This document shows, piece by piece, positions 1-64,000 of a stretch of DNA of 64,000 nt. How positions within the stretch are numbered: the stretch's first letter is position 1; every line of letters begins with the position of its first letter. This stretch comes from Paenibacillus puerhi (GTDB lineage: Bacteria; Bacillota; Bacilli; Paenibacillales; NBRC-103111). The notes below the pieces were generated by a model. That model did not search any database and was not told where the DNA came from. It saw nothing but the letters and a program-made list of their open reading frames with translations. Location: contig NZ_WUWM01000001.1 in assembly GCF_009846885.1 (NCBI RefSeq), positions 310,001-374,000 of the forward strand, written 5' to 3'. Both the position numbers and the translations under genes were made by a program.

Positions 1-693
1 AATATATTCGAGTTCGCGGAGACGAATGCCAGGGAGATTATGATACCGAGAACGGAAATGGTTTGCTTGTATGCGCAAAGATCTTATGAGGACAACAAGC
101 TGCTGGCCATCAGCGAGATGCATACGCGTTACCCGCTATGCAAGCCGGATAAGGACAATATCATTGGGTTTGTGCACATCAAGGATCTGCTCAAGCTATC
201 GGATGGAGAAGGCGATATGCAGGAGATTGTGCGTCCGATCCTGAAGGTGCCGGAATCGATGCAGATCAGTGCCTTGCTGAAGCTGATGCAGAAGAGAAAG
301 ACCCAGATGGTGCTGCTCATCGATGAGTTCGGGGGTACGAGCGGGCTGGTTACTTTCGAAGACATCATCGAGGAGATCGTTGGCGAAATTCAGGATGAAT
401 TTGACGAAGAACGCCCTCAGATCGAACGAAGAAATGAATGGGCTCATTCAATAGACGGCCGGCTGCTGATTGAAGAAGTCAATTCCTTCTTCGGTTTGTC
501 GATTGAGACCGACGATTATGACACGATCGGGGGCTGGATCTATTCGCAGGTGGAGATGCCTCCCGCCAGTCAGCAGCAGGTGAGGTGGGGAGAGGAGTGG
601 ACCTTCACGATTGAGGAGATCGATCATCTGCGGATAACAAGGATCATCATTGCCCGGTCCATGCCCGGCGTAAACAGGGAGTCGTCGCGGTAG
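1..693 (+). CDS. CBS-pair / CorC_HlyC transporter-associated protein, 5' truncated
   Basis: The reading frame is open from base 1, so the start and probably an N-terminal CNNM/DUF21 membrane domain lie outside the window. The 230 visible residues show the PRTEM segment that leads into a CBS pair (about residues 15-140, including the family's DEFGG motif near residue 108). A small C-terminal CorC_HlyC domain follows, ending around the DTIGGW motif. Members of this family (YhdP/YrkA/YugS-like, CorC) sit in the cytoplasmic membrane and are linked to Mg2+/Co2+ export, despite older 'hemolysin' names. Family assignment is firm; transported ion is not determinable. Confidence 0.85.
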   Translation, partial: NIFEFAETNAREIMIPRTEMVCLYAQRSYEDNKLLAISEMHTRYPLCKPDKDNIIGFVHIKDLLKLSDGEGDMQEIVRPILKVPESMQISALLKLMQKRKTQMVLLIDEFGGTSGLVTFEDIIEEIVGEIQDEFDEERPQIERRNEWAHSIDGRLLIEEVNSFFGLSIETDDYDTIGGWIYSQVEMPPASQQQVRWGEEWTFTIEEIDHLRITRIIIARSMPGVNRESSR

Positions 694-786
694 GCGAGGC
701 GCTATCCCCCTGCCCAGTAACGAAATTGCCCGAGACATGGTATACTTGCTCTAACATTCGTATGAGAGCAGGGAGTTGGGTAAGAA

Positions 787-2127
787 TTGTCCCGTTTATT
801 CAAAGGTTTCAAGCTGACGCCTCCGCGCGTCTTCGCGATCGGTTTTGCGTTAATTATCGCGGCAGGCACCCTGCTGCTGTCACTTCCGGCTGCAGCACAG
901 AGCGGCAAGCATACGCCATTCATCGATGCGCTATTCACGGCGACGTCCGCCACCTGCGTGACCGGGCTTGTCATCGCGGATACCGGCACCTATTATACAA
1001 CGTTCGGACAACTGGTGATTCTGGGACTGATCCAGCTGGGCGGACTGGGCTTCATGACGACGGTGACCTGGTTTGCCATAGCGCTTCGCAAGCGCATCTC
1101 GCTGCGCGACCGGATCATTCTCAAGGAATCGCTGAACTTGTCGGGTATCGAAGGAGTTGTGCGCCTGATCTTGAAGGTATTGCTCTACTCGGCGACGATC
1201 GAGGGCGTAGCTGCCCTATACTTTACGTATCGCTGGTCCTTCGAGATGCCTCTGCCCCAAGCCGCTTACTATGGCGTTTTCCATGCGATCTCCATATTTA
1301 ATAACGCGGGCTTCGAGCTACTGGGCGGATATAGGAGTTTGACGCCTTATGTGGATGACTGGGGGATCAACATGATCTCCATGCTGCTGATCTTGCTGGG
1401 CAGCATAGGGTTTATCGTGCTTGCCGAGCTGGTGGATTACCGCCGTTCCCGGAAGCTTTCCCTGCACAGTAAAGTGGTGCTGTCGGCAACGGCCGTGCTG
1501 ACGCTGGTCGCGGCGCTGCTCATTTTTATTTTTGAATTTACCAATTCCAGATCGCTTGGTCAGCTCGGTTGGGACGGCAAGCTGCTCGCTTCGTTGTTCC
1601 AATCCATCAGTCTCCGCTCGGCGGGCGTTAACACGCTGGATATTAGCCAGCTTCGTTCGGCCACCCTGTTTCTGATGATCATCATGATGTTTATCGGTGC
1701 CGCCCCCAACTCGACCGGCGGCGGAATCAAGCTGACGACCTTCGTTATTCTGGTCGGGGCTTTGCTCGCGATGATCAGGGGCAAAGAGGATGTCGTGCTG
1801 TTTCGCCATCGCATCGCCAAAAGCGATATTTACAAGGCGACTACCTTTTGCTTCATCGGCTTGTTTTGCGTCGTAGCCTCGACGATGGCGCTCTCCACGG
1901 TGCAGCAGCAGGATTTTATCATTATTCTCTTCGAAGCGGTGTCCGCCTTCGGGACCGTGGGGCTTAGCGGAGGCCTAACCTCGGAGCTGGGGACCGCTGG
2001 CAAGGCGATCATTGTTATTATGATGTTTATCGGCCGGGTGGGGATTGTGACGCTTGCTTACGCGCTTCAGCCGAATCCGAAGAAGGATCCGTTTCGGTAT
2101 CCCGAAGGCAAGCTGACGATTGGATGA
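787..2127 (+). CDS. ktrB: KtrB-type potassium uptake subunit (TrkH/KtrB family)
   Basis: This is the K+-translocating membrane subunit of a Ktr/Trk system, 446 residues, the usual size for KtrB/KtrD. The four pore-loop repeats are recognisable: SATCVTGL near residue 55, NNAGFE near 174, RSAGVNT near 278 and SAFGTVGLS near 390. Each carries the central glycine of the selectivity filter. Start is TTG with AGGGAG about 11 bases upstream. The regulatory KtrA/KtrC (RCK) partner is not in this window and may be encoded elsewhere, as for ktrD in Bacillus. The gene faces mnmA convergently with a shared hairpin between them. Confidence 0.9.
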   Translation: MSRLFKGFKLTPPRVFAIGFALIIAAGTLLLSLPAAAQSGKHTPFIDALFTATSATCVTGLVIADTGTYYTTFGQLVILGLIQLGGLGFMTTVTWFAIALRKRISLRDRIILKESLNLSGIEGVVRLILKVLLYSATIEGVAALYFTYRWSFEMPLPQAAYYGVFHAISIFNNAGFELLGGYRSLTPYVDDWGINMISMLLILLGSIGFIVLAELVDYRRSRKLSLHSKVVLSATAVLTLVAALLIFIFEFTNSRSLGQLGWDGKLLASLFQSISLRSAGVNTLDISQLRSATLFLMIIMMFIGAAPNSTGGGIKLTTFVILVGALLAMIRGKEDVVLFRHRIAKSDIYKATTFCFIGLFCVVASTMALSTVQQQDFIIILFEAVSAFGTVGLSGGLTSELGTAGKAIIVIMMFIGRVGIVTLAYALQPNPKKDPFRYPEGKLTIG

Positions 2128-2210
2128 TAGCCCGTACGAAATCCAGCTTATGCTGATGTTCAAGCGCATAGCTGCCCGAAGCCCGGAATTATAGCCCGGG
2201 AAATAACGTA

Positions 2211-2293
2211 AAAAACCGTCGGATTTTGAAGGGCGCTCCATTGTTAGACACGATCTGACACATGGGAGATGCCGTTCAATCCTGACGGTTTTT
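2211..2293. terminator. Bidirectional hairpin terminator between ktrB and mnmA
   Basis: Arms 2211-2230 and 2275-2293 pair as AAAAACCGTC with GACGGTTTTT, continuing imperfectly as GGATT/AATCC and GAA/TTC. The loop is long, about 44 bases. A T-run follows on the + strand and the reciprocal A-run gives one on the - strand, which suits convergent genes. Confidence 0.6.
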
Positions 2294-2307
2294 TTGGTTT
2301 TTCTAAA

Positions 2308-3426
<1,119 letters not shown>

Positions 3427-3559
3427 TTATTATACATCGAATTGCTGCGAAGATAAAATATTTTCAATATTATGCCCAGGTTAGTCTCCCACAGGAAACG
3501 GTTTTATGTTACCATAGAAAAGATACGAAAATGTATGATATGTAAATGAGGTGCTCGAC

Positions 3560-3982
3560 TTGAAAATTTCTACTAAAGGCCGCTACGGACTAACCATCAT
3601 GATGGAGCTAGCGACTCGTTTCGGAGAAGGCCCCACCTCACTGAAAAGCATCGCGGAGAAGCATCAGTTATCCGAACATTACTTAGAGCAATTGGTTGCC
3701 CCGCTGCGTAACGCAGGGTTAGTCAAGAGCATTCGCGGCGCCTACGGGGGTTATATACTGTCGAAGAACCCCGAGGATATTTCTGCAGGCGATGTGATTC
3801 GGGTATTGGAAGGGCCGATCAGTCCCGTTGATTTTACGGAAGAAGACGATCCGGCGAAGCGACATTTGTGGATTCGCATTCGTGATGGCATTGCAGAGGT
3901 GCTGGATTCGACCTCTTTGCATGATTTGATTACTTTCAGAGATGAAGGCAGTCAGAGCGACAGCTACATGTTTTATATCTAG
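3560..3982 (+). CDS. cymR: Rrf2-family cysteine metabolism repressor CymR
   Basis: 140 residues, close to B. subtilis CymR in length and highly similar throughout: it begins MKISTKGRYGLTIMMELA and ends MFYI. The N-terminal winged helix-turn-helix contains the SLKSIAEKHQLSEHYLEQL segment. The three iron-sulfur cysteines of IscR are absent, and no cysteine is present at all, as in CymR, which senses O-acetylserine through CysK. I chose the TTG at 3560 because AGGTG sits 6-7 bases upstream and the protein then matches the family start; a GTG at 3551 is in frame but would overlap that site. The neighbouring cysteine desulfurase supports a sulfur-metabolism role. Confidence 0.92.
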   Translation: MKISTKGRYGLTIMMELATRFGEGPTSLKSIAEKHQLSEHYLEQLVAPLRNAGLVKSIRGAYGGYILSKNPEDISAGDVIRVLEGPISPVDFTEEDDPAKRHLWIRIRDGIAEVLDSTSLHDLITFRDEGSQSDSYMFYI

Positions 3983-4065
3983 TCCGGGCAGGCCTTACTC
4001 CTGTAAGGCTTGCCACTTTCTCTACCGGTTTGAAATATATGCGGAACGAATTGTGGTGAATTCAA

Positions 4066-5217
4066 TTGGACACGATTTACTTGGATCATGCCGCTACGAC
4101 CCCGGTTCACCCGGAAGTTGTAGAGGCTATGCTGCCTTATTGGACCGGCAGCTTCGGCAATGCGTCGAGTACGCACTCAGCCGGACGCGGAGCGAAGCTC
4201 GCGTTAAACGATGCTCGGGACCGAATCGCCAGCTTCATCGGCAGCTCGTCCTCCGAGCTTATTTTCACGTCCGGGGGTACGGAGAGCGACAACCTCGCGT
4301 TGTTCGGTGCGGCCGAAGCGGGACGCAGCCGCGGCTCTCATATCGTAACCACCCGGGTGGAGCATCACGCCGTTTTGCATGCTTGCGAGCGGCTGAGCAG
4401 ACTGGGCTTCGAGGTTACCTATGTCCCGGTCGATGAGTACGGGCAAGTGTCCCTTGTGGATGTTCAAGAGGCCGTGAGGCCGGATACGATATTGATCAGC
4501 GTGATGCATGGCAATAACGAGGTTGGTACGCTGCAGCCGATCGAAGAGATCGGCTGCTTCGCTCGCGATCGGGGCATCGTTTTCCATGTGGATGCGGTGC
4601 AAACGCTCGCGTATGAGCCGCTGCGGCTTTCGGAGCTGCCAGTCGATCTGATGAGCTTTTCCGCGCATAAGCTTTATGGTCCCAAGGGGATCGGCGCGTT
4701 GTATATAGCCCGTAATACGCGATTTATCCCGCAGGGCTACGGCGGTTCGCAGGAGCGCAAGCGCCGTCCTGGCACGGAGAATGTTCCGGCCATTGCAGGG
4801 TTTGCCAAGGCGGTGGAGCTTTTTGATCGCAACAGGTATGAATACAGGGAGAAAGTGGAAAGACTACGTAGTAAATTGGTTCATGAGCTGGAGCGGCGGC
4901 TAGGAAAGGAAGCTTTCCTCCTGAACGGACATCCGTGCGAACGCCTGCCCCACATCCTGAACATCAGCTTTCCGGGTATTTCTACCGAGACAATGCTGAT
5001 GAATCTGGATCTTGCCGGAGTTGCAGCGGCCAGCGGATCGGCCTGTACGTCAGGCTCGCTCGAGGTCTCTCATGTCCTCCGTGCCATGGGGTTGTCCGAG
5101 GAGAGGGCGGGCTCCGCTATCCGATTCAGTTTCGGGGCGGGCAATGACGAAGATCAGATGATCCGCACCGCTGAAATAATTGAAACCGTCGCGGCGCGCT
5201 TGCGTAATAAAATCTAG
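4066..5217 (+). CDS. Cysteine desulfurase (IscS/NifS family, YrvO-like)
   Basis: PLP enzyme that removes sulfur from L-cysteine to form a persulfide for thiolation of tRNA (with MnmA next door). 383 residues. The PLP lysine is Lys202 in SAHKLYG and the persulfide-forming cysteine is Cys327 in SGSACTSGS. The HVDAVQ motif (about residues 174-179) contains the aspartate that contacts PLP. Start TTG at 4066, followed by the family-typical IYLDHAATTP; the ribosome binding site GGTGA is modest. It lies 83 bases after cymR, as yrvO does in Bacillus. Specificity for tRNA thiolation rather than Fe-S assembly is inferred from context. Confidence 0.9.
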   Translation: MDTIYLDHAATTPVHPEVVEAMLPYWTGSFGNASSTHSAGRGAKLALNDARDRIASFIGSSSSELIFTSGGTESDNLALFGAAEAGRSRGSHIVTTRVEHHAVLHACERLSRLGFEVTYVPVDEYGQVSLVDVQEAVRPDTILISVMHGNNEVGTLQPIEEIGCFARDRGIVFHVDAVQTLAYEPLRLSELPVDLMSFSAHKLYGPKGIGALYIARNTRFIPQGYGGSQERKRRPGTENVPAIAGFAKAVELFDRNRYEYREKVERLRSKLVHELERRLGKEAFLLNGHPCERLPHILNISFPGISTETMLMNLDLAGVAAASGSACTSGSLEVSHVLRAMGLSEERAGSAIRFSFGAGNDEDQMIRTAEIIETVAARLRNKI

Positions 5218-5289
5218 GTTTTTTGTTGCGCTGCAAGCTGCGGTGACGTTCCCGGTTTTGGCTCAAATCCGGAAATGGAGAGAATGTTG

Positions 5290-5811
5290 TTGAAGCGAAC
5301 GCGAGATGTAATCGGACTACCTGTGATAGGCGTACAGACCGGCAAGCAAGTAGGCGTTATCAAAGATGTACTGCTCGACGACGAGTGGCAGGTTCAAGCT
5401 TTCGTACTCAGTGATGGATACTGGTTCCAGGATGCGACAGGCGTCGGATGGGACAGTGTAGTAGCAGTCGGCGACGATGCCGTGACGATCAAGCAGGAGG
5501 AGCTTATCGGGCCTCTAGACGCTGCTGGGTCATGGAGATTGCTGCTCGGCGGCAGCCGCCGCATCAAAGGATTGCCTTTACTAACCGTCAACGGGCACCA
5601 ACTCGGGGTGGTCGATGATGTTTATTTGGATGGGGAATCGGGTAGGAAAGTAATAGGTTATGAAGTAACCGAGGGTTTCATTTCAGATCTCAAAGAAGGG
5701 CGCAAGTGGTTGCCCATGCCGGAGTCCGTCAAAGTCGGCGAGGATGCCTTGATTGTTCCCGTTCACGCAAGCGAGGCGTTGGAGGAAATCTTCGTACCAA
5801 AAGAAGAATAG
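5290..5811 (+). CDS. PRC-barrel domain protein (YrrD-like)
   Basis: About 173 residues with two PRC-barrel halves, each opening with a 'GLPVI/GLPLL ... G.QVG/G.QLGVV.DV' pattern (residues about 6-60 and 93-150). PRC barrels mediate protein or RNA contacts; the exact role of YrrD-type proteins is not known to me. I prefer the TTG at 5290 because GGAGAG then lies about 8 bases upstream; in-frame ATGs at 5275 and 5284 are alternatives that add two to five residues. It occupies the place of yrrD between the cymR/desulfurase genes and yrrI in Bacillus. Confidence 0.75.
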   Translation: MKRTRDVIGLPVIGVQTGKQVGVIKDVLLDDEWQVQAFVLSDGYWFQDATGVGWDSVVAVGDDAVTIKQEELIGPLDAAGSWRLLLGGSRRIKGLPLLTVNGHQLGVVDDVYLDGESGRKVIGYEVTEGFISDLKEGRKWLPMPESVKVGEDALIVPVHASEALEEIFVPKEE

Positions 5812-5821
5812 GGTGATACCG

Positions 5822-6019
5822 ATGTTACGTTGTCCAAATTGCAACTCGAAAGATATTGGCAAAATCGGCTCGCACCAGTTTTATTGCTGGGGCTGCTTTA
5901 TCGAACTGACGGTGAACGGTGAAAAAATGTCCGTATTTCAAGTAGAGGAAGATGGTACGCTTAGCTCGCTTGATGATCTTTTCTTCGAAGAGGAAATGCC
6001 GGAAGTACACGCTAACTAA
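5822..6019 (+). CDS. Small zinc-ribbon protein (65 aa)
   Basis: ATG at 5822 with GGTGAT upstream, 10 bases after the YrrD-like gene, so likely cotranscribed. The N-terminus is a zinc ribbon built from CPNC (residues 4-7) and CWGC (residues 23-26), spaced as a rubredoxin-like knuckle pair. The C-terminal third is acidic. Position matches the small yrzR gene of Bacillus between yrrD and yrrI, but I cannot confirm orthology. Function unknown; it may bind nucleic acid or protein through the zinc ribbon. Confidence 0.75.
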   Translation: MLRCPNCNSKDIGKIGSHQFYCWGCFIELTVNGEKMSVFQVEEDGTLSSLDDLFFEEEMPEVHAN

Positions 6020-6045
6020 CATGCGAACGGACAGAATAAATATGA

Positions 6046-6091
6046 AACGCCGCCTCGTTCAGCGCCCGCCGCTGCCAAGGCGGCGTTTTTT
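6046..6091 (+). terminator. Rho-independent terminator
   Basis: AACGCCGCC (6046-6054) pairs with GGCGGCGTT (6079-6087) across a 24-base loop, and a T-run completes at 6091. It closes the desulfurase-yrrD-zinc ribbon group. Confidence 0.85.
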
Positions 6092-6202
6092 GCCTGCTTC
6101 CGGGTTGTGCGGCAAAACCATGGGTTAAGATCCAGAGGTTGTACATATACTGTCTTATGTGGAAACCCGCCGCTGCCCAAGCGGCGCCAGGAGGGGAAAC
6201 CC

Positions 6203-7273
6203 ATGGAGAAGATACCCAAAAACCGCTTGCTGCTAGGAATGATATATGTACTGGTCGGGCTGGCGATCCTGTTGCTGCTGATGCAGCTTCGGCCGATGAT
6301 CTCGGGGGTATACGTATTCCTGCGGGAAATCCTTACTCCGTTCATCATAGCCCTCATCATATCTTACGTGCTGAATCCGGTAGTTTCGCTGCTGGGAGCG
6401 CGCAGAGTGCCCCGTACGATCGCCGTCCTGTTGATCTATGCGATGTTCATCATGTCCATGACCGTGATTCTGATGAACGTCATCCCGATGTTCGTAAGAC
6501 AGCTGTCAGAGCTGAACGAGCGTATGCCGGATGTCTCGATCAAGGCTCAGAGCCTGGTAGATAATCTGAACGGACTGCAGTTTCTGCCGGATAGCGTGCG
6601 GATTGGAATCAACCAGTCGTTGTCGAAGCTGGAGGCGGGCATCTCGGCAGGCATCGCGGATTATATCCACGGCATCGGCAACACGATCAATACGCTTTTC
6701 ATGGTGTTCATTATTCCGTTTGTCTCCTTTTATATGCTGAAGGACTTTCATCTGCTGGAGAAAACGACGCTTGCCATCGTGCCGAAGACGCATCGCAAAG
6801 AAATTGTTTCCTTGCTGATGGATATCGACACGGCGCTCGGCAATTACATTCGCGGGCAATTTACCGTCTGCCTCATCATCGGCTTGTTGGCCTATATCGG
6901 GTACTGGGCCATCGGCATGCCTTATGCGCTGCTGCTCGCCAGCATCGTGGCAATATTCAACATCATTCCGTATCTGGGGCCGTTCCTCGGAGCCGCGCCG
7001 GCCCTGATCGTAGCCTCTACGATCTCGATCAAGATGGTGCTGCTGGTCATCCTGGTCAACACGGTGTGTCAAATTCTGGAGGGAAATGTGATTTCCCCGC
7101 AGGTCGTGGGCAGATCCTTGAACATGCACCCCTTGTTCATTATTTTCGCGCTGCTCGTCGGAGGCGAGGTCGCCGGGGTGGCGGGACTTATTTTGGCTGT
7201 ACCGTTTTTTGCCGTAATGAAGGTGATCGTGCAGCATTTGTTTCTGTATTTGGTGCATCGGCGGACGGTATAG
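6203..7273 (+). CDS. yrrI: AI-2E family transporter / PerM-like permease (YrrI-like)
   Basis: 356-residue polytopic membrane protein of the AI-2E (UPF0118) family, with about eight membrane segments. It shows the conserved central loop and the PYLGP motif near residue 263. The first helix is LLLGMIYVLVGLAILLLL and the last lies around 330-350. Some members export AI-2, others act as Na+/H+ antiporters, so the substrate is open. ATG at 6203 follows AGGAGGGG at a good distance; an in-frame upstream extension to 6107 lacks a site and is not family-like. Located just before alaS, as in Bacillus. Confidence 0.82.
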   Translation: MEKIPKNRLLLGMIYVLVGLAILLLLMQLRPMISGVYVFLREILTPFIIALIISYVLNPVVSLLGARRVPRTIAVLLIYAMFIMSMTVILMNVIPMFVRQLSELNERMPDVSIKAQSLVDNLNGLQFLPDSVRIGINQSLSKLEAGISAGIADYIHGIGNTINTLFMVFIIPFVSFYMLKDFHLLEKTTLAIVPKTHRKEIVSLLMDIDTALGNYIRGQFTVCLIIGLLAYIGYWAIGMPYALLLASIVAIFNIIPYLGPFLGAAPALIVASTISIKMVLLVILVNTVCQILEGNVISPQVVGRSLNMHPLFIIFALLVGGEVAGVAGLILAVPFFAVMKVIVQHLFLYLVHRRTV

Positions 7274-7335
7274 CGCTGTATAGCGTGAGAGATGCCAGGG
7301 CGGGCTTAAGCTGTCAGTCCTTTCAGTCCTCTCAG

Positions 7336-7365
7336 TTGACAGTCCACGCCGGAGAGCGGTATAAT
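7336..7365 (+). promoter_or_regulatory. Sigma-A promoter of alaS leader
   Basis: TTGACA (7336-7341), an 18-base spacer and TATAAT (7360-7365). Transcription would begin near 7372, immediately before the T-box leader. Confidence 0.8.
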
Positions 7366-7384
7366 TTGTCGGTATAGCTTCCAT

Positions 7385-7718
7385 TGACTATAGTCAAAAA
7401 GCGTTGAAGAAATCAAGTAGGTCATAGTCCATTAGCCAGAGAGAGGGCTTGGGGGCTGGCTCAGGCACGTCGGTACGCTACAGGTTGGCCGCCGGCATGT
7501 CGCCAGACTGCTCCGCTGCGAGAGCCTTCCTGATGAAGGATGACCGAAAGCTCATTTCGGAGTGCGGATAAACGCCGCCGGTCCCGGACCCGTTACTGTC
7601 CGGCTAGAGGAGATTGTGTCACCGGTAGAGGCGCCCAGGCGGCTCTCCAAGGGTGTGCGCACAATAACCAGGGTGGTACCGCGATTTATTCGTCCCTGCT
7701 TTCAGGGGCGTTTTTTTG
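7385..7718 (+). promoter_or_regulatory. T-box riboswitch (tRNA-Ala) controlling alaS
   Basis: The long untranslated leader carries the T-box core AGGGTGGTACCGCG (7670-7683). The attenuator hairpin CGTCCCTG/CAGGGGCG (7691-7698 with 7703-7710) with a seven-T run follows. Upstream are Stem I features: AGTA near 7415 and the AGAGAG...TTGG terminal-loop motifs near 7438-7452. A GCT triplet at 7477-7479 is the plausible alanine specifier. Uncharged tRNA-Ala should pair with the T-box and prevent termination, raising alaS expression. The start coordinate is approximate. Confidence 0.93.
7691..7717 (+). terminator. T-box attenuator terminator
   Basis: Eight-base stem, CTTT loop and T7 tract (7711-7717). 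The 5' arm overlaps the region that forms the antiterminator with the T-box core. Confidence 0.88.
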
Positions 7719-7759
7719 TCGTTTTCCGTTTCATACCAATTAAGGGGGGTTATTAGCAA

Positions 7760-10381
7760 ATGAAAGCCAGTGAAATTCGCGCCAAGTGGTTAGCCTTTTT
7801 TGAAAGCAAGGGACATAAGATTGAGCCGAGCTCTCCATTAGTCCCGCACAACGACCCGTCGCTGCTTTGGATTAATGCCGGCATGGCCCCGCTCAAGGCG
7901 TATTTCGACGGCCGCGTCGTGCCTGAGAATCCGCGCATCGCCAATTCGCAGAAATGTATCCGCACCAACGACATCGAGAATGTAGGGAAGACCCGGCGTC
8001 ACCATACTTTTTTCGAAATGCTCGGAAACTTCTCGATCGGCGATTACTTCAAGGAAGAAACAATTACCTGGGCCTGGGAGTTTCTGACGGGCAAGGAATG
8101 GATCGGCTTCGACCCGGAACGGCTTTCGGTCACCGTATATCCGGAAGATACCGAGGCATTTGAGCTGTGGAACAAAAAAATCGGGATTCCGGAGGAGCGC
8201 ATCTACAGGCTGGATGAAAACTTCTGGGATATCGGCGAAGGCCCATGCGGACCGTGTACGGAAATTTTCTACGACCGCGGAGAGAAGTATGGCGATCTGA
8301 ACGATCCGGAATGCTGGCCGGGAGGCGAGAATGAGCGTTTTCTCGAGGTGTGGAATCTCGTCTTCTCGCAATTCAACCATAATAAGGACGGCAGCTACAC
8401 GCCGCTGCCCAACAAGAACATCGATACCGGGGCAGGCCTGGAGCGGTTCGCTTCGATCCTGCAGGACGTGGACTCGAACTTCGATACGGACCTGTTCCAG
8501 CCGATCATCCAGAAGACCGCCGAGTTGGCTGGCGTCACCTACAAGCAGCATGCGGAGACGGATGTCGCGCTGAAGGTGATCGCGGACCATATCCGTACGG
8601 TCGCCTTCTCCGTAGGCGACGGCGTTCTGCCTTCCAATGAGGGCCGCGGCTACGTCATTCGCCGCCTGCTGCGCAGGGCCGTTCGTTACGGCAAGGTCAT
8701 CGGGCTGGACAAGCCCTTCCTGTATACGCTGACAGGCATCGTCGGCGATATTATGGGCGTTTACTATCCGGAGGTTGTGGAGAAACGCGAATTTATCGAG
8801 AAGGTTATCCGTACCGAGGAAGAGCGGTTCCATGAAACGCTGGGAGGCGGTCTCGCGATCCTGTCGGAGTTGACGGAAAAGGCGCGTCAAGCTGGCGAAA
8901 CTGCCATCAGCGGGCCTGATGCATTCAAGCTCTACGATACGTATGGCTTTCCTTTCGATCTGACCGAGGACTTTGCAGCCGAGCAAGGCTTGACGGTCGA
9001 CCGGGCAGGCTTCGATACAGCGATGCAGGAGCAGCGGGAGCGCGCCCGCGCCGCCCGGCAGGAATCGGACAGCATGAAGGTTCAGGGCGGGCCCCTTGCC
9101 GATTACACGGTTAAAACCGAGTTTGTTGGACATACTGAACTGGTAACAACTGCTAATGTCATTGCTATTGTGCATGAGCAGCAATTCGTGGATCTCGTCG
9201 GCATCGGAGAAATCTGCCAGGTGATTCTCGACCGCACGCCGTTCTATGCGGAAAGCGGCGGCCAGGTCAGCGACCATGGCTGCATGACCGCGGGAGACCT
9301 GGTGCTGAGGGTCGAGGACGTCAGCAAGGCCCCGCACGGCCAGCATGTGCATACGGTGCGCGTCGAAGCGGGCGTGCTGCGCAAAGGGGAAACCGTCCAG
9401 GCTGTCGTCACTCAGGATGTGCGCGAGGATATTATCAAAAATCATACGGCAACCCACTTGCTTCACAAGGCGCTTAAAGATGTTCTTGGCGAGCATGTCA
9501 ACCAGGCGGGCTCGCTTGTAGCGCCGGACCGTCTGCGCTTCGACTTCTCGCACTTCGGCGGCATATCGGCTGAGGAGCTTCAAGACATCGAGCGCCGCGT
9601 TAACGAACAAATCTGGAACAATCTGGTTGTAGATATCAGCTTGAAGCCAATTGCGGAAGCAAAGGCCCTTGGAGCGATGGCTTTGTTCGGCGAGAAATAC
9701 GGCGACATCGTCCGCGTCGTGCGGGTCGGTAACTACAGCCTGGAGCTGTGCGGCGGCTGCCATGTGGCAAGCACCGGCCAAATCGGCTTGTTCAAAATAA
9801 TCAGCGAGTCGGGGATCGGCTCCGGAGTGCGTCGGATCGAGGCGGCAACCGGAAGAGGGGCTTATCAGTATCTGGACGATCAGCTGCAGCTGCTGCGGGA
9901 CGCAGCGGGACTGCTGAAGTCGAATATCCCGGATGTACCGAAGCGCGTAGAAGGGTTGTTCGCCCAGCTCAAGGAGCTTTCTCGCGAGAACGAATCGCTT
10001 AAGGCGAAGCTGTCTCATGTCGAAGCAGGCTCTTTGACCGATCAGGTCAAATCGGTCGGCGGTATCTCCTTGCTGGCGGCCGAAGTCAGCGCAGGCGATA
10101 TGGAGACGCTTCGCAACATCGTGGATCAAATGAAGCAGAAGCTGGGCTCCGCCGTTATCGTGCTCGGCGCAGCGGCTGAAGGCAAGGTCAACCTGGTCGC
10201 GGCGGTGACGCCGGATTTGGTCAGCCAAGGCTATCATGCCGGGAAGCTGATCAAGGAAGTTGCGACGGCCTGCGGAGGAAGCGGCGGCGGGCGGCCGGAC
10301 ATGGCCCAGGCGGGAGGCAAGGACGCCTCGAAGCTGGCCGAAGCGCTTGCCGGCGTCGAAGGCTGGATATTGTCCAAATAA
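7760..10381 (+). CDS. alaS: Alanyl-tRNA synthetase
   Basis: Charges tRNA-Ala with alanine. 873 residues, full length for the bacterial enzyme. The class II catalytic core starts with [18 protein letters not shown] and includes the motif 2 region around [13 protein letters not shown]. The editing domain has the zinc-binding pair H562-xxx-H566 (HTATH) and C664-GGC-H668. The C-Ala domain ends with the glycine-rich [15 protein letters not shown] segment. ATG at 7760 follows GGGGGGT. First gene of a block (alaS-ireB-ruvX-DUF1292) that is conserved in Bacillus. Confidence 0.98.
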
Positions 10382-10471
10382 TGTTCGGGTAAAATGTTCG
10401 CCTGTCAACAGGAATTTGTTGACTGATGGCGAATATGTGTGTAAATCGAATTGCAGGGGGTGCTTCGCAAG

Positions 10472-10735
10472 ATGAGTTCAATGGATAAAACGATGAAATT
10501 CAACGTCAAAGCGGAAGAGATCGAAACCTCGCCCAAAGAAGTCATTCTGGCGGTATATGACGCGCTGCAGGAAAAAGGGTATAATCCGATTAACCAGATC
10601 GTCGGTTACTTGCTATCCGGCGATCCGGCCTACATCCCGCGTCACGATAACGCCCGAAGCATCATTCGCAAACGGGAGAGGGACGAGCTGATCGAGGAAT
10701 TGGTCCGTTCGTACCTGAAGCAGTACAAGTCATAA
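10472..10735 (+). CDS. ireB: IreB-family regulatory phosphoprotein (UPF0297/DUF965)
   Basis: 87-residue protein matching the YrzL/IreB family almost over its whole length, with DKTMKFNV at the start and the [22 protein letters not shown] core. IreB of Enterococcus is phosphorylated by the Ser/Thr kinase IreK and affects cephalosporin tolerance; the role in Bacillales is less clear. ATG 10472 has AGGGGGTG about 11 bases upstream; the in-frame TTG at 10451 precedes that site and is less likely. Conserved order alaS-ireB-ruvX supports the call. Confidence 0.92.
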
Positions 10736-10757
10736 GTTGACAGACGGGGAACATGCT

Positions 10758-11180
10758 ATGCGCTTGATGGGATTGGATTATGGGGACAAAACGATCGGCG
10801 TCGCAGTCAGCGATGAGCTCGGATGGACGGCGCAGGGCTTGGAAGTGATCCGGCGCACGACGGAGGAGCGCGATCTGGGCAGGCTGCAGGACATCATCCG
10901 GGCCTACGAAGTCTCGGAAATTGTCGTCGGCCTGCCGAAGAACATGAATAACACGATCGGCCCCCGCGGAGAACTATGCATCGAGTTCTCCCGGAATCTG
11001 CACGAGGCGCTGCAGATGCCCGTGCATCTGTGGGATGAGAGGCTGACTACCGTTTCGGCGCAGCGGACGCTGCTTGAGGCGGATGTCAGCCGCAAGAAGC
11101 GGAAGCTGGTCGTCGATAAGATGGCCGCAGCCCTGATCCTGCAAAACTATATGGATGCCCATTCTAAGTCAAAGAGGTGA
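10758..11180 (+). CDS. ruvX: Putative pre-16S rRNA nuclease / Holliday junction resolvase-like YqgF (RuvX)
   Basis: 140 residues, RNase H-like fold. The first acidic motif is MGLDYGDKTIGVA (Asp about residue 6), the second is in the EIVVGLP segment, and the third is in the LWDERLTT segment near residue 95. YqgF trims the 5' end of pre-16S rRNA in E. coli; older annotations call it a Holliday junction resolvase. ATG 10758 with GGGGA upstream; a TTG at 10737 is in frame but the extra residues are not typical. Follows ireB by about 20 bases. Confidence 0.92.
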   Translation: MRLMGLDYGDKTIGVAVSDELGWTAQGLEVIRRTTEERDLGRLQDIIRAYEVSEIVVGLPKNMNNTIGPRGELCIEFSRNLHEALQMPVHLWDERLTTVSAQRTLLEADVSRKKRKLVVDKMAAALILQNYMDAHSKSKR

Positions 11181-11186
11181 AGGACC

Positions 11187-11519
11187 ATGTCCCAGAAGGA
11201 AAACAACGACATTCAGGACCAATTGGAAGAGGAACCGGAAATTATTTTTATTCCGGATGAAGAAGGCAACGAAGAAGAGTTCGAAGTGATCATGAAGTTC
11301 GAGGTGGACGACTCGGATAAGAAGTACATGATGGTTGTGCCGGTCGATGCGGACGAGGAGTCCGAAGAAGTGTACGCCTTCCGCTACGAGGAAGACGGGG
11401 ATGATCTCCAGCTGTACACGATCGAAGACGAGGAAGAATGGAACATCGTGGAAGAAACGTTCAACACGCTGATGGATGAGTTCAATGAGGATGAAGAAGA
11501 GGAAGAAGAGTCGAAGTAA
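11187..11519 (+). CDS. DUF1292 acidic protein (YrzB-like)
   Basis: 110-residue, strongly acidic protein with the DUF1292 core: a beta-rich stretch that includes IIFIPDEEGNEEEFEV, then YMMVVPVD and VYAFRYEED. The tail is almost all glutamate and aspartate. ATG at 11187 after AAGAGGTGA, six bases beyond ruvX, so part of the same transcript. Function unknown across the family; position is that of yrzB in Bacillus. Confidence 0.88.
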   Translation: MSQKENNDIQDQLEEEPEIIFIPDEEGNEEEFEVIMKFEVDDSDKKYMMVVPVDADEESEEVYAFRYEEDGDDLQLYTIEDEEEWNIVEETFNTLMDEFNEDEEEEEESK

Positions 11520-11556
11520 CCCTTCGGCTCTTCCGCCTCACCTGAAGGAGGACGCC

Positions 11557-11868
11557 ATGTCGAACCCTGCGGGGGAAGCTTCTCCGACGCGCCAGTTGCG
11601 GGATGCGTACGGAGATGATATTATTTTAGTAGACGAGCGGCAGGAATCCGTCGTTTATCAGATCGTATCCGAGCTTGTGCTGGACGGGCGTGGCTATGCC
11701 ATGCTGGAGAAAGCACAGCCGGGCAAAGAGGATGAACCGGAAATTTTTCGCGTCACGCGCAAGGGCGATGGAGAGCTGGAGCTCGAGACAATCGAGGATG
11801 ACGACGAGTGGGAAGATATCTCGGAGCTATTCGACGAGTGGACATTCCCTCCGGACGATAGCCTGTAA
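11557..11868 (+). CDS. Second DUF1292-like acidic protein
   Basis: 103 residues, start ATG 11557 with a strong AAGGAGG. The layout resembles the preceding gene: DIILVDERQESVVYQIV, a middle block ending IFRVTRKGDGEL, then an acidic LETIEDDDEWEDISELF segment. This is most easily read as a diverged DUF1292 paralogue of the gene immediately upstream. No catalytic motif is visible. It sits between yrzB and mltG, within the same conserved block. Confidence 0.75.
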   Translation: MSNPAGEASPTRQLRDAYGDDIILVDERQESVVYQIVSELVLDGRGYAMLEKAQPGKEDEPEIFRVTRKGDGELELETIEDDDEWEDISELFDEWTFPPDDSL

Positions 11869-11895
11869 GCCGGCAATTGATCTTGAACAGCCTAT

Positions 11896-11919
11896 GAGCG
11901 GAGATGATCCGCTCTTTTT
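11896..11919 (+). terminator. Short rho-independent terminator before mltG
   Basis: GAGCGGA (11896-11902), five-base loop, TCCGCTC (11908-11914) and TTTTT. It may reduce read-through from the alaS-DUF1292 group into mltG. Confidence 0.7.
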
Positions 11920-11943
11920 CGTTTGTGCGGAGAAAGGGGAACT

Positions 11944-13047
11944 ATGACACTAAAACGGTTCTGGATATGGGGACTTCTGCTGATCATCTGCCTCGCGGTC
12001 GGCCTGACAGTGGGCCTGGCGCTCTATGTGAGCCGGGGCCTGGCGCCGTCGCCCGCTTCGGAAACGCCCGTACGGGTGGCCTTTCCGTCCGGTACAGGGG
12101 TTGGAGAGCTCGCCGCTGAGCTGCAGCAGAAGGGCTTGATTCGCGATGCGCGGCTGTTCAGGTATTATGTGAAGTATAAGGGCGAGGGCGGCCGGTTTCA
12201 GGCCGGAGAATACGAGATGCGGCCGGGCTTAACCTCCGACGCGATTATTGCCATGCTGAACCAGGGGGATACGGTCAAGGAGGCGGGACTGCGTCTCACG
12301 GTTCCCGAAGGCTTTACGATCAGACAAATTGCCGAGAAGCTGCAGCAGTCGGGCATAGAGCCAGCCGCGTTCGAGGCGGCCTTGAAGCGATTTGTGGCTC
12401 CGCAAGGTTCGGCTGCGGCCGGCATTCCTAGCGATCCGAATCTAAAGGCGCGCCTGGAGGGCTACCTGTATCCCGACACCTATGAATGGAAGAAGGATGC
12501 CGGAGCGGACGAACTGGTGGCGACGATGGCGGCACAGCTAGACAAGCGGCTGCAGGAGCTTCCGGAGGGCTGGCGGCAGGCGATGGATACCCACGGGCTA
12601 ACGCTGCATCAAACCTTGACGCTGGCTTCGTTGATCGAGCGGGAGGTCGCTGCAGAGGAAGAGCGCGCTCTGGTCAGCGGGGTCATTCATAACCGACTAA
12701 AGCAAAACAAGCAGCTTGAGATTGATGCGACTATTCAATATTTATTCGACAAGCAAAAGGAAAGACTGTTTGAGAAGGACCTGCGTGTAGAAAGTCCTTA
12801 TAATACGTATTTGAACCGGGGCCTGCCCCCGGGACCGATCGCCAGTCCATCGCTTGCATCTATTCAGGCGGCCTTGTACCCGCAAGAGACGAAATACCTG
12901 TTCTATGTAACTAAGAAGGACGGCAGCCGCAAGCATTTATTCGCGGAGACCTTTGAAGAGCATAAGAAGAATATCGCAGAGAGCAACAAGACGGCCTCGC
13001 CCCTGACGAGGGAGACCGAATCTGAGAAAGTAGAGGTGCCGGAATGA
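11944..13047 (+). CDS. mltG: Endolytic murein transglycosylase MltG (YrrL/YceG)
   Basis: Cleaves nascent glycan strands at the outer membrane face and so sets chain length. 367 residues: an N-terminal membrane anchor (about 6-29), a LysM-like region, then the YceG catalytic domain. It carries the LEGYLYPDTY motif and the catalytic glutamate Glu232 in ASLIEREV. Near the end is the NTY..RGLPPGPI motif. ATG 11944 follows GGAGAAAGGGGA. The stop overlaps the start of the next gene by four bases (ATGA), indicating translational coupling with the U32 peptidase gene. Confidence 0.93.
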   Translation: MTLKRFWIWGLLLIICLAVGLTVGLALYVSRGLAPSPASETPVRVAFPSGTGVGELAAELQQKGLIRDARLFRYYVKYKGEGGRFQAGEYEMRPGLTSDAIIAMLNQGDTVKEAGLRLTVPEGFTIRQIAEKLQQSGIEPAAFEAALKRFVAPQGSAAAGIPSDPNLKARLEGYLYPDTYEWKKDAGADELVATMAAQLDKRLQELPEGWRQAMDTHGLTLHQTLTLASLIEREVAAEEERALVSGVIHNRLKQNKQLEIDATIQYLFDKQKERLFEKDLRVESPYNTYLNRGLPPGPIASPSLASIQAALYPQETKYLFYVTKKDGSRKHLFAETFEEHKKNIAESNKTASPLTRETESEKVEVPE

Positions 13048-13994
13048 GGACAAAGCCGGAATTGCTAATAGCTGCGGGTACGCCCGCAGAAGCTCGGCGG
13101 TACGTGGAGGCGGGAGCAGATGCGGTGCTGATCGGCGAGCATCGCTTCGGATTGCGTCTGCCCGGCGAGATAACTGTCCGCGAGCTGGAGGAGCTGGTGC
13201 CATGGCTGCACGAGCGCCAGGTCAAGGTGTACGCCGCGGTAAATAATCTGATGAGCAATGAGCAGCTTGACGAGCTTCAGGCGTACCTGAAGGAGCTGCA
13301 TAAGCTGAAGATCGATGCGCTTGTGTTCGGAGACCCCGCGGTGCTTATCGCAGTTCGCAAGGCGGCGCCGGGCATCGGCTTGCACTGGAACGCGGAGATG
13401 ACCTCGACCAATTATGCAACGGCCAAGTATTGGGGGACCAAGGGCGCTACACGCATGGTGCTGGCCCGTGAGCTGAACCTGGAGGAGACGCTCGAAATCA
13501 AACGTCTGCTGCCCGACATGGAGGTGCAGGTGCAGGTCCACGGGATTACGAATATTTATCATTCGAAACGCAGCCTGCTGACGAATTATCAGAACCATCA
13601 AGGCGAAAACCGCGTATTGACGTCGGATGAAGTGTTGAAGGCAGGGGTCGATCAGGGATTGTTTCTCATCGAGCAGGAGAGGCAGAACGAGCGCTATCCG
13701 GTTTATGAGGACATCAACGGAACGCATATTATGAGCTCGGACGATATCTGTATACTGGACAGCCTGCATGAGCTGCTGGAGGGCGGGATCGACAGCCTGA
13801 AGATCGAACCGCTGCTCAAATCAGTCGAATACAATGAGACGGTGCTGCGCGGCTATCGTCAGGCGATCGATGCTTACACGGCGGACCCGTCAGGCTATGT
13901 GTTCGATGAAAGACTGCTGGATGCGATCCGCGAGCTTCAGGATCCGAGACGCGAGCTGTCCTACGGATTTTTCTTTAAAGAGCAAGTCTACTAA
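13044..13994 (+). CDS. trhP1: U32 peptidase-family protein, TrhP1-like (YrrN)
   Basis: 316 residues. In B. subtilis, YrrN and YrrO together (TrhP1/TrhP2) make 5-hydroxyuridine at position 34 of certain tRNAs, using prephenate-dependent chemistry. The barrel start PELLIAAGTPAEARRYVEAGADAV is typical. The U32 signature region reads VHGITNIYHSKRSLLTNY, where the cysteines of the catalytic-type family members are missing; this fits the smaller, non-Fe-S partner. Start ATG 13044 overlaps mltG. The neighbour at 14026 is the larger partner. Confidence 0.85.
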   Translation: MRTKPELLIAAGTPAEARRYVEAGADAVLIGEHRFGLRLPGEITVRELEELVPWLHERQVKVYAAVNNLMSNEQLDELQAYLKELHKLKIDALVFGDPAVLIAVRKAAPGIGLHWNAEMTSTNYATAKYWGTKGATRMVLARELNLEETLEIKRLLPDMEVQVQVHGITNIYHSKRSLLTNYQNHQGENRVLTSDEVLKAGVDQGLFLIEQERQNERYPVYEDINGTHIMSSDDICILDSLHELLEGGIDSLKIEPLLKSVEYNETVLRGYRQAIDAYTADPSGYVFDERLLDAIRELQDPRRELSYGFFFKEQVY

Positions 13995-14025
13995 GATCAG
14001 GCTATAAGGAAAGAGGTGAGCCCGA

Positions 14026-15321
14026 ATGACTACAAAGGAACAAGAAGCGCTGCTAGGCAAGCGCATCAGGCTGGAGAAGCCTGAGCTGCTGGCGCCTGCG
14101 GGGAGTCTGGAGAAGCTGAAGTTCGCCGTTCATTACGGCGCAGATGCCGTCTATATCGGCGGGCAGCAGTACGGCCTTCGTTCGAACGCCGATAACTTCA
14201 CGTTCGAGGAGATGCGCGAAGGCGTGGAATTCGCCGAGAAGTACGGAGCGAAGGTTTTCGTGGCGACTAACATTTATGCGCATAACGAGGATATCGCCGG
14301 CCTGGAAGACTACCTGAGAGGCATTCAGGACACGGGTGTCCATGCCATTATCGTGGCCGATCCGATCATCATCGAAACATGCCGCCGCGTCGCGCCTAAG
14401 CTGGAGATCCACCTCAGTACGCAGCAATCGACGATGAACTGGCAGGCTGTCCAGTTCTGGAAGGAAGACGGCGTAGAACGCGTCGTGCTTGCCCGTGAGG
14501 TGAGCATGGACGAGATCGTAGATATCAAGCGGAACGTCGAGATCGAGATCGAAGTATTCGTGCATGGCGCGATGTGCAGCTCGTACTCGGGACGATGCGT
14601 GCTGTCCAACCACTTTACGGATCGGGACTCGAACCGCGGGGGCTGTTCGCAGTCCTGCCGCTGGAAGTATGATTTGTTTACGACGGAAGAGGAGCTGGCC
14701 GGCCCGCAGATCGGGATCAAGGAGCTGCCGCTGTTCCAGGAGGGGGATAACCCCTTCTCGATGAGCTCCAAGGACTTGTGCATGATCGAGCATTTGCCGG
14801 AACTGATCCGTTCTGGTGTGGACAGCTTCAAAATTGAGGGTCGGATGAAGAGCGTGCATTATGTGGCTACAGTCGTGAACGCCTACCGCCAGGCCATCGA
14901 TGCTTACTTTGCCGATCCGGAGAATTATGAGCTGAAGCCCGAATGGCTCTACGACATCCAGAAGGCAGCGAACCGTCCGCTGAATACCGGATTTTTCTTT
15001 GATCAGCCGGATCATGAGGATCATATATTCGAACCGGAAGATAAGGCCGCGCCTTATGATTTTGTCGGAGTGGTCATGGAGTACGATGCGGAGAACGGCA
15101 CGGCGCTCGTCCAGCAGCGCAATCACTTCAAGCCCGGCCAGGAAATTGAGTTTTTCGGTCCCGGCGGTACCTTCTTCAAGCAGACGGTACCGGATATCTA
15201 CAACGAAGCCGGCGAATCGCTGGATGCGGCAAGACACCCGCTCCAGCCGATCCGGATGAAGGTAGCCTCTCCTGTCCGGCCATACGATATGGTAAGAAAA
15301 CGTATGGGCAAAGGAAAGTAA
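14026..15321 (+). CDS. trhP2: U32 peptidase-family protein, TrhP2-like (YrrO)
   Basis: 431 residues, the larger partner of the tRNA U34 hydroxylation pair. It begins with the PELLAPAGSLEKLKFAVHYG barrel entry. The U32 signature EVFVHGAMCSSYSGRC is intact. Four cysteines, Cys184, Cys191, Cys207 and Cys211, fit a [4Fe-4S] cluster as in the TrhP/RlhA group. A C-terminal beta domain starts around residue 345 (DFVGVVMEY). ATG 14026 has AAAGAGGTGA upstream, 31 bases after trhP1. The methyltransferase gene (yrrM/trmR) that separates mltG and yrrN in Bacillus is absent here. Confidence 0.9.
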   Translation: MTTKEQEALLGKRIRLEKPELLAPAGSLEKLKFAVHYGADAVYIGGQQYGLRSNADNFTFEEMREGVEFAEKYGAKVFVATNIYAHNEDIAGLEDYLRGIQDTGVHAIIVADPIIIETCRRVAPKLEIHLSTQQSTMNWQAVQFWKEDGVERVVLAREVSMDEIVDIKRNVEIEIEVFVHGAMCSSYSGRCVLSNHFTDRDSNRGGCSQSCRWKYDLFTTEEELAGPQIGIKELPLFQEGDNPFSMSSKDLCMIEHLPELIRSGVDSFKIEGRMKSVHYVATVVNAYRQAIDAYFADPENYELKPEWLYDIQKAANRPLNTGFFFDQPDHEDHIFEPEDKAAPYDFVGVVMEYDAENGTALVQQRNHFKPGQEIEFFGPGGTFFKQTVPDIYNEAGESLDAARHPLQPIRMKVASPVRPYDMVRKRMGKGK

Positions 15322-15358
15322 ACGCATGGCAGCGAGGCCATAGCTAACATGAGGAAGA

Positions 15359-15391
15359 AGCGTCTGTCCCAGGCTTGGGCAGGCGCTTTTT
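15359..15391 (+). terminator. Rho-independent terminator after trhP2
   Basis: AGCGTCTGTCC and GGGCAGGCGCT form a near-perfect stem around a seven-base loop, followed by TTTTT. Confidence 0.85.
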
Positions 15392-15573
15392 GACGTCCTA
15401 TATACGGGTAAGAAGAGGATGGGACGTAAGGACTATAAAATTTCTAAATCGGCAGGTTCCTAGGAGGATTTCGCCAAAATGATGTCGAATATATGGATAA
15501 GCTTACAACAACCCAATATTTACTTATGTGCTGCAAGTCCATATGTGCCAATCAAGAATAGGTGGTGTATCCT

Positions 15574-17757
15574 GTGAAGAAAACGCTATCATCGCTGCTG
15601 GGGCGCTTTCGACAAGCCGGCAAGTCTGAGAAAACCGAGGCCGACGACTCTCTTATCCATCCGCCGCAATCCGGCCAACCCATCCCAAGCAGGGCCGCCG
15701 AATCCTTGGAGAGCACGCGCGTTAACCCGTTGAGGTCGGTAGGGGGCAAGCTATTTGTCATCTTCTTCTTAAGTATTGTATGTTTCGTGCTGACGGTAGG
15801 GCTGATTTCTTATAACAAATCCAAAGAGGTCATTCAGAATAAGGTAGCCAATGCTTCCGAGCAAACGATCATACAAGCAGGCGAGAAGCTGGATCTGGTC
15901 TTTTCCAGGTATGAAGAATTGTCGATGCAAATGGTGCTCAATAATGAAATAAGCAAAGGTATAAGCGCTATCCAGATGGTGAACCGAAACTCCTATGAAT
16001 TTATGGAGCAGGGCCGTCTGCTGACGGAGCAGTTGAATATGTATGCGTTTTCCAATAAAACAATCAGCGCCATTCATCTGCTGACAGTGAAGGGAGAGGG
16101 CATCAACTCAACGAACAGTACGCTGGGGGCGACGATTCAGCCTGACCAGGAATGGTTCAAATCGATCGTGGAGGCAGGCGGTCAGGTGGTATGGCTGGAG
16201 ACCAAGGAGAACGGATATACGGAGGCCTCCTACTCGGGGGGTAAGGGAGAGCCTACCTTCGCACTGGGGAGATTGCTGAAAAATGCCGTGTCCAGCGAGG
16301 TTATGGGTGTTCTGATTATCGAGATCAAGGTAGACGTCGTCGGACAACAGATGGAACAAATTAACATGGGGGATGGCGGAAGCACGGTAGTGCTCTCAGG
16401 ATCGGGCAACTATGTGTATGCCAAGGACAAGGGCCTTATAGCCAAGCCAAGTACGCTCCCGGTCGGCATGGAGGCGTTCCAGGAAAAGCACGATCAACTG
16501 AAATCGCCTGACGGCCAAAGTCAGCTGGTGTATTATAGATCTCCGATGAACGGCTGGACGATCGTTGGCGTCATGCCGGTGAAGGAGCTTGTAAAGGACG
16601 CCTCCGTCATTTTCAATCTGACGATTGTCATAGCCTTCGGCGCTATGCTGATCGCGCTGGTGATCGGATTTATGCTGGCCCGTCTGATCGGTCAACCGCT
16701 TGTTGAGCTGAGGAACCTGATGAAGGAAGGCGAGAGGGGGAATCTGGGCGTGCGCATGCCCGTCAAACGGCAGGACGAGATCGGTCAGCTCAGCGTCAGC
16801 TTTAACCAGATGATGGAGAAGATTACGCAGCTCGTGCAGCAGACGAATATATCGGCTCAGGAAGTGCTGGACACGGCGGGCGAGCTGTCCGAAGCCTCGA
16901 AGAAGACGGCGATGTCCGCGAAGGATATAGCGGTGGCGACCGAGGAGATCGCAAGCGGAGCCAGCAGTCTGGCCGTGGAGTCGGAGCGCGGCAATGAGCT
17001 GACGCACGCCATCGGCATGCAGATGAAAACCGTGGTCGAAGCCAACGTGATCATGGGGACGGCCGCCGGCGAGGTACAGTCGTCCAGTAAGCAGGGGATC
17101 GCGTACATGGACGAGCTGATCGGCAAGACCAATGAGACGGAATCGATGACGCGTTCGATGGTGGAGAAGGTCGATAATCTGAAGGAAAGCACGCGCTCGA
17201 TCGTGAAAATACTCGATGTGCTGGGCAATATCTCCAAGCAGACGAACATTCTGTCGCTGAATGCGACCATCGAGGCGGCGCGGGCAGGAGCGGCAGGCAA
17301 GGGCTTCATGGTCGTCGCTGATGAAATCCGCAAGCTGGCCGACCAGTCGCGGCAATCGATCGCGATCGTCGGTCAGATTACGGAGAAAATCCAGAAGGAG
17401 ATTGAGGAGACGGTCAACGTACTGTCGAAGGCTTATCCGATCTTCCAGGAGCAGATTTCCTCCGTCAAGGAGGCCGACGAGATCTTCAAGCAGGTCGATC
17501 AGCAGATGGGCGGCTTTATCGAGCGGCTGTCCGAGGTAACGGAATCGATCAGCCGGCTTGAAACCTCGCAGGTCGTTTTGAACGAAGCCATGACGAACGT
17601 CAGTGCAGTGGCCGAGGAATCGTCGGCAACTTCACAAGAGGTCGCATCGCTAAGCACGGAGCAGTTGAGCATTTCCAATGGTTTGGTCAACCTGTCCGAT
17701 AAGCTGGAGGAGCTGTCCAACTCCCTGAAGGAGTCTTTATCTAAATTCCAGGTATGA
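15574..17757 (+). CDS. Methyl-accepting chemotaxis protein 1
   Basis: 727-residue transmembrane chemoreceptor. The cytoplasmic N-terminus (about 50 residues) is followed by TM1 near 58-80, an extracellular dCache-like sensor (about 85-340) and TM2 near 345-370. HAMP follows (about 370-425), then the signalling hairpin with its conserved tip QTNILSLNATIEAARAG. It signals through CheW/CheA. GTG at 15574 is chosen because AGGTGG lies 8 bases before it; a GTG at 15562 overlaps that site. DNA 16879-17534 is identical to the second receptor downstream while the sensor halves differ, so the two probably detect different ligands. Confidence 0.93.
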   Translation: MKKTLSSLLGRFRQAGKSEKTEADDSLIHPPQSGQPIPSRAAESLESTRVNPLRSVGGKLFVIFFLSIVCFVLTVGLISYNKSKEVIQNKVANASEQTIIQAGEKLDLVFSRYEELSMQMVLNNEISKGISAIQMVNRNSYEFMEQGRLLTEQLNMYAFSNKTISAIHLLTVKGEGINSTNSTLGATIQPDQEWFKSIVEAGGQVVWLETKENGYTEASYSGGKGEPTFALGRLLKNAVSSEVMGVLIIEIKVDVVGQQMEQINMGDGGSTVVLSGSGNYVYAKDKGLIAKPSTLPVGMEAFQEKHDQLKSPDGQSQLVYYRSPMNGWTIVGVMPVKELVKDASVIFNLTIVIAFGAMLIALVIGFMLARLIGQPLVELRNLMKEGERGNLGVRMPVKRQDEIGQLSVSFNQMMEKITQLVQQTNISAQEVLDTAGELSEASKKTAMSAKDIAVATEEIASGASSLAVESERGNELTHAIGMQMKTVVEANVIMGTAAGEVQSSSKQGIAYMDELIGKTNETESMTRSMVEKVDNLKESTRSIVKILDVLGNISKQTNILSLNATIEAARAGAAGKGFMVVADEIRKLADQSRQSIAIVGQITEKIQKEIEETVNVLSKAYPIFQEQISSVKEADEIFKQVDQQMGGFIERLSEVTESISRLETSQVVLNEAMTNVSAVAEESSATSQEVASLSTEQLSISNGLVNLSDKLEELSNSLKESLSKFQV
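16879..17534 (+). repeat. Identical 656-bp tract, copy 1
   Basis: Base-for-base the same as 19435-20090 (offset 2556), read by eye across every line. It covers most of the signalling domain, including synonymous sites. Flanking DNA differs within a few bases on each side. Confidence 0.9.
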
Positions 17758-17817
17758 CGAACGCTGCGGAGCTAATATCGAAGCCAAAGAAACAGGTATG
17801 CAGAAAGACCTAGAGCG

Positions 17818-17852
17818 ACCGTCCGGAGCTGGATTTCCGGGCGGTTTTTTTT
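17818..17852 (+). terminator. Rho-independent terminator after first chemoreceptor
   Basis: ACCGTCCGG (17818-17826) pairs with CCGGGCGGT (17837-17845), followed by an eight-T run. The rest of the 380-base gap up to 18138 holds the promoter candidate listed separately and an AT-rich leader; no gene seen. Confidence 0.85.
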
Positions 17853-17926
17853 ATGGAACGGCCGTATCCGAGGGGATGTTTCGAATTAAAAGGTTGAAAT
17901 TGTTCGGAAACACGGATTTTGAGCTT

Positions 17927-17952
17927 CAAAAAAAAAGGAGACAGACCGATAT
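17927..17952 (+). promoter_or_regulatory. Candidate sigma-D (motility) promoter for second chemoreceptor
   Basis: TCAAA with 15 bases and CCGATAT resembles the SigD consensus TAAA-N15-GCCGATAT. It would give a leader of about 180 bases. Chemoreceptor genes are typical SigD targets, but one mismatch at each end keeps this tentative. Confidence 0.35.
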
Positions 17953-18138
17953 ACATAAGATAGGACAATCGATGTTAAGACTATGGCACTATTCATTCTT
18001 TTACGAAATCCGAAAAATGGAAAAGGATTTTGACTGATAGTGTCGAAAGTGTACGTAAACTTTATGTGAAGAACGTGTAAAGAAGAGAAAATTCTAGGTC
18101 ATATGCGTTCAATCTAACAAAATTAGGTGGTGCTTCCT

Positions 18139-20313
18139 GTGAAGAAGACATGGTCTTCACTGCTCGACAGCCTGCGACATGCCGGCAAAACCGTACAAAC
18201 CAAACTCGCTTCCCGCAATTCCGGAGCCAGCTCGACAGGCACCGGCAAAATCTCCGGTGTATCTGAAGGGATCCGGTCCAATCCGCTAAAGTCAGTTGGC
18301 GTAAAGCTATTCGCGATCTTTTTCTTTTGTATCGTCTTCTTTGTGCTGGTCGTCGGCATGATTTCCTACACGAAGTCCAAGGATGTTATTCAGAATAAAG
18401 TAGCGGATGCGTCCGAACAGACCATTATCCAAGCAGGTGAAAAGCTGGACCTCATCTACTCTTCTTATGAAGATTTGTCGATGCAGATTATGTTGAATGA
18501 GGACCTTCGGAAGCTCGTAACGGACATTCGCGCCTCCGAGCGCAATAGTTATAATTATCTGGAGCTTAGCCGTCAGATCGGGGATAAGCTGAATGTGTAT
18601 TCGTTCGCTAATAAGAACATCAAGGCTGTCCATTTATTGACCGAAACAGGCGATGGGATCAGTTCTTCCTCCGGCAACCTGGGTGCCACCAACCGGGGCG
18701 ATAGAGATTGGTTCAAAAAGGTATTGGAAGCGGGCGGCCAGTCGGTATGGCTGGAGACATCCGCCAAAGGGTTCGTGGAGGAAAGCGCAGCTGCCGTGGG
18801 GACACAGACGTCCTTCGCCCTAGGGCGGGTTCTGAAAAGTGTAACGACGAGCCAGATTACCGGCATTCTCCTCGTCGAGATCAAGCTAGAGGTTATCGGC
18901 GACCAGGTTAAGCAAATCAATATGGGCGAAGGCGGGAGTACGGTGGTTGTTTCCCCAGGGGGCAACTACATCTACACGAGCGATAGAGAACAACTGGCCA
19001 AGCCCCATAATCTCGATATCGAAATGAATGCTTTCGACAGGGTGAGCGGTCAGCTGAAAACACGCGATAGCCAGAACCAGCTTGTTTATTACAAATCCAA
19101 GCTGAACAATTGGTTTCTGATCGGGTCCATGCCGGTGAATGAGCTGGTTAAAGACGCGAGAGTGATCTTTGATATTACGCTCGCTATGGCGTTCGGCGCG
19201 ATGCTGATTGCCGTCGTAATTGGCTATATGCTGGCCCGAATGATTGGCAGCCCTCTTATTCAGCTGAGGAATCTGATGAAGGAAGGCGAGCAGGGGAATC
19301 TAAGCGTGCGTATGCAAGCGAAGGGACAAGACGAGATCGGTCAGCTCAGCGTCAGCTTCAACCAGATGATGGAGAAGATTACGCAGCTCGTGCAGCAAAC
19401 GAATATCTCGGCGCAAGAAGTGTTAGGAACGGCCGGCGAGCTGTCCGAAGCCTCGAAGAAGACGGCGATGTCCGCGAAGGATATAGCGGTGGCGACCGAG
19501 GAGATCGCAAGCGGAGCCAGCAGTCTGGCCGTGGAGTCGGAGCGCGGCAATGAGCTGACGCACGCCATCGGCATGCAGATGAAAACCGTGGTCGAAGCCA
19601 ACGTGATCATGGGGACGGCCGCCGGCGAGGTACAGTCGTCCAGTAAGCAGGGGATCGCGTACATGGACGAGCTGATCGGCAAGACCAATGAGACGGAATC
19701 GATGACGCGTTCGATGGTGGAGAAGGTCGATAATCTGAAGGAAAGCACGCGCTCGATCGTGAAAATACTCGATGTGCTGGGCAATATCTCCAAGCAGACG
19801 AACATTCTGTCGCTGAATGCGACCATCGAGGCGGCGCGGGCAGGAGCGGCAGGCAAGGGCTTCATGGTCGTCGCTGATGAAATCCGCAAGCTGGCCGACC
19901 AGTCGCGGCAATCGATCGCGATCGTCGGTCAGATTACGGAGAAAATCCAGAAGGAGATTGAGGAGACGGTCAACGTACTGTCGAAGGCTTATCCGATCTT
20001 CCAGGAGCAGATTTCCTCCGTCAAGGAGGCCGACGAGATCTTCAAGCAGGTCGATCAGCAGATGGGCGGCTTTATCGAGCGGCTGTCCGAAGTAACGGAA
20101 TCGATCAGCCAGCTTGAAACCTCGCAGGTCGTCTTGAACGAATCGATGACGAACGTCAGCGCAGTGGCCGAGGAATCGTCGGCAACTTCGCAGGAGGTCG
20201 CATCGCTCAGCACGGAGCAATTGAACATTTCCAATGGGTTGGTCAACCTGTCCGATAAGCTTGAAGAGCTGTCCAAATCTCTGCAAGAATCGCTGTCGAA
20301 GTTCCGGGTGTAG
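18139..20313 (+). CDS. Methyl-accepting chemotaxis protein 2
   Basis: 724 residues, same architecture as the receptor upstream: cytoplasmic lead, TM1 near 56-78, dCache-like sensor, TM2 near 340-365, HAMP and signalling hairpin. The sensor region is clearly related to the first receptor (for example INMG(D/E)GGSTVV in both) but much diverged. From residue 433 the two proteins are nearly the same, with only scattered changes in the last 75 residues. GTG 18139 has AGGTGG 8 bases upstream, identical spacing to the first gene. It arose by tandem duplication, with the signalling part kept identical by gene conversion or recent recombination. Confidence 0.93.
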   Translation: MKKTWSSLLDSLRHAGKTVQTKLASRNSGASSTGTGKISGVSEGIRSNPLKSVGVKLFAIFFFCIVFFVLVVGMISYTKSKDVIQNKVADASEQTIIQAGEKLDLIYSSYEDLSMQIMLNEDLRKLVTDIRASERNSYNYLELSRQIGDKLNVYSFANKNIKAVHLLTETGDGISSSSGNLGATNRGDRDWFKKVLEAGGQSVWLETSAKGFVEESAAAVGTQTSFALGRVLKSVTTSQITGILLVEIKLEVIGDQVKQINMGEGGSTVVVSPGGNYIYTSDREQLAKPHNLDIEMNAFDRVSGQLKTRDSQNQLVYYKSKLNNWFLIGSMPVNELVKDARVIFDITLAMAFGAMLIAVVIGYMLARMIGSPLIQLRNLMKEGEQGNLSVRMQAKGQDEIGQLSVSFNQMMEKITQLVQQTNISAQEVLGTAGELSEASKKTAMSAKDIAVATEEIASGASSLAVESERGNELTHAIGMQMKTVVEANVIMGTAAGEVQSSSKQGIAYMDELIGKTNETESMTRSMVEKVDNLKESTRSIVKILDVLGNISKQTNILSLNATIEAARAGAAGKGFMVVADEIRKLADQSRQSIAIVGQITEKIQKEIEETVNVLSKAYPIFQEQISSVKEADEIFKQVDQQMGGFIERLSEVTESISQLETSQVVLNESMTNVSAVAEESSATSQEVASLSTEQLNISNGLVNLSDKLEELSKSLQESLSKFRV
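19435..20090 (+). repeat. Identical 656-bp tract, copy 2
   Basis: Second copy of the tract at 16879-17534. The first differences are at 20091 (GAG to GAA) and upstream of 19435. Confidence 0.9.
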
Positions 20314-20343
20314 AAGTTCGGTCTAAGTTTATCGGTTTTCAAG

Positions 20344-20379
20344 AAGCGCGTGCCTTTATACAAGGCTACGCGCTTTTTT
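20344..20379 (+). terminator. Rho-independent terminator after second chemoreceptor
   Basis: AAGCGCGT (20344-20351) and ACGCGCTT (20368-20375) with an inner CTT/AAG pairing and a six-T run. Confidence 0.85.
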
Positions 20380-20477
20380 GGGCTAGGCGGTCTATCCTAA
20401 TCGGTGTTTGGAGCAAGCGGCTTAAGCCTATACTGGTTAGCAGCAGCCAGGAGATAGGAAGGGGCCGAGTAACACCT

Positions 20478-22295
20478 ATGGAAAGGCCAAACGGGTTGAA
20501 GAAAAACCGGATATTTTTACTTCTGATTGTAATCATCGCTGTCCTGATCGTCTGGAATATTCGATTGTTCTGGATCCAAATCGCGGCTTCCGGACGCTGG
20601 ACCTCCCGTCATGTCGACCTGGTGGAGAACTCGGTCGTGCAGAGGGAGCAAGGCATTGTGCTGGATAGCGGCAGGGGGGATTTCGTGGATAGGCAAGGTC
20701 GGTCGTTGACGGGGAAGTCTTTGCAGGTGCTGACGGTATTCCCTGTAAGAAGTGAGCCTGAGCGGAGCGCCGAAAGAGAAGGCGAGCTCGCCGAAGCTGC
20801 TCGTATTATGGAGACGTCGCTCTCGAAGCTTAAGGACTTCCAGCAGTCGGCGAACGCTCCGCGGATGTGGCCGGGGGCCGATGGCAAGCCTCTTGCCCTC
20901 TCCGACAAGCAGGTCTCGCTTCTCTCGGCGCTTGCGCTGGAGGATTTGTGCGTGACCGTGTACAGGCAGCGGTATGAGGCACGGCAGCCAGCCGCCCAAC
21001 TGCTCGGGTACATCGGGCAAAACCCGGACCGGGTCGCCAAGCAGTTTACGGACCAATTTCAAAAAGGAGAGCTGCAGCTGACAAGCCGGATCGGCAATGC
21101 GGGTCTGGAGAAAACCTTTGAGCCTTGGCTCCGCGGCATCGGACCTACGACGGTCTCGCTGTTCACCGATGCCGGTAAGCGGCCGCTGCCCGGGCTGGAT
21201 ATTCGGACTGTTACGCCGGGCAATCCTTATTATCCGCTGAGCGTCGTTACCACCCTGGACCGAGAAGTGCAGGAGCGGATCGAAAGCAAGCTGGCGCAGT
21301 CCGCCATCCGGGAGGGAGCTGTCGTTGTGCTGGATCTGGAGACGGCTGATGTCGTCGCGATGGCGAGCAAGCCGGCCTTTCATCCCGATGATGTCGATCC
21401 GACTCAGACAAACTGGCATAATCTCGCCATCCAGGCTGAGCCGCCCGGCTCCATCTTCAAGACGGTGACCGCCATCGCAGCGTTAGAAGAAGGGGTAGCA
21501 CAACCCGGAGAATCTTTTCACTGCGCCGGTGAGCTCGGGCAATTCGGGTTTCGCTGCTGGAAGCAGGGGGGACATGGTCATTTGACCTTCGAAGAAGGAT
21601 ACGCACAATCTTGCAATGTGGTATTCGCCAAGCTGGCTCAGAGATTAGGCGGAGAGAAGCTGGAGCAATATGCCGGGAGGCTGGGCGTTACCGGGACAGT
21701 CGGATGGTCGGGGGCAAGCTCTATATCGGATCATTTCCTGCAGTGGGACGGAGAGCAGCGTGGTCAAGCGTATGCGGCTTCCACAGACCGGTCCGATCCA
21801 GGGGCGCTTGTACAGACGTCGATCGGTCAACGGGATGTGCAGATGACCCCGCTTGCGGCAGCCAATCTGATCGTCACGCTCTTTCATGAAGGACAAGTGC
21901 AGGCTCCCCGCGTGGTACGGGAGGTTCGTTTCGGCAATGGAAGACTATATGAACGGTTTGCCCGTAAGGCGAGGGCGGAGGAGGACAGTCCGGTAACGGT
22001 TCATGCGAAGACGGCGGGTAAGCTGCTGGAGTGGATGAACGGGGTTGTCGTTCGAGGGACGGGACGTGCGCTGCAGTCGGCCCGATGGCCCGTGGCGGGG
22101 AAATCGGGTACGGCCCAGGTCGTTCTGGAGCAGGGCCGGGCCGGCGAGAATCATTGGTTTATCGGCTACGGGCCGACGGATAAGCCGAAGTATGCGGCCT
22201 CCGTCCTGGTCCGTCATGTGCCGGAAGGCGAACCGAATCTAGCGATCCCGCTCTTCCGCGAAGTGATGGATATATTGGCAGCCTACGAAGGCTAA
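20478..22295 (+). CDS. Class B penicillin-binding protein (PBP2/PbpI-like transpeptidase)
   Basis: 605-residue peptidoglycan transpeptidase anchored by one N-terminal helix (about 12-35). An N-terminal pedestal domain leads to the penicillin-binding domain. The three catalytic motifs are present: S325-I-F-K328, S378-C-N380 and K542-S-G544-T. No PASTA repeats. In B. subtilis pbpI (yrrR) sits at the end of the same yrr region, so this is the best positional candidate for its counterpart. ATG at 20478; the AGGAAGGGG site is about 12 bases away. The stop codon overlaps the convergent kinase gene. Confidence 0.9.
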   Translation: MERPNGLKKNRIFLLLIVIIAVLIVWNIRLFWIQIAASGRWTSRHVDLVENSVVQREQGIVLDSGRGDFVDRQGRSLTGKSLQVLTVFPVRSEPERSAEREGELAEAARIMETSLSKLKDFQQSANAPRMWPGADGKPLALSDKQVSLLSALALEDLCVTVYRQRYEARQPAAQLLGYIGQNPDRVAKQFTDQFQKGELQLTSRIGNAGLEKTFEPWLRGIGPTTVSLFTDAGKRPLPGLDIRTVTPGNPYYPLSVVTTLDREVQERIESKLAQSAIREGAVVVLDLETADVVAMASKPAFHPDDVDPTQTNWHNLAIQAEPPGSIFKTVTAIAALEEGVAQPGESFHCAGELGQFGFRCWKQGGHGHLTFEEGYAQSCNVVFAKLAQRLGGEKLEQYAGRLGVTGTVGWSGASSISDHFLQWDGEQRGQAYAASTDRSDPGALVQTSIGQRDVQMTPLAAANLIVTLFHEGQVQAPRVVREVRFGNGRLYERFARKARAEEDSPVTVHAKTAGKLLEWMNGVVVRGTGRALQSARWPVAGKSGTAQVVLEQGRAGENHWFIGYGPTDKPKYAASVLVRHVPEGEPNLAIPLFREVMDILAAYEG

Positions 22296-23578
22296 TGATA
22301 GCTGGAGGGCTGCAGCGTAGGCAGCATGAGCGTGAAGCAGGTGCCTTTGCCTCGTTCGCTCGTTACATCGATACGTCCGTGAATATTATGAATAGCCCGG
22401 TAGGTGACCATCATGCCAAGCCCGTTCCCTTTGCCGCGCGCCGAGTAATAGGGAGTACCAAGCCGTCCTACTTCATCCGGTGTCATCCCGATGCCCTGAT
22501 CGATAATATCGATGCAAACGGTTGAGCATTGAACAGAGCCGATGATCCGCAGCGTTCCTCCTCCGGGCATCGATTCGATTCCATTCCTGCACAAGTGCAC
22601 GATGCATTGGATAAATTTGTCCGGATTGGCGCTGATCATCAGCTTGTCCTGGAGGTCGGCTGCAATGTGGACCTGACGAAGGCTGGCGAACGTCGTCAGG
22701 GAATCCACCGCTCGAAGAACAAGCTGCTTCGCATCCAGCAGCTCGATCGCATCCAGCTGGGGCTTGGCGAAGGATAAATAATCGTTGATCATGGATTGGG
22801 CCTTCTCGATCTCATCCTGCACGAGCTGGGCATAGATCTGGCGCTTGGTGTCAGACAGATCCCCCCGCCGGATCATTTGTACAAATCCCCGGGCTACCGT
22901 CATCGGATGACGAAGCTCATGGGCCAACGAAGAGGCAAGCTCGCCCATCATGTGCAGCTTCTCCTGATGCTGAGGCCGCTTGCCGGAGTCTGTTTCATTT
23001 AGAAGCTTCTTGACGATGTATACGGCTAGAACGGCAGCCGCCGCATGAAAAAGGATATACATAGTAAACATGCCGGCCAGCTCGAGGCTCATGGGGGTCC
23101 CCTTCCAGCCCAGATAGACGATAGAACCGAGGGAAGCAAGGGCTGACAGGGTAAGCCCGGTTCCTGCTGCCGCAAGCGGTGCAAGCAAGCAGGCGTTCGT
23201 CATGAGCCTCCTGCGGCTTGGCAGCAGCCAGGCGGCTATAAGAAGTATCGAGATGGCCTGCATATAGAAACTGTCTTCGTTTCCCAGAAGAAAGCGATAC
23301 AGCAGCATAAGGGCGCATACTGCTAGCCCCGGTAGGGGGCCGGCGTATAGGAAGCAAGCGGCGAAGGCGAGCGCGCTCAGGTCGAACGGCAATCCCTCCG
23401 TCAGCTGTACCGGATAGGTCATGCAGAATAAGGCCGATAGAGAGCTGAGGATAACCGCAGACCGCCAAGAGCTTTGTTTACCGAAGGGCTGGAAATGGTC
23501 CTGTCCGAAGAGCTGCGTCAGGAAGAACGGCATGGCTATAAACATCATATTCAGCAATAATCCTGTAATAACGCTCAC
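22292..23578 (-). CDS. Membrane sensor histidine kinase (KinB-like)
   Basis: 428 residues. The N-terminal half holds about six membrane helices (residues 5-190) in a 5TM/LytS-YhcK-like arrangement. The HisKA dimerisation segment follows, with phospho-acceptor His220 in HELRHP. The HATPase domain has the N box HLCRNGIES, the G1 box DQGIGM and the G2 box GKGNGLGM. There is no adjacent response regulator. This layout resembles sporulation kinase KinB, which feeds a phosphorelay rather than a cognate partner; that role is inferred. GTG start at 23578 with AAAGGTGATG upstream. Stop overlaps the convergent PBP gene by four bases. Confidence 0.85.
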   Translation of the reverse strand: MSVITGLLLNMMFIAMPFFLTQLFGQDHFQPFGKQSSWRSAVILSSLSALFCMTYPVQLTEGLPFDLSALAFAACFLYAGPLPGLAVCALMLLYRFLLGNEDSFYMQAISILLIAAWLLPSRRRLMTNACLLAPLAAAGTGLTLSALASLGSIVYLGWKGTPMSLELAGMFTMYILFHAAAAVLAVYIVKKLLNETDSGKRPQHQEKLHMMGELASSLAHELRHPMTVARGFVQMIRRGDLSDTKRQIYAQLVQDEIEKAQSMINDYLSFAKPQLDAIELLDAKQLVLRAVDSLTTFASLRQVHIAADLQDKLMISANPDKFIQCIVHLCRNGIESMPGGGTLRIIGSVQCSTVCIDIIDQGIGMTPDEVGRLGTPYYSARGKGNGLGMMVTYRAIHNIHGRIDVTSERGKGTCFTLMLPTLQPSSYH

Positions 23579-23602
23579 AATTCATCACCTTTGCAGTCTG
23601 AA

Positions 23603-24658
23603 TCAAATGGAGGTACGGGCTTTGGCCTTGATCGGCACGGTCCATTCCGCTCCCGGTATCCAGGAACGATCCGTAAACTCCCGGCCTTTCACGACGACCT
23701 GATGCGAATAGATTTGTACATACATGCCTTGGATGGCAGGGCCGCCATTCGCGCTTGCGCGAGTTTTACCGACGGAAGCATTGTTGAACCAGTGAAACGT
23801 GTTCTCCTGGTTATAATGGTTATCGCTGAGAAAATTTCGATGCGTATGCCCGGAGAACACAAAAGCATTGCGATAAGGCTTCAAAATCTCCCGGAACCGC
23901 TTGGCCCGAATCAACCGATGAGTCCCGCCGTCCGTTCCCGGAGCAGGCAGCGGCTGATGAATGAAAATAAAGGCGGGCCTGCCGTCCGCATGCTCCTTCA
24001 TTTTCGTTTCGAACCAGGCGAGCTGCTCGTCGGAATACCAGGCGCCCTCTCCGACATCAGGCTTCTCCTGCACGTAGCATTCCTGCGAGAGCAGGATCAG
24101 GTGGACGTCCTGCAGCCATACGTCCGTGTAGGGCTTCTCCTTATAGCCGAAAAAGGTCATAAAGCGCTCGCGGCACATCGCATCCGTTTTTCCGTTGGGC
24201 ACCGTATCGGTTGAGAAAGCGCCACGATCGGTCAGCCAGATGTCATAGTAATCGTGATTGCCCATATTGGCATAAATGGGAGGAAGCTTGTAGGAGTCCA
24301 ATATTTTGCGGAGCTGCTTGTATTCGATATCTCGTCCAAAGTCGGTCACGTCGCCACCGAAGATGATCGTATCCACAGGCGATTCGAACTTGCTTACATC
24401 CTTCAAGGTTACGTGAAGCTTATCGCCGATTGTCGTGTCAGCGACTGAAATATGCAGATCGCTGAGGAGGAAGAAAGAAAGCAGGGGCTGATCGGAGACG
24501 GCAGGCTCTGCGGAAGCGGGGGCTTGCGGTCCTTCGGCTGGGGGATCGACAGAAGCGGCCTGCTCCGAGCCGAGGTAACGATCCGATAAAGCCGCTCCAC
24601 CCGTCGCAAGGGCAATCATGGCAAGTAGCTGCTTGATAAAGATACGTCTTGTTATCAT
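23603..24658 (-). CDS. Tat-exported calcineurin-like metallophosphoesterase
   Basis: 351 residues. The N-terminus TRRIFIKQL matches the twin-arginine motif and is followed by a hydrophobic alanine-rich stretch, so export in folded form is likely. The metallophosphoesterase domain (from about residue 62) has DLHIS, GGDVTD, GNHD and GHTHRN, the ligands for two metal ions. I choose the ATG at 24658 because GGAGGG lies 10 bases upstream; 17 extra residues to 24709 would bury the Tat motif. Substrate unknown. It is co-directional with the kinase gene, 24 bases apart, so they may share a transcript. Confidence 0.85.
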   Translation of the reverse strand: MITRRIFIKQLLAMIALATGGAALSDRYLGSEQAASVDPPAEGPQAPASAEPAVSDQPLLSFFLLSDLHISVADTTIGDKLHVTLKDVSKFESPVDTIIFGGDVTDFGRDIEYKQLRKILDSYKLPPIYANMGNHDYYDIWLTDRGAFSTDTVPNGKTDAMCRERFMTFFGYKEKPYTDVWLQDVHLILLSQECYVQEKPDVGEGAWYSDEQLAWFETKMKEHADGRPAFIFIHQPLPAPGTDGGTHRLIRAKRFREILKPYRNAFVFSGHTHRNFLSDNHYNQENTFHWFNNASVGKTRASANGGPAIQGMYVQIYSHQVVVKGREFTDRSWIPGAEWTVPIKAKARTSI

Positions 24659-24916
24659 GTAGGAATTTCCCTCCGGGTAGCTTGGCAAATTAAGGGCCGT
24701 ATTTTGCATTTAATCGAGATAGCCTCATTATAATGGAGGATGCGACAAAAAAAAATACATGAATCGACCACCGCCGGCTAATAGGTTGAAATAAAGAGTT
24801 TGCCGGGTAAGGTACTAGTAGAAGATAGTACTTCTTTTGCGAGAATCAACGACTATACTATAAGTATAAGGTCCTGCACGTTTTGGCGTAGCGGACCAGG
24901 ACAGAGGTGATCAGGC

Positions 24917-26140
24917 ATGAGCAGGAAATGGGTCGAACAGGAAGCGCCGGGCTGGGTGGAGAAAGGGATCGTCACCCGGGAGCAAGCGGATCGTATTGTC
25001 GGTCTTTATGCAGAAAATAGACGGGGTATCGGTATCCTTCCGCTGCTCGGCAGCATTCTGCTGGCTCTCGGTATATTGAGCTTCGTCGCTGCCAATTGGC
25101 AGGATATCCCCCAACTGGCCCGTCTGGGACTCATCGTCCTCGTCATGTGCGGCTTCTATGCGGGGGGCGAGGCATTTATTCGCCGTGGAGATTCCAGGAT
25201 GGGGATTGCGCTAGTCAGCTTGGGGGTAGTCAGCTTCGGGGCGGGCATCGTGCTGATCGGACAGATGTTTCATTTGGTTGCCTACAACGCAGGCTCGTTT
25301 ATCCTATGGGCAACGGCCGCCATGCTCGTCACTTATTTATATCGCAGCCGGTATTTATACTTAATTGCTTTGATTTTGTTTAATGTGGCTCAAATATACA
25401 GCGTTTCTTCGTTCGACAGCTTCAGTTATTCGGCCTTCGCCTTGATGGTGATCGGGCTTGGGTACTTCGGCTGGAGGAGCCGCAGCGCTCTGCTGATCTG
25501 GTGCTTCAGCTTGAGTGTAATCATTCACTCTCTCGTATGGATCATGAGCGAGGAGCTGCCGTTTATGTGGGTCTTTATCCCTGCGATGGTCCTTTATGTG
25601 GTGGGAGATTGGCTGAAGGACCGCCGAGGCGGCTTCGCGATGCAGGCCGCTCCGCTCGCCCTGGCTTATGTATTCGGGGTGTTCATGGTGCTTGTCAGCG
25701 GGGAGTGGACCAATCTGGATGCCGATGTGCGACCGCAGGCACTGGCTTATCTGGGCGCGCTTGGTCTGTTGTTTATAGTCTCGATGTCGGGCAAATATGT
25801 CCGCGGGACGCTTGCAAGCGGATTTGAATGGGTGCTCCTCTTGCCTTTCGTATATATGTCTGCCGGATATCCGGTGCTTTACCTGCTGGCGCTGTTTATG
25901 TTCTCGCTTTATGTGCTATGGAGAGGCTATGCGGAAGGCTGGCGGTTCAAGATCAACTTCGGAACGCTATTGTTTATATGCAGCACCTTAGTCGCCTATA
26001 TCAAGTTGACTTGGGACTTTATGGATAAATCATTGTTCTTTATACTAGGCGGAGTATTGTTAATCGGGCTAAGCTGGTTCCTGAACCGGAGAAATAAGCG
26101 GGTATTGAAGTCTGTAGAGGAGGCGAATCGCCATGAATAA
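24917..26140 (+). CDS. DUF2157 polytopic membrane protein
   Basis: 407 residues with a short N-terminal cytoplasmic helix pair (QEAPGWVEKGIVTREQADRIV) typical of DUF2157, then about twelve hydrophobic helices. Paired almost everywhere with a GDYXXLXY-domain protein, as here (overlap of eight bases with the next gene). Function is unknown in the literature I recall. ATG 24917 with AGAGGTGAT upstream. No promoter of clear quality was found in the 258-base gap before it. Confidence 0.85.
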   Translation: MSRKWVEQEAPGWVEKGIVTREQADRIVGLYAENRRGIGILPLLGSILLALGILSFVAANWQDIPQLARLGLIVLVMCGFYAGGEAFIRRGDSRMGIALVSLGVVSFGAGIVLIGQMFHLVAYNAGSFILWATAAMLVTYLYRSRYLYLIALILFNVAQIYSVSSFDSFSYSAFALMVIGLGYFGWRSRSALLIWCFSLSVIIHSLVWIMSEELPFMWVFIPAMVLYVVGDWLKDRRGGFAMQAAPLALAYVFGVFMVLVSGEWTNLDADVRPQALAYLGALGLLFIVSMSGKYVRGTLASGFEWVLLLPFVYMSAGYPVLYLLALFMFSLYVLWRGYAEGWRFKINFGTLLFICSTLVAYIKLTWDFMDKSLFFILGGVLLIGLSWFLNRRNKRVLKSVEEANRHE

Positions 26141-26696
26141 AGGGAATACGGCTGCAGCCGGTCCTCTCTGGCTGTCGAATCGTCGGGGGAAACTGGCAGC
26201 GGCGCTCGTGCTGCTCCAGGTGCTGGTGCTTATCGGCGTTGCTCTCTCCTATTATGCCATTAGCTGGTACGGACAGGATGTCAGGGTCAAGACCGTGCCG
26301 GTAGATCCGCGGGATCTCCTGTATGGTGATTACGTGAACTTGAGCTACGAAATCAGCGAAATTTCTCCAGCTTTGTGGAAGGGCTCTGCTGAAGGAGTGA
26401 AGCGAGGGCAAGTCGTGTACGTGGTCGTGAGAACAACGCCGGACGGGACTTCCATTCCGGTGGGGGCCTATGACCGCAAGCCTGATCTGATGTCCGGCGA
26501 AACGATGATGAAAGGCCGCGCTTCGTATCAATGGGAGCCGCTGGACTGGAGGCTTCGCGTCAATTACGGCATCGAGAAATATTATGTCCCCGAGAATACG
26601 GGCAAGGAGCTGGAGGAGAAAGCATCCGATCTGATCGTTCATCTGAAGGTGTCCTCGTGGGGACAAGCAAAAATCGAGGGACTGGAGGAAAGGTAG
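26133..26696 (+). CDS. GDYXXLXY-domain membrane-anchored protein
   Basis: 187 residues: one N-terminal helix (about 21-44) and an extracytoplasmic domain with the signature GDYVNLSY near residue 66. Downstream blocks YVVVRTTPDG and INYGIEKYYVPE-like sequence (here VNYGIEKYYVPE) are also typical. Translationally coupled to the DUF2157 gene by an eight-base overlap, with AGGAGG inside the upstream gene. The pair likely forms a membrane complex; role unknown. Confidence 0.88.
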   Translation: MNKGNTAAAGPLWLSNRRGKLAAALVLLQVLVLIGVALSYYAISWYGQDVRVKTVPVDPRDLLYGDYVNLSYEISEISPALWKGSAEGVKRGQVVYVVVRTTPDGTSIPVGAYDRKPDLMSGETMMKGRASYQWEPLDWRLRVNYGIEKYYVPENTGKELEEKASDLIVHLKVSSWGQAKIEGLEER

Positions 26697-26877
26697 GTTC
26701 CTCCGCTTAGAAGGAGTTGCTGCGGCAGCTCCATTTCGATAAGATAACGGTATTCAGCAACGCGCCCCGTTCCTCGAAAGCCGAGCGGCGTCTGACGGGC
26801 CGCAGCTCCTTGGCAAATGCAAGCAGGGAGAGGAACGGAGCGGAGTGCCCGCAGCGCGTGAGAGGGGAACTTACAAC

Positions 26878-27849
26878 ATGCAGGAGAAGAAAGCTTCGCC
26901 CTCAGGGGAAGGACTTCAAAATTTGCTTATGCTGGACCGAAGCGGGGATTTCAGCGAGCCCGATATTTTATATCCGTTTGCTCTGGAGGAGCTGTTATGC
27001 CGGTATGTCGGCGAGGGAGGTCCTCCGTTGATCCATATGTGGAGACATCCGCGGGCCTTCGTAATGGGATTGAGGGACAGCAGGCTGTCCTCTGCGGCTG
27101 AGGCAAGCCGGAGTTTGGAGCAGGCAGGATACAGCGTAGCGGTCCGGAATTCCGGCGGTGCGGCGGTGCCGCTGGATCTCGGCGTAGTCAATGTCTCCCT
27201 GATCGGGCGCAAGCCGGCCGGCAGAATTGACTTTCATGACGACTTTGAGCGGATGTACGAGCTGATCGCGCTGGCTCTGCAGGAGGCTGGCGGCGCTGTA
27301 GCCAAGGGAGAAATCGAAGGGGCTTACTGCCCCGGCGACTTCGATCTGAGCATAGGGGGCCGGAAGTTCTGCGGGATTGCCCAGCGTCGTCAGCAGCATG
27401 CCTACGTGGTACAGGCATTCGTAGTCGTGGAGGGCTCTGGAGCGGAGAAGGCTGCCTTGGCGCGGTCTTTCTATGAGCTTGCTGCGGCGGGAAGCGCAGA
27501 TGCCGTCTATCCGCAGGTCCGCGAGGAAAGCATGGCGAGCTTGACGGAGCTGCTGGGTACGGGGTTTGCCCGCTCTGTGCAGCCGGATGGCCCGGAGAGC
27601 CTGGCGGCAGGGAATGCGGATCCCGCCGGCCCCCCGGACGAAGGGCGGTCGACGGGCGGCCTTCGTCCGGGAGACACGGCCGCTAGCGGGCCAACCCCGG
27701 CCCAGACGTTCATCGATGCGGTCAAACGCGTAGTCCGAGACCGCCAGACACCGGACGGGCTGACGGACGCTTCCGCCAAGCTGTGGCTGCCCGATCCGGC
27801 TGAGGTGCGGGCGATGGCCCAGAGGATGCGGGAGCGCTACGGTTTATAA
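26878..27849 (+). CDS. lipL: Octanoyl-[GcvH]:protein N-octanoyltransferase LipL
   Basis: Moves octanoyl from GcvH to the lipoyl domains of E2 subunits, part of lipoate assembly in Firmicutes. 323 residues, BPL/LplA fold. Catalytic Cys151 sits in GAYCPGDFDLS, at the same place as the amidotransferase cysteine of B. subtilis LipL, followed by GRKFCGIAQRR. ATG 26878 with GAGGGGAA upstream; a GTG at 26845 is in frame but unsupported. The protein is about 40 residues longer than usual because of a Gly/Pro/Ala-rich insertion (residues about 236-275) before the last helix. The pdh operon with its lipoylated E2 is about 1 kb downstream. Stop overlaps the convergent esterase gene. Confidence 0.88.
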   Translation: MQEKKASPSGEGLQNLLMLDRSGDFSEPDILYPFALEELLCRYVGEGGPPLIHMWRHPRAFVMGLRDSRLSSAAEASRSLEQAGYSVAVRNSGGAAVPLDLGVVNVSLIGRKPAGRIDFHDDFERMYELIALALQEAGGAVAKGEIEGAYCPGDFDLSIGGRKFCGIAQRRQQHAYVVQAFVVVEGSGAEKAALARSFYELAAAGSADAVYPQVREESMASLTELLGTGFARSVQPDGPESLAAGNADPAGPPDEGRSTGGLRPGDTAASGPTPAQTFIDAVKRVVRDRQTPDGLTDASAKLWLPDPAEVRAMAQRMRERYGL

Positions 27850-28572
27850 CAAAAACCGCTTTAGCATGGACGGCAGCTCTTTTTGCCAGAAGCCCCAGAC
27901 ATGTTTACCTGGCTTTTCTTCATAGACGACCGGACAGCTCCTCTCCAAGAGGAGCTGTTTGCTTATCCGGTTGGCCTCCAGGAAGTCGAAGCGGCCTCTA
28001 CCGGTATCGACGTCTTTTTCCTCCAAGCCGATCACCATCGATAAGCTCAGCCACGACAAGTCCGATTCCAGGCGAATCCGCTCCTGAGTCGAGAGCAAAA
28101 AAGCCCCCGATAAGGATATAACCCGGGTAAATAGGCTAGGATAATCTAAGGCAAGATGCAGGGATACCGTTCCGCCCAGCGAGTCTCCCGCCAAAATTCG
28201 TTCGTTCGGATCGGTCCGAACGGGGTAATGATGTTCAACGAATGGCAGCAGCTCTTCTGCAAAAAAACGGCAGTAAGAGGTAAACCGGTCGCCATCCGGT
28301 GAGTACTCGCTGGTACGGATGCTTTTATCCACATCAACGCCGACGATAATCGCCGGCTCCGCCTGATCATCATAGATCAGCCGATTCATGGTCGTCGCGA
28401 TGCGCCCAAAATTAAAAAAATCTTCACCGTCCTGACAGTAGATGACAGGATAGGACAAAAGCTCGTTATAACCGGGCGGCAAGTAAATCCTAAGCGGTCT
28501 CTTCTCACCAAGAAAGGTTGAGGGGACAAGCTCCTTGACAATCGTTCTTTTGTAATAAATATCCTGGTCCAT
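27844..28572 (-). CDS. Alpha/beta-hydrolase, D-type putative esterase
   Basis: 242 residues of the 'putative esterase' (Fes/YbbA-like) family. Nucleophile Ser131 lies in GDSLGG and the likely catalytic His224 in KHVWGFW; an acidic residue near 185-190 could complete the triad. No signal peptide, so cytoplasmic. Family members hydrolyse siderophore or other acyl esters; the substrate here is unknown. ATG 28572 with GGAGG upstream. A TATAAT for this strand is at 28593-28598. Confidence 0.82.
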   Translation of the reverse strand: MDQDIYYKRTIVKELVPSTFLGEKRPLRIYLPPGYNELLSYPVIYCQDGEDFFNFGRIATTMNRLIYDDQAEPAIIVGVDVDKSIRTSEYSPDGDRFTSYCRFFAEELLPFVEHHYPVRTDPNERILAGDSLGGTVSLHLALDYPSLFTRVISLSGAFLLSTQERIRLESDLSWLSLSMVIGLEEKDVDTGRGRFDFLEANRISKQLLLERSCPVVYEEKPGKHVWGFWQKELPSMLKRFLL

Positions 28573-28592
28573 AAAGGGATACCTCCGGTTGT

Positions 28593-28598
28593 ATTATA
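28593..28598 (-). promoter_or_regulatory. -10 box of esterase gene
   Basis: TATAAT on the reverse strand, 21 bases before the start; the -35 (TTTTAG, 17-base spacer) is weak. Confidence 0.4.
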
Positions 28599-28692
28599 AT
28601 AGTTTTGTAAATTTTCTAAAACTGTAATACCCTTTTTGTGAAACTGTTATAGTCGGTTCGCGCAAGAAAGAACGTATTTATCTAGATAGTTC

Positions 28693-28722
28693 TTGTGTTA
28701 TTTATAAAAACAGGTTTATAAT
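28693..28722 (+). promoter_or_regulatory. Candidate promoter of pdh operon
   Basis: TTGTGT, an 18-base spacer and TATAAT, about 95 bases ahead of pdhA. The surrounding 245-base gap is very AT-rich compared with the genes. Confidence 0.5.
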
Positions 28723-28802
28723 ACTACTATAACAGAAAGTGTGTTTTTGTTCATTGCATCATCACCGTATCGTTTGCATCACTAATACCCAACTAACCGT
28801 AA

Positions 28803-29888
<1,086 letters not shown>

Positions 29889-29913
29889 GCGTAAAGGAGA
29901 GGAACATTCAGCC

Positions 29914-30894
29914 ATGGCTCAAATGACAATGATTCAAGCGATAAAAGACGCGATGCGCGTCGAGCTGCAGCGCGACCCGAACGTCGTCATTTTCGGGGAA
30001 GACGTCGGTAAGGTAGGCGGCGTATTCCGGGCAACGGAAGGCCTGCAAGCCGAATTTGGTGAAGAGCGCGTATTCGATACGCCGCTGGCCGAGTCGGCTA
30101 TCGGCGGTATGGCGGTAGGTATGGCCACTCAGGGCTTCCGTCCGATTATGGAAATTCAATTTATCGGCTTTATCTTCGAAGCATTCGATCAGATCGCAGT
30201 TCAAGCGGCGCGTCTTCGCTACCGTTCCGGAGGCCGCTATCAGGCTCCTATTACGATCCGTACGCCTTTCGGCGGCGGCGTTAAGGCTGCCGAGCTGCAC
30301 ACCGACTCGCTCGAAGGCTTGATGGTGCAAACGCCCGGTATCAAGGTTGTCGTTCCTTCCAATCCGTATGACGCCAAAGGTCTGTTGATCTCGGCCATTC
30401 GCGATAACGATCCGGTATTTTTCATGGAGCATCTGAACTTGTACCGTTCGTTCCGTGCCGAAGTGCCTGAAGGCGAGTACACAGTGCCGATCGGCAAAGC
30501 GAACGTGGTTCGCGAAGGCTCCGACGCGACGATCATCACCTATGGTGCGATGGTTCACACCTCGCTCAAGGCTGCGGAAGAGATCGAGAAGACGCGCGGC
30601 GCTAAAGTCGAGGTCATCGATCTTCGTACTTTGATCCCGCTCGATATCGATACCATCGTCGAGTCGATCAAGAAAACGAACCGCGCGATCGTCGTTCAGG
30701 AAGCGCAAAAAACGTCAGGCATCGCAGCGGAAGTTATTGCACAAATTAACGAGAAGGCGATCCTTCACCTGGAAGCGCCTGTGCTTCGCGTAGCACCTCC
30801 GGACACGGTATATCCTTTTGCCCAGGTCGAGGACCAGTGGCTTCCGAATCCGGCGAGAATCGTAGCCGGCTTGAATAAAGTGCTTGATTTTTAA
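29914..30894 (+). CDS. pdhB: Pyruvate dehydrogenase E1 beta subunit
   Basis: 326 residues, standard length. It starts with [14 protein letters not shown], has the [14 protein letters not shown] segment that contacts ThDP, and the ligand glutamate region IMEIQFIGF. The C-terminal transketolase domain carries [15 protein letters not shown] 29914 with AAAGGAGAGG upstream, 25 bases after pdhA. Confidence 0.97.
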
Positions 30895-30926
30895 TTTGAC
30901 GAAGCGACAAGGATGGTGAATGTTCG

Positions 30927-32330
30927 ATGGCAAACTTTGAATATCGGTTTCCGGAGCTAGGCGAAGGCATCCACGAGGGCGAAATCGTCAAGTGGCACGT
31001 CAAGCCTGGCGATACGGTGAATGATGAAACAATCCTGATGGACGTACAGAACGATAAATCAACCGTAGAGGTTCCTTCCCCGGTAGAAGGGAAAATTGTG
31101 GAGCTGAAGGTTGCCGAGGGTACCGTATGTACGATCGGCGATATCATCGCCGTCATCGAGGTGACAGGCGAGGTGCCTCAGCAAGCGGGCGGACATGGAG
31201 ATGCTCCTGCAGCGAGCCCGTCCGAAGCGGCGACGCCTGCGGCAGGCGCCGCAGAGAATGACGCGGCCAAGGGCGGCGCAGAAGTTCCCACTGGCGGCGT
31301 AGAGCCGGTCGGCAGCGCGGTTGCTGCGAACGTAGCGGCTTCGAAGCTGGACACTCCGCTTGCCGGCGGTTCCGCTCCTTCCTCATCGGCAGGAAGCGTG
31401 CTCGCCACGCCTAGCGTGCGCAAGCTGGCACGCGATAAGGGCATTAACATTGCCCAAGTTACGGCTACCGGTAAAAATGGCCGTATTACTAAAGAAGACG
31501 TACTCGGCTTCGCAGCAGGCGGCGGCACAGCGGCCGCACCGGCAGCCGCTAGCGCAGCTCCGGCCGCGGAAGCAGCCAAGTCGTCTGCGCCGGCCGCAGC
31601 TTCGGCAGCGGGCGCCGTAAGCGGCGACCGTGAAGAAGAGCGCGTGCCGCTGAAGGGTATCCGCAAGGCGATCGCGAACGCTATGGTCAAGAGCGCCTAC
31701 ACGGCACCTCACGTCACTCTGATGGATGAGGTCGACGTGACGCGTCTGGTCGCGCTTCGCGAGAAAGCCAAGCCAGTCGCTGAGAAGAAGGGCGTCAAGC
31801 TGACTTACCTGCCTTTCATCGTGAAGGCGTTGGTGGCTGCAGCTCGTCAATTCCCGGCTATGAATGCGATGATCGACGAAGAGAAGCAGGAAATTGTATA
31901 TAAGAAGTACTACCATATCGGGATTGCCACCGATACGGATAACGGTCTGATCGTACCGGTCATCCAGGACGCAGACCGAAAAAATATTTGGACGATTGCT
32001 TCGGCGATCAAAGACCTGGCTACGCGCGGACGCGACGGCAAGCTTGGTCCGGCCGAGCTGAGAGGCTCCACGCTGACGATCACGAATATCGGTTCCGCCG
32101 GCGGGATGTTCTTCACTCCGATCATCAACTTCCCGGAAGTCGCTATCCTGGGCACGGGCCGTATTTCGGAAAAAGCAGTCGTTAAAAACGGAGAGATCGT
32201 GATTGCTCCGGTTATGGCTCTGTCACTCAGCTTCGACCACCGTATTATCGACGGCGCTACCGCTCAACAGTTTATGAACTACATTAAACAACTGCTCTCC
32301 GATCCAGAGCTGCTTGTTATGGAGGTGTAA
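30927..32330 (+). CDS. pdhC: Pyruvate dehydrogenase E2, dihydrolipoyl acetyltransferase
   Basis: 467 residues. One lipoyl domain (1-80) with lipoylated Lys44 in [10 protein letters not shown] long Ala/Gly/Pro-rich linker follows, then the E1/E3-binding domain (about 155-192, [14 protein letters not shown]). A second Ala-rich linker leads to the catalytic domain with His438 in DHRIIDG. The linkers are unusually alanine-rich. Lipoylation is likely served by LipL, encoded at 26878. ATG 30927 after AAGGATGGTG. Confidence 0.96.
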
Positions 32331-32336
32331 TCCGCT

Positions 32337-33752
32337 ATGGTAGTAGGTGACGCATCTGTAGAAATTGACGTATTGGTCATTGGCGCAGGTCCCGGCGGTT
32401 ACGTAGCGGCTATCCGCGCTGCGCAATTGGGCAAGAGCGTGCTGGTCGTAGATAAGGATGAAGTAGGCGGCGTATGCTTGAACCGCGGCTGCATTCCTTC
32501 CAAAGCGCTGATCTCTGCGGCCCATCATTATGAAGTGGCCACCCAGTCGGAATCGATCGGTATAACGGCCGAAAATGTGAAGCTCGACTTCTCCAAGGTG
32601 CAAGCCTGGAAAGACAGCATCATCAAGAAGCAAACCGGCGGCGTTCAAATGCTGCTGAAGGGAAACAAAGTTCAGTATTTCAACGGCGAGGCGCTGTTTA
32701 TTAACGAGCATGAAGCGCGCGTCTTCAACGATAACGAAACGGCACGCTATAAATTCAATCATTGCATCATCGCGACGGGCTCCCGTCCGATCGAGCTAAA
32801 GGCCTTCCCATTCGGCGGACGTATTCTGTCCTCGACAGAGGCGCTGACCCTGCAGGAAGTGCCTAAGAGCCTGGTCGTCATCGGCGGCGGCTATATCGGT
32901 ATCGAGCTGGGACAAACCTATGCCAGACTGGGTTCTAAGGTTACGGTCCTCGAGGGCTCCGACTTCATCCTGCCGGGCTTCGAGAAGGAATTGACCAAGC
33001 TGGCGGAGCGCAACCTGAAGAAAAAGGGCGTCGAGATCATTACGGAAGCTTTGGCGCAGTCTTGCGAGAAAACGGCCGACAATGTGACGGTTACGTACAC
33101 GGTGAAAGGCGAAGAGAAGCAAGTAACGGCTGACTATGTGCTCGTTACGGTCGGACGCCGTCCGAACACCGACGGTGAGCTCTCGCTGGAGCTGGCAGGA
33201 GTCGAAGTCGGCGAACGCGGCTTGATCAAGGTCAACGAGCAATGCCAGACGAATGTGCCGCACATCTATGCGATCGGCGATATCGTACCGGGTCTTGCCT
33301 TGGCGCACAAGGCTACCTACGAAGCGAAGGTCGCGGCAGAATCCATCGCAGGACTGCCTAGCGTTATCGACTACAAGGTGATTCCGGCCGTTGTGTTCTC
33401 CGATCCGGAAATCGCAGGCGTAGGCTTGAGCGAAGCGGATGCGAAGGCTCAGGGCATCAATGTGGTAGTCGGCAAGTTCCCTTTTGCCGCCAACGGCCGT
33501 GCCCAATCCATGAACGCAACCGACGGCTTCGTCAAGCTTGTCGGCGACAAGGATACCGGTCTGCTGATCGGGGGCTTCGTGGCTGGCTATGAAGCATCCA
33601 ACCTGATCTCCGAGCTGACGCTGGCCATTGAGATGGGCGCTACGCTTGAAGATATCGCTTTGACCATTCATGCTCACCCTACTTTGGGCGAAATTACGAT
33701 GGACGCCGCAGAAGGCGCGCTGGGCCATCCGATTCACCAATTGGGCAAATAA
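32337..33752 (+). CDS. pdhD: Dihydrolipoamide dehydrogenase (E3)
   Basis: 471-residue FAD/NAD disulfide oxidoreductase that reoxidises the lipoyl arm. FAD motif GAGPGGYVAA at 17-26. The redox disulfide is Cys47/Cys52 in GGVCLNRGCIPSK; arginine replaces the more common valine between the cysteines. NAD motif VIGGGYIGIELG near 182. The dimer-interface base pair is His447 and Glu452 in HPTLGE. ATG 32337 with GGAGGTG inside the end of pdhC, six bases after its stop. Confidence 0.97.
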   Translation: MVVGDASVEIDVLVIGAGPGGYVAAIRAAQLGKSVLVVDKDEVGGVCLNRGCIPSKALISAAHHYEVATQSESIGITAENVKLDFSKVQAWKDSIIKKQTGGVQMLLKGNKVQYFNGEALFINEHEARVFNDNETARYKFNHCIIATGSRPIELKAFPFGGRILSSTEALTLQEVPKSLVVIGGGYIGIELGQTYARLGSKVTVLEGSDFILPGFEKELTKLAERNLKKKGVEIITEALAQSCEKTADNVTVTYTVKGEEKQVTADYVLVTVGRRPNTDGELSLELAGVEVGERGLIKVNEQCQTNVPHIYAIGDIVPGLALAHKATYEAKVAAESIAGLPSVIDYKVIPAVVFSDPEIAGVGLSEADAKAQGINVVVGKFPFAANGRAQSMNATDGFVKLVGDKDTGLLIGGFVAGYEASNLISELTLAIEMGATLEDIALTIHAHPTLGEITMDAAEGALGHPIHQLGK

Positions 33753-33766
33753 GCATAGGGCTTAGG

Positions 33767-33792
33767 AAAACCCGCCGATAGGCGGGTTTTTT
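33767..33792 (+). terminator. Rho-independent terminator of pdh operon
   Basis: AAAACCCGCC, GATA loop, GGCGGGTTTT; perfect ten-base stem with T-run. Confidence 0.93.
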
Positions 33793-33896
33793 GCCGTCGG
33801 CGCCCTTTCCGTCGATAGACCTGTATTTGGTTCTTAGGTCCGTATTCATACCGAGACACTTGAATATAAAGACCCACGTAATTGCTCCCGCTTATC

Positions 33897-33917
33897 CTCT
33901 ATAATGGAACTATAGAG
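33897..33917. promoter_or_regulatory. -10 box embedded in inverted repeat
   Basis: CTCTATA (33897-33903), seven bases, TATAGAG (33911-33917). The TATAAT at 33900-33905 lies inside the left arm, so a repressor binding here would block the promoter for the two genes downstream. Confidence 0.45.
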
Positions 33918-33955
33918 CGACAAAATGTAACAATGTTGATGGGGGTGGGCTGGGC

Positions 33956-34666
33956 ATGCGGTCTCCTTTTGCAATATGGAAGGATGCAAAGGATAGAGAA
34001 GCGAAGCAAGAACCAGAGGTAAAGGAAGATTATCGGGAACAAACGGATGAGGCATCGACCTATGACACGGATCATCAGCCTGTGATTATGACGGCAAGCA
34101 AAGCTAATTTGGACAAAAAGTCTCTGGATTTGCTGTTTGCCGTGGATCAAATGATCCAAGCTAAGGCGCATGCGGAGATGAGCATTTATGAGTATCAGGA
34201 CCGCTTGACGCATGCGAGCGGCAATGTAGACAGGTTGACCCGGGACCTAAAGAATATGGGCCGCGTAGTCGAAGAACGGGAAAAGAGCATCCTCGAGCTG
34301 GAGCAAAAGCTGATTGAGAAGAATCTGAAGCTTGATCAAATGATGGATGACTGCCGCGATATTCAAAACGGGCTGAGCGAGGAGATCGAGGAACTGAAAA
34401 ATGTGATCGATCTGGAGCAGCAGAAATACAGCAGCTTGCTGCAGAAGCATAATGAAGCTCAGCTTGAGAAGAGCAGGAAGATTAATGAGCTGGAAGAAAA
34501 GATCGGCAAGCTTGCCGTCGAGCATGCTCATCTGACACAGAAGTTCGAGGAGCAGCGCGAGGAGAAGGCTTACCTGCTTAGCATGATTCAAGATTTTACG
34601 ACTCGGATGTCTTCCCCGCTGGAAGCGATAAGAGCCAAGCATGAAGACGGGAACGGGAGCGGCTAA
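33956..34666 (+). CDS. Coiled-coil protein of unknown function
   Basis: 236 residues, no signal peptide or membrane helix. Residues about 55-215 form an almost continuous coiled coil, rich in Glu, Lys and Leu heptads (for example ILELEQKLIEKNLKLDQMM). The first 50 residues are charged and probably disordered. I do not recognise the family. ATG 33956 with GGGGGTGGG upstream. It ends six bases before the deacetylase gene, so the two are almost certainly cotranscribed and may act together, perhaps as a cytoplasmic partner for the deacetylase's N-terminal domain. Confidence 0.75.
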   Translation: MRSPFAIWKDAKDREAKQEPEVKEDYREQTDEASTYDTDHQPVIMTASKANLDKKSLDLLFAVDQMIQAKAHAEMSIYEYQDRLTHASGNVDRLTRDLKNMGRVVEEREKSILELEQKLIEKNLKLDQMMDDCRDIQNGLSEEIEELKNVIDLEQQKYSSLLQKHNEAQLEKSRKINELEEKIGKLAVEHAHLTQKFEEQREEKAYLLSMIQDFTTRMSSPLEAIRAKHEDGNGSG

Positions 34667-34671
34667 GCTCC

Positions 34672-35964
34672 ATGTTATCCGATACATATGAGGTCTGTAT
34701 TATTGAACTGCTGTCGCTCAAGCAAGATTCGACCTGCTGCAAGTTGGAATTGGCTTTAAACCGGGAAGAAGGAACGGTCCGGTGCGAGATTGAGATCGAC
34801 GAATATACATATGATCAGCTTGTTTCTTTGGAATTAAATGATTCGGCAAGGGTGAGGCTATCTCCTTATTCCAAGTGGGATCCCTTCAAAAAAACGCATT
34901 TCAGTTCTCTGGTTGCTACAAAAGGCTCTACCGGCAAGACTTTTTATTTTGCCTGTTCCGTTCTTTATCAAGAACAACTGCAGCGAATTAAGGGGCGCAG
35001 CTATACACCGAAAGCCCCGAGAGCTGTGGATCAGGAGAAGGAGCTCATAGGCCAAACTCTTGTTGGCGGGAAGAGCCCCCTAGGATGGCTGACCACCCGG
35101 AAAAGGCATGGACTGGGCGTTCTTGGCTTGATCCTGGCCTTGATGTTTGTGACGGTACTGGCCACAGGGAAGGATGAACCGGCACTGACCGCAGTACCCG
35201 ATAACCGACTTGAACAATGGGGTCTTGGACATGTCCCGCCGATGGAAGCGGAGCTTGCATCCATGGAGGCGGGGATGAAGCCGTTCACGGCGGAGACAGG
35301 TTCTAGGGAAGTCGTGGAGCTGAAGCCTCCGCCGCCGGAACGGATGCCGTCCGAACAAACCGCGGGAGTAAGCGAATGGTATGAGATTGGCGAAGCCGAC
35401 GCTTTGTCAAGCTTGCCGGAAGGTTACGTGGCTTTGACCTTTGATGATGGACCGTCCGTCTATACACGGAAGATTGTCGATATTTTAGTCGAGCATAAGG
35501 TGGCCGCGACCTTTTTCTTCATAGGAGAAAACGCCCGTAAGCGTCCGGAGATGGTGACCTATGCCAGCGAGCGCGAGATGGCGGTAGGGAGTCATTCCTG
35601 GAATCACAGGGATTTATCTCAAGCTTCCTCCGCCGAGCAAAAGGCAGATTTGACCCAAACGAACGAAGTGCTGGAGCCGCTCGTGCAGTCGCCGATCACG
35701 CTGTTTCGACCGCCTTACGGCTCGTTAAACAATGCTCTGATGGAGAATATGAAAGCCAATCGGATGAAGATGGTGCTGTGGAACCGGGATCCGACGGATT
35801 GGACCGAGGGGAAGAAGGCGGAGGACCTCGTGCGGTATATGCAAGAGCATACTCCCTCCAAAGGGATCTATGTCTTTCATGAAAAAGCGGCGACCGTCGA
35901 AGCGCTGCCGGAAATGATCGAGTATTTGAAGCAGCAGCAGCTCAAATTTGTTCTGTTCAAATAG
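34672..35964 (+). CDS. Membrane-anchored polysaccharide deacetylase with cytoplasmic N-terminal domain
   Basis: 430 residues in three parts. Residues 1-143 are a soluble domain of a type I do not recognise. Residues 147-165 are a single membrane helix preceded by TTRKRH, which puts the N-terminus inside the cell. Residues 253-430 are a NodB domain outside: TFDDG with metal-binding Asp259, His308 and His312 in HSWNH, RPPYG near 345, and a final VFHEKA in place of the usual LLHD. The catalytic set looks complete, so it likely removes acetyl groups from peptidoglycan or another glycan. ATG 34672; GGGAG is about 13 bases upstream. Confidence 0.85.
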   Translation: MLSDTYEVCIIELLSLKQDSTCCKLELALNREEGTVRCEIEIDEYTYDQLVSLELNDSARVRLSPYSKWDPFKKTHFSSLVATKGSTGKTFYFACSVLYQEQLQRIKGRSYTPKAPRAVDQEKELIGQTLVGGKSPLGWLTTRKRHGLGVLGLILALMFVTVLATGKDEPALTAVPDNRLEQWGLGHVPPMEAELASMEAGMKPFTAETGSREVVELKPPPPERMPSEQTAGVSEWYEIGEADALSSLPEGYVALTFDDGPSVYTRKIVDILVEHKVAATFFFIGENARKRPEMVTYASEREMAVGSHSWNHRDLSQASSAEQKADLTQTNEVLEPLVQSPITLFRPPYGSLNNALMENMKANRMKMVLWNRDPTDWTEGKKAEDLVRYMQEHTPSKGIYVFHEKAATVEALPEMIEYLKQQQLKFVLFK

Positions 35965-35967
35965 AAA

Positions 35968-36024
35968 AGCCGGTACGTTTGAGCTGCTCCCACATAGGGA
36001 AGTCTCGCACGTACCGGTTTTTTT
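35968..36024 (+). terminator. Terminator after deacetylase gene
   Basis: AGCCGGTACGT pairs with ACGTACCGGTT across about 30 bases, followed by a T-run. Confidence 0.75.
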
Positions 36025-36059
36025 CTTGATCGATTAGTAAGGGGGCGGGGCGTGCTTAC

Positions 36060-37568
36060 CTACTTGGCTGCGGATGCCCGCTCCTTTCCTTTATCGGACT
36101 CACCGGCGTTTTGATTGGCAGCCGCCCGGTTTTTCTGCATCTCCTCGACGGACTTCACCGGCAGGCGGGCCGCTCCCTCGTAGCCTTCGCGGGTCTTCAG
36201 CCGGGGCTCAGTCGCGAGCCGGTGCTTGGCTTGCGCGATAGCCTCCTTATACTGAGGCAGCCAGGGCTCTCCCGCGACCAGCATTTCGTCGACGAGCTGC
36301 CAGATTTCCTTCGGATTGCAGACGGCGCCGACCAGCGGGTCCATCATGAAAGCCTGACGCAGCAAGGCGTCGTCGCCGTGGACGGCTGCTTCGACCGAGA
36401 GACGCTGCACGGAGATGCTTACATTGCACACCGCTGCAGGTCCAATCGGCAGATCGCCGACCAGCGGCATGGAGATGCCGTTGCGGTCTACGTAGCCGGG
36501 AGCTTCGATGATGGCATCGGCCGGCAGATTGGAGATGACGCCCTTGTTCACCACATTGAAGTGGCCCCGATACACGCGGCCCGTCTCCAGCGCTTCGATG
36601 ATATACGAGCCATGCTCATGACTGCGCTTCTCCGCCGTGTAGACAAACGCAGGTTCTTTCATCCAGTTCGGGAAATCCGTCTCGAACCAGCTTCGCCCTT
36701 CCGTACACACCCGCAAGTAGCCTCCGGTCTCCCCGTTGATCCAGCTGCCCAGATCGATCCAGTCCTGGATCTCGTCCGGCCGCTTGCGGTACCATGGCAC
36801 GTACTCGCTCAGATGGCCGTTGGATTCCGTGCTGTAGTAGCCGAAGCGGCGCAGCATGTCGATGCGGACCTTCTCCGTACGGGCGAAGTCGGGATGCCGC
36901 TCGAATGCCTCCAGCAGACCGCCGGTCAAGTCCTTGCCCTGATGGCGGGCCTGAATGTACCAGGTCTGATGGTTGATGCCCGCGCAGATGATATCGACTT
37001 CTTCTTGCTTCAAGCCGTAAACCTCGGCAATTTGCCGGTGGCCGTGCTGAACGCCGTGACATAGACCAATGGTGCGTACGCCGCCGTATTTGTTGCAGGC
37101 CCAGGTCAGCATCGCCATCGGGTTGGCATAGTTGAGCAGCAGCGCATCCGGAGAGGCAACCTCGCGGATGTCCCGGCAGATGTCGAGCATGGCGGCGATG
37201 CCGCGCTGACCGTACATGATGCCCCCGGCGCTAAGCGTATCGCCTACGCACTGATCGACTCCGTATTTCAATGGAATGTCCACGTCGCCCGCGAACGCCT
37301 CTAGCCCGCCTACCCGTATCGTACACAGGATATATTTGGCTCCTGCCAAAGCTTCGCGCCGATCGGTCGTAGCATGGATGGGGACGTTTAACCCGTTCTC
37401 GGCAATATCCCTCCGGCATAGCTGGGTGACCATGTCCAGATTATGCTCATTGATGTCCGTAAATGAAACCTCGATATCCCGAAACTCCGGTACGGACAGC
37501 ATGTCCCGCAGGATGCCGCGAGTAAATCCGATGCTGCCCGCCCCGATAAAAGCGATCTTGAACGACAT
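36060..37568 (-). CDS. GH4-family alpha-glycosidase (alpha-galactosidase/glucosidase-like)
   Basis: 502 residues. GH4 enzymes use NAD+ and Mn2+ with a redox elimination mechanism. The NAD-binding motif FIGAGSIGFTRG starts at residue 7. The metal ligands are Cys170 in GLCHGVQ and His200 in GINH. The NYANPMAM stretch (146-153) contacts substrate. Resembles the MelA/AglA branch; whether it acts on alpha-galactosides, alpha-glucosides or uronides is not decidable here. ATG 37568 after GGAGGA; eight more in-frame residues upstream are unsupported. Preceded by an AraC regulator on the same strand and with no transporter alongside. Confidence 0.88.
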   Translation of the reverse strand: MSFKIAFIGAGSIGFTRGILRDMLSVPEFRDIEVSFTDINEHNLDMVTQLCRRDIAENGLNVPIHATTDRREALAGAKYILCTIRVGGLEAFAGDVDIPLKYGVDQCVGDTLSAGGIMYGQRGIAAMLDICRDIREVASPDALLLNYANPMAMLTWACNKYGGVRTIGLCHGVQHGHRQIAEVYGLKQEEVDIICAGINHQTWYIQARHQGKDLTGGLLEAFERHPDFARTEKVRIDMLRRFGYYSTESNGHLSEYVPWYRKRPDEIQDWIDLGSWINGETGGYLRVCTEGRSWFETDFPNWMKEPAFVYTAEKRSHEHGSYIIEALETGRVYRGHFNVVNKGVISNLPADAIIEAPGYVDRNGISMPLVGDLPIGPAAVCNVSISVQRLSVEAAVHGDDALLRQAFMMDPLVGAVCNPKEIWQLVDEMLVAGEPWLPQYKEAIAQAKHRLATEPRLKTREGYEGAARLPVKSVEEMQKNRAAANQNAGESDKGKERASAAK

Positions 37569-37678
37569 AAGAAAGTCCTCCATTCTGAACAATAGGTGGT
37601 GGTAACGTTCTAGCCCGATTGTATCAGGGATGGAAGGGTCGAGGTTACTAAGATCGTGACTAGACGAAGGCTTAACTG

Positions 37679-38593
37679 TCAGAAATCATCACTTTGTTCC
37701 CCGCGAAGCGCTTGAGCGAGGATCGATTTGCGAAAGGCCGTCGGGGTCAGGCCCGTCTGCTTCTTGAACAGCGAATGAAAATATTGCCTGCTCCCCACGC
37801 CGACATAATCAGCCACGTCCAGAATCGGAATATCGGTGTGGAGCAGCATTTTGGCCTTCTCGATCCGCAGAGCAGTTAAGTATTCGGTCAGCGTGCTGCC
37901 CGTGTGCGCTCTGAAGATCCGATGCAGGTAACCGGGGTGAAGGCTGACGGCAGCCGCGATATCCTTGACTTTGATGTCGCAGTCGTAATGGTGATGCATG
38001 TATTCGATGCATTGTCTCACGTAGTGGTCGGCGTGCGGCTGACGGCTCTCCTCCGCGCTGCGCTGCAGCCGGGCGATACGGATCAGCAGCTGCATCATCT
38101 GCAAACGAATGAGGAGCAGGCTGCGCTGTTCTTTCCCATCCAGCTCCAGCACCAAACTTTTCAAAATCTGATACACTTCATCGGGATCGCGCAGGATCAA
38201 ATGGGTACGCGCTAAGCCGAGCAGCCGGCGGAGCATCGCATCTTCGTCCGCTAGCGTCCGGACCGAGGGGAAGCGCTCGTCTCGACCGCATCGCCCGAAG
38301 CGGAACTCGACATTGAGCATGCGGCAGGGAGTGCCTTCCTCGACGATCAGCCTGTGGGGGATATCGGCGTTCAGCATAATGAACTCCCCTTTTTTGAGAA
38401 GAACGCTCTCAATCCGACCTCTGGCCTGCAGATCGACCCGGCAATGCCCCGAGATGATGTACATGATTTCGGTATCGGAATGTCGATGAAAAGCCATCTC
38501 GAACGATTCCCATTGCTTGAAATAGTAAGCCGTTACGCGAGGATGGTAATCGCCCTCAAGCAGTCCGGCTTGAAACAAGGCGTATGCCGTCAT
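37679..38593 (-). CDS. AraC-family regulator with cupin sensor
   Basis: 304 residues. An N-terminal AraC-type cupin (about 25-100; FHRHSDTEIMYIISG) binds the inducer. Two helix-turn-helix motifs follow at about 205-295: the first around IKVDIAAAVSLHPGYLHRIF-like sequence, the second around ILDVADYVGVGSRQYFHSLFKK. It most likely controls the GH4 gene 110 bases downstream on the same strand. ATG at 38593. Confidence 0.88.
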   Translation of the reverse strand: MTAYALFQAGLLEGDYHPRVTAYYFKQWESFEMAFHRHSDTEIMYIISGHCRVDLQARGRIESVLLKKGEFIMLNADIPHRLIVEEGTPCRMLNVEFRFGRCGRDERFPSVRTLADEDAMLRRLLGLARTHLILRDPDEVYQILKSLVLELDGKEQRSLLLIRLQMMQLLIRIARLQRSAEESRQPHADHYVRQCIEYMHHHYDCDIKVKDIAAAVSLHPGYLHRIFRAHTGSTLTEYLTALRIEKAKMLLHTDIPILDVADYVGVGSRQYFHSLFKKQTGLTPTAFRKSILAQALRGEQSDDF

Positions 38594-38702
38594 GATCCGT
38601 CACCCCGAATCGTTGTGTTCGTGTTCTCTCTATCATGCCGAATATCGGGAGGAAGTACAAGAGCTCTTCCGTGTCGAGCTACCCAAAGATAACGGACAAT
38701 GT

Positions 38703-38708
38703 TATAAT
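38703..38708 (+). promoter_or_regulatory. -10 box of TPP-riboswitch operon
   Basis: TATAAT 60 bases before the aptamer; no good -35 hexamer at the normal distance. Confidence 0.4.
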
Positions 38709-38767
38709 AAGTCTTCAGGCTAGAGGGCTAGATCATGCGTTGCACATGTAGGGATGTCAAACTAAAT

Positions 38768-38865
38768 ATGACCATGGGAGTCCGGGGGGAACCGGGCTGA
38801 GAGTACGGCTTAACCGTCGTTAACCATTTGAACCTGTTGGGTCATGCCAGCGTAGGGAGAGGTGC
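38768..38865 (+). promoter_or_regulatory. TPP riboswitch (THI element) aptamer
   Basis: The conserved blocks of the thiamine pyrophosphate aptamer are present in order: GGGAGTCC, GGCTGAGAG (38795-38803), GAACCTG (38830-38836), GTCATGCCAGCGTAGGGAG (38841-38859). A closing P1 stem can form between the ACC at 38771 and GGT at 38861. A terminator follows at once, so binding of TPP should stop transcription of the operon below. Confidence 0.95.
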
Positions 38866-38869
38866 ATTC

Positions 38870-38904
38870 AAACACACTTTGCTTAGGGCGGGGTGTGTTT
38901 TTTT
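38870..38904 (+). terminator. Riboswitch expression-platform terminator
   Basis: AAACACAC (38870-38877) and GTGTGTTT (38893-38900) form the stem; seven T's run to 38904. Lies between aptamer and first gene. Confidence 0.88.
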
Positions 38905-38931
38905 GCAGGTTGGGACAAGGAGAGAAGCAAG

Positions 38932-39684
38932 GTGTCCTATTTGGGCTTTGAGAGGATCACACATCGGTATATTCAAGACGGACAGCCCGTGCTGCAGGAT
39001 CTGAGCCTGCAGGTGGCGGAAGGCGAATTCGTGTCCTTGCTCGGACGGAGCGGCTGCGGCAAAACGACGTTATTGAAAATGGCCGCGGGACTGATAACCC
39101 CCACCGAAGGGCGGGTAAGTATCGCGGGCCAGCCGGTGACGAAGCCGCACGAGCAGATCGGCATGGTCTTTCAATCCCCGACCCTGCTGGAGTGGCTGAC
39201 GGTGCGGGATAATGTGCTGCTGCCCGTCGCGCTGCAACGCAAGCCGACGGGGGCCGACCGCGAAGCGGCGGATGCGCGGCTTGCGCGCATGGGCCTGGCC
39301 GGCCACGAGGACAAATTCCCCGGCCAGCTGTCTGGCGGCCAGCAGAGCCGCGTTGCGCTAGCCCGCGCGCTGATGCGCGAGCCATCGCTTCTGCTGCTGG
39401 ACGAGCCGTTCGCCGCGCTCGATGCGCTGACGCGGGAGGAGCTGCAGGAGGATCTGCTGCGGCTGTGCGCGGCCCAGACGATGACGGTGCTGTTCATTAC
39501 GCATGATATTGCCGAGGCAGTCTATGTGTCGGATCGTGTCGTAATGCTGCAGGATGGCCGGATCGCGGCGGATACGGCGGTTCCTCTGCCGGAACAGCGC
39601 GAGTACAAGCTCCGCTATGAGGAGCCTTTTAATAAGCTATGTCTGTCGCTGCGGCAAACGATGGAAGGCGGTGGGCGCGTATGA
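38932..39684 (+). CDS. ABC transporter ATPase (ThiZ-like, thiamine precursor uptake)
   Basis: 250 residues of the taurine/nitrate/HMP-precursor (SsuB/TauB/ThiZ) subfamily. Walker A GRSGCGKTT (38-46), Q-loop MVFQSP, signature LSGGQQ, Walker B LLLLDEPF, H-loop FITHDIAEA. GTG 38932 with AAGGAGAG eight bases upstream; this excludes the longer reading from 38893 that runs through the terminator. First gene of the TPP-controlled operon, so the transported compound is probably a thiamine precursor or breakdown product. Confidence 0.88.
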   Translation: MSYLGFERITHRYIQDGQPVLQDLSLQVAEGEFVSLLGRSGCGKTTLLKMAAGLITPTEGRVSIAGQPVTKPHEQIGMVFQSPTLLEWLTVRDNVLLPVALQRKPTGADREAADARLARMGLAGHEDKFPGQLSGGQQSRVALARALMREPSLLLLDEPFAALDALTREELQEDLLRLCAAQTMTVLFITHDIAEAVYVSDRVVMLQDGRIAADTAVPLPEQREYKLRYEEPFNKLCLSLRQTMEGGGRV

Positions 39685-40490
39685 GGCGCGGCAAAGCGAA
39701 CGGAGGCCAGCCGCAAAGAGTAGTACGACAAAGCCGGAGCGGTTGGCTGAACGCCGGACTGCTCGCGGCGCTGCTGCTGCTCTGGGAGCTGGGCGTGCAG
39801 TCCAGCGGGGTGTCCGCCCTTGTGCTGCCGGCGCCGACGGTAGTCGCCGCCGCGCTGTGGAAGGGATTGTCCAGCGGCTACTTTATTCCGCATATTGGGC
39901 AGACGCTGCTGGAGATTATACTCGGGCTGCTGCTGGGAGGAGCGCTCGGACTGCTGATCGGGATCGGCATGGGGGAATGGCGCTGGCTGAGAAGGCTGCT
40001 CTCCCCGTATGTGATCGCCAGCCAGGCGGTGCCCAAGCTGGCCCTGGCGCCGCTGTTCATGATCTGGTTCGGCTTCGGTACGACGCCCAAGGTCGTCATC
40101 ACGGCGCTGATCGCTTTCTTTCCGCTGCTTGAAAGCACGGTAACGGCTATCCAGTATGTCGATCCGCTTAAGCAAGAGCTGTTCCGCGTGTTGGGGGCTT
40201 CCCGCTGGCAGACGCTGCTTCGCCTGAAGCTGCCCGCCGGATTGCCGGGGATGCTTGCCGGCGTTCGGGTGGCGGTCGTGCTGGCAGTCGTAGGAGCGGT
40301 TGTGGGGGAATTTATCGGAGGAAGCAAGGGACTGGGCGCCCTGCTGATCGCTTCGCAGGGCATGATGGATACTCCGCTGATGTTCGCGGTGGTGCTGCTG
40401 CTGACCGTGCTCGGCATGGCGCTGTATCAAGTGGTGTTAGTGATCGAGAGGATCAAGCTTAGACCCTATAAAAAGGAGAGCGACCAATGA
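39681..40490 (+). CDS. ABC transporter permease (ThiX-like)
   Basis: 269 residues, about six membrane helices, with the inner-loop EAA-type motif FRVLGASRWQTLLRLKLPAGLP that docks on the ATPase. Belongs to the SsuC/TauC/ThiX group. ATG 39681 overlaps the stop of the ATPase gene by four bases. Its own stop overlaps the binding-protein start by four bases, so all three parts are translationally coupled. Confidence 0.88.
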   Translation: MRRGKANGGQPQRVVRQSRSGWLNAGLLAALLLLWELGVQSSGVSALVLPAPTVVAAALWKGLSSGYFIPHIGQTLLEIILGLLLGGALGLLIGIGMGEWRWLRRLLSPYVIASQAVPKLALAPLFMIWFGFGTTPKVVITALIAFFPLLESTVTAIQYVDPLKQELFRVLGASRWQTLLRLKLPAGLPGMLAGVRVAVVLAVVGAVVGEFIGGSKGLGALLIASQGMMDTPLMFAVVLLLTVLGMALYQVVLVIERIKLRPYKKESDQ

Positions 40491-41539
40491 AGAAGACAAC
40501 ATGGACGATGCCTGTCATTTTGCTGCTGGCCGGGGGACTGCTGCTATCGGCCTGCGGATCCGGCCCGGCTGTATCCGATCCGGTGAAGAGCGGGACGGGA
40601 GGCGCCGCCGCGCCGGCTGCGCAGGCTCAGAAGCTGGTCATGGCTAGCTGGAGCAAACCGATTGCCGAGCAGACGAATCTGTTCCAGGCCCAGTCGCAGG
40701 GCTGGTTCAAGGAGAAAGGCATCGACTTTGCCTTTGTGCCGGGAGCCGGGGGTGGGGATGCGATCAAGAATATTTTGACCAAGCAGGCGGATATCGCCTT
40801 TACAGACCCGGGGTCCTTGTATTTCGCGCTGGAGAGGGGCGAGAAGCTGCGCGTCATCTACAACATCTATCCGCAGAATGTGTTCAACGTCGTGTCGCTG
40901 AAGGAGAAGGGCATTCGCGAGGCCAAGGATTTGAAAGGGAAGAAGATCGGCGTCTACAGCCTGGCCAGCGGAACGCGGCATAACCTGCTCGTGCTGCTGC
41001 ATCAAGCGGGACTGACGGAGAAGGACGTAACGATCATCGAGACCGGCGTCTCGAACTTCGCTCCGTTAATTCAGGGACAGGTCGATGCCACGGCCGCCAC
41101 GGACACCGGATTGGCCGATGCGACGCTGAAGGGGCTTGGCGAGGTGAACGAGCTGCGCGTGGCGGATGCGCTGAATGTGCCTAGTGACCTGTTCGTCGTT
41201 ACGGAAGAGACGCTGGCCCAGAAGAAGGAGCTGTTGAAAAGCTTCCTGGAGGTATACAAGCGCAGCGCCGAATGGATGATCGAAAACCCGGAGGCGGCAG
41301 CGGAGGTAGCTGTGGCCGAGGCAATCGACGGGCAGGATAAGAGCCGCAATAAGCGGATTATCGGGCTGCGGAATGCATCGGCGCTGACGCAGGACGGGCA
41401 GCCGCTCGGCACGTTGGATGAAGCGGTGCTTCAGCAGGGGGCCGACTTGTACAAGAAGCTTGGGCTGATTCAGAAGGAGCTGAGCCTGAAGGACATGGTT
41501 ACGAATGAGCTGCTTCCAGCCGAGCCTGCGAAGAAGTAA
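40487..41539 (+). CDS. ABC transporter substrate-binding lipoprotein (ThiY/NMT1-like)
   Basis: 350 residues. Signal peptide with lipobox LLSAC, lipidated Cys23. The mature part is of the NMT1/ThiY/SsuA fold, with WSKPIAEQTNLFQAQSQGWFKEKGI near the start and GGGDAIKNILTKQADIAFTDP, the typical ligand-loop region. Known ThiY binds formyl-aminopyrimidine; with no tenA or ylmB gene in this operon, the ligand here may be different. Attached to the outer face of the membrane. Confidence 0.85.
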   Translation: MKKTTWTMPVILLLAGGLLLSACGSGPAVSDPVKSGTGGAAAPAAQAQKLVMASWSKPIAEQTNLFQAQSQGWFKEKGIDFAFVPGAGGGDAIKNILTKQADIAFTDPGSLYFALERGEKLRVIYNIYPQNVFNVVSLKEKGIREAKDLKGKKIGVYSLASGTRHNLLVLLHQAGLTEKDVTIIETGVSNFAPLIQGQVDATAATDTGLADATLKGLGEVNELRVADALNVPSDLFVVTEETLAQKKELLKSFLEVYKRSAEWMIENPEAAAEVAVAEAIDGQDKSRNKRIIGLRNASALTQDGQPLGTLDEAVLQQGADLYKKLGLIQKELSLKDMVTNELLPAEPAKK

Positions 41540-41589
41540 CGTTGAAAACACGGTATAGCTGCTGAGAGGAAAGGAAGTGAAGGCAAGCG

Positions 41590-42735
41590 ATGAGACCGGA
41601 GTCGAGAGAAATCGTAGATCGGATACTTGTATATATAGGACAGCAAGCGGCCGAAGGCTCGCCGGACTGGTCGGCGGAAGGCAGTGCCGAAACGGAGGCC
41701 GAATTCAATAGATTGGCGCTGGAGGTGTTCGCCTACCAGGTGAAGCATATTCCCGCTTATCGCAAATATTGCCAGGCGAGGCGCAAATCGCCACTGACCG
41801 TACGCAGCTGGCAGGAGATTCCTCCGCTGCCGATTCAGGCCTTCAAGGAGCTGACTTTGTCCTGCGAGCCGGCGGAAGAGGCACAGGCCGTCTTCATGAC
41901 GAGCGGCACGACCCGGGCGGACAGCCGCGGCAAGCATTACCACCCGACTCTGGAGGTATGGGACGCTTCGATGGCCCCGCCGTTCAAGCGGTATGTGCTG
42001 CCCGATCGGGAACGGATGACCATCTTCGTGCTGTCCCCGGCGGAGGATGTGAACCGCAACAGCTCTTTGTCCCGGTATTTGTCCCGAGCAGTCGAGCTGT
42101 TCGGTGAACCGGACAGCCGTCTGTTTTACTCGCCGGAGCACGGTATCGACCTGTCTGAGGTTTGGACTGCGCTGCAGGAGCGAGAGGCGTCAGGCGGCCC
42201 CGTGCTGCTGATGGGAGCGACGTTCGCCTACGTGCATCTGCTCGATGCTTGTGCAGAGCGGGGGATCGACATCCGGCTGCCGGAAGGAAGCCGGCTTTTC
42301 GATACCGGAGGGCTGAAGGGACAAGCGAGGGAAATATCTCAAGAAGAGCTGTACAGTCAGATTAAGCGGATTCTTGGCCTAGAGCGGGATGACTGCGTGA
42401 ACATGTACGGGATGACGGAGCTGAGCTCCCAGCTCTACGACCGTCATATCCGCAGCCGCTTTCTTACGGGGGAGACAATATACGAGAAGACAAGCGGCCC
42501 TTGGATTCGCACGCTCGTGCTTGATCCGGACACGCTGGAGCCCGTCGCTGACGGGAAAAGGGGCGTGCTTGCCCATTACGATCTGGCCAGCTGGAACTCG
42601 GCGTTCGCTACGCTTACGGAGGATCTCGGCTACCGGACGGAGCATGGGCTTGTGCTGCTTGGCCGGGTCCAGGGCTCGGAGGCAAGAGGCAGCTCGATCG
42701 CCGTAGACCAATTGATGAACGCCAGTCGAAAGTAG
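41590..42735 (+). CDS. LuxE-like acyl-protein synthetase (carboxylate-activating)
   Basis: 381 residues of the LuxE/PF04443-type ANL adenylating family. Phosphate loop TSGTTR at 104-109; adenylate-binding YGMTEL at 273-278; late loop LGYRTEHGLVLLGR. Luminous-bacterial LuxE passes the acyl group to a cysteine near its C-terminus. Here there is no cysteine after Cys269, and the C-terminal block reads EARGSSIAVD, so acyl transfer may go straight to the next protein. ATG 41590 after GGAAGTGAAGG. It abuts the LuxC-like gene exactly, so the two should act in sequence: acid to acyl-AMP to aldehyde. Substrate is not known; TPP control points to a thiamine fragment. Confidence 0.82.
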   Translation: MRPESREIVDRILVYIGQQAAEGSPDWSAEGSAETEAEFNRLALEVFAYQVKHIPAYRKYCQARRKSPLTVRSWQEIPPLPIQAFKELTLSCEPAEEAQAVFMTSGTTRADSRGKHYHPTLEVWDASMAPPFKRYVLPDRERMTIFVLSPAEDVNRNSSLSRYLSRAVELFGEPDSRLFYSPEHGIDLSEVWTALQEREASGGPVLLMGATFAYVHLLDACAERGIDIRLPEGSRLFDTGGLKGQAREISQEELYSQIKRILGLERDDCVNMYGMTELSSQLYDRHIRSRFLTGETIYEKTSGPWIRTLVLDPDTLEPVADGKRGVLAHYDLASWNSAFATLTEDLGYRTEHGLVLLGRVQGSEARGSSIAVDQLMNASRK

Positions 42736-44289
42736 GTGACCCTCATAGCTGCATATCAGGACGATCATCTTCCGCTTCGTGAAGAGAAGCCGCCGCTGCG
42801 GACGGGCAGCGACACGGAAAACGGAGTCGAAGCGCCGGTTCTTACGCTCGCCGCCTGCCGCTTGCCGCGAGGCATAGAGCCTGAGCGGTGGACCGAACGG
42901 AGATTCGAGGGACCGGCAGGGACGCTGGCGCTGAAGCTGCCCGTCCTCGACCCGGAGCTGCTGGAGAGGATCGCGCGGGAGGTAACCGCCTGCCGGGCGG
43001 CCTATCTGGAGACTCTGCGCACGGAGCGTATTGTCGAGCTCCTTGACCGCGCCGTCGCCCGCTGGCTGGACCCGGACTATGAGCTTAGGAAGCTCGCAGA
43101 GACGTGGCTGCCGGTCATTACCGGCTATGACGCCGGGATGATCCGGCTGGAGCTGAAGCGGCTCTTCCGCACGTTCCGCAAGAAGGAGCTGCTGCGCTTT
43201 CTGGATGAAGAATTTGACGCGGCTGCCGTACTGGACGAGTTTCGTCCCCGCAAGCATGGCGGCATGAGCCGCGCCTACGGACCCGAGCTTATCTTCCACG
43301 TGTTTTCCGGCAACGTGCCGGGGCTTCCGGTTTGGAGTCTGATCATGGGTCTGCTGGTCAAGGCTGCGGGGATTGGCAAGACCTCCTCCTCCGAGCCGTT
43401 GATGGCGGTGTTGTTCGCCAGAACGCTGGCCGAGATCGATGAGGAGCTTGCCGATTGCCTGGCTATCCTGCCATGGAAGGGCGGCAGCGAGGAGCTGGAG
43501 CGCCCGCTGCTGGAGGCTGCGGACGCGGTGATCGTATACGGCTCGCAGCAGACCGTAGAGCATCTTCGCAGTCGTACGCCCGCGACCCGCAGGTTTCTCA
43601 GCTACGGGCATAAGATCAGCCTCGCCATGATCGGGCGCGAGGCGCTGACCGCGGACCGGTACAGGGAGACGGCGAGAAGGCTGGCGGAGGACGCATCGGT
43701 GTACGATCAGCAGGGGTGTCTGGCTCCACATGCCGCCTTCGTGGAGGAAGGCGGCGCGGTATCCGCGCGGCAGTTCGCGCAGCTGGTCGCTTCCGAGATG
43801 GAGCGCTATCAGGAGAAGAAGCCGCGCGCCGAGCTCTCGGACGAAGAGGCGATGGCCATCCGTGCGGTCCGCCAGCGGATGGAGCTGCGCGGGCTGCAGG
43901 GCGAGCCGGTCCAGGTGTACGCGAGCGCTCAGGGAACGGCGTGGACGGTGATCTATCACGACGTGACAGGCTTTGAAGCATCGCCGCTGAACCGCACGCT
44001 GCATGTCTATGCCTGCAGCGGCTTGGAGCAGGCGGCAGCGCAGCTTCGGCCTTTCCGCGATTATGTGCAGACGGCTGGACTTGCAGTCGGACCGGACCGT
44101 CTGGAGCGGGTGGCGGCGCGTCTGGGGAGCTGCGGAGTGACGCGGATATGCGCCGTCGGCCAGATGGCGAGAACGCCGGCGGGCTGGCATCATGACGGGC
44201 GGCTGAATCTCCTCGATCTGGTGCGCTGGGTGGATCTCGAGCGGAGCGCGGAGCTGGAAGCCGATCGTTATGATCCGGATGCGGAGTAA
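42736..44289 (+). CDS. LuxC-like acyl-thioester/acyl reductase
   Basis: 517 residues, aldehyde-dehydrogenase-like fold of the LuxC family. Catalytic Cys328 lies in YDQQGCLAPH, the LuxC active-site position. Segments IFHVFSGNVPGLPVWSLIMG and VIVYGSQQTVEHL form the NADPH-binding region. It reduces activated acyl groups to aldehydes, normally with LuxE. The GTG at 42736 directly follows the LuxE stop; the AGTAGGTGA there could instead serve an ATA at 42745. The first ~55 residues are rich in charged residues and not well conserved. Confidence 0.82.
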   Translation: MTLIAAYQDDHLPLREEKPPLRTGSDTENGVEAPVLTLAACRLPRGIEPERWTERRFEGPAGTLALKLPVLDPELLERIAREVTACRAAYLETLRTERIVELLDRAVARWLDPDYELRKLAETWLPVITGYDAGMIRLELKRLFRTFRKKELLRFLDEEFDAAAVLDEFRPRKHGGMSRAYGPELIFHVFSGNVPGLPVWSLIMGLLVKAAGIGKTSSSEPLMAVLFARTLAEIDEELADCLAILPWKGGSEELERPLLEAADAVIVYGSQQTVEHLRSRTPATRRFLSYGHKISLAMIGREALTADRYRETARRLAEDASVYDQQGCLAPHAAFVEEGGAVSARQFAQLVASEMERYQEKKPRAELSDEEAMAIRAVRQRMELRGLQGEPVQVYASAQGTAWTVIYHDVTGFEASPLNRTLHVYACSGLEQAAAQLRPFRDYVQTAGLAVGPDRLERVAARLGSCGVTRICAVGQMARTPAGWHHDGRLNLLDLVRWVDLERSAELEADRYDPDAE

Positions 44290-44366
44290 TCTGCCACGCG
44301 GGGGTCATAGATCGGCAAGGGCAAGCCCGATGGCGTCCCCTTAAGCAAAGGACTGGAGGAAGCATC

Positions 44367-45134
44367 ATGAATTTTACCGGGAAAACCGTACTGGTCACCG
44401 GCTCAAGCCGCGGCATCGGAGCCGCGATCGCCGAGGCATTCGGTGCGCAAGGAGCGCTGGTGATCGTCAATTATATCCGCAATGAAGCGGCTGCGGAAGC
44501 GGTAGTCGGCCGTATCCGCGCACAGGGCGGAGAGGCTGTCGCGATGAAGGCCGATGTGACCGACCCCGCGGCGGTACAAGCGATGATCGACGAGTCGGCA
44601 GAGGCTTTCGGATCGCTGGATGTTGTGGTCAACAACGCGCTCAGTCCGTACAGCTTCGATCCGAAGCGGCGCAAAACCGCCTGGGAGCTTCGCTGGGAGG
44701 ATTACCGGGAACAGCTGGAGGGCAGCTTGGGCGGAGCCTTCCACGTCGTGCAGGCCGCTATCCCGTTGATGAAGGAGCGAGGAAAGGGAAGGATCGTCAA
44801 TCTGGTGACCAACCTGATCGACTTTCCGGTGGTGCCGTACCATGATTATACGACGGCGAAGGCGGCGCTGCTCGGCTACAGCCGTAACCTGGCGGCAGAG
44901 CTGGGGGCGTTTGGCATCACGGTCAATTGCGTAGCTCCGGGCTTGACCTCTCCGACGGATTCCAGCCGGGATACGAAGGAGGATACGAAGAATGCCATCA
45001 TCGGATTGACGCCGCTCGGCAGACTGGCATCTCCGGCGGATATCGCGGGAGCGGTGCTTTTCTTCGCTTCCGACTGGGCTTCATTTGTAACGGGGCAGTG
45101 TCTCCATGTAGACGGCGGGCTAGTGATGCGTTAG
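44367..45134 (+). CDS. Short-chain dehydrogenase/reductase (FabG-like)
   Basis: 255 residues, classical SDR fold. NAD(P) motif TGSSRGIG (11-18), NNA motif at about 89-91, and the active-site pair Tyr161/Lys165 in DYTTAK. The catalytic serine, normally 13 residues before the tyrosine, is Thr148 (LVTNLIDF). The adjacent NYIRNEAAAEAV arginine region suggests NADP preference. In the operon it follows the LuxE-LuxC pair, and so could reduce their aldehyde product to an alcohol. ATG 44367 with GGAGGAA upstream. Confidence 0.85.
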   Translation: MNFTGKTVLVTGSSRGIGAAIAEAFGAQGALVIVNYIRNEAAAEAVVGRIRAQGGEAVAMKADVTDPAAVQAMIDESAEAFGSLDVVVNNALSPYSFDPKRRKTAWELRWEDYREQLEGSLGGAFHVVQAAIPLMKERGKGRIVNLVTNLIDFPVVPYHDYTTAKAALLGYSRNLAAELGAFGITVNCVAPGLTSPTDSSRDTKEDTKNAIIGLTPLGRLASPADIAGAVLFFASDWASFVTGQCLHVDGGLVMR

Positions 45135-45232
45135 AGGCTACCTCCAGAGGCGAACTGCCTGAAGTAAGGTGAAATAAAAGGTACGGCATGGGGCAAAGCC
45201 TCATTATGAAACGATTAGGGAGGGCTATGCAA

Positions 45233-46045
45233 ATGAACATCGAAACAAGTATCGAGCTGTTGAACCGGGTACGCGAACAGAAGCCGCTCGTCCACAACAT
45301 TACGAATGTCGTTGTCACGAATTTCACGGCCAACGGGCTGCTGGCCTTAGGGGCTTCCCCGGTCATGGCGTATGCGCATGAAGAAGTAGCCGACATGGCG
45401 AAAATAGCGGGCGCGCTGGTCGTCAATATGGGAACGCTCGACGAGCAGCTGATCGAATCCATTCTGATCGCCGGGCGTTCGGCCAACGAGCATGGCGTTC
45501 CGGTCATTTTCGACCCGGTCGGCGCGGGAGCTACTCCTTACCGGACGGCCGCGGCCAAACGCATACTCGAAGGCATTCGCGTCTCCGTGCTGCGCGGCAA
45601 TGCGGCGGAGGTCGCCAACGTGATTGGGGGGACCAGTGAGATCAAGGGCGTGGATGCCGGGGAGTCAGCCGGGGCCGATGGATCCTTACTGGCTCGTCAG
45701 GCGGCAAGCCTGCTGAACGCGGTCGTCGTCGTTACGGGAGCGGATGATTATGTAAGCGACGGGAAGATCACTCACCGGATCAGCAACGGCACGCCGCTGC
45801 TGACGGCTGTTACCGGTACGGGCTGCCTGCTGACGAGTGTGATCGGGGCCTTCGCCGCGGTGGAAAAGGACCTTATGACGGCAGCTGCGACGGCACTCGC
45901 CTTCTACGGCGTCGCGGCTGAGCTTGCCGTAGAAATTTCAGGGCCCAACCATCCGGGTACGTTCCAAGTCGAGTTCCTTAACCGGCTGCATACGACGACG
46001 GGAGAGGACCTGGGCTCGCGAGCGGTAATTTGGCAGATTGGCTGA
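45233..46045 (+). CDS. thiM: Hydroxyethylthiazole kinase ThiM
   Basis: 270 residues. Phosphorylates 5-(2-hydroxyethyl)-4-methylthiazole to make the thiazole half of thiamine. The substrate entrance motif [19 protein letters not shown] is at 17-35 and the active-site TGTGC with Cys198 matches the Bacillus enzyme in position. ATG 45233 is chosen since AGGGAGG is nine bases upstream; ATG 45227 is closer than optimal, and ATG 45188 precedes the site. Last gene of the TPP operon. Confidence 0.93.
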
Positions 46046-46122
46046 AGCGCAGCGAGTGAAGACGGGGGCATCGGCCTATTCTAGGCAGCGGTCGTCCTAT
46101 GTCCGACATCCGAATACTCATC

Positions 46123-46174
46123 AAGGCAGAGCAGGTCTCCTTCCAGGAAGGAAAGGCCGACTCTGCCTTTTTTT
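46123..46174 (+). terminator. Terminator of TPP operon
   Basis: AAGGCAGAG (46123-46131) and CTCTGCCTT (46161-46169) with a seven-T run. Confidence 0.85.
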
Positions 46175-46317
46175 GCATTCGTCATGCCAGCCTTTCCGGG
46201 CGAAAGGTGCATGGACGCCGGAGGCATGTTATGATCGGGGATATCATCGAGGACGGAATGAGCCGCGCTTCCTGTCGCTCCATGTCTTTAAGACGGCCAA
46301 GGGGAGTCCCGCGTCCT

Positions 46318-47298
46318 CTACCGGGCAGCTCTTGCGGAAGGCGTCACTTGAGGACTCAGCCAGATGCTGGGGCTCTTCGGTCGCTGCTTGGAGACGGTCG
46401 GCGCAAGCTTGCGGGGCTGCCGGCTTCCGGCTGCCTGGTACCGGCTCCAAGCTTGCCGAGCGGGATGATTGGCCCGGGGGAATGACTTTGCTTGTCTGAT
46501 GCTGCGCACAGCTGAGGAATCATTCGGGGAGACGCCCGAGGAAGAGCGGATTTTATGAGAGAGAGTCGCTTGGCCCGGACGGTTGGCTTTGCCGGAACGG
46601 CTGGCGGCATCGGACTTTTGCGGTTCAAGGCCGGAGGAGGGACCGTCCTCCGGGCGGCCGGCCGGTTCGGCAACGATCGGCGCTTCCACAGCCGCAGAAT
46701 TGCCGATCGCCAAGGTCTTTGACCTTTGATTATAGGCTAGCTGCTGGATATGGCCGGGAACGAGCCCAAGCTTACGGCAGAGGGAGGCGGAGAGCCGGAG
46801 CTCCTCGCTGATCTCGTTCTCAGGAACATGAAGCCGTACCTTGGCGCTGCTCTTGCCGTTTCTCACGGTGAGGATAGGGTACGCAGCCCGAGGGATTCCG
46901 AGCGCAGCGGCTAAAGCTCCCCCGATCGTAATATGCGGAACGCTCCTCCGGTAGCGGTCCGGCTCGAGCAAAGCCTGACTGCGGCTGACGATGACCTGTG
47001 TCAAGTCTACGGTATCCTGCATAGGGTTATAATCGACCAGATACCGGCACTGATCGCGCAAGCCCAGCGACTTGGCCATCGCAGGGTCGATCTCCAGATA
47101 TGGAAATGCGCATTCATCGCCATCCCCGCGAATAACGCGGACTTTTTGCTCCGAGCGGCCGTTCTTCAAGGTGACGGTGGCCCCGTTCGGCAGGTCGTTC
47201 AGTCCGAGGGCAGCCTGGCTGTAGGATTCCAGGACGAGGGTGATCTCGCCGCTCGCCTGATGTTTGGTAACCGATAGATCGACGATGTCTCTTCCCAT
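46318..47298 (-). CDS. Two-repeat beta-barrel-like protein with basic tail, function unknown
   Basis: 326 residues; ATG 47298 with AAAGGAA seven bases upstream. Residues about 14-90 and 110-185 are two copies of one domain, each with an 'LGL/LGI... VTL/LTVRNG... KVRV/KVRLHV' beta stretch and a closing 'LR/LSASLCRKLGL.PG...YN' block. The pattern recalls the N-terminal domains before ATP-grasp in YheC/YheD-type proteins, but no ATP-grasp domain follows. Instead residues about 210-326 are Ser/Pro/Arg-rich, strongly basic and probably disordered. The tail could be a nucleic-acid or polymer binding region, or the result of an old rearrangement. No firm function. Confidence 0.6.
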   Translation of the reverse strand: MGRDIVDLSVTKHQASGEITLVLESYSQAALGLNDLPNGATVTLKNGRSEQKVRVIRGDGDECAFPYLEIDPAMAKSLGLRDQCRYLVDYNPMQDTVDLTQVIVSRSQALLEPDRYRRSVPHITIGGALAAALGIPRAAYPILTVRNGKSSAKVRLHVPENEISEELRLSASLCRKLGLVPGHIQQLAYNQRSKTLAIGNSAAVEAPIVAEPAGRPEDGPSSGLEPQKSDAASRSGKANRPGQATLSHKIRSSSGVSPNDSSAVRSIRQAKSFPRANHPARQAWSRYQAAGSRQPRKLAPTVSKQRPKSPSIWLSPQVTPSARAAR

Positions 47299-47444
47299 GG
47301 TCGGTTCGTTCCTTTCTGATCCCGAAGTCTGGCTTAGATTCATGTTACAACGTATGTCATTTGTCCCCCCGGCGTCTGGATAGATGCCCCTGTTCGGTAT
47401 ACAACGGGCGTTTATTAGGAAACGCGAGTTTCGAATGCCGTTGA

Positions 47445-47476
47445 CCGGTTCGGCGGCCGTATCGCCGGATAACCGG
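47445..47476 (+). promoter_or_regulatory. Stable hairpin just before map ribosome binding site
   Basis: CCGGTTCGGCG (47445-47455) pairs with CGCCG plus AACCGG (47463-47467, 47471-47476), with a three-base bulge. It ends eight bases before AAGGAGG. No T-run, so not a terminator. Confidence 0.4.
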
Positions 47477-47499
47477 CAAGAAAAAGGAGGTGTGCAAGG

Positions 47500-48249
47500 A
47501 TGACGGTTGAATCCCAGGAAGATATTGAAGCGCTGCGGCGGGTCGGGCGTGTAGTAGCAGCCACGATCGCCGAAATGAAACGGCGGGCGCGACCCGGCAT
47601 GACGACGCAAGAGCTGGATGACATCGGCCTGCGTTATATGGAGGAGCATCGCGCAAGGCCGGCTCCTCGTCTGGTTGTTGGATTTCCCGGTGCGACTTGT
47701 ATCAGCGTCAATCAGGAGGCGGCGCACGGTATCCCCGGACGCAGAAGGCTGAAGGCGGGGGACGTGGTGAATATCGACGTCTCGGCCGAGCTAGACGGCT
47801 ATTATGCGGATGCCGGCCAGTCCTTCGTGCTCTCGCCTGCGGAGGACGGACCTTTGCTTCACTTGTGCGAATATACGTACCTGACCATGATGAGGGTCAT
47901 CTCGCAGCTCAAGGCGGGCGTAAAATTGAATACAGTCGGGCGCCTGATCGAGGAACAGGCCCGCGCAGGCGGACTGTTTGTCGTGCGGAATTTGTGCAGC
48001 CATGGGATAGGGCGTTCCTTGCACGAAGAGCCGAGGCAGATTCTGCCGGTGTACGATCCGCATGACAAGAGGAAGCTTTGCGACGGGCAGGTCATTACGA
48101 TAGAGCCCTTTCTGTCCACGGGCGCCCGGTACGCAGTCGAAGCCGGCGACGGCTGGACGCTTCGCCTGCCCGACAACAGCTTCGTAGCCCAGCATGAGCA
48201 TACGATTATCATTACCAACGAGCATCCGATCATTGTGACGGCTCTATAG
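47500..48249 (+). CDS. map: Methionine aminopeptidase, type I
   Basis: 249 residues. Removes the initiator methionine from new proteins. The two metal ions are held by the Asp pair in NIDVSAELDGYYADAG (about 91-104), His in GIGRSLHEEP, Glu in TIEPFLS and Glu in AQHEHTIIIT. ATG 47500 with AAGGAGGTG. Probably a second copy, since the main map gene normally lies in the ribosomal operon; it is closer to the stand-alone YflG-type genes of Bacillus. Confidence 0.92.
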   Translation: MTVESQEDIEALRRVGRVVAATIAEMKRRARPGMTTQELDDIGLRYMEEHRARPAPRLVVGFPGATCISVNQEAAHGIPGRRRLKAGDVVNIDVSAELDGYYADAGQSFVLSPAEDGPLLHLCEYTYLTMMRVISQLKAGVKLNTVGRLIEEQARAGGLFVVRNLCSHGIGRSLHEEPRQILPVYDPHDKRKLCDGQVITIEPFLSTGARYAVEAGDGWTLRLPDNSFVAQHEHTIIITNEHPIIVTAL

Positions 48250-48523
48250 AGGGGCGTTTCCCGGCCCCTATCGGCTAGTCTTCTCCTCTTCCCCTCCGGA
48301 ATCGGCGCACTTGAAGGAGGGGGAGGCGCGATCGAAAATTTTCAAAAATCGATTCGATTCTTGCCTAATGGCGCATATCTTAGATTAGGAAACGAAACGA
48401 TTGGGGAAAGCGAATACGGATGAGCGGCACGGAAACTTTACCTGCGGAAAGGGGCTGTCATGGAGAGCATCAGGTCAGCTCGGGGTCTTTTTCTCGGTAA
48501 TGGTGGAGATTTACTCATGACTG

Positions 48524-48532
48524 TGATACAAT
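48524..48532 (+). promoter_or_regulatory. Extended -10 promoter of surface protein gene
   Basis: TG-A-TACAAT (48524-48532), an extended -10. The rest of the 48250-48684 gap holds this, a small leader frame and no other gene. I saw no known riboswitch motif in it. Confidence 0.45.
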
Positions 48533-48569
48533 ATGTATCAACGGTTGGGTATTACGAAGGGGGACTACT

Positions 48570-48596
48570 ATGAGAAAAGTTTTGAAAATTGAATAA
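48570..48596 (+). CDS. Possible 8-codon leader peptide
   Basis: ATG at 48570 follows a strong AAGGGGG and encodes MRKVLKIE before TAA. It precedes the LPQTG protein start by 89 bases. Could act in translational or transcriptional control; it may also be chance. Confidence 0.3.
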   Translation: MRKVLKIE

Positions 48597-48684
48597 AACG
48601 ATGTTTAACCGGCCCTTTCCTGGTGTAACTAGTAACAGAAGCAGTACATATTTCCTAGATAAGTATACAAAAAGGAGCAGAGTC

Positions 48685-50718
48685 ATGAGAGCACTAATCA
48701 AGCGTAAGTTTTCCCTGTGGTTGTCGCTTCTCCTCGTATTGGGCTTGGTATTTCCAGTCCTTGGAGTTGCCGATCGCAAGGTCTGGGCATCGGATGACCA
48801 GACACTGCCTGCTGTAACGATCCAAGCCGGGGGTTCGGCTACTGTAGGAGGAGATGTTTACGGAGGGACCTGCAAGCCGATCATTGCGACTACTCAGAAG
48901 GTATGGCAGAGCATCCTGAGCCCTGTCATGACGGCGGGGAAAGTAACGTTCACGATCCCAGAGGAATACTGCAGCATTGAGCTGTCCTTTACGAGCTATG
49001 CGTTTAAGGACAATGTGAAGCCCGACCATATGGGGGCTCCCTACAACAAGCAGTATGTGCACGACAATAAGACCGCCGTATACGGTCCGGGTACTCACAC
49101 CGTCGAGATCGATATGCCTTGCGGGTACTGGCAGATTGATCTGTATTCGGGTCCTGTGATTCCCTCCGTCCCTTACGGCCATCCGGCCGCTTTATTGATT
49201 AAGGCGCTTGTCAATCATCAAGTCAACGGATGCGAGCCTGAACCGACTACGCCTACGCTCGATCTGATCGATGTGACGGCTATGTGTGTAAACACGACGG
49301 GCCAGCTGCGGTTTGAACTGACGAATCGCAACAGTACCAGCGCTACGATCGGATACACGTTAGCCGATCAGAACGGGCAGGTGACGCTGGGAGCTAACGA
49401 AACCAAAGTGATTGAAATCGTTTCCAACAGCACGGCGGTTCTACAGCTTTCCCTTAACGGAGTCAGCAAGGATACGGTGGCTGCCAATCCGCAGAGCTGC
49501 AATCCCGGCCCTGCCACCTCCGTGCAGTTGATCGATGCGGCTGCGCTCTGCTTCAATGAGAGCGGCATCGTCCGCTTTCAGCTGACGAACCGCAATGCAG
49601 CGGCAGCCGAAGTGGCCTACTCGCTGGAGGGCGTGAGCGGGAAAATAACGCTGGCGGCCGGCGAGAGCCGCATCGTGGAGCTTGCTTCCGCAAGCAAGGA
49701 ATTGTTGAAGGTCACGGTTAACGGAGTCAGCAAGGATACGGTGGCCGCAAGTACCGAGGATTGCAATCCCGGCCCTGTCTCTACGGTAGAGCTGGTCGAT
49801 GCGGCAGCGCTTTGCTTCAACGAGAGCGGTATTGCCCGCTTCCAGCTGACGAACCGCAATGCGACGGCAGCCGAAGTGGTCTATTCGCTGGGGAACGCAA
49901 CCGGCGAGGTGACGCTGGCAGCCGGCCAGAGCGAAATCGTGGAGCTTGCATCCACAAGCACGGACTTGCTGAACGTTACAGTTAACGGAGTTAGCAAGGA
50001 CACGGTAGCGGCCAGTACCGGGAATTGCAATCCCGGTCCTATCTCTACGGTAGAGCTGGTCGATGCGGCGGCGCTTTGCGTCAACGAGACCGGTATCGTC
50101 CGCTTCCAGCTGACGAACCGGAACTCCACGGTGACTGAAGTCACCTACAGCCTGAATGGATTAAACGGCCAAGTAACGCTTCCGGCTAATGGCGGGGCAG
50201 TCATTCAGCTTGCGACGGCCGCTGACGGAGAGCTGCTGAAGGTCGGTGTTGGCGGTGAAAGCAAGGATACCGTCCAGGCCAGCGCTACGCTATGCAGCAA
50301 TCCGGGCGGTGGCGATGGCGGCGGAGACAACGGCGGTGGCAGTGATGACGGTGATACAACAGAGGTCGATGATGATCCGGTTCCGACAGGTCCTCCTGTG
50401 ACGCCGACACCGTCGACTCCGACTCCCGGGGGGCAGACTCCAGGAACACCGGTACCTGCCGTTCCTGGTCCTGCGGTGCCTGATACCGACATCATTCTTC
50501 CGGAGGATTCGGATGTTCCCCGGGGAACCGGTCAACCTACGGCGGAGCAGCCAGCCGGAGAGCAGACTGAGGAGATAGCGGACGGCGAAATTCCGCTCGG
50601 CTATTCGAAGCTGCCGCAAACGGGCGAAAAAACGCCATGGACGTTTTACGGCTTAGGAGCTTTATTGATCGCAGCAGGACTTGTAACCGGCTTGAGGAAG
50701 CGTCGTGCCGGTCTGTAA
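48685..50718 (+). CDS. LPXTG-anchored surface protein with four Cys-containing repeats
   Basis: 677 residues. Signal peptide 1-~35 (LWLSLLLVLGLVFPVLG...VWA). A Cys-rich N-terminal domain (about 36-190, with PCGYWQIDLYSG). Four tandem 88-residue repeats, each with an early 'A(M/L)C.N..G..RF.LTNRN' block and a late 'SKDTVAA...C(NPGP)' block, so each carries two cysteines. A Gly/Asp-rich and Pro/Thr-rich stalk. Then the sorting signal LPQTG at 643-647, a hydrophobic helix and RKRRAGL. ATG 48685 with AAAGGAG; the frame extends upstream to 48589 but without a site. Displayed on the cell wall, probably by the sortase encoded next door. Ligand unknown. Confidence 0.9.
   Translation: MRALIKRKFSLWLSLLLVLGLVFPVLGVADRKVWASDDQTLPAVTIQAGGSATVGGDVYGGTCKPIIATTQKVWQSILSPVMTAGKVTFTIPEEYCSIELSFTSYAFKDNVKPDHMGAPYNKQYVHDNKTAVYGPGTHTVEIDMPCGYWQIDLYSGPVIPSVPYGHPAALLIKALVNHQVNGCEPEPTTPTLDLIDVTAMCVNTTGQLRFELTNRNSTSATIGYTLADQNGQVTLGANETKVIEIVSNSTAVLQLSLNGVSKDTVAANPQSCNPGPATSVQLIDAAALCFNESGIVRFQLTNRNAAAAEVAYSLEGVSGKITLAAGESRIVELASASKELLKVTVNGVSKDTVAASTEDCNPGPVSTVELVDAAALCFNESGIARFQLTNRNATAAEVVYSLGNATGEVTLAAGQSEIVELASTSTDLLNVTVNGVSKDTVAASTGNCNPGPISTVELVDAAALCVNETGIVRFQLTNRNSTVTEVTYSLNGLNGQVTLPANGGAVIQLATAADGELLKVGVGGESKDTVQASATLCSNPGGGDGGGDNGGGSDDGDTTEVDDDPVPTGPPVTPTPSTPTPGGQTPGTPVPAVPGPAVPDTDIILPEDSDVPRGTGQPTAEQPAGEQTEEIADGEIPLGYSKLPQTGEKTPWTFYGLGALLIAAGLVTGLRKRRAGL
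49258..50304 (+). repeat. Four tandem 264-bp coding repeats
   Basis: Units begin at 49258, 49522, 49786 and 50050, exactly 264 bases (88 codons) apart. Units 2 and 3 are most alike; unit 1 is most diverged. The last ends before the Gly-rich linker. Confidence 0.9.
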
Positions 50719-50725
50719 GGAGCAG

Positions 50726-50749
50726 AAAAGGGGACCTTGGTCCCCTTTT
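50726..50749 (+). terminator. Rho-independent terminator after surface protein
   Basis: AAAAGGGGACC, TT loop, GGTCCCCTTTT, a perfect 11-base stem. Confidence 0.9.
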
Positions 50750-50814
50750 CGCATTTGCGCGAGAAGAATAACCTTGAATAGAGGACCAGCTTACGAGTGA
50801 CAGGGGGGATACAG

Positions 50815-51543
50815 ATGCGAAAATGGGCAATAGGTTTGGTTCTGGCTGGGCTGTGCACGATCGCTTTTCCGCATATTCAGCAGGCCCGGGAAGACAAGCA
50901 GCAGCGCGAGCTGCTTGCGGAGCTGCAGGTATTTGCGGAAGCTGCAGAAGGACAGGCCAGCGAGAACTATGCAGGGGCTGAGGTGCCGCCGCAGGGCGTG
51001 CCTTTCGAGGAGGGAGCGCATCGGCCGGCGGGCGATGCAAGCGTCGAAGCTCCAGATCCGGCTTCCACCGCTCCCTCCGAGCCGGCGTCGCCGACGCCTG
51101 CGCCTAGCCCAGTTGCAAAGCCTCTAGCTGCAGCGGCCAAGCCTGCTGCAATGGGCATCCTTGAAATTCCGAAAATCGAATCCAAGCTGCCGGTGTTGGC
51201 CGGGGTGACCGATGTCAATATGAAGCTTGGCGCCGTTCACTTCAAAGGGACCGCAGTCCCTGGCCACAAGGGGAATGCGGTGATAGCCGCTCATCGCAGC
51301 CTTAGCTACGGCCGTTTGTTCAATCGGCTTGTCGAGCTGAAAAGCGGCGATACGATCATTGTCCGCACAGGAGGGGAGAAGAAGGAATTTACGGTCACGG
51401 CTACCGAAATCGTCGAACCGAGCGATGTTTCCGTTCTGAAGCAGCCCGCCTCCGGAGTATATTTGACCTTGATCACCTGCGAGCCCATCGACACAGGGAC
51501 CCATCGCTTTATCGTCCGCGCCAAGATGACAGAGGTGTCGTGA
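50815..51543 (+). CDS. Class D-like sortase
   Basis: 242 residues. N-terminal membrane anchor (about 5-20), then a long Ala/Pro/Glu-rich spacer (55-112) and the sortase domain. Catalytic His160 in AAHRS, Cys222 in LITCEP, Arg231 in THRFIV. Resembles the class D group common in Bacillales. It should anchor the LPQTG protein coded just upstream. ATG 50815 with AGGGGGGAT is preferred to the GTG at 50797. Confidence 0.9.
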   Translation: MRKWAIGLVLAGLCTIAFPHIQQAREDKQQRELLAELQVFAEAAEGQASENYAGAEVPPQGVPFEEGAHRPAGDASVEAPDPASTAPSEPASPTPAPSPVAKPLAAAAKPAAMGILEIPKIESKLPVLAGVTDVNMKLGAVHFKGTAVPGHKGNAVIAAHRSLSYGRLFNRLVELKSGDTIIVRTGGEKKEFTVTATEIVEPSDVSVLKQPASGVYLTLITCEPIDTGTHRFIVRAKMTEVS

Positions 51544-51588
51544 ATGCCTAGATTCTCCCTTGTTTCGACAAGAGAAGGTAAGTTTTTA

Positions 51589-51618
51589 TTGACTGTATTG
51601 GAAATATGAGGATATAAT
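51589..51618 (+). promoter_or_regulatory. Sigma-A promoter of transglutaminase-like gene
   Basis: TTGACT, 18-base spacer and TATAAT. Confidence 0.7.
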
Positions 51619-51665
51619 AAGGGCTGTCGATAACCGATAGAACGGTGTTTAAAGGAGTTCTCCGT

Positions 51666-52487
51666 ATGAGCAACATCTTGACGCTGCTCACCCTCTCCGG
51701 CTTCCTTCTTCTAGGCACGCCCGTACCTGCTCCCATGTCCCTCGCTTCCGTGTCCCATCAAGTAGGACAAGCCTTTTCCGACGACGGCGCTGTAGTTGTC
51801 CGTGTGCCGGAGCATGCCGCTCCTGCGGCGAGGAAGAGGGTTTTGATCCAGTCCGGCGCAGGCCAGCAATTTTATCCGCTCCCCGCCTCGTTCCAGTCGG
51901 GAGAATTTCCACTGAAGGATGGGGACGGCACTTATACCGTTACGTTATATGAAAATGCGCGCGGCAACGAATACAAGAAGCTCTCGAGCCAGGTTATTAA
52001 GCTGCAGCTGAAAAATCCGAATGCCGTTTATTTGCAATCCATCCAGCCCATTCATTGGACCGAACAGATGGATGCGATACGCAAGGCGAGGGAACTGGCA
52101 GAGCAGGCATCGACGCCCTCCGAGAAGATCGAGCTGATCTATGCCTATATCGCAGAGCGCTTTGCTTACGATTATGACAAAGCCCGAAGCAGCTTGACGC
52201 CGGAATATACGCCCGATATCGAAGCGACGTTTGCGGAGAATGCCGGTATTTGTTATGATGCTTCGGCTCTGTTCGCAGCGATGCTCCGGAGCGTCGATGT
52301 CCCTGCGAAGCTGGTGAAGGGATATGCCCCGGATGTACAGGGGCTGCATGCATGGAACGAAGTTTATATGGAAGGAAAAGGCTGGGCGACGATGGATATC
52401 ACGACTGACGCCCCCTATGTGCAAGCCGGCCGCGAGGTGATGAAGTGGAAGGACGCCTCGTTGTACCGCCCGAGCCTTTCCTTCTAA
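51666..52487 (+). CDS. Secreted transglutaminase-like cysteine protein
   Basis: 273 residues. Signal peptide in about the first 28 residues. The C-terminal half is a transglutaminase-core domain with the full triad: Cys196 in AGICYDAS, His228 in GLHAWNEV and Asp244 in MDITTD. Such proteins act as proteases, peptide ligases or cross-linkers. ATG 51666 with AAAGGAG; a GTG at 51645 is in frame but lies before that site. It has its own promoter but follows the sortase and its substrate, so an envelope role fits. Confidence 0.85.
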   Translation: MSNILTLLTLSGFLLLGTPVPAPMSLASVSHQVGQAFSDDGAVVVRVPEHAAPAARKRVLIQSGAGQQFYPLPASFQSGEFPLKDGDGTYTVTLYENARGNEYKKLSSQVIKLQLKNPNAVYLQSIQPIHWTEQMDAIRKARELAEQASTPSEKIELIYAYIAERFAYDYDKARSSLTPEYTPDIEATFAENAGICYDASALFAAMLRSVDVPAKLVKGYAPDVQGLHAWNEVYMEGKGWATMDITTDAPYVQAGREVMKWKDASLYRPSLSF

Positions 52488-52508
52488 ATCGAATAGAGTC
52501 CTGGTGTC

Positions 52509-52547
52509 GTCCTCACATGAGCGTGCTCATGTGCAGGGCGATTTTTT
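52509..52547 (+). terminator. Terminator after transglutaminase-like gene
   Basis: ACATGAGC and GCTCATGT form the central stem, flanked by partial CCT/AGG pairing, with a six-T run. The remaining 52548-52793 stretch holds nothing I recognise. Confidence 0.7.
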
Positions 52548-52793
52548 GTATGCCGCCGGAAGTCCCGGGCAAGCCTCACACGATACCCCTTAGCTAACCG
52601 ATACGCCAAGCCATCAACGATTCCTCCAGATCGTCCAATCCGCGGATAGGCCGGTCTGTTTGTCCAGGAGCGACCTGTTTATGCCGGACTTGCTTGTAGA
52701 ATCACCGTATTATCAACCTTGCACGCGAATCGTCCAGACCGGGCGGGTTCGCGTATTTGCGCATGCTCTGGAGGATTGAACGATTGAACAAGC

Positions 52794-52823
52794 CGGGCGT
52801 CAGCGGGTAAGATGACGATACAT
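52794..52823 (+). promoter_or_regulatory. Candidate promoter for carbohydrate operon
   Basis: TTGAAC, 18 bases and TAAGAT, followed 22 bases later by the first gene. Confidence 0.45.
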
Positions 52824-52845
52824 AAAGCGAAGGAGGTTCGAGGCG

Positions 52846-53811
52846 GTGGCAAACTTATATACCCCATCGACGCCCGGCTCCACGGAAGCGCAGGCGGTCA
52901 GGATGAAGGCGGAGAATCGATATCTTGCCAACATCCGCAAGCACTGGATGCTGTACGTGATGATTGTTCCGGGCCTGCTGTTCTATCTGATTTTTAAATA
53001 TGTGCCGCTGGCCGGCAGCTTGATTGCTTTTCAGAACTATCAGATCTTTAAGGGGATGACAGGCAGCCCCTGGGTAGGACTGGACAATTTCAAATTTATT
53101 TTTTCGTATCAGGATTTTTATCTGGTGCTGAGAAACACGGCGACGATCGCCTTCTATCAGCTCTTGTTCGGGTTCCCGGCGCCGATCATCCTCGCGCTTC
53201 TCTTCAATGAAGTGAGGCTGCTTCTGGCCAAGCGGGTCGTCCAAAGCTTGTTTTACCTCCCGCACTTTCTGTCGTGGGTCGTCGTGGGAGGGATTGTGTT
53301 CGAGCTGCTGTCGAGCCAAGGCGTAGCCAATATGGTCCGCGGCTGGATGGGGCTTGAGCCGATCCTGTTTATGCAGGAGCAGCGGTACTTCCGCACGATC
53401 GTCGTACTGTCCGGCATCTGGAAAGAGGTCGGCTGGGGAACGATCATTTATCTGGCAGCAATCGCCGGGATTAATCCGAATCTATACGAAGCGGCTGTGA
53501 TGGATGGCGCCAACAGGTGGAAGCAGACGATTCATATCACCCTGCCGACGATGCTGCCTACGATCCTGGTACTCTTCCTCTTGAATATCGGCAATTTCCT
53601 GGAGCTCGGCTTCGATCAGATGTATAACCTGCTGACTCCGATGACGTATTCCGTTGGCGATATCATCGAAACCTATGTATACCGGGCCGGGGTCCTGCAG
53701 GGGCAGTACAGCGTGACGACCGCTATCGGGCTGTTCCAGTCGGTAATCGGTTTCACACTGCTCTGGATATTCAACCGGTTAGCCAGAAAAACAGAACAGG
53801 GGCTGTGGTAG
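52846..53811 (+). CDS. ABC sugar permease (LplB/YteP-like)
   Basis: 321 residues, six membrane helices. The permease loop motif EAAVMDGANRWKQTIHITLP (about 206-225) is typical. The LplB/YteP subgroup imports complex or acidic oligosaccharides such as rhamnogalacturonan fragments. GTG 52846 with AAGGAGG ten bases upstream. No ATPase gene is present; in this group a shared MsmX-type ATPase normally serves several systems. Confidence 0.92.
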   Translation: MANLYTPSTPGSTEAQAVRMKAENRYLANIRKHWMLYVMIVPGLLFYLIFKYVPLAGSLIAFQNYQIFKGMTGSPWVGLDNFKFIFSYQDFYLVLRNTATIAFYQLLFGFPAPIILALLFNEVRLLLAKRVVQSLFYLPHFLSWVVVGGIVFELLSSQGVANMVRGWMGLEPILFMQEQRYFRTIVVLSGIWKEVGWGTIIYLAAIAGINPNLYEAAVMDGANRWKQTIHITLPTMLPTILVLFLLNIGNFLELGFDQMYNLLTPMTYSVGDIIETYVYRAGVLQGQYSVTTAIGLFQSVIGFTLLWIFNRLARKTEQGLW

Positions 53812-54681
53812 ATGAAGCTGACCAAAGGAGATAAACTATTCCAAGCCGTGAACTATGTATTTCTGGCGGCCGCGGCAGCCACCATGCTGATTCCGCTCGT
53901 GCATCTGTTGGCCGTGTCGTTCAGCTCGCCCATCGCGGCTGATTCCAAGCAGGTGTTTCTCCTTCCCGTGGAGTTCACCACAGCCTCATGGGTCCATGTG
54001 CTGAAGAATAAGGGGCTCTGGACTTCGTTCGGCATCACGGTCTATATTACGGTGGCAGGCACGCTTATGAGCATGCTGTTCTCGGTGCTCACGGCCTACC
54101 CGCTGTCCCGCAAGGAGTTTATCATACGCAAGCCGATCATGTTCGGGATTATCATCACGATGATCTTCAACGCGCCGATGATTCCTTTCTTCCTGACGGT
54201 CCGCGAGCTGGGGCTGATGAATTCGCTGTGGGCGCTGATCATACCGGGGTTGATCGGTACGTTTAATATGATCATCATCCGAACCTTCTTTATGGGCATT
54301 CCGCCGGAGCTGGACGACTCGGCTCGTATCGACGGCTGCAGCGACGCGGGGATTCTGTTCCGCATCTATTTACCCTTATCGAAGCCGGTGCTGGCTACCG
54401 TCAGCTTATTCTATGCCGTCGGCTATTGGAATACGTTCCAGCGGGCCGTGCTGTTTATCCGCGATCCGTCCAAGTGGCCGCTGCAAATGAAGCTGCGCGG
54501 GTATCTGCAATCGCCGGAAGAGCTGGCCGCCGTTAATCTGGTGCTGGGCGACTACGATTTTAATACGACTACGTTGAAAGCGGCGACCATTCTGTTTGCC
54601 ACCATTCCGATCATTTTGGTATATCCGTATTTGCAGAAATACTTTGTCAAAGGCTCGATGCTGGGATCGCTTAAGGAATAA
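53812..54681 (+). CDS. ABC sugar permease (LplC/YtcP-like)
   Basis: 289 residues, six helices. Loop motif is LDDSARIDGCSDAGILFRIYLP, where serine replaces the usual Glu-Ala of EAA. Starts immediately after the first permease stop (ATG at 53812). The C-terminus ends with the YPYLQKYFVKGSMLGSLK stretch typical of the LplC family. Confidence 0.92.
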   Translation: MKLTKGDKLFQAVNYVFLAAAAATMLIPLVHLLAVSFSSPIAADSKQVFLLPVEFTTASWVHVLKNKGLWTSFGITVYITVAGTLMSMLFSVLTAYPLSRKEFIIRKPIMFGIIITMIFNAPMIPFFLTVRELGLMNSLWALIIPGLIGTFNMIIIRTFFMGIPPELDDSARIDGCSDAGILFRIYLPLSKPVLATVSLFYAVGYWNTFQRAVLFIRDPSKWPLQMKLRGYLQSPEELAAVNLVLGDYDFNTTTLKAATILFATIPIILVYPYLQKYFVKGSMLGSLKE

Positions 54682-54781
54682 GTTCGGCGGTCACTCAGCT
54701 GCTAGGCCGACAGGCGGGTAGATATGAAACCGGTCCGCCGGTTTGATATATAGCATGCATATAAAAAGGGAGGATTTACGC

Positions 54782-56326
54782 ATGACGAAACGATTATTCG
54801 GTAAACCGGCCGCGCTATCCGCGCTGGCATCGCTCCTCGCGGTAACCACGCTCGCAGGCTGTGCTTCGACAGGAGAAGCTCCGTCAGCTTCAGGCAATGG
54901 CGGAGAAGACGGCAAGGCCGTGCCGGTCAAGGTGTTCAAAAGCCATATGGGCGTCGGCACGATACCTGACAGCAACAATGCGCATGTGAAGTATGTCGCG
55001 GAGAAGACGGGCGTAGAATACAAGCTCATCACGACGCCGCCGGGATCGGAGCCCACAGAGTTTCTTAATCTGATGATCGCTTCGAATGACCTGCCTGATA
55101 TCCTCCGCCCGATCGGGGGGATCGAGCAGACGCTGATCAAGCAGGGAGGAGCGCTTCCGCTTGATGATCTGCTGCCGAAGCATGCGCCGAATGTGTGGAA
55201 GAACATTCCGCAGGAAGCCTGGGACATCGTCCGTTCGGCCTCTCCGGACGGTCATATCTACTATATCCCGAAGGTGTTCCTCGTCCCGGAGCGGGCGCCT
55301 ATGATCCGCAAGGATTGGCTTGACAAGGTCGGGCTGCCGATGCCGAAGACGGCGGAGGAGTACAAGGAAGTGCTGAAAGCGTTCCGCGACAAGGATCCGA
55401 ACGGCAACGGAGCCAAGGATGAGCTGCCGACTTCGGGCCGCGAGTTCGGGAAATGGATGGACCATCTGTTCGGCATGTACGGCATAGCGATGTGGGAAGG
55501 CAGTCCGGAGTGGGATATTTACGAGGGCCAGATTCAATACGCCGGCGTCACGAAGAACATGAAGGCGGCCATCGCCTTTATCCGTGAGCTGTATGTCGAG
55601 AAGCTGCTGGACAATGAGACTTTCCTCAACAAGGGCGATGTTTGGCAGGCCAAAATCAACAATAACCTGGTCGGCAGCTGGTACCATCTTCCCGCCAACG
55701 TCCGCGACCGCTACAATGCGATGCTGAAGGGCGCTCCGGACGCTTATATCGTCGGTATGCCGGTTCCTAAGGTGGACGGCTTCGAGGGCTTCGTTACGCA
55801 AAAAAGCATGGGCGAGCCTGAGTGGATTATTCCGGCCGCTGCCAAAAACAAAGCGGAGGCCTCGCTGAAGCTGCTCGACTTCTTCTATGATCAAAACCAT
55901 GATGAATTCGTCCGCTTCGGTATCGAAGGGCTGCAGCATCAGCTCGTCGACGGCAAGAAGGTCCTGCTTCCGCCGGAGGACAGCAAGCCGCTCGCGCTCG
56001 GCATGCGCAATCTGACGACCAAGAACGACATGGATATCCGCATCAAGGAAACGATCCCGGAAAATATGCAGAAGATGGTTCAGGATATATTCGCGGTCAG
56101 CACCGCCGATGCGCGCCGGATTGCCGGAGACGGGCTGCCGAACACGGTATATGAAGGATATCCCGATATCCAGTCGCATAAGCTGTTCCAGGAATATTTG
56201 ACAAAGATCGTCATCGGCGACTGGCCGATCGAGAAGTTCGACGAGTTCGTAGACCGCTGGAATAAAGCCGGCGGCGAAGCTGTCACGAAGCGTGTTCAAG
56301 AATGGTACGGTAAGGTCAAGAAGTAA
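54782..56326 (+). CDS. Extracellular solute-binding lipoprotein (LplA/YtcQ-like)
   Basis: 514 residues. Signal peptide and lipobox LAGC at about 20-23. Large periplasmic-type binding fold characteristic of the LplA/YtcQ group, with long inserts. Includes the Ca2+-site-like DKDPNGNGAKDELPT near residue 206, which is common in this family. ATG 54782 with GGGAGGA. Delivers an oligosaccharide to the two permeases above. Confidence 0.9.
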   Translation: MTKRLFGKPAALSALASLLAVTTLAGCASTGEAPSASGNGGEDGKAVPVKVFKSHMGVGTIPDSNNAHVKYVAEKTGVEYKLITTPPGSEPTEFLNLMIASNDLPDILRPIGGIEQTLIKQGGALPLDDLLPKHAPNVWKNIPQEAWDIVRSASPDGHIYYIPKVFLVPERAPMIRKDWLDKVGLPMPKTAEEYKEVLKAFRDKDPNGNGAKDELPTSGREFGKWMDHLFGMYGIAMWEGSPEWDIYEGQIQYAGVTKNMKAAIAFIRELYVEKLLDNETFLNKGDVWQAKINNNLVGSWYHLPANVRDRYNAMLKGAPDAYIVGMPVPKVDGFEGFVTQKSMGEPEWIIPAAAKNKAEASLKLLDFFYDQNHDEFVRFGIEGLQHQLVDGKKVLLPPEDSKPLALGMRNLTTKNDMDIRIKETIPENMQKMVQDIFAVSTADARRIAGDGLPNTVYEGYPDIQSHKLFQEYLTKIVIGDWPIEKFDEFVDRWNKAGGEAVTKRVQEWYGKVKK

Positions 56327-56349
56327 AAGAGCGGAAGGGATGGTTTCTC

Positions 56350-57786
56350 ATGAAAAAGCGATATGCGATCTGCGGAGTGAGCGGACGAGCGCTCGGTATG
56401 TTTGCCAAGCCGATCCTCACGACGTTCGCCGGCAGCTGTGAGCTGGTCGGGCTGCTGGATCGCGACCCGGCGCGTTTCGAGCTGTACCGGACGCGTTACC
56501 CGGAGCATGCCGGAGTACCGACGTACGGAGAGCAGGAGTTCGACCGGATGGTCGACGAGACGCGCCCGGACGTCATCATAGTAGCCGGCCGCGACGATAC
56601 GCATGCGCGGTATCTGATCGCCGCGCTGCGGCGCGATCTCGATGCCATCACGGAGAAGCCGATGGTTACGACCGGCGAGGACAGCCGGCGCGTGATGGAG
56701 GCCGAGCGGGCCAGCAAGGGGTCTGTCATCGTGACCTTCAATTACCGGTATGCGCCGATTCATACGCGGATTAAGGAACTGGTGCTGGAGGGCAAGCTGG
56801 GGCGGATTACCTCGATTGATCTGAACTGGTACCTGGATACGTATCACGGATCCAGCTATTTCAAGCGGTGGAACCGGGTCCGCGAGCTTTCGGGCGGCTT
56901 GTCTGTTCACAAAAGCACGCATCACTTCGATCTGGTCAACTGGTGGATCGGCCAAAAGCCGGTCGAAGCGTTCGCCTACGGCGCCCTGAATTATTACGGC
57001 GCCGAAGGGGAGGCGAATCCGAAGAAGGAGGACGGCCGGTTCTGCAGCACCTGCGACTATACGCGGGACTGTGCTTACTATGCGCGCTGGAACGCCAGAA
57101 GCAAAAATATCCGCGTGCCTGACGATCACCTGGGCTCGCTGGACGCGGCCAAGACGGGGCAAGCCGGGAAGAGCGGATTCCCTTACTCGGATTACCGGCC
57201 GGATCAATGCATCTTCGATTCGCAGATCGATATCGAAGATACGTATACGGCAACCGTTCGCTATAGCGGCGGGGCTCTGCTCAGCTACTCGGTTAATTTC
57301 TCGCTGCCCTACGAGGGCTATCGTCTCGCCATCAACGGGACGAAGGGACGCCTGGAGACGGTGGAATATCATATGCCTGGACGGACGCCGTTCCCTACGC
57401 CGGTCCAGACGATCGATTACTTCCCGCTGTTCGGCTCCAAGGAGACGATCCATGTCGTGCATCGCGAGGGCGGTCACGGCGGGGGCGATCCGCTGCTGCT
57501 GGAGGATTTGTTTATGGGCGAGGACCCGACGCGTCCGTACCGCATCCTATCGGGGTCGGAGGACGGCGCCTACTCGGTTGCGACCGGAGAAGCGGTGTGG
57601 CGCTCCGTGCAGGAGCATCGGCCCGTCACGATCGCTGAAGTGCTCGGAGCTTCAGAGCGCCAGGTATCTGGCGATGACGCGCCGCCCATCCGTTCGCGAG
57701 CCGGGGAGCCGTCTGTCGAAGTAGGAGCGGGAGCCGAAGGCTCGTCTATGCGCCTAAGCGGCCAAGGCCAAGGAGGGCATCGCTGA
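56350..57786 (+). CDS. Gfo/Idh/MocA-family oxidoreductase
   Basis: 478 residues. Rossmann domain at the start (CGVSGRALGMF in place of the usual GxGxxG), EKPMVT near 118 carrying the catalytic lysine of the EKP motif, then the alpha/beta substrate domain. Unusual: a cysteine group CSTCDYTRDC (about 234-243) typical of a metal-binding subset of this family. The C-terminal 40 residues are low-complexity. Likely oxidises or epimerises a sugar or sugar acid from the imported oligosaccharide. ATG 56350. Confidence 0.85.
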   Translation: MKKRYAICGVSGRALGMFAKPILTTFAGSCELVGLLDRDPARFELYRTRYPEHAGVPTYGEQEFDRMVDETRPDVIIVAGRDDTHARYLIAALRRDLDAITEKPMVTTGEDSRRVMEAERASKGSVIVTFNYRYAPIHTRIKELVLEGKLGRITSIDLNWYLDTYHGSSYFKRWNRVRELSGGLSVHKSTHHFDLVNWWIGQKPVEAFAYGALNYYGAEGEANPKKEDGRFCSTCDYTRDCAYYARWNARSKNIRVPDDHLGSLDAAKTGQAGKSGFPYSDYRPDQCIFDSQIDIEDTYTATVRYSGGALLSYSVNFSLPYEGYRLAINGTKGRLETVEYHMPGRTPFPTPVQTIDYFPLFGSKETIHVVHREGGHGGGDPLLLEDLFMGEDPTRPYRILSGSEDGAYSVATGEAVWRSVQEHRPVTIAEVLGASERQVSGDDAPPIRSRAGEPSVEVGAGAEGSSMRLSGQGQGGHR

Positions 57787-59987
57787 TGAGAAGGAGCGCG
57801 GGGGCATATTTTGATTATGCGGACAGCATGGCCGCCCAGACAAACGGCACCGATATCCCGCATGTGCTGGCAGCCGTCGCACAGCGGTATGTCGGGGAGC
57901 ATCCGCCGCATCCTCCGGTATACCGGGTGACGCGAACGAGCGCGACCTGCAAACAGGACGATCATCGTTACGTCTTTCCCTTGAGCCGCTTGTTCCCCGG
58001 TATGACGGAGGGACAGCGGGTCTACGCCTGGGCGAAGCTGTGGATCGAGCAGCCGCAGGAATTCATCTTCCTGCTGCGCTGCTGCGGTCCGGCCCGGCTG
58101 TACCATAACGGGCAGCTGAGGTTCGGGTCGTCGCCGGAAGAGGAAGGGGCTGAGCAGGCGCCGCTGAAGCTGAAGCTTGCCCTGACTCAAGGCTGGAATC
58201 ATGTGGTGCTGGAGCTGGGCAAGCGGCCTGGTGGAGGCTGCGGAGCTGAGTTCGGCACCGGCAACCGAAAGAACAAGCCGTTTCACTTCCTCGCTCCTTC
58301 TCCCGAGCGGGAAGGGGAAGAAGGGTGGATCTATACCGGGCCGCTGGACAGCCCTTTGGCGCATATTCCGGGAGCGGGGCATACCGAAGCATCCACGGGG
58401 GTTGCGTGGAAGCCGGAGATTTCTCCTCCGGAAGATGGCTCGCCGGGTCGTATGGAGAGACTGTACGGGCATCGGCCGGGCTGGTCCGCCTATGCCTGGT
58501 CATCGGTCGTCAACCGGACGACAGCAGCGAGGCGCGTGTGCTTGAAGGGCACGGCTTACGGCCCGCTGCGGCTGTTAGGAAACGGCCAAGTGATCCATGC
58601 AGCTTCCCAGCCGGGCGAGTTCTCGGTTGAGCTCGAGGTGTTGCCGGGCAGGACCGACCTGTTTGTCCAAGCGGTTTGCGCCGAAGATGGTGCAGAGCCT
58701 GGCTGGGGGCTAAGCATAGACCGGCTGCCGGACGGAACGGAGCTGTGTGCTCCGCGCCTGATCCATGGGTATGACAGACCGTGGCTCTGTCTTGGACCGT
58801 TCCCTCCCGGGACATCCGTGAACCCGGCTGAGTATACGGGGATGGACAGGGTGGCCGAGAGCGGCGAAGGGGAACTCGTCTACTGGACGACCGACGAGCC
58901 GAGAGCGCATGTCCGGCCTTTTCTGGAGAATGAACTGTTCGGCCGTTGGAATTACCCGCTGGGCGTCACGCTGAACGGGCTTCTGGAAACAAGCCGGCTG
59001 CTGCAGCGCAGCGATCTGGCCGACTATGCAGCCAGCCATGTCGAGTTCGCTACCTCGACCTATGCGTACTCGCTGTGGGATCGGCACCGGTTCGGCGCTG
59101 CCGGGTTGAACAACCAGCTGTCGCATATCGACAGTCTGGACGATTGCGGCTCGTTCGGCGCCTTGGCGATAATGGCCGACCGTTTCCGCCCCCTCAAGGG
59201 CGTACGCGAAGCTTCGGACGATATCGCCCGCTACATCATGGAGACGCAGGACCGGATGCCGGACGGAGCGCTGTACCGCCGCGTGGGCGTATCGCCGAGC
59301 ATGCACAATACGATGTGGTGCGACGACATGTATATGAGCGTGCCTTTCTTATGCCGGTATGCGGAGATGACGGGAGAATCCCGCTATATGGATGAGGCGG
59401 CCCGACAACTGCTGCTGTATAAAGCCTATCTGTATATGCCGGAGAAGCAGATCATGTCCCATGTGTATGACGTGGCGGCCGGGAAGCCTTCGCTGACCGC
59501 CTGGGGACGGGGCAACGGCTGGGTGTTCTTCTCCCTGGCCGTGCTGCTGGGCGTGCTGCCTCAGGAGCATCCGAGCCGCGCGGCCGTGCTGGACTTCTAT
59601 CGGGAGCTGGCCGAGGGCTATCGACGTCTGCAGGGCAGCCATGGGCTGTGGCATCAGGTGCTGACCGATCCGGAGTCTTACGAGGAGTCTTCCTGCACCT
59701 CGATGTTCATGTACGGCTTCGCTCTCGGCGTCCGGCACGGCTGGCTCGAGCAGCCCGGACCTTACGCGGAGGCTGCGCTAGGCGGGTGGCAAGGTCTATG
59801 CGAGCGTGCCATCGACAAGCGCGGCAACCTGTACGGCGTGTGCAAAGGCTCCAACTGGTCGTATTCCCATTCCTACTATAAGCATGATCTCGGTTGGAAT
59901 CTGAACGATACTCACGGGATCGGCATCGTACTGCTGGCGGGGATCGAAGTGCAGCGGATGAAGGAACGGCTTGAGACGGAGGGTTAG
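57786..59987 (+). CDS. GH105-type unsaturated glycuronyl hydrolase with N-terminal accessory region
   Basis: 733 residues. The C-terminal ~360 residues form the (alpha/alpha)6 barrel of GH105, with WCDDMYMSVPF (catalytic Asp near 513) and AWGRGNGW. These enzymes cleave the unsaturated uronic acid left at the end of pectin or similar oligosaccharides by lyases. The first ~370 residues contain a beta-rich region and no family I can name, about doubling the usual length. No signal peptide: probably cytoplasmic. Start overlaps the previous stop (TGATG). Confidence 0.85.
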   Translation: MRRSAGAYFDYADSMAAQTNGTDIPHVLAAVAQRYVGEHPPHPPVYRVTRTSATCKQDDHRYVFPLSRLFPGMTEGQRVYAWAKLWIEQPQEFIFLLRCCGPARLYHNGQLRFGSSPEEEGAEQAPLKLKLALTQGWNHVVLELGKRPGGGCGAEFGTGNRKNKPFHFLAPSPEREGEEGWIYTGPLDSPLAHIPGAGHTEASTGVAWKPEISPPEDGSPGRMERLYGHRPGWSAYAWSSVVNRTTAARRVCLKGTAYGPLRLLGNGQVIHAASQPGEFSVELEVLPGRTDLFVQAVCAEDGAEPGWGLSIDRLPDGTELCAPRLIHGYDRPWLCLGPFPPGTSVNPAEYTGMDRVAESGEGELVYWTTDEPRAHVRPFLENELFGRWNYPLGVTLNGLLETSRLLQRSDLADYAASHVEFATSTYAYSLWDRHRFGAAGLNNQLSHIDSLDDCGSFGALAIMADRFRPLKGVREASDDIARYIMETQDRMPDGALYRRVGVSPSMHNTMWCDDMYMSVPFLCRYAEMTGESRYMDEAARQLLLYKAYLYMPEKQIMSHVYDVAAGKPSLTAWGRGNGWVFFSLAVLLGVLPQEHPSRAAVLDFYRELAEGYRRLQGSHGLWHQVLTDPESYEESSCTSMFMYGFALGVRHGWLEQPGPYAEAALGGWQGLCERAIDKRGNLYGVCKGSNWSYSHSYYKHDLGWNLNDTHGIGIVLLAGIEVQRMKERLETEG

Positions 59988-60113
59988 GACGAGAAGGCAA
60001 GGAGAAGTAAGGTGACCGGGGCGGCGTGCGGCATGGGCAAGCCGCGTGCATGAAATCGAACGCGGCTCCCAGGCCTAATCCGGCGAGGACGTGCCAAGGG
60101 GGCCGGTTCAGGC

Positions 60114-60119
60114 TATAAT
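60114..60119 (+). promoter_or_regulatory. -10 box for membrane AraC regulator
   Basis: TATAAT about 34 bases before the GTG start; -35 not convincing. Confidence 0.4.
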
Positions 60120-60152
60120 GAAGAGATTCTCGGCATAAGGTGGGACATTAAC

Positions 60153-62444
60153 GTGACGCAATCCCTCAACAAGTGGCTGAAGCTGCACCTAGCCCATACG
60201 CAAACCCGATTCGTGCTCATTTTGACTGTCTCCGTATTTCTGATCATCTTGGCCGTCAGCCTGACCTCGTACTATACGTCCAAGTCGGTGCTGCAGGAAG
60301 AGCTCAGCGAGCCCCAGAGGCAAATGCTGCAGCTGAATATGAGCGTGATCGACGATTCCATCAAGGAAAGCGATCAGGTCGCTATTCAAGTGGCCTTGAA
60401 CGCAAACATCTACAAATTTTTGAACGATAAGGTACAAAATTCCTATACGACCATCTCGGAGCTGTACCAGTTTCTATCGACGTTGATCGGCAATTCGAAA
60501 TATGTCAAGAGCATCTACGTTTATGATATCGAACGCAGCAGCTTCGTAGCGCTGCCGCAAGGATACAGCTCCAGCAAGCTGACTTTCGTCGACTCCGAAT
60601 GGGTCAGCGTGGCCGATGAATTCGGCGACAGGATGACGGTCATCAAGAAGCGCCAGGTGCCGGAAGGCGCAGGCGGAAAGGGCTCGGACGTGACCTTGTT
60701 CCGTAAAATCATGATTCAGGGCGAGTTCAAGGGCATCGTCGCCGTCAATCTGAAGGATGAGGAGCTCTTCGCCAAGCTCAATCCGCCTGCTCTGAACAAC
60801 CTGGACCGGATGCGGTTCATCATCAACGAACGCGATGAAGTGCTGTATGCCTTCTCAAACTACGTGTTCGACGAAGACGTGGTCAGGCAGGCGCTGAGCG
60901 AACTGAGGCAGGAAGGCCGCGGAGGCGGGGATCTGATGTATCAGGGCCGCAAGCTGCTGGTCAACCAGCTCGAATCCCCTGTAACGGGGTGGAAGTATGT
61001 ATCGCTCGTCGTACAGGACAGCCTGCTGGCCAAATCAAAAAAAGTACGCAACGTGGTGCTGGCCGTCTCTGTAGCCGCCCTGGCCCTGGGCGGGGCGACG
61101 ATCTTCTACATCAACGCCGCCGCCTTCCGCCCGGTCCGGCGGCTGAAGCAGCTGTTCAGCGCCTATGACCGCCAAACGGACGGAGGCCCGGAGGGCCTGG
61201 ATCTGGAGAAGCTGGCCGGGGAGCTGCTGAGCAATCACGCGCATTTATCCCAGCTCGTCAGGGAGACGATGTCCGAGGCATCCTCCAAGCTGCTCCAGGA
61301 TATCCACACCGGCAGCCTCACAGGGAGACGGGATATGGAAGAGAAGTGGAACCGATACTTCAGGGACTGGACGGCGGCGCCGGTAAGCGTGGCCATCCTG
61401 TCTATCGACCGCTACGAGGCCTGGTCGCGCTCCTTCACGGGCGGCGATCAGTCGCTGCTGAAGTTTGCGCTGGCTAACATCGTAGCCGAGCTGTTTGAGC
61501 CGCAATGGCGCATTGTGTGCGCCGATTTCGGCAAGGACAAGACGGCGATTCTGCTGCAGTCCCGCGGGGAAGCGGCGGAGCCGCCGGAGAGCAAGATGGC
61601 GGAAGCGCTGGAGGTGGCGGCGCATCTGCTGAAATTTAGCGTATCCGCCGGGCTGAGTACGGCCCAGACGGATATTACCAAGCTGAAGCAGGCCATGCTG
61701 GAGGCGGAGAATGCGCTTACTTACCGCTTGTACCGGGGCTATGGACAGGCGATCCCGTTCCAGACGGTATCCGGGCATGAAGTGAAGGAGCCGCTGCCCG
61801 GCGATGGGTCGCTCGAAGAGCTGACGCGGATGATCGAGGCCGGCGACGAGGCCGGGACCCATGTAGCCGTGGAACGAATCATCAGGCATATCCGCGAGGA
61901 CTATGGCTATCCTTCGGCAGCGGTGTCCTTTCTGCAAATGGCCGTTGAGCGGATCGCGCAGATTCGGCCGGGAGGCGAGGAGGAAGCCTCGATCGTCTAT
62001 GAACGGTTCGATACGCTCTGCCTGGACGATATCGGCAGCGAGCTGAAGCGGCTTGCGGCACCGCTCGCCCGGCAATTTTACAAGCTGATCGGGAGTAAGG
62101 ATTTTATTATGTGCCACCGCATGATTGACTATATGAAACAGCATCTGGGCGAGCCGATCGGGATCCCGGAGATCGCGGAAGCGATCGGGATCAGCAGCAG
62201 TTTGGCCAGTCAGGTGTTCAAGCAGGAAACCGGCGAGACGATCTACAATTACTTGACCCGGCTGCGCATGGAGCGTGCGGGAGAGCTGCTGATGAAGACG
62301 GAACATCGCATCTCGGACATTGCGCTGATGGTCGGATATCAGCATGAGAACAGCTTTATCCGAAGCTTCCGCAAATTCAAGGATATTACCCCGGGCAAGT
62401 ACCGGGATATGATGAGAACCCGGATGGACTCCCTGCTGGAATAA
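60153..62444 (+). CDS. Membrane-anchored AraC-family regulator
   Basis: 763 residues. TM1 near 19-41, an extracellular Cache-like sensor (about 45-290), TM2 near 296-318, a long cytoplasmic linker, and two AraC helix-turn-helix motifs at about 655-755 (for example IGIPEIAEAIGISSSLASQVFK). This 'sensor plus AraC' type is common in Paenibacillus next to sugar clusters. It probably senses an external oligosaccharide and controls the genes on either side. GTG 60153 after AAGGTGGG. Confidence 0.9.
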   Translation: MTQSLNKWLKLHLAHTQTRFVLILTVSVFLIILAVSLTSYYTSKSVLQEELSEPQRQMLQLNMSVIDDSIKESDQVAIQVALNANIYKFLNDKVQNSYTTISELYQFLSTLIGNSKYVKSIYVYDIERSSFVALPQGYSSSKLTFVDSEWVSVADEFGDRMTVIKKRQVPEGAGGKGSDVTLFRKIMIQGEFKGIVAVNLKDEELFAKLNPPALNNLDRMRFIINERDEVLYAFSNYVFDEDVVRQALSELRQEGRGGGDLMYQGRKLLVNQLESPVTGWKYVSLVVQDSLLAKSKKVRNVVLAVSVAALALGGATIFYINAAAFRPVRRLKQLFSAYDRQTDGGPEGLDLEKLAGELLSNHAHLSQLVRETMSEASSKLLQDIHTGSLTGRRDMEEKWNRYFRDWTAAPVSVAILSIDRYEAWSRSFTGGDQSLLKFALANIVAELFEPQWRIVCADFGKDKTAILLQSRGEAAEPPESKMAEALEVAAHLLKFSVSAGLSTAQTDITKLKQAMLEAENALTYRLYRGYGQAIPFQTVSGHEVKEPLPGDGSLEELTRMIEAGDEAGTHVAVERIIRHIREDYGYPSAAVSFLQMAVERIAQIRPGGEEEASIVYERFDTLCLDDIGSELKRLAAPLARQFYKLIGSKDFIMCHRMIDYMKQHLGEPIGIPEIAEAIGISSSLASQVFKQETGETIYNYLTRLRMERAGELLMKTEHRISDIALMVGYQHENSFIRSFRKFKDITPGKYRDMMRTRMDSLLE

Positions 62445-62487
62445 TCAGGAGGGAGCTTCATGCGGAATATTGCCCAAGGAGGCGCTT

Positions 62488-64000
62488 ATGGACAGACGAA
62501 AGATTGTAGACCGGCACCAACCGGAGCTAACCAAATGGGACCCGTTGTCCCCGTTCTCCGTCGGCAACGGAGAGTTCGCTTTCACGGCGGACGTGACCGG
62601 GTTGCAGTCCTTTCCCGGCCAATATGAGGTTCCGCTGGGCACCCAGGCAGGCTGGGGCTGGCATTACACGGGCGGGAAGGGGCGTTTCACCGAACGGGAT
62701 GCCGCCTATCAAACTTTCGATACCTATGGCCGTCCCGTCGGCTATCCGATGAAGCCCGGCGATAAGGCGGAAGCGTATCATTGGCTTCGCCAAAATCCGC
62801 ACCGCCTTCAGCTGGGCCGCATTGCGTTCCGCTTCCTGCTGGAATCCGGAGCCGAAGCGGAGGCAGCCGATATTACGCGCATCCGGCAGCGTCTTGACTT
62901 ATGGAGAGGGCTGCTGATCAGTGAGTTTGCGGTGGAAGGCATACCGGTCCGTGTGACCACCGCCTGCCATCCAACCTTGGATACCATCGGAGTCCGAGCG
63001 GAATCCGAGCTTATCGCCCAGGGGCGGCTGCAGGTATTCGTCCGCTTCCCGTCGCCGGATATGACGAATACGGCATGGGCGAAGTCGGTTTTTCCCGACT
63101 GGGAGCACGACGACAGGCACAGGACGGAGCTGCGTGAAACCGGGAGCCGGCACGCCATACTGGACAGAAGCATGGATGAAGACAGCTATGCTGTCAACTG
63201 GTCGTGGAATACGGATGGCGGGCTCGAGCAGACGGGAGCTCATGAATTCACACTGCATCCTAAGTCGCAGGATCGGCTGCTGGAATGCTCCGTCGGCTTC
63301 GCGCCGCGCGATCCGCAGACCGCTGCCTTTGATGAGATCGCGGCAGCCAGCGCGGACCATTGGGAGGCGTTCTGGCTGAGCGGCGCGGCGATCGATTTCT
63401 CCGGCAGCTCCGATCCGCGGGCATACGAGCTGGAGCGGCGCGTGGTGCTGTCGCAGTTCCTGTGCGCTTTGCATAGCGCGGGGACGATGCCGCCGCAGGA
63501 GACCGGACTGATGTACAACAGCTGGTTCGGCAAATCCCATCTGGAGATGCATTGGTGGCATGGGGCGCATTTTCCGTTATGGGGCAGAGAAGAAAAGCTG
63601 CTGCGCAGCATGGATTGGTATACGGAGATTTTGCCCGTCGCCCGCGATCTGGCCAGCTCTCAGGGGTATGAAGGAGCCCGCTGGCCCAAAATGGTCGGGT
63701 TCGACGGCAAGCCCTGCCCGTCTCCGGTCGCTCCGGGCTTGATCTGGCAGCAGCCCCATCCGATGGCGCTCGCCGAGCTCTGCTATCAGGCGGACCCGTC
63801 AACAGCTACGCTTGAGCGCTTCCGCGACGTGGTATTTGAAGGAGCCGACTTTATGGTTTCTTTTGCCCACTGGAACGAAGAGAAGCGCGTCTATGACTTG
63901 GGGCCGCCGCTGATCCCCGCCCAGGAGTGCCATCCGCTGGACGGCAGTAAAAATCCTCCGTACGAGCTGGAATACTGGAAGTACGGATTAGACATCGCTG
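62488..64000 (+). CDS. Six-hairpin glycosidase-like protein, 3' truncated
   Basis: At least 504 residues, running off the window. ATG 62488 with AAGGAGG six bases upstream. It opens with a beta-sandwich-like part (LSPFSVGNGEFAFTADVTGL) and continues into an alpha-helical part with GLMYNSWFGKSHLEMHWWHG, similar in style to GH65/GH95-type (alpha/alpha)6 enzymes. I cannot name the exact family. No signal peptide, so it likely acts on an imported fragment. It follows the AraC regulator by 43 bases. Confidence 0.75.
   Translation, partial: MDRRKIVDRHQPELTKWDPLSPFSVGNGEFAFTADVTGLQSFPGQYEVPLGTQAGWGWHYTGGKGRFTERDAAYQTFDTYGRPVGYPMKPGDKAEAYHWLRQNPHRLQLGRIAFRFLLESGAEAEAADITRIRQRLDLWRGLLISEFAVEGIPVRVTTACHPTLDTIGVRAESELIAQGRLQVFVRFPSPDMTNTAWAKSVFPDWEHDDRHRTELRETGSRHAILDRSMDEDSYAVNWSWNTDGGLEQTGAHEFTLHPKSQDRLLECSVGFAPRDPQTAAFDEIAAASADHWEAFWLSGAAIDFSGSSDPRAYELERRVVLSQFLCALHSAGTMPPQETGLMYNSWFGKSHLEMHWWHGAHFPLWGREEKLLRSMDWYTEILPVARDLASSQGYEGARWPKMVGFDGKPCPSPVAPGLIWQQPHPMALAELCYQADPSTATLERFRDVVFEGADFMVSFAHWNEEKRVYDLGPPLIPAQECHPLDGSKNPPYELEYWKYGLDIA

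Follow-up and report, generated by a model that had tools for sequence, protein, structure and literature searches.

A TPP riboswitch operon of Paenibacillus puerhi with LuxE-like, LuxC-like, SDR and thiM genes: a candidate thiamin-precursor salvage cassette

Introduction

In base-degraded thiamin salvage (ThiXYZ, YlmB, TenA), an altered pyrimidine is taken up under TPP control and converted to HMP for ThiD (PMC5627462). In known TPP regulons, TPP riboswitches control thi genes as well as transporters for precursors (PMC3766115). The operon analyzed here resembles those regulons in this arrangement, and shares with base-degraded salvage a ThiXYZ-type importer, TPP control and, as proposed below, HMP for ThiD. 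In contrast to the YlmB and TenA route, it has the parts of an ATP-driven carboxylate reduction, namely LuxE, LuxC and an SDR. The terms LuxE, acyl-CoA and short-chain were not found in the main text of PMC3766115.

The cassette is also like the LuxE-LuxC enzyme pair with which luminous bacteria reduce fatty acids (7xc6): both families are present, together with the Ser motif, a Cys368 in the relatives that corresponds to Cys364, and the LuxC active-site Cys. Unlike that system, it is far below the curated fatty-acid cut-offs and adds an SDR and TPP control, and none of the seven operon genes codes for a luciferase. PaaK makes CoA thioesters; in contrast to the aryl-acid ligases of the PaaK family, the C-terminal Cys of the cassette's relatives and the LuxC partner point to reduction.

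A thiamin-regulated SDR was reportedly named oarX by Rodionov et al. in 2002. The original prediction knew of no described pathway with this gene set, and none was found here either: among the titles and abstract openings listed from the openly licensed (CC) literature, none describes a TPP-controlled luxE-luxC-SDR set. Within the openly licensed literature, no paper was found that joins a TPP riboswitch, an acyl-CoA reductase and thiamin, or oarX and thiamin.

Results

In P. puerhi, the forward strand at 38764-46169 of the window (the whole 64-kb stretch of DNA that was analyzed) carries, in this order, a TPP aptamer, a terminator, an ABC importer, the luxE-like, luxC-like and SDR genes (hereafter the trio), thiM and a terminator (Table 1). 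This gene order and its control elements had been predicted, and were confirmed by Rfam, Pfam and shuffled-sequence folding. The open reading frames of the seven operon genes were intact. Paenibacillus sp. cl123 (L002) is the closest relative, and compared to it the genes gave dN/dS values of 0.07-0.17.

Table 1. Features of the operon, with positions in the window
Feature	Position	Strand	Evidence
TPP riboswitch aptamer (RF00059)	38764..38877	+	Rfam 54.4 bits (gathering 54.3; E 6.8e-08); own model R1 89.9 bits, with this very sequence in the R1 training set
Intrinsic terminator, riboswitch expression platform	~38870..38905	+	-21.1 kcal/mol for 38864-38910, shuffle z -6.4; T-run
ABC importer ATPase (ThiZ-like)	38932..39684	+	PF00005 (ABC_tran) 127.6 bits; start inferred, listed ORF from 38893
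ABC importer permease (ThiX-like)	39681..40490	+	PF00528 (BPD_transp_1) 103.9 bits; start inferred, listed ORF from 39639
Substrate-binding lipoprotein, NMT1/ThiY type	40487..41539	+	Pfam NMT1 167 bits
LuxE/PaaK-like acid-activating ligase (predicted)	41590..42735	+	PF04443 89.3 bits (cut-off 24.9); Ser105 motif present; Ser368 at acyl-carrier Cys
LuxC-like acyl reductase (predicted)	42736..44289	+	PF05893 374.1 bits (cut-off 21); Cys328 conserved
SDR oxidoreductase, likely aldehyde reductase	44367..45134	+	PF13561 (adh_short_C2) 195.6 bits; NF006393 312 bits (cut-off 292); Tyr161, Lys165
ThiM hydroxyethylthiazole kinase	45188..46045	+	PF02110 (HK/ThiM) 292.5 bits; curated family TIGR00694 301.5 bits (cut-off 256.4); likely true start 45227 (inferred)
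Intrinsic terminator closing gene run, after thiM	46123..46169	+	-28.6 kcal/mol for 46120-46180, z -4.7

The RF00059 match was the sole Rfam match at gathering within the window, and the terminator hairpin overlaps the 3′ end of the aptamer. Folded alone, the aptamer region was no more stable than shuffles (z +0.37), and its identification therefore relies on the covariance model together with the TPP element found at 40 of the 41 trio loci. The latter were picked by LuxE similarity (~40% identity or more), and the single locus where an aptamer was missing stops at a contig end. By contrast, no TPP aptamer was found at the 18 control loci of more distant luxE homologues, which are the remaining fetched loci and include four that reach contig ends (L052, L054, L055 and L056), two with identical LuxE (L056 and L057), and two loci from each of four genomes. 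Of the 16 aptamers used to build R1, 14 come from 12 of the 41 sources, whose matches thus hold by construction; the model also matched 28 of the 29 sources outside its training set, one of which, L065, has an aptamer that coincides with that of L064 in score and place, and the L073 aptamer is that of L099 (within the training set). Rfam's model reached gathering in 16 of 20 trio sources tried; the four that it missed (L035, L038, L039 and L069) were all matched by R1, and L067 gave a partial match to R1 and a full match to Rfam's model. The trio therefore does not lie away from TPP elements in most relatives, and the 40/41 vs. 0/18 distribution supports the predicted view of it as a thiamin-linked set that would convert a carboxylate to an alcohol.

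The trio loci, 41 in all and chosen for their close luxE homologues, belong to Bacillota, Alpha- and Gammaproteobacteria, and some are plasmid-borne (8 of 27 plasmid records were taken in), such as the NCS2-luxE-luxC-SDR set of the L. plantarum plasmid NZ_CP035118.1. LuxE, LuxC and SDR were all present in 39 of 39 aligned loci, a count that excludes L065 (same protein accessions as L064) and L070 (a broken copy), leaves out L034 (identical to L002 in genome and position) and keeps the near-duplicates L003/L004 (two strains of one species) and L069/L140 (near-identical). A branch with support of 93/96 separates the trio-linked LuxE proteins from the others.

Beyond its regulation, the trio is tied to thiamin genes by neighborhood at part of the loci. 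The adjoining thi genes are the precursor genes thiM, thiD, thiE and thiG. Same-strand thiM lies near the trio at 11 of 39 loci (without thiD at 4) and same-strand thiD at 9 (without thiM at 2), thus neither kinase is constant. The gene directly 3′ of the SDR gene is thiM in the window, L002, L035, L036 and L136. At L101, the SDR gene runs into thiD, in the order SDR-thiD-thiE, and in Robertmurraya thiG, thiH and tenI surround the trio. Genome G464 has one gene run after a TPP aptamer, made up of thiO-thiS-thiG-thiF-thiD-thiE, an NCS2 permease and, at its end, the trio.

Genome content varied as well. Of the 33 trio genomes, 29 had ThiM, 28 full-length ThiG and 24 ThiC. No ThiM match above the family cut-off was found in G464, G002 and Bosea (G520), two of which are 100% complete and one of unstated completeness, nor in G454 (70% complete); ThiC over its cut-off was also missing from G464. 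These ThiM-less trio genomes, and the position of the trio away from thiM in most relatives (near it at 11/39 loci), go against the tie to thiM in the original prediction. The genome of the window has full-length ThiG and no ThiC, and G010 has ThiC, no full-length ThiG, and ThiM inside the trio operon. That the trio replaces ThiC was considered and rejected: with ThiC in 24 of 33 trio genomes the cassette is no general replacement, and genomes that have no trio can lack ThiC too, as 4 of 17 from the same genus and 15 of 20 Bacillales did (the latter being the first 20 listed without a match, of unstated completeness).

The ligase and the reductase exceeded the LuxE and LuxC family cut-offs, but not those of the fatty-acid equivalogs (LuxE NF052244, 63.2 bits vs. 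550; LuxC NF052251, 105.5 bits vs. 750). Cys328 of the LuxC-like protein is conserved in at least 95% of the 39 loci and aligned to a Cys of 7xc6_A, and the SDR catalytic Tyr161 and Lys165 are conserved among trio loci. In the LuxE-like relatives at trio loci Ser105 is conserved, and their Cys368, which we take to be the acyl carrier, aligns with Cys364 of the LuxE structure 7xc6. This C-terminal Cys is absent from the LuxE-like protein of the window, where Ser368 is found instead (codon AGC vs. TGC in L002). A Cys occupies the position in 38 of 39 trio loci, the window copy being the sole Ser, and in 119 of the best 120 of 1446 database proteins passing threshold (one call being read by eye from the C-terminus), again with Ser in the window protein only. 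The nearest folds of the ligase are aryl-acid (PaaK) ligases, and 7xc6 is not among the 50 fold matches listed; because the sequence search finds 7xc6, this is no evidence against kinship.

The importer has the ThiXYZ-type composition, with an NMT1/ThiY-type binding protein, a permease and an ATPase. Importer type varies among the trio loci (NMT1-ABC at 25 and NCS2 at 11 of 39); NCS2 permeases are a nucleobase-type family. The nearest folds of the binding protein are the FAMP binder 3ix1, thiamin-bound 4nmy (second) and the HMP synthase Thi5. A conserved pocket Arg was rejected as a carboxylate signature of the binding protein, since of the 24 aligned sequences with a residue at position 164, 19 have Arg and 5 have Tyr.

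Discussion

Gene content and partner genes, the link to TPP, the catalytic motifs and the folds lead us to infer the following reactions. Low TPP would allow transcription past the terminator, as the anatomy of the leader suggests. The importer, which is an NMT1-type ABC system here and an NCS2 permease at other loci, would take up a small aromatic heterocyclic carboxylate, presumably formed when thiamin or its pyrimidine is oxidized. The LuxE/PaaK-like ligase would form an acyl-adenylate with ATP and pass the acyl group onto its C-terminal Cys; the LuxC-like enzyme would reduce the thioester to an aldehyde with NADPH, and the SDR the aldehyde to an alcohol. The most likely product would be HMP, made from 4-amino-2-methylpyrimidine-5-carboxylate and phosphorylated by ThiD, and thiM at the end of the operon would serve a separate salvage of the thiazole half. 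To the operon acting in thiamin-precursor salvage, most likely by this route, we give about an even chance.

Between a pyrimidine 5-carboxylate reduced to HMP, which ThiD would use, and thiazole-acetate reduced to HET, for ThiM, we favor the former because (i) G464 is without ThiC and ThiM, yet thiG and thiD belong to the gene run closed by the trio; (ii) the SDR gene runs into thiD at L101; (iii) the nearest folds of the binding protein are aminopyrimidine binders; (iv) ThiM is also missing in G002 and Bosea; and (v) the genome of the window lacks ThiC and has full-length ThiG. Of the two substrates offered as examples by the original prediction, the pyrimidine carboxylate thus fits better (G464, L101 and the binding-protein folds), and thiazole-acetic acid is weakened by the ThiM-less trio genomes. 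Against the reading that we favor stand G010, which points the other way, thiM rather than thiD as the next gene in the window's close relatives L002, L035 and L036, the fold match 4nmy, which binds whole thiamin, the lack of the acyl-carrier Cys in the LuxE copy of the window, the presence of ThiC in most trio genomes (24/33) and its absence from some genomes without the trio.

The first and second of these objections are also what speaks for 4-methylthiazole-5-acetate being reduced to hydroxyethylthiazole and phosphorylated by ThiM, as do thiM directly after the SDR gene in the window and at L136, its presence near the trio at 11/39 loci, the Robertmurraya neighborhood and the presence of ThiM in 29 of 33 trio genomes. 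However, the known kinase would be unavailable for a thiazole product in G464, G002 and Bosea (ThiM being undetected over the cut-off in G454 too), G464 owns the thiazole genes thiO, thiS, thiG and thiF, full-length ThiG is found in 28 of 33 trio genomes and the binding protein is similar to pyrimidine binders. The thiazole branch is weakened as a general answer by the genomes without ThiM, and we retain it as an improbable rival. The 4nmy match would instead suit a repair of the whole vitamin, in which imported thiamin acetic acid, its hydroxyethyl group oxidized, would be turned into thiamin again by reduction. Rats are reported to form thiamine acetic acid from thiamine (Amos and Neal 1970, as cited in PMC7575681), and such a repair needs neither ThiM nor ThiD, so it is compatible with all genomes. 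The thi genes beside the trio are, however, precursor genes, and the NCS2 permeases belong to a nucleobase-type family; we consider this repair unlikely. There is likewise only a small chance that the trio reduces another carboxylate, such as a fatty or aromatic acid, and that TPP control has a different reason. LuxE and LuxC families use fatty acids in luminous bacteria and PaaK-like folds accept many aryl acids, but the TPP link spans 40 of 41 loci in two phyla, thi genes share the gene run at some loci, the binding protein is of thiamin type, and both enzymes fall far under the fatty-acid cut-offs.

Whichever substrate is right, the cassette of the window strain may be impaired, Ser368 stopping acyl transfer while importer and ThiM alone stay useful. 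The confinement of Ser368 to the window protein argues for such an impairment. On the other hand, the luxE-like reading frame is intact and evolves under purifying selection (dN/dS 0.096 vs. L002), LuxC could accept the acyl-adenylate directly or Ser could serve instead of Cys, and the codon may be a sequencing error; on balance we regard impairment as rather doubtful, if less so than any of the three rival substrates.

If reduction of the pyrimidine 5-carboxylate to HMP is correct, these loci may represent a further kind of thiamin salvage, in which a repurposed LuxE-LuxC pair and an SDR, spending ATP and NADPH, are spread over two phyla and plasmids, and the acid would be an unrecognized B1 vitamer exchanged within soil, plant and fermentation communities. 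This wider proposal we rate at somewhat below an even chance. Oxidized thiamin fragments, usually regarded as waste, would then be nutrients, some apparent thiamin auxotrophs would possess a hidden source, and a bioluminescence-type acid reductase would operate in vitamin metabolism. Proteins annotated in databases as CoF synthetase, long-chain fatty acid--CoA ligase, acyl-CoA reductase and 3-oxoacyl-ACP reductase would also gain a function.

Carboxythiazole (cHET) was rejected as a substrate on chemistry; its 2-carboxylate is lost during the pathway. In Niallia, thiW, whose product we take to be a thiazole carrier, lies between two TPP aptamers and an NCS2-luxE-luxC-SDR run.

Operon anatomy and the acyl-carrier position in the window

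The original prediction described a TPP-riboswitch operon with carboxylate-to-alcohol reduction genes beside thiM, and every part of that layout was correct (see table); the aptamer scored barely over Rfam gathering. The genes overlapped or were separated by gaps of ≤50 bases as far as the LuxC gene, after which spacings of 77 and then 53 bases were found. The binding protein of the ABC importer is of the NMT1 type. When compared with the closest relative, all seven operon genes were under purifying selection (dN/dS 0.07–0.17).

Features of the window operon and of selected cassette loci
Feature	Location	Strand
TPP aptamer, terminator, ABC importer, LuxE-like, LuxC-like, SDR, ThiM, closing terminator	window 38764-46169	+
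LuxE-like codon 368 (AGC, Ser)	window 42691-42693	
SDR	window 44367-45134	
TPP-NCS2-luxE-luxC-SDR	L064, L. plantarum plasmid	
TPP-NCS2-luxE-luxC-SDR	L065, L. brevis plasmid	
Tandem pair of TPP aptamers ahead of thiW-NCS2-luxE-luxC-SDR	L066 (Niallia megaplasmid) 5784-6080 (aptamers)	
Trio, then ThiL-like/ThiN fusion; opposite, divergent TPP-thiD-thiM run	L042 7056-13379	

The window LuxE-like gene encodes Ser at the acyl-carrier Cys position, where the closest relative (Paenibacillus sp. cl123) has TGC. Cys was present in 119 of the best 120 of 1446 database proteins, the exception being the window's own protein, and among 39 trio loci the window copy alone lacked it. Conservation elsewhere in the gene is intact. 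With the Cys replaced, this strain may have an impaired cassette, or else the Cys may be dispensable.

The SDR scored 312 bits against a cut-off of 292 for the NCBIfam '3-oxoacyl-ACP reductase' equivalog, so that automatic annotation would label it as a fatty-acid gene.

Predicted TPP control is a conserved property of the gene set

With the LuxE-like protein as query, 4 loci were found in a genome collection. Matches were obtained in 9 genomes among 60 relatives at E 0.001 (7 strong, own genome counted), 16 among 398 from the phylum at E 1e-20 (own genome counted; <1e-80 in 4 of the 16), 10 among 104 genomes of the family at 1e-60, 18 among 348 genomes of Robertmurraya's order at 1e-70, and 27 plasmid records. 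Genomic surroundings were then retrieved, on the plasmid side for 8 of the 27 records.

With a TPP model built in this analysis, an aptamer was matched in 40 of the 41 sources carrying a close LuxE relative, by construction in the 12 that had supplied aptamers to the model (originally found with Rfam's model above gathering) and in 28 of the 29 outside its training. In contrast, none was detected at 18 loci of distant LuxE relatives (identity 33–37% in 16 and about 22% in 2). The sole unmatched source is an 8356-base contig (L101), with the permease gene, first of the run, starting ∼320 bases from the contig end. When Rfam's model was used alone on 20 trio sources, 16 scored at or above gathering; in the 8 of the 18 distant loci scanned with Rfam, no TPP element was detected. 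In the LuxE tree, the 39 trio-linked proteins were separated from the others by a branch supported at 93/96, slightly below the program's mark for firm support. The predicted TPP control extends beyond the window, and the gene set is real and widely conserved. Its make-up suggests a putative carboxylate-reducing thiamin salvage cassette, whose predicted substrate is most likely 4-amino-2-methylpyrimidine-5-carboxylate.

The enzymatic core is constant and the transporter changes

LuxE, LuxC and SDR occurred together in all 39 aligned loci, irrespective of arrangement. On plasmids, LuxE and LuxC relatives were found in the same 27 records, and the next LuxC matches dropped to 28–30% identity. 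An NMT1-type binding protein was present at 25/39 loci (split over two frames in L044), an NCS2 permease at 11, and neither at 3 (L042, L068 and L071). Paenibacillus loci of the window's kind carry the ABC importer, yet in the tree their LuxE proteins fall among those linked to NCS2, suggesting that one transporter has probably been exchanged for the other and that both move the same compound.

Elsewhere in the window's genome, tenA lies with a TPP-linked transporter of the ABC_cobalt, ABC and CbiQ families in a ykoEDC-like arrangement, and a TPP element 5′ of thiG scored 51.8 bits, slightly below gathering. Judged from these loci, a pathway for pyrimidine salvage may already exist in this genome.

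Plasmid-borne and unusual copies

The NCS2-linked form was found on two small lactobacilli plasmids (10 and 21 kb). Toxin-antitoxin and integrase genes are present on both, and a transposase on L065, which gives the cassette the look of a mobile element among food lactobacilli. On a Pseudomonas silvicola plasmid the trio is broken, with luxE and luxC in pieces and the TPP aptamer still in front. Six distant LuxE relatives without TPP (L045, L047, L049, L050, L052 and L058) lie inside open frames of 939–1048 aa, perhaps LuxE-LuxC fusions. The L042 genome lacks ThiC and full-length ThiG. In Robertmurraya korlensis (L003, L004), TPP-thiM-thiE-thiD (thiE called by similarity only) and TPP-thiG-thiH-luxE-luxC-ABC-SDR-tenI share one chromosomal stretch, with 2.5 kb between the two aptamers.
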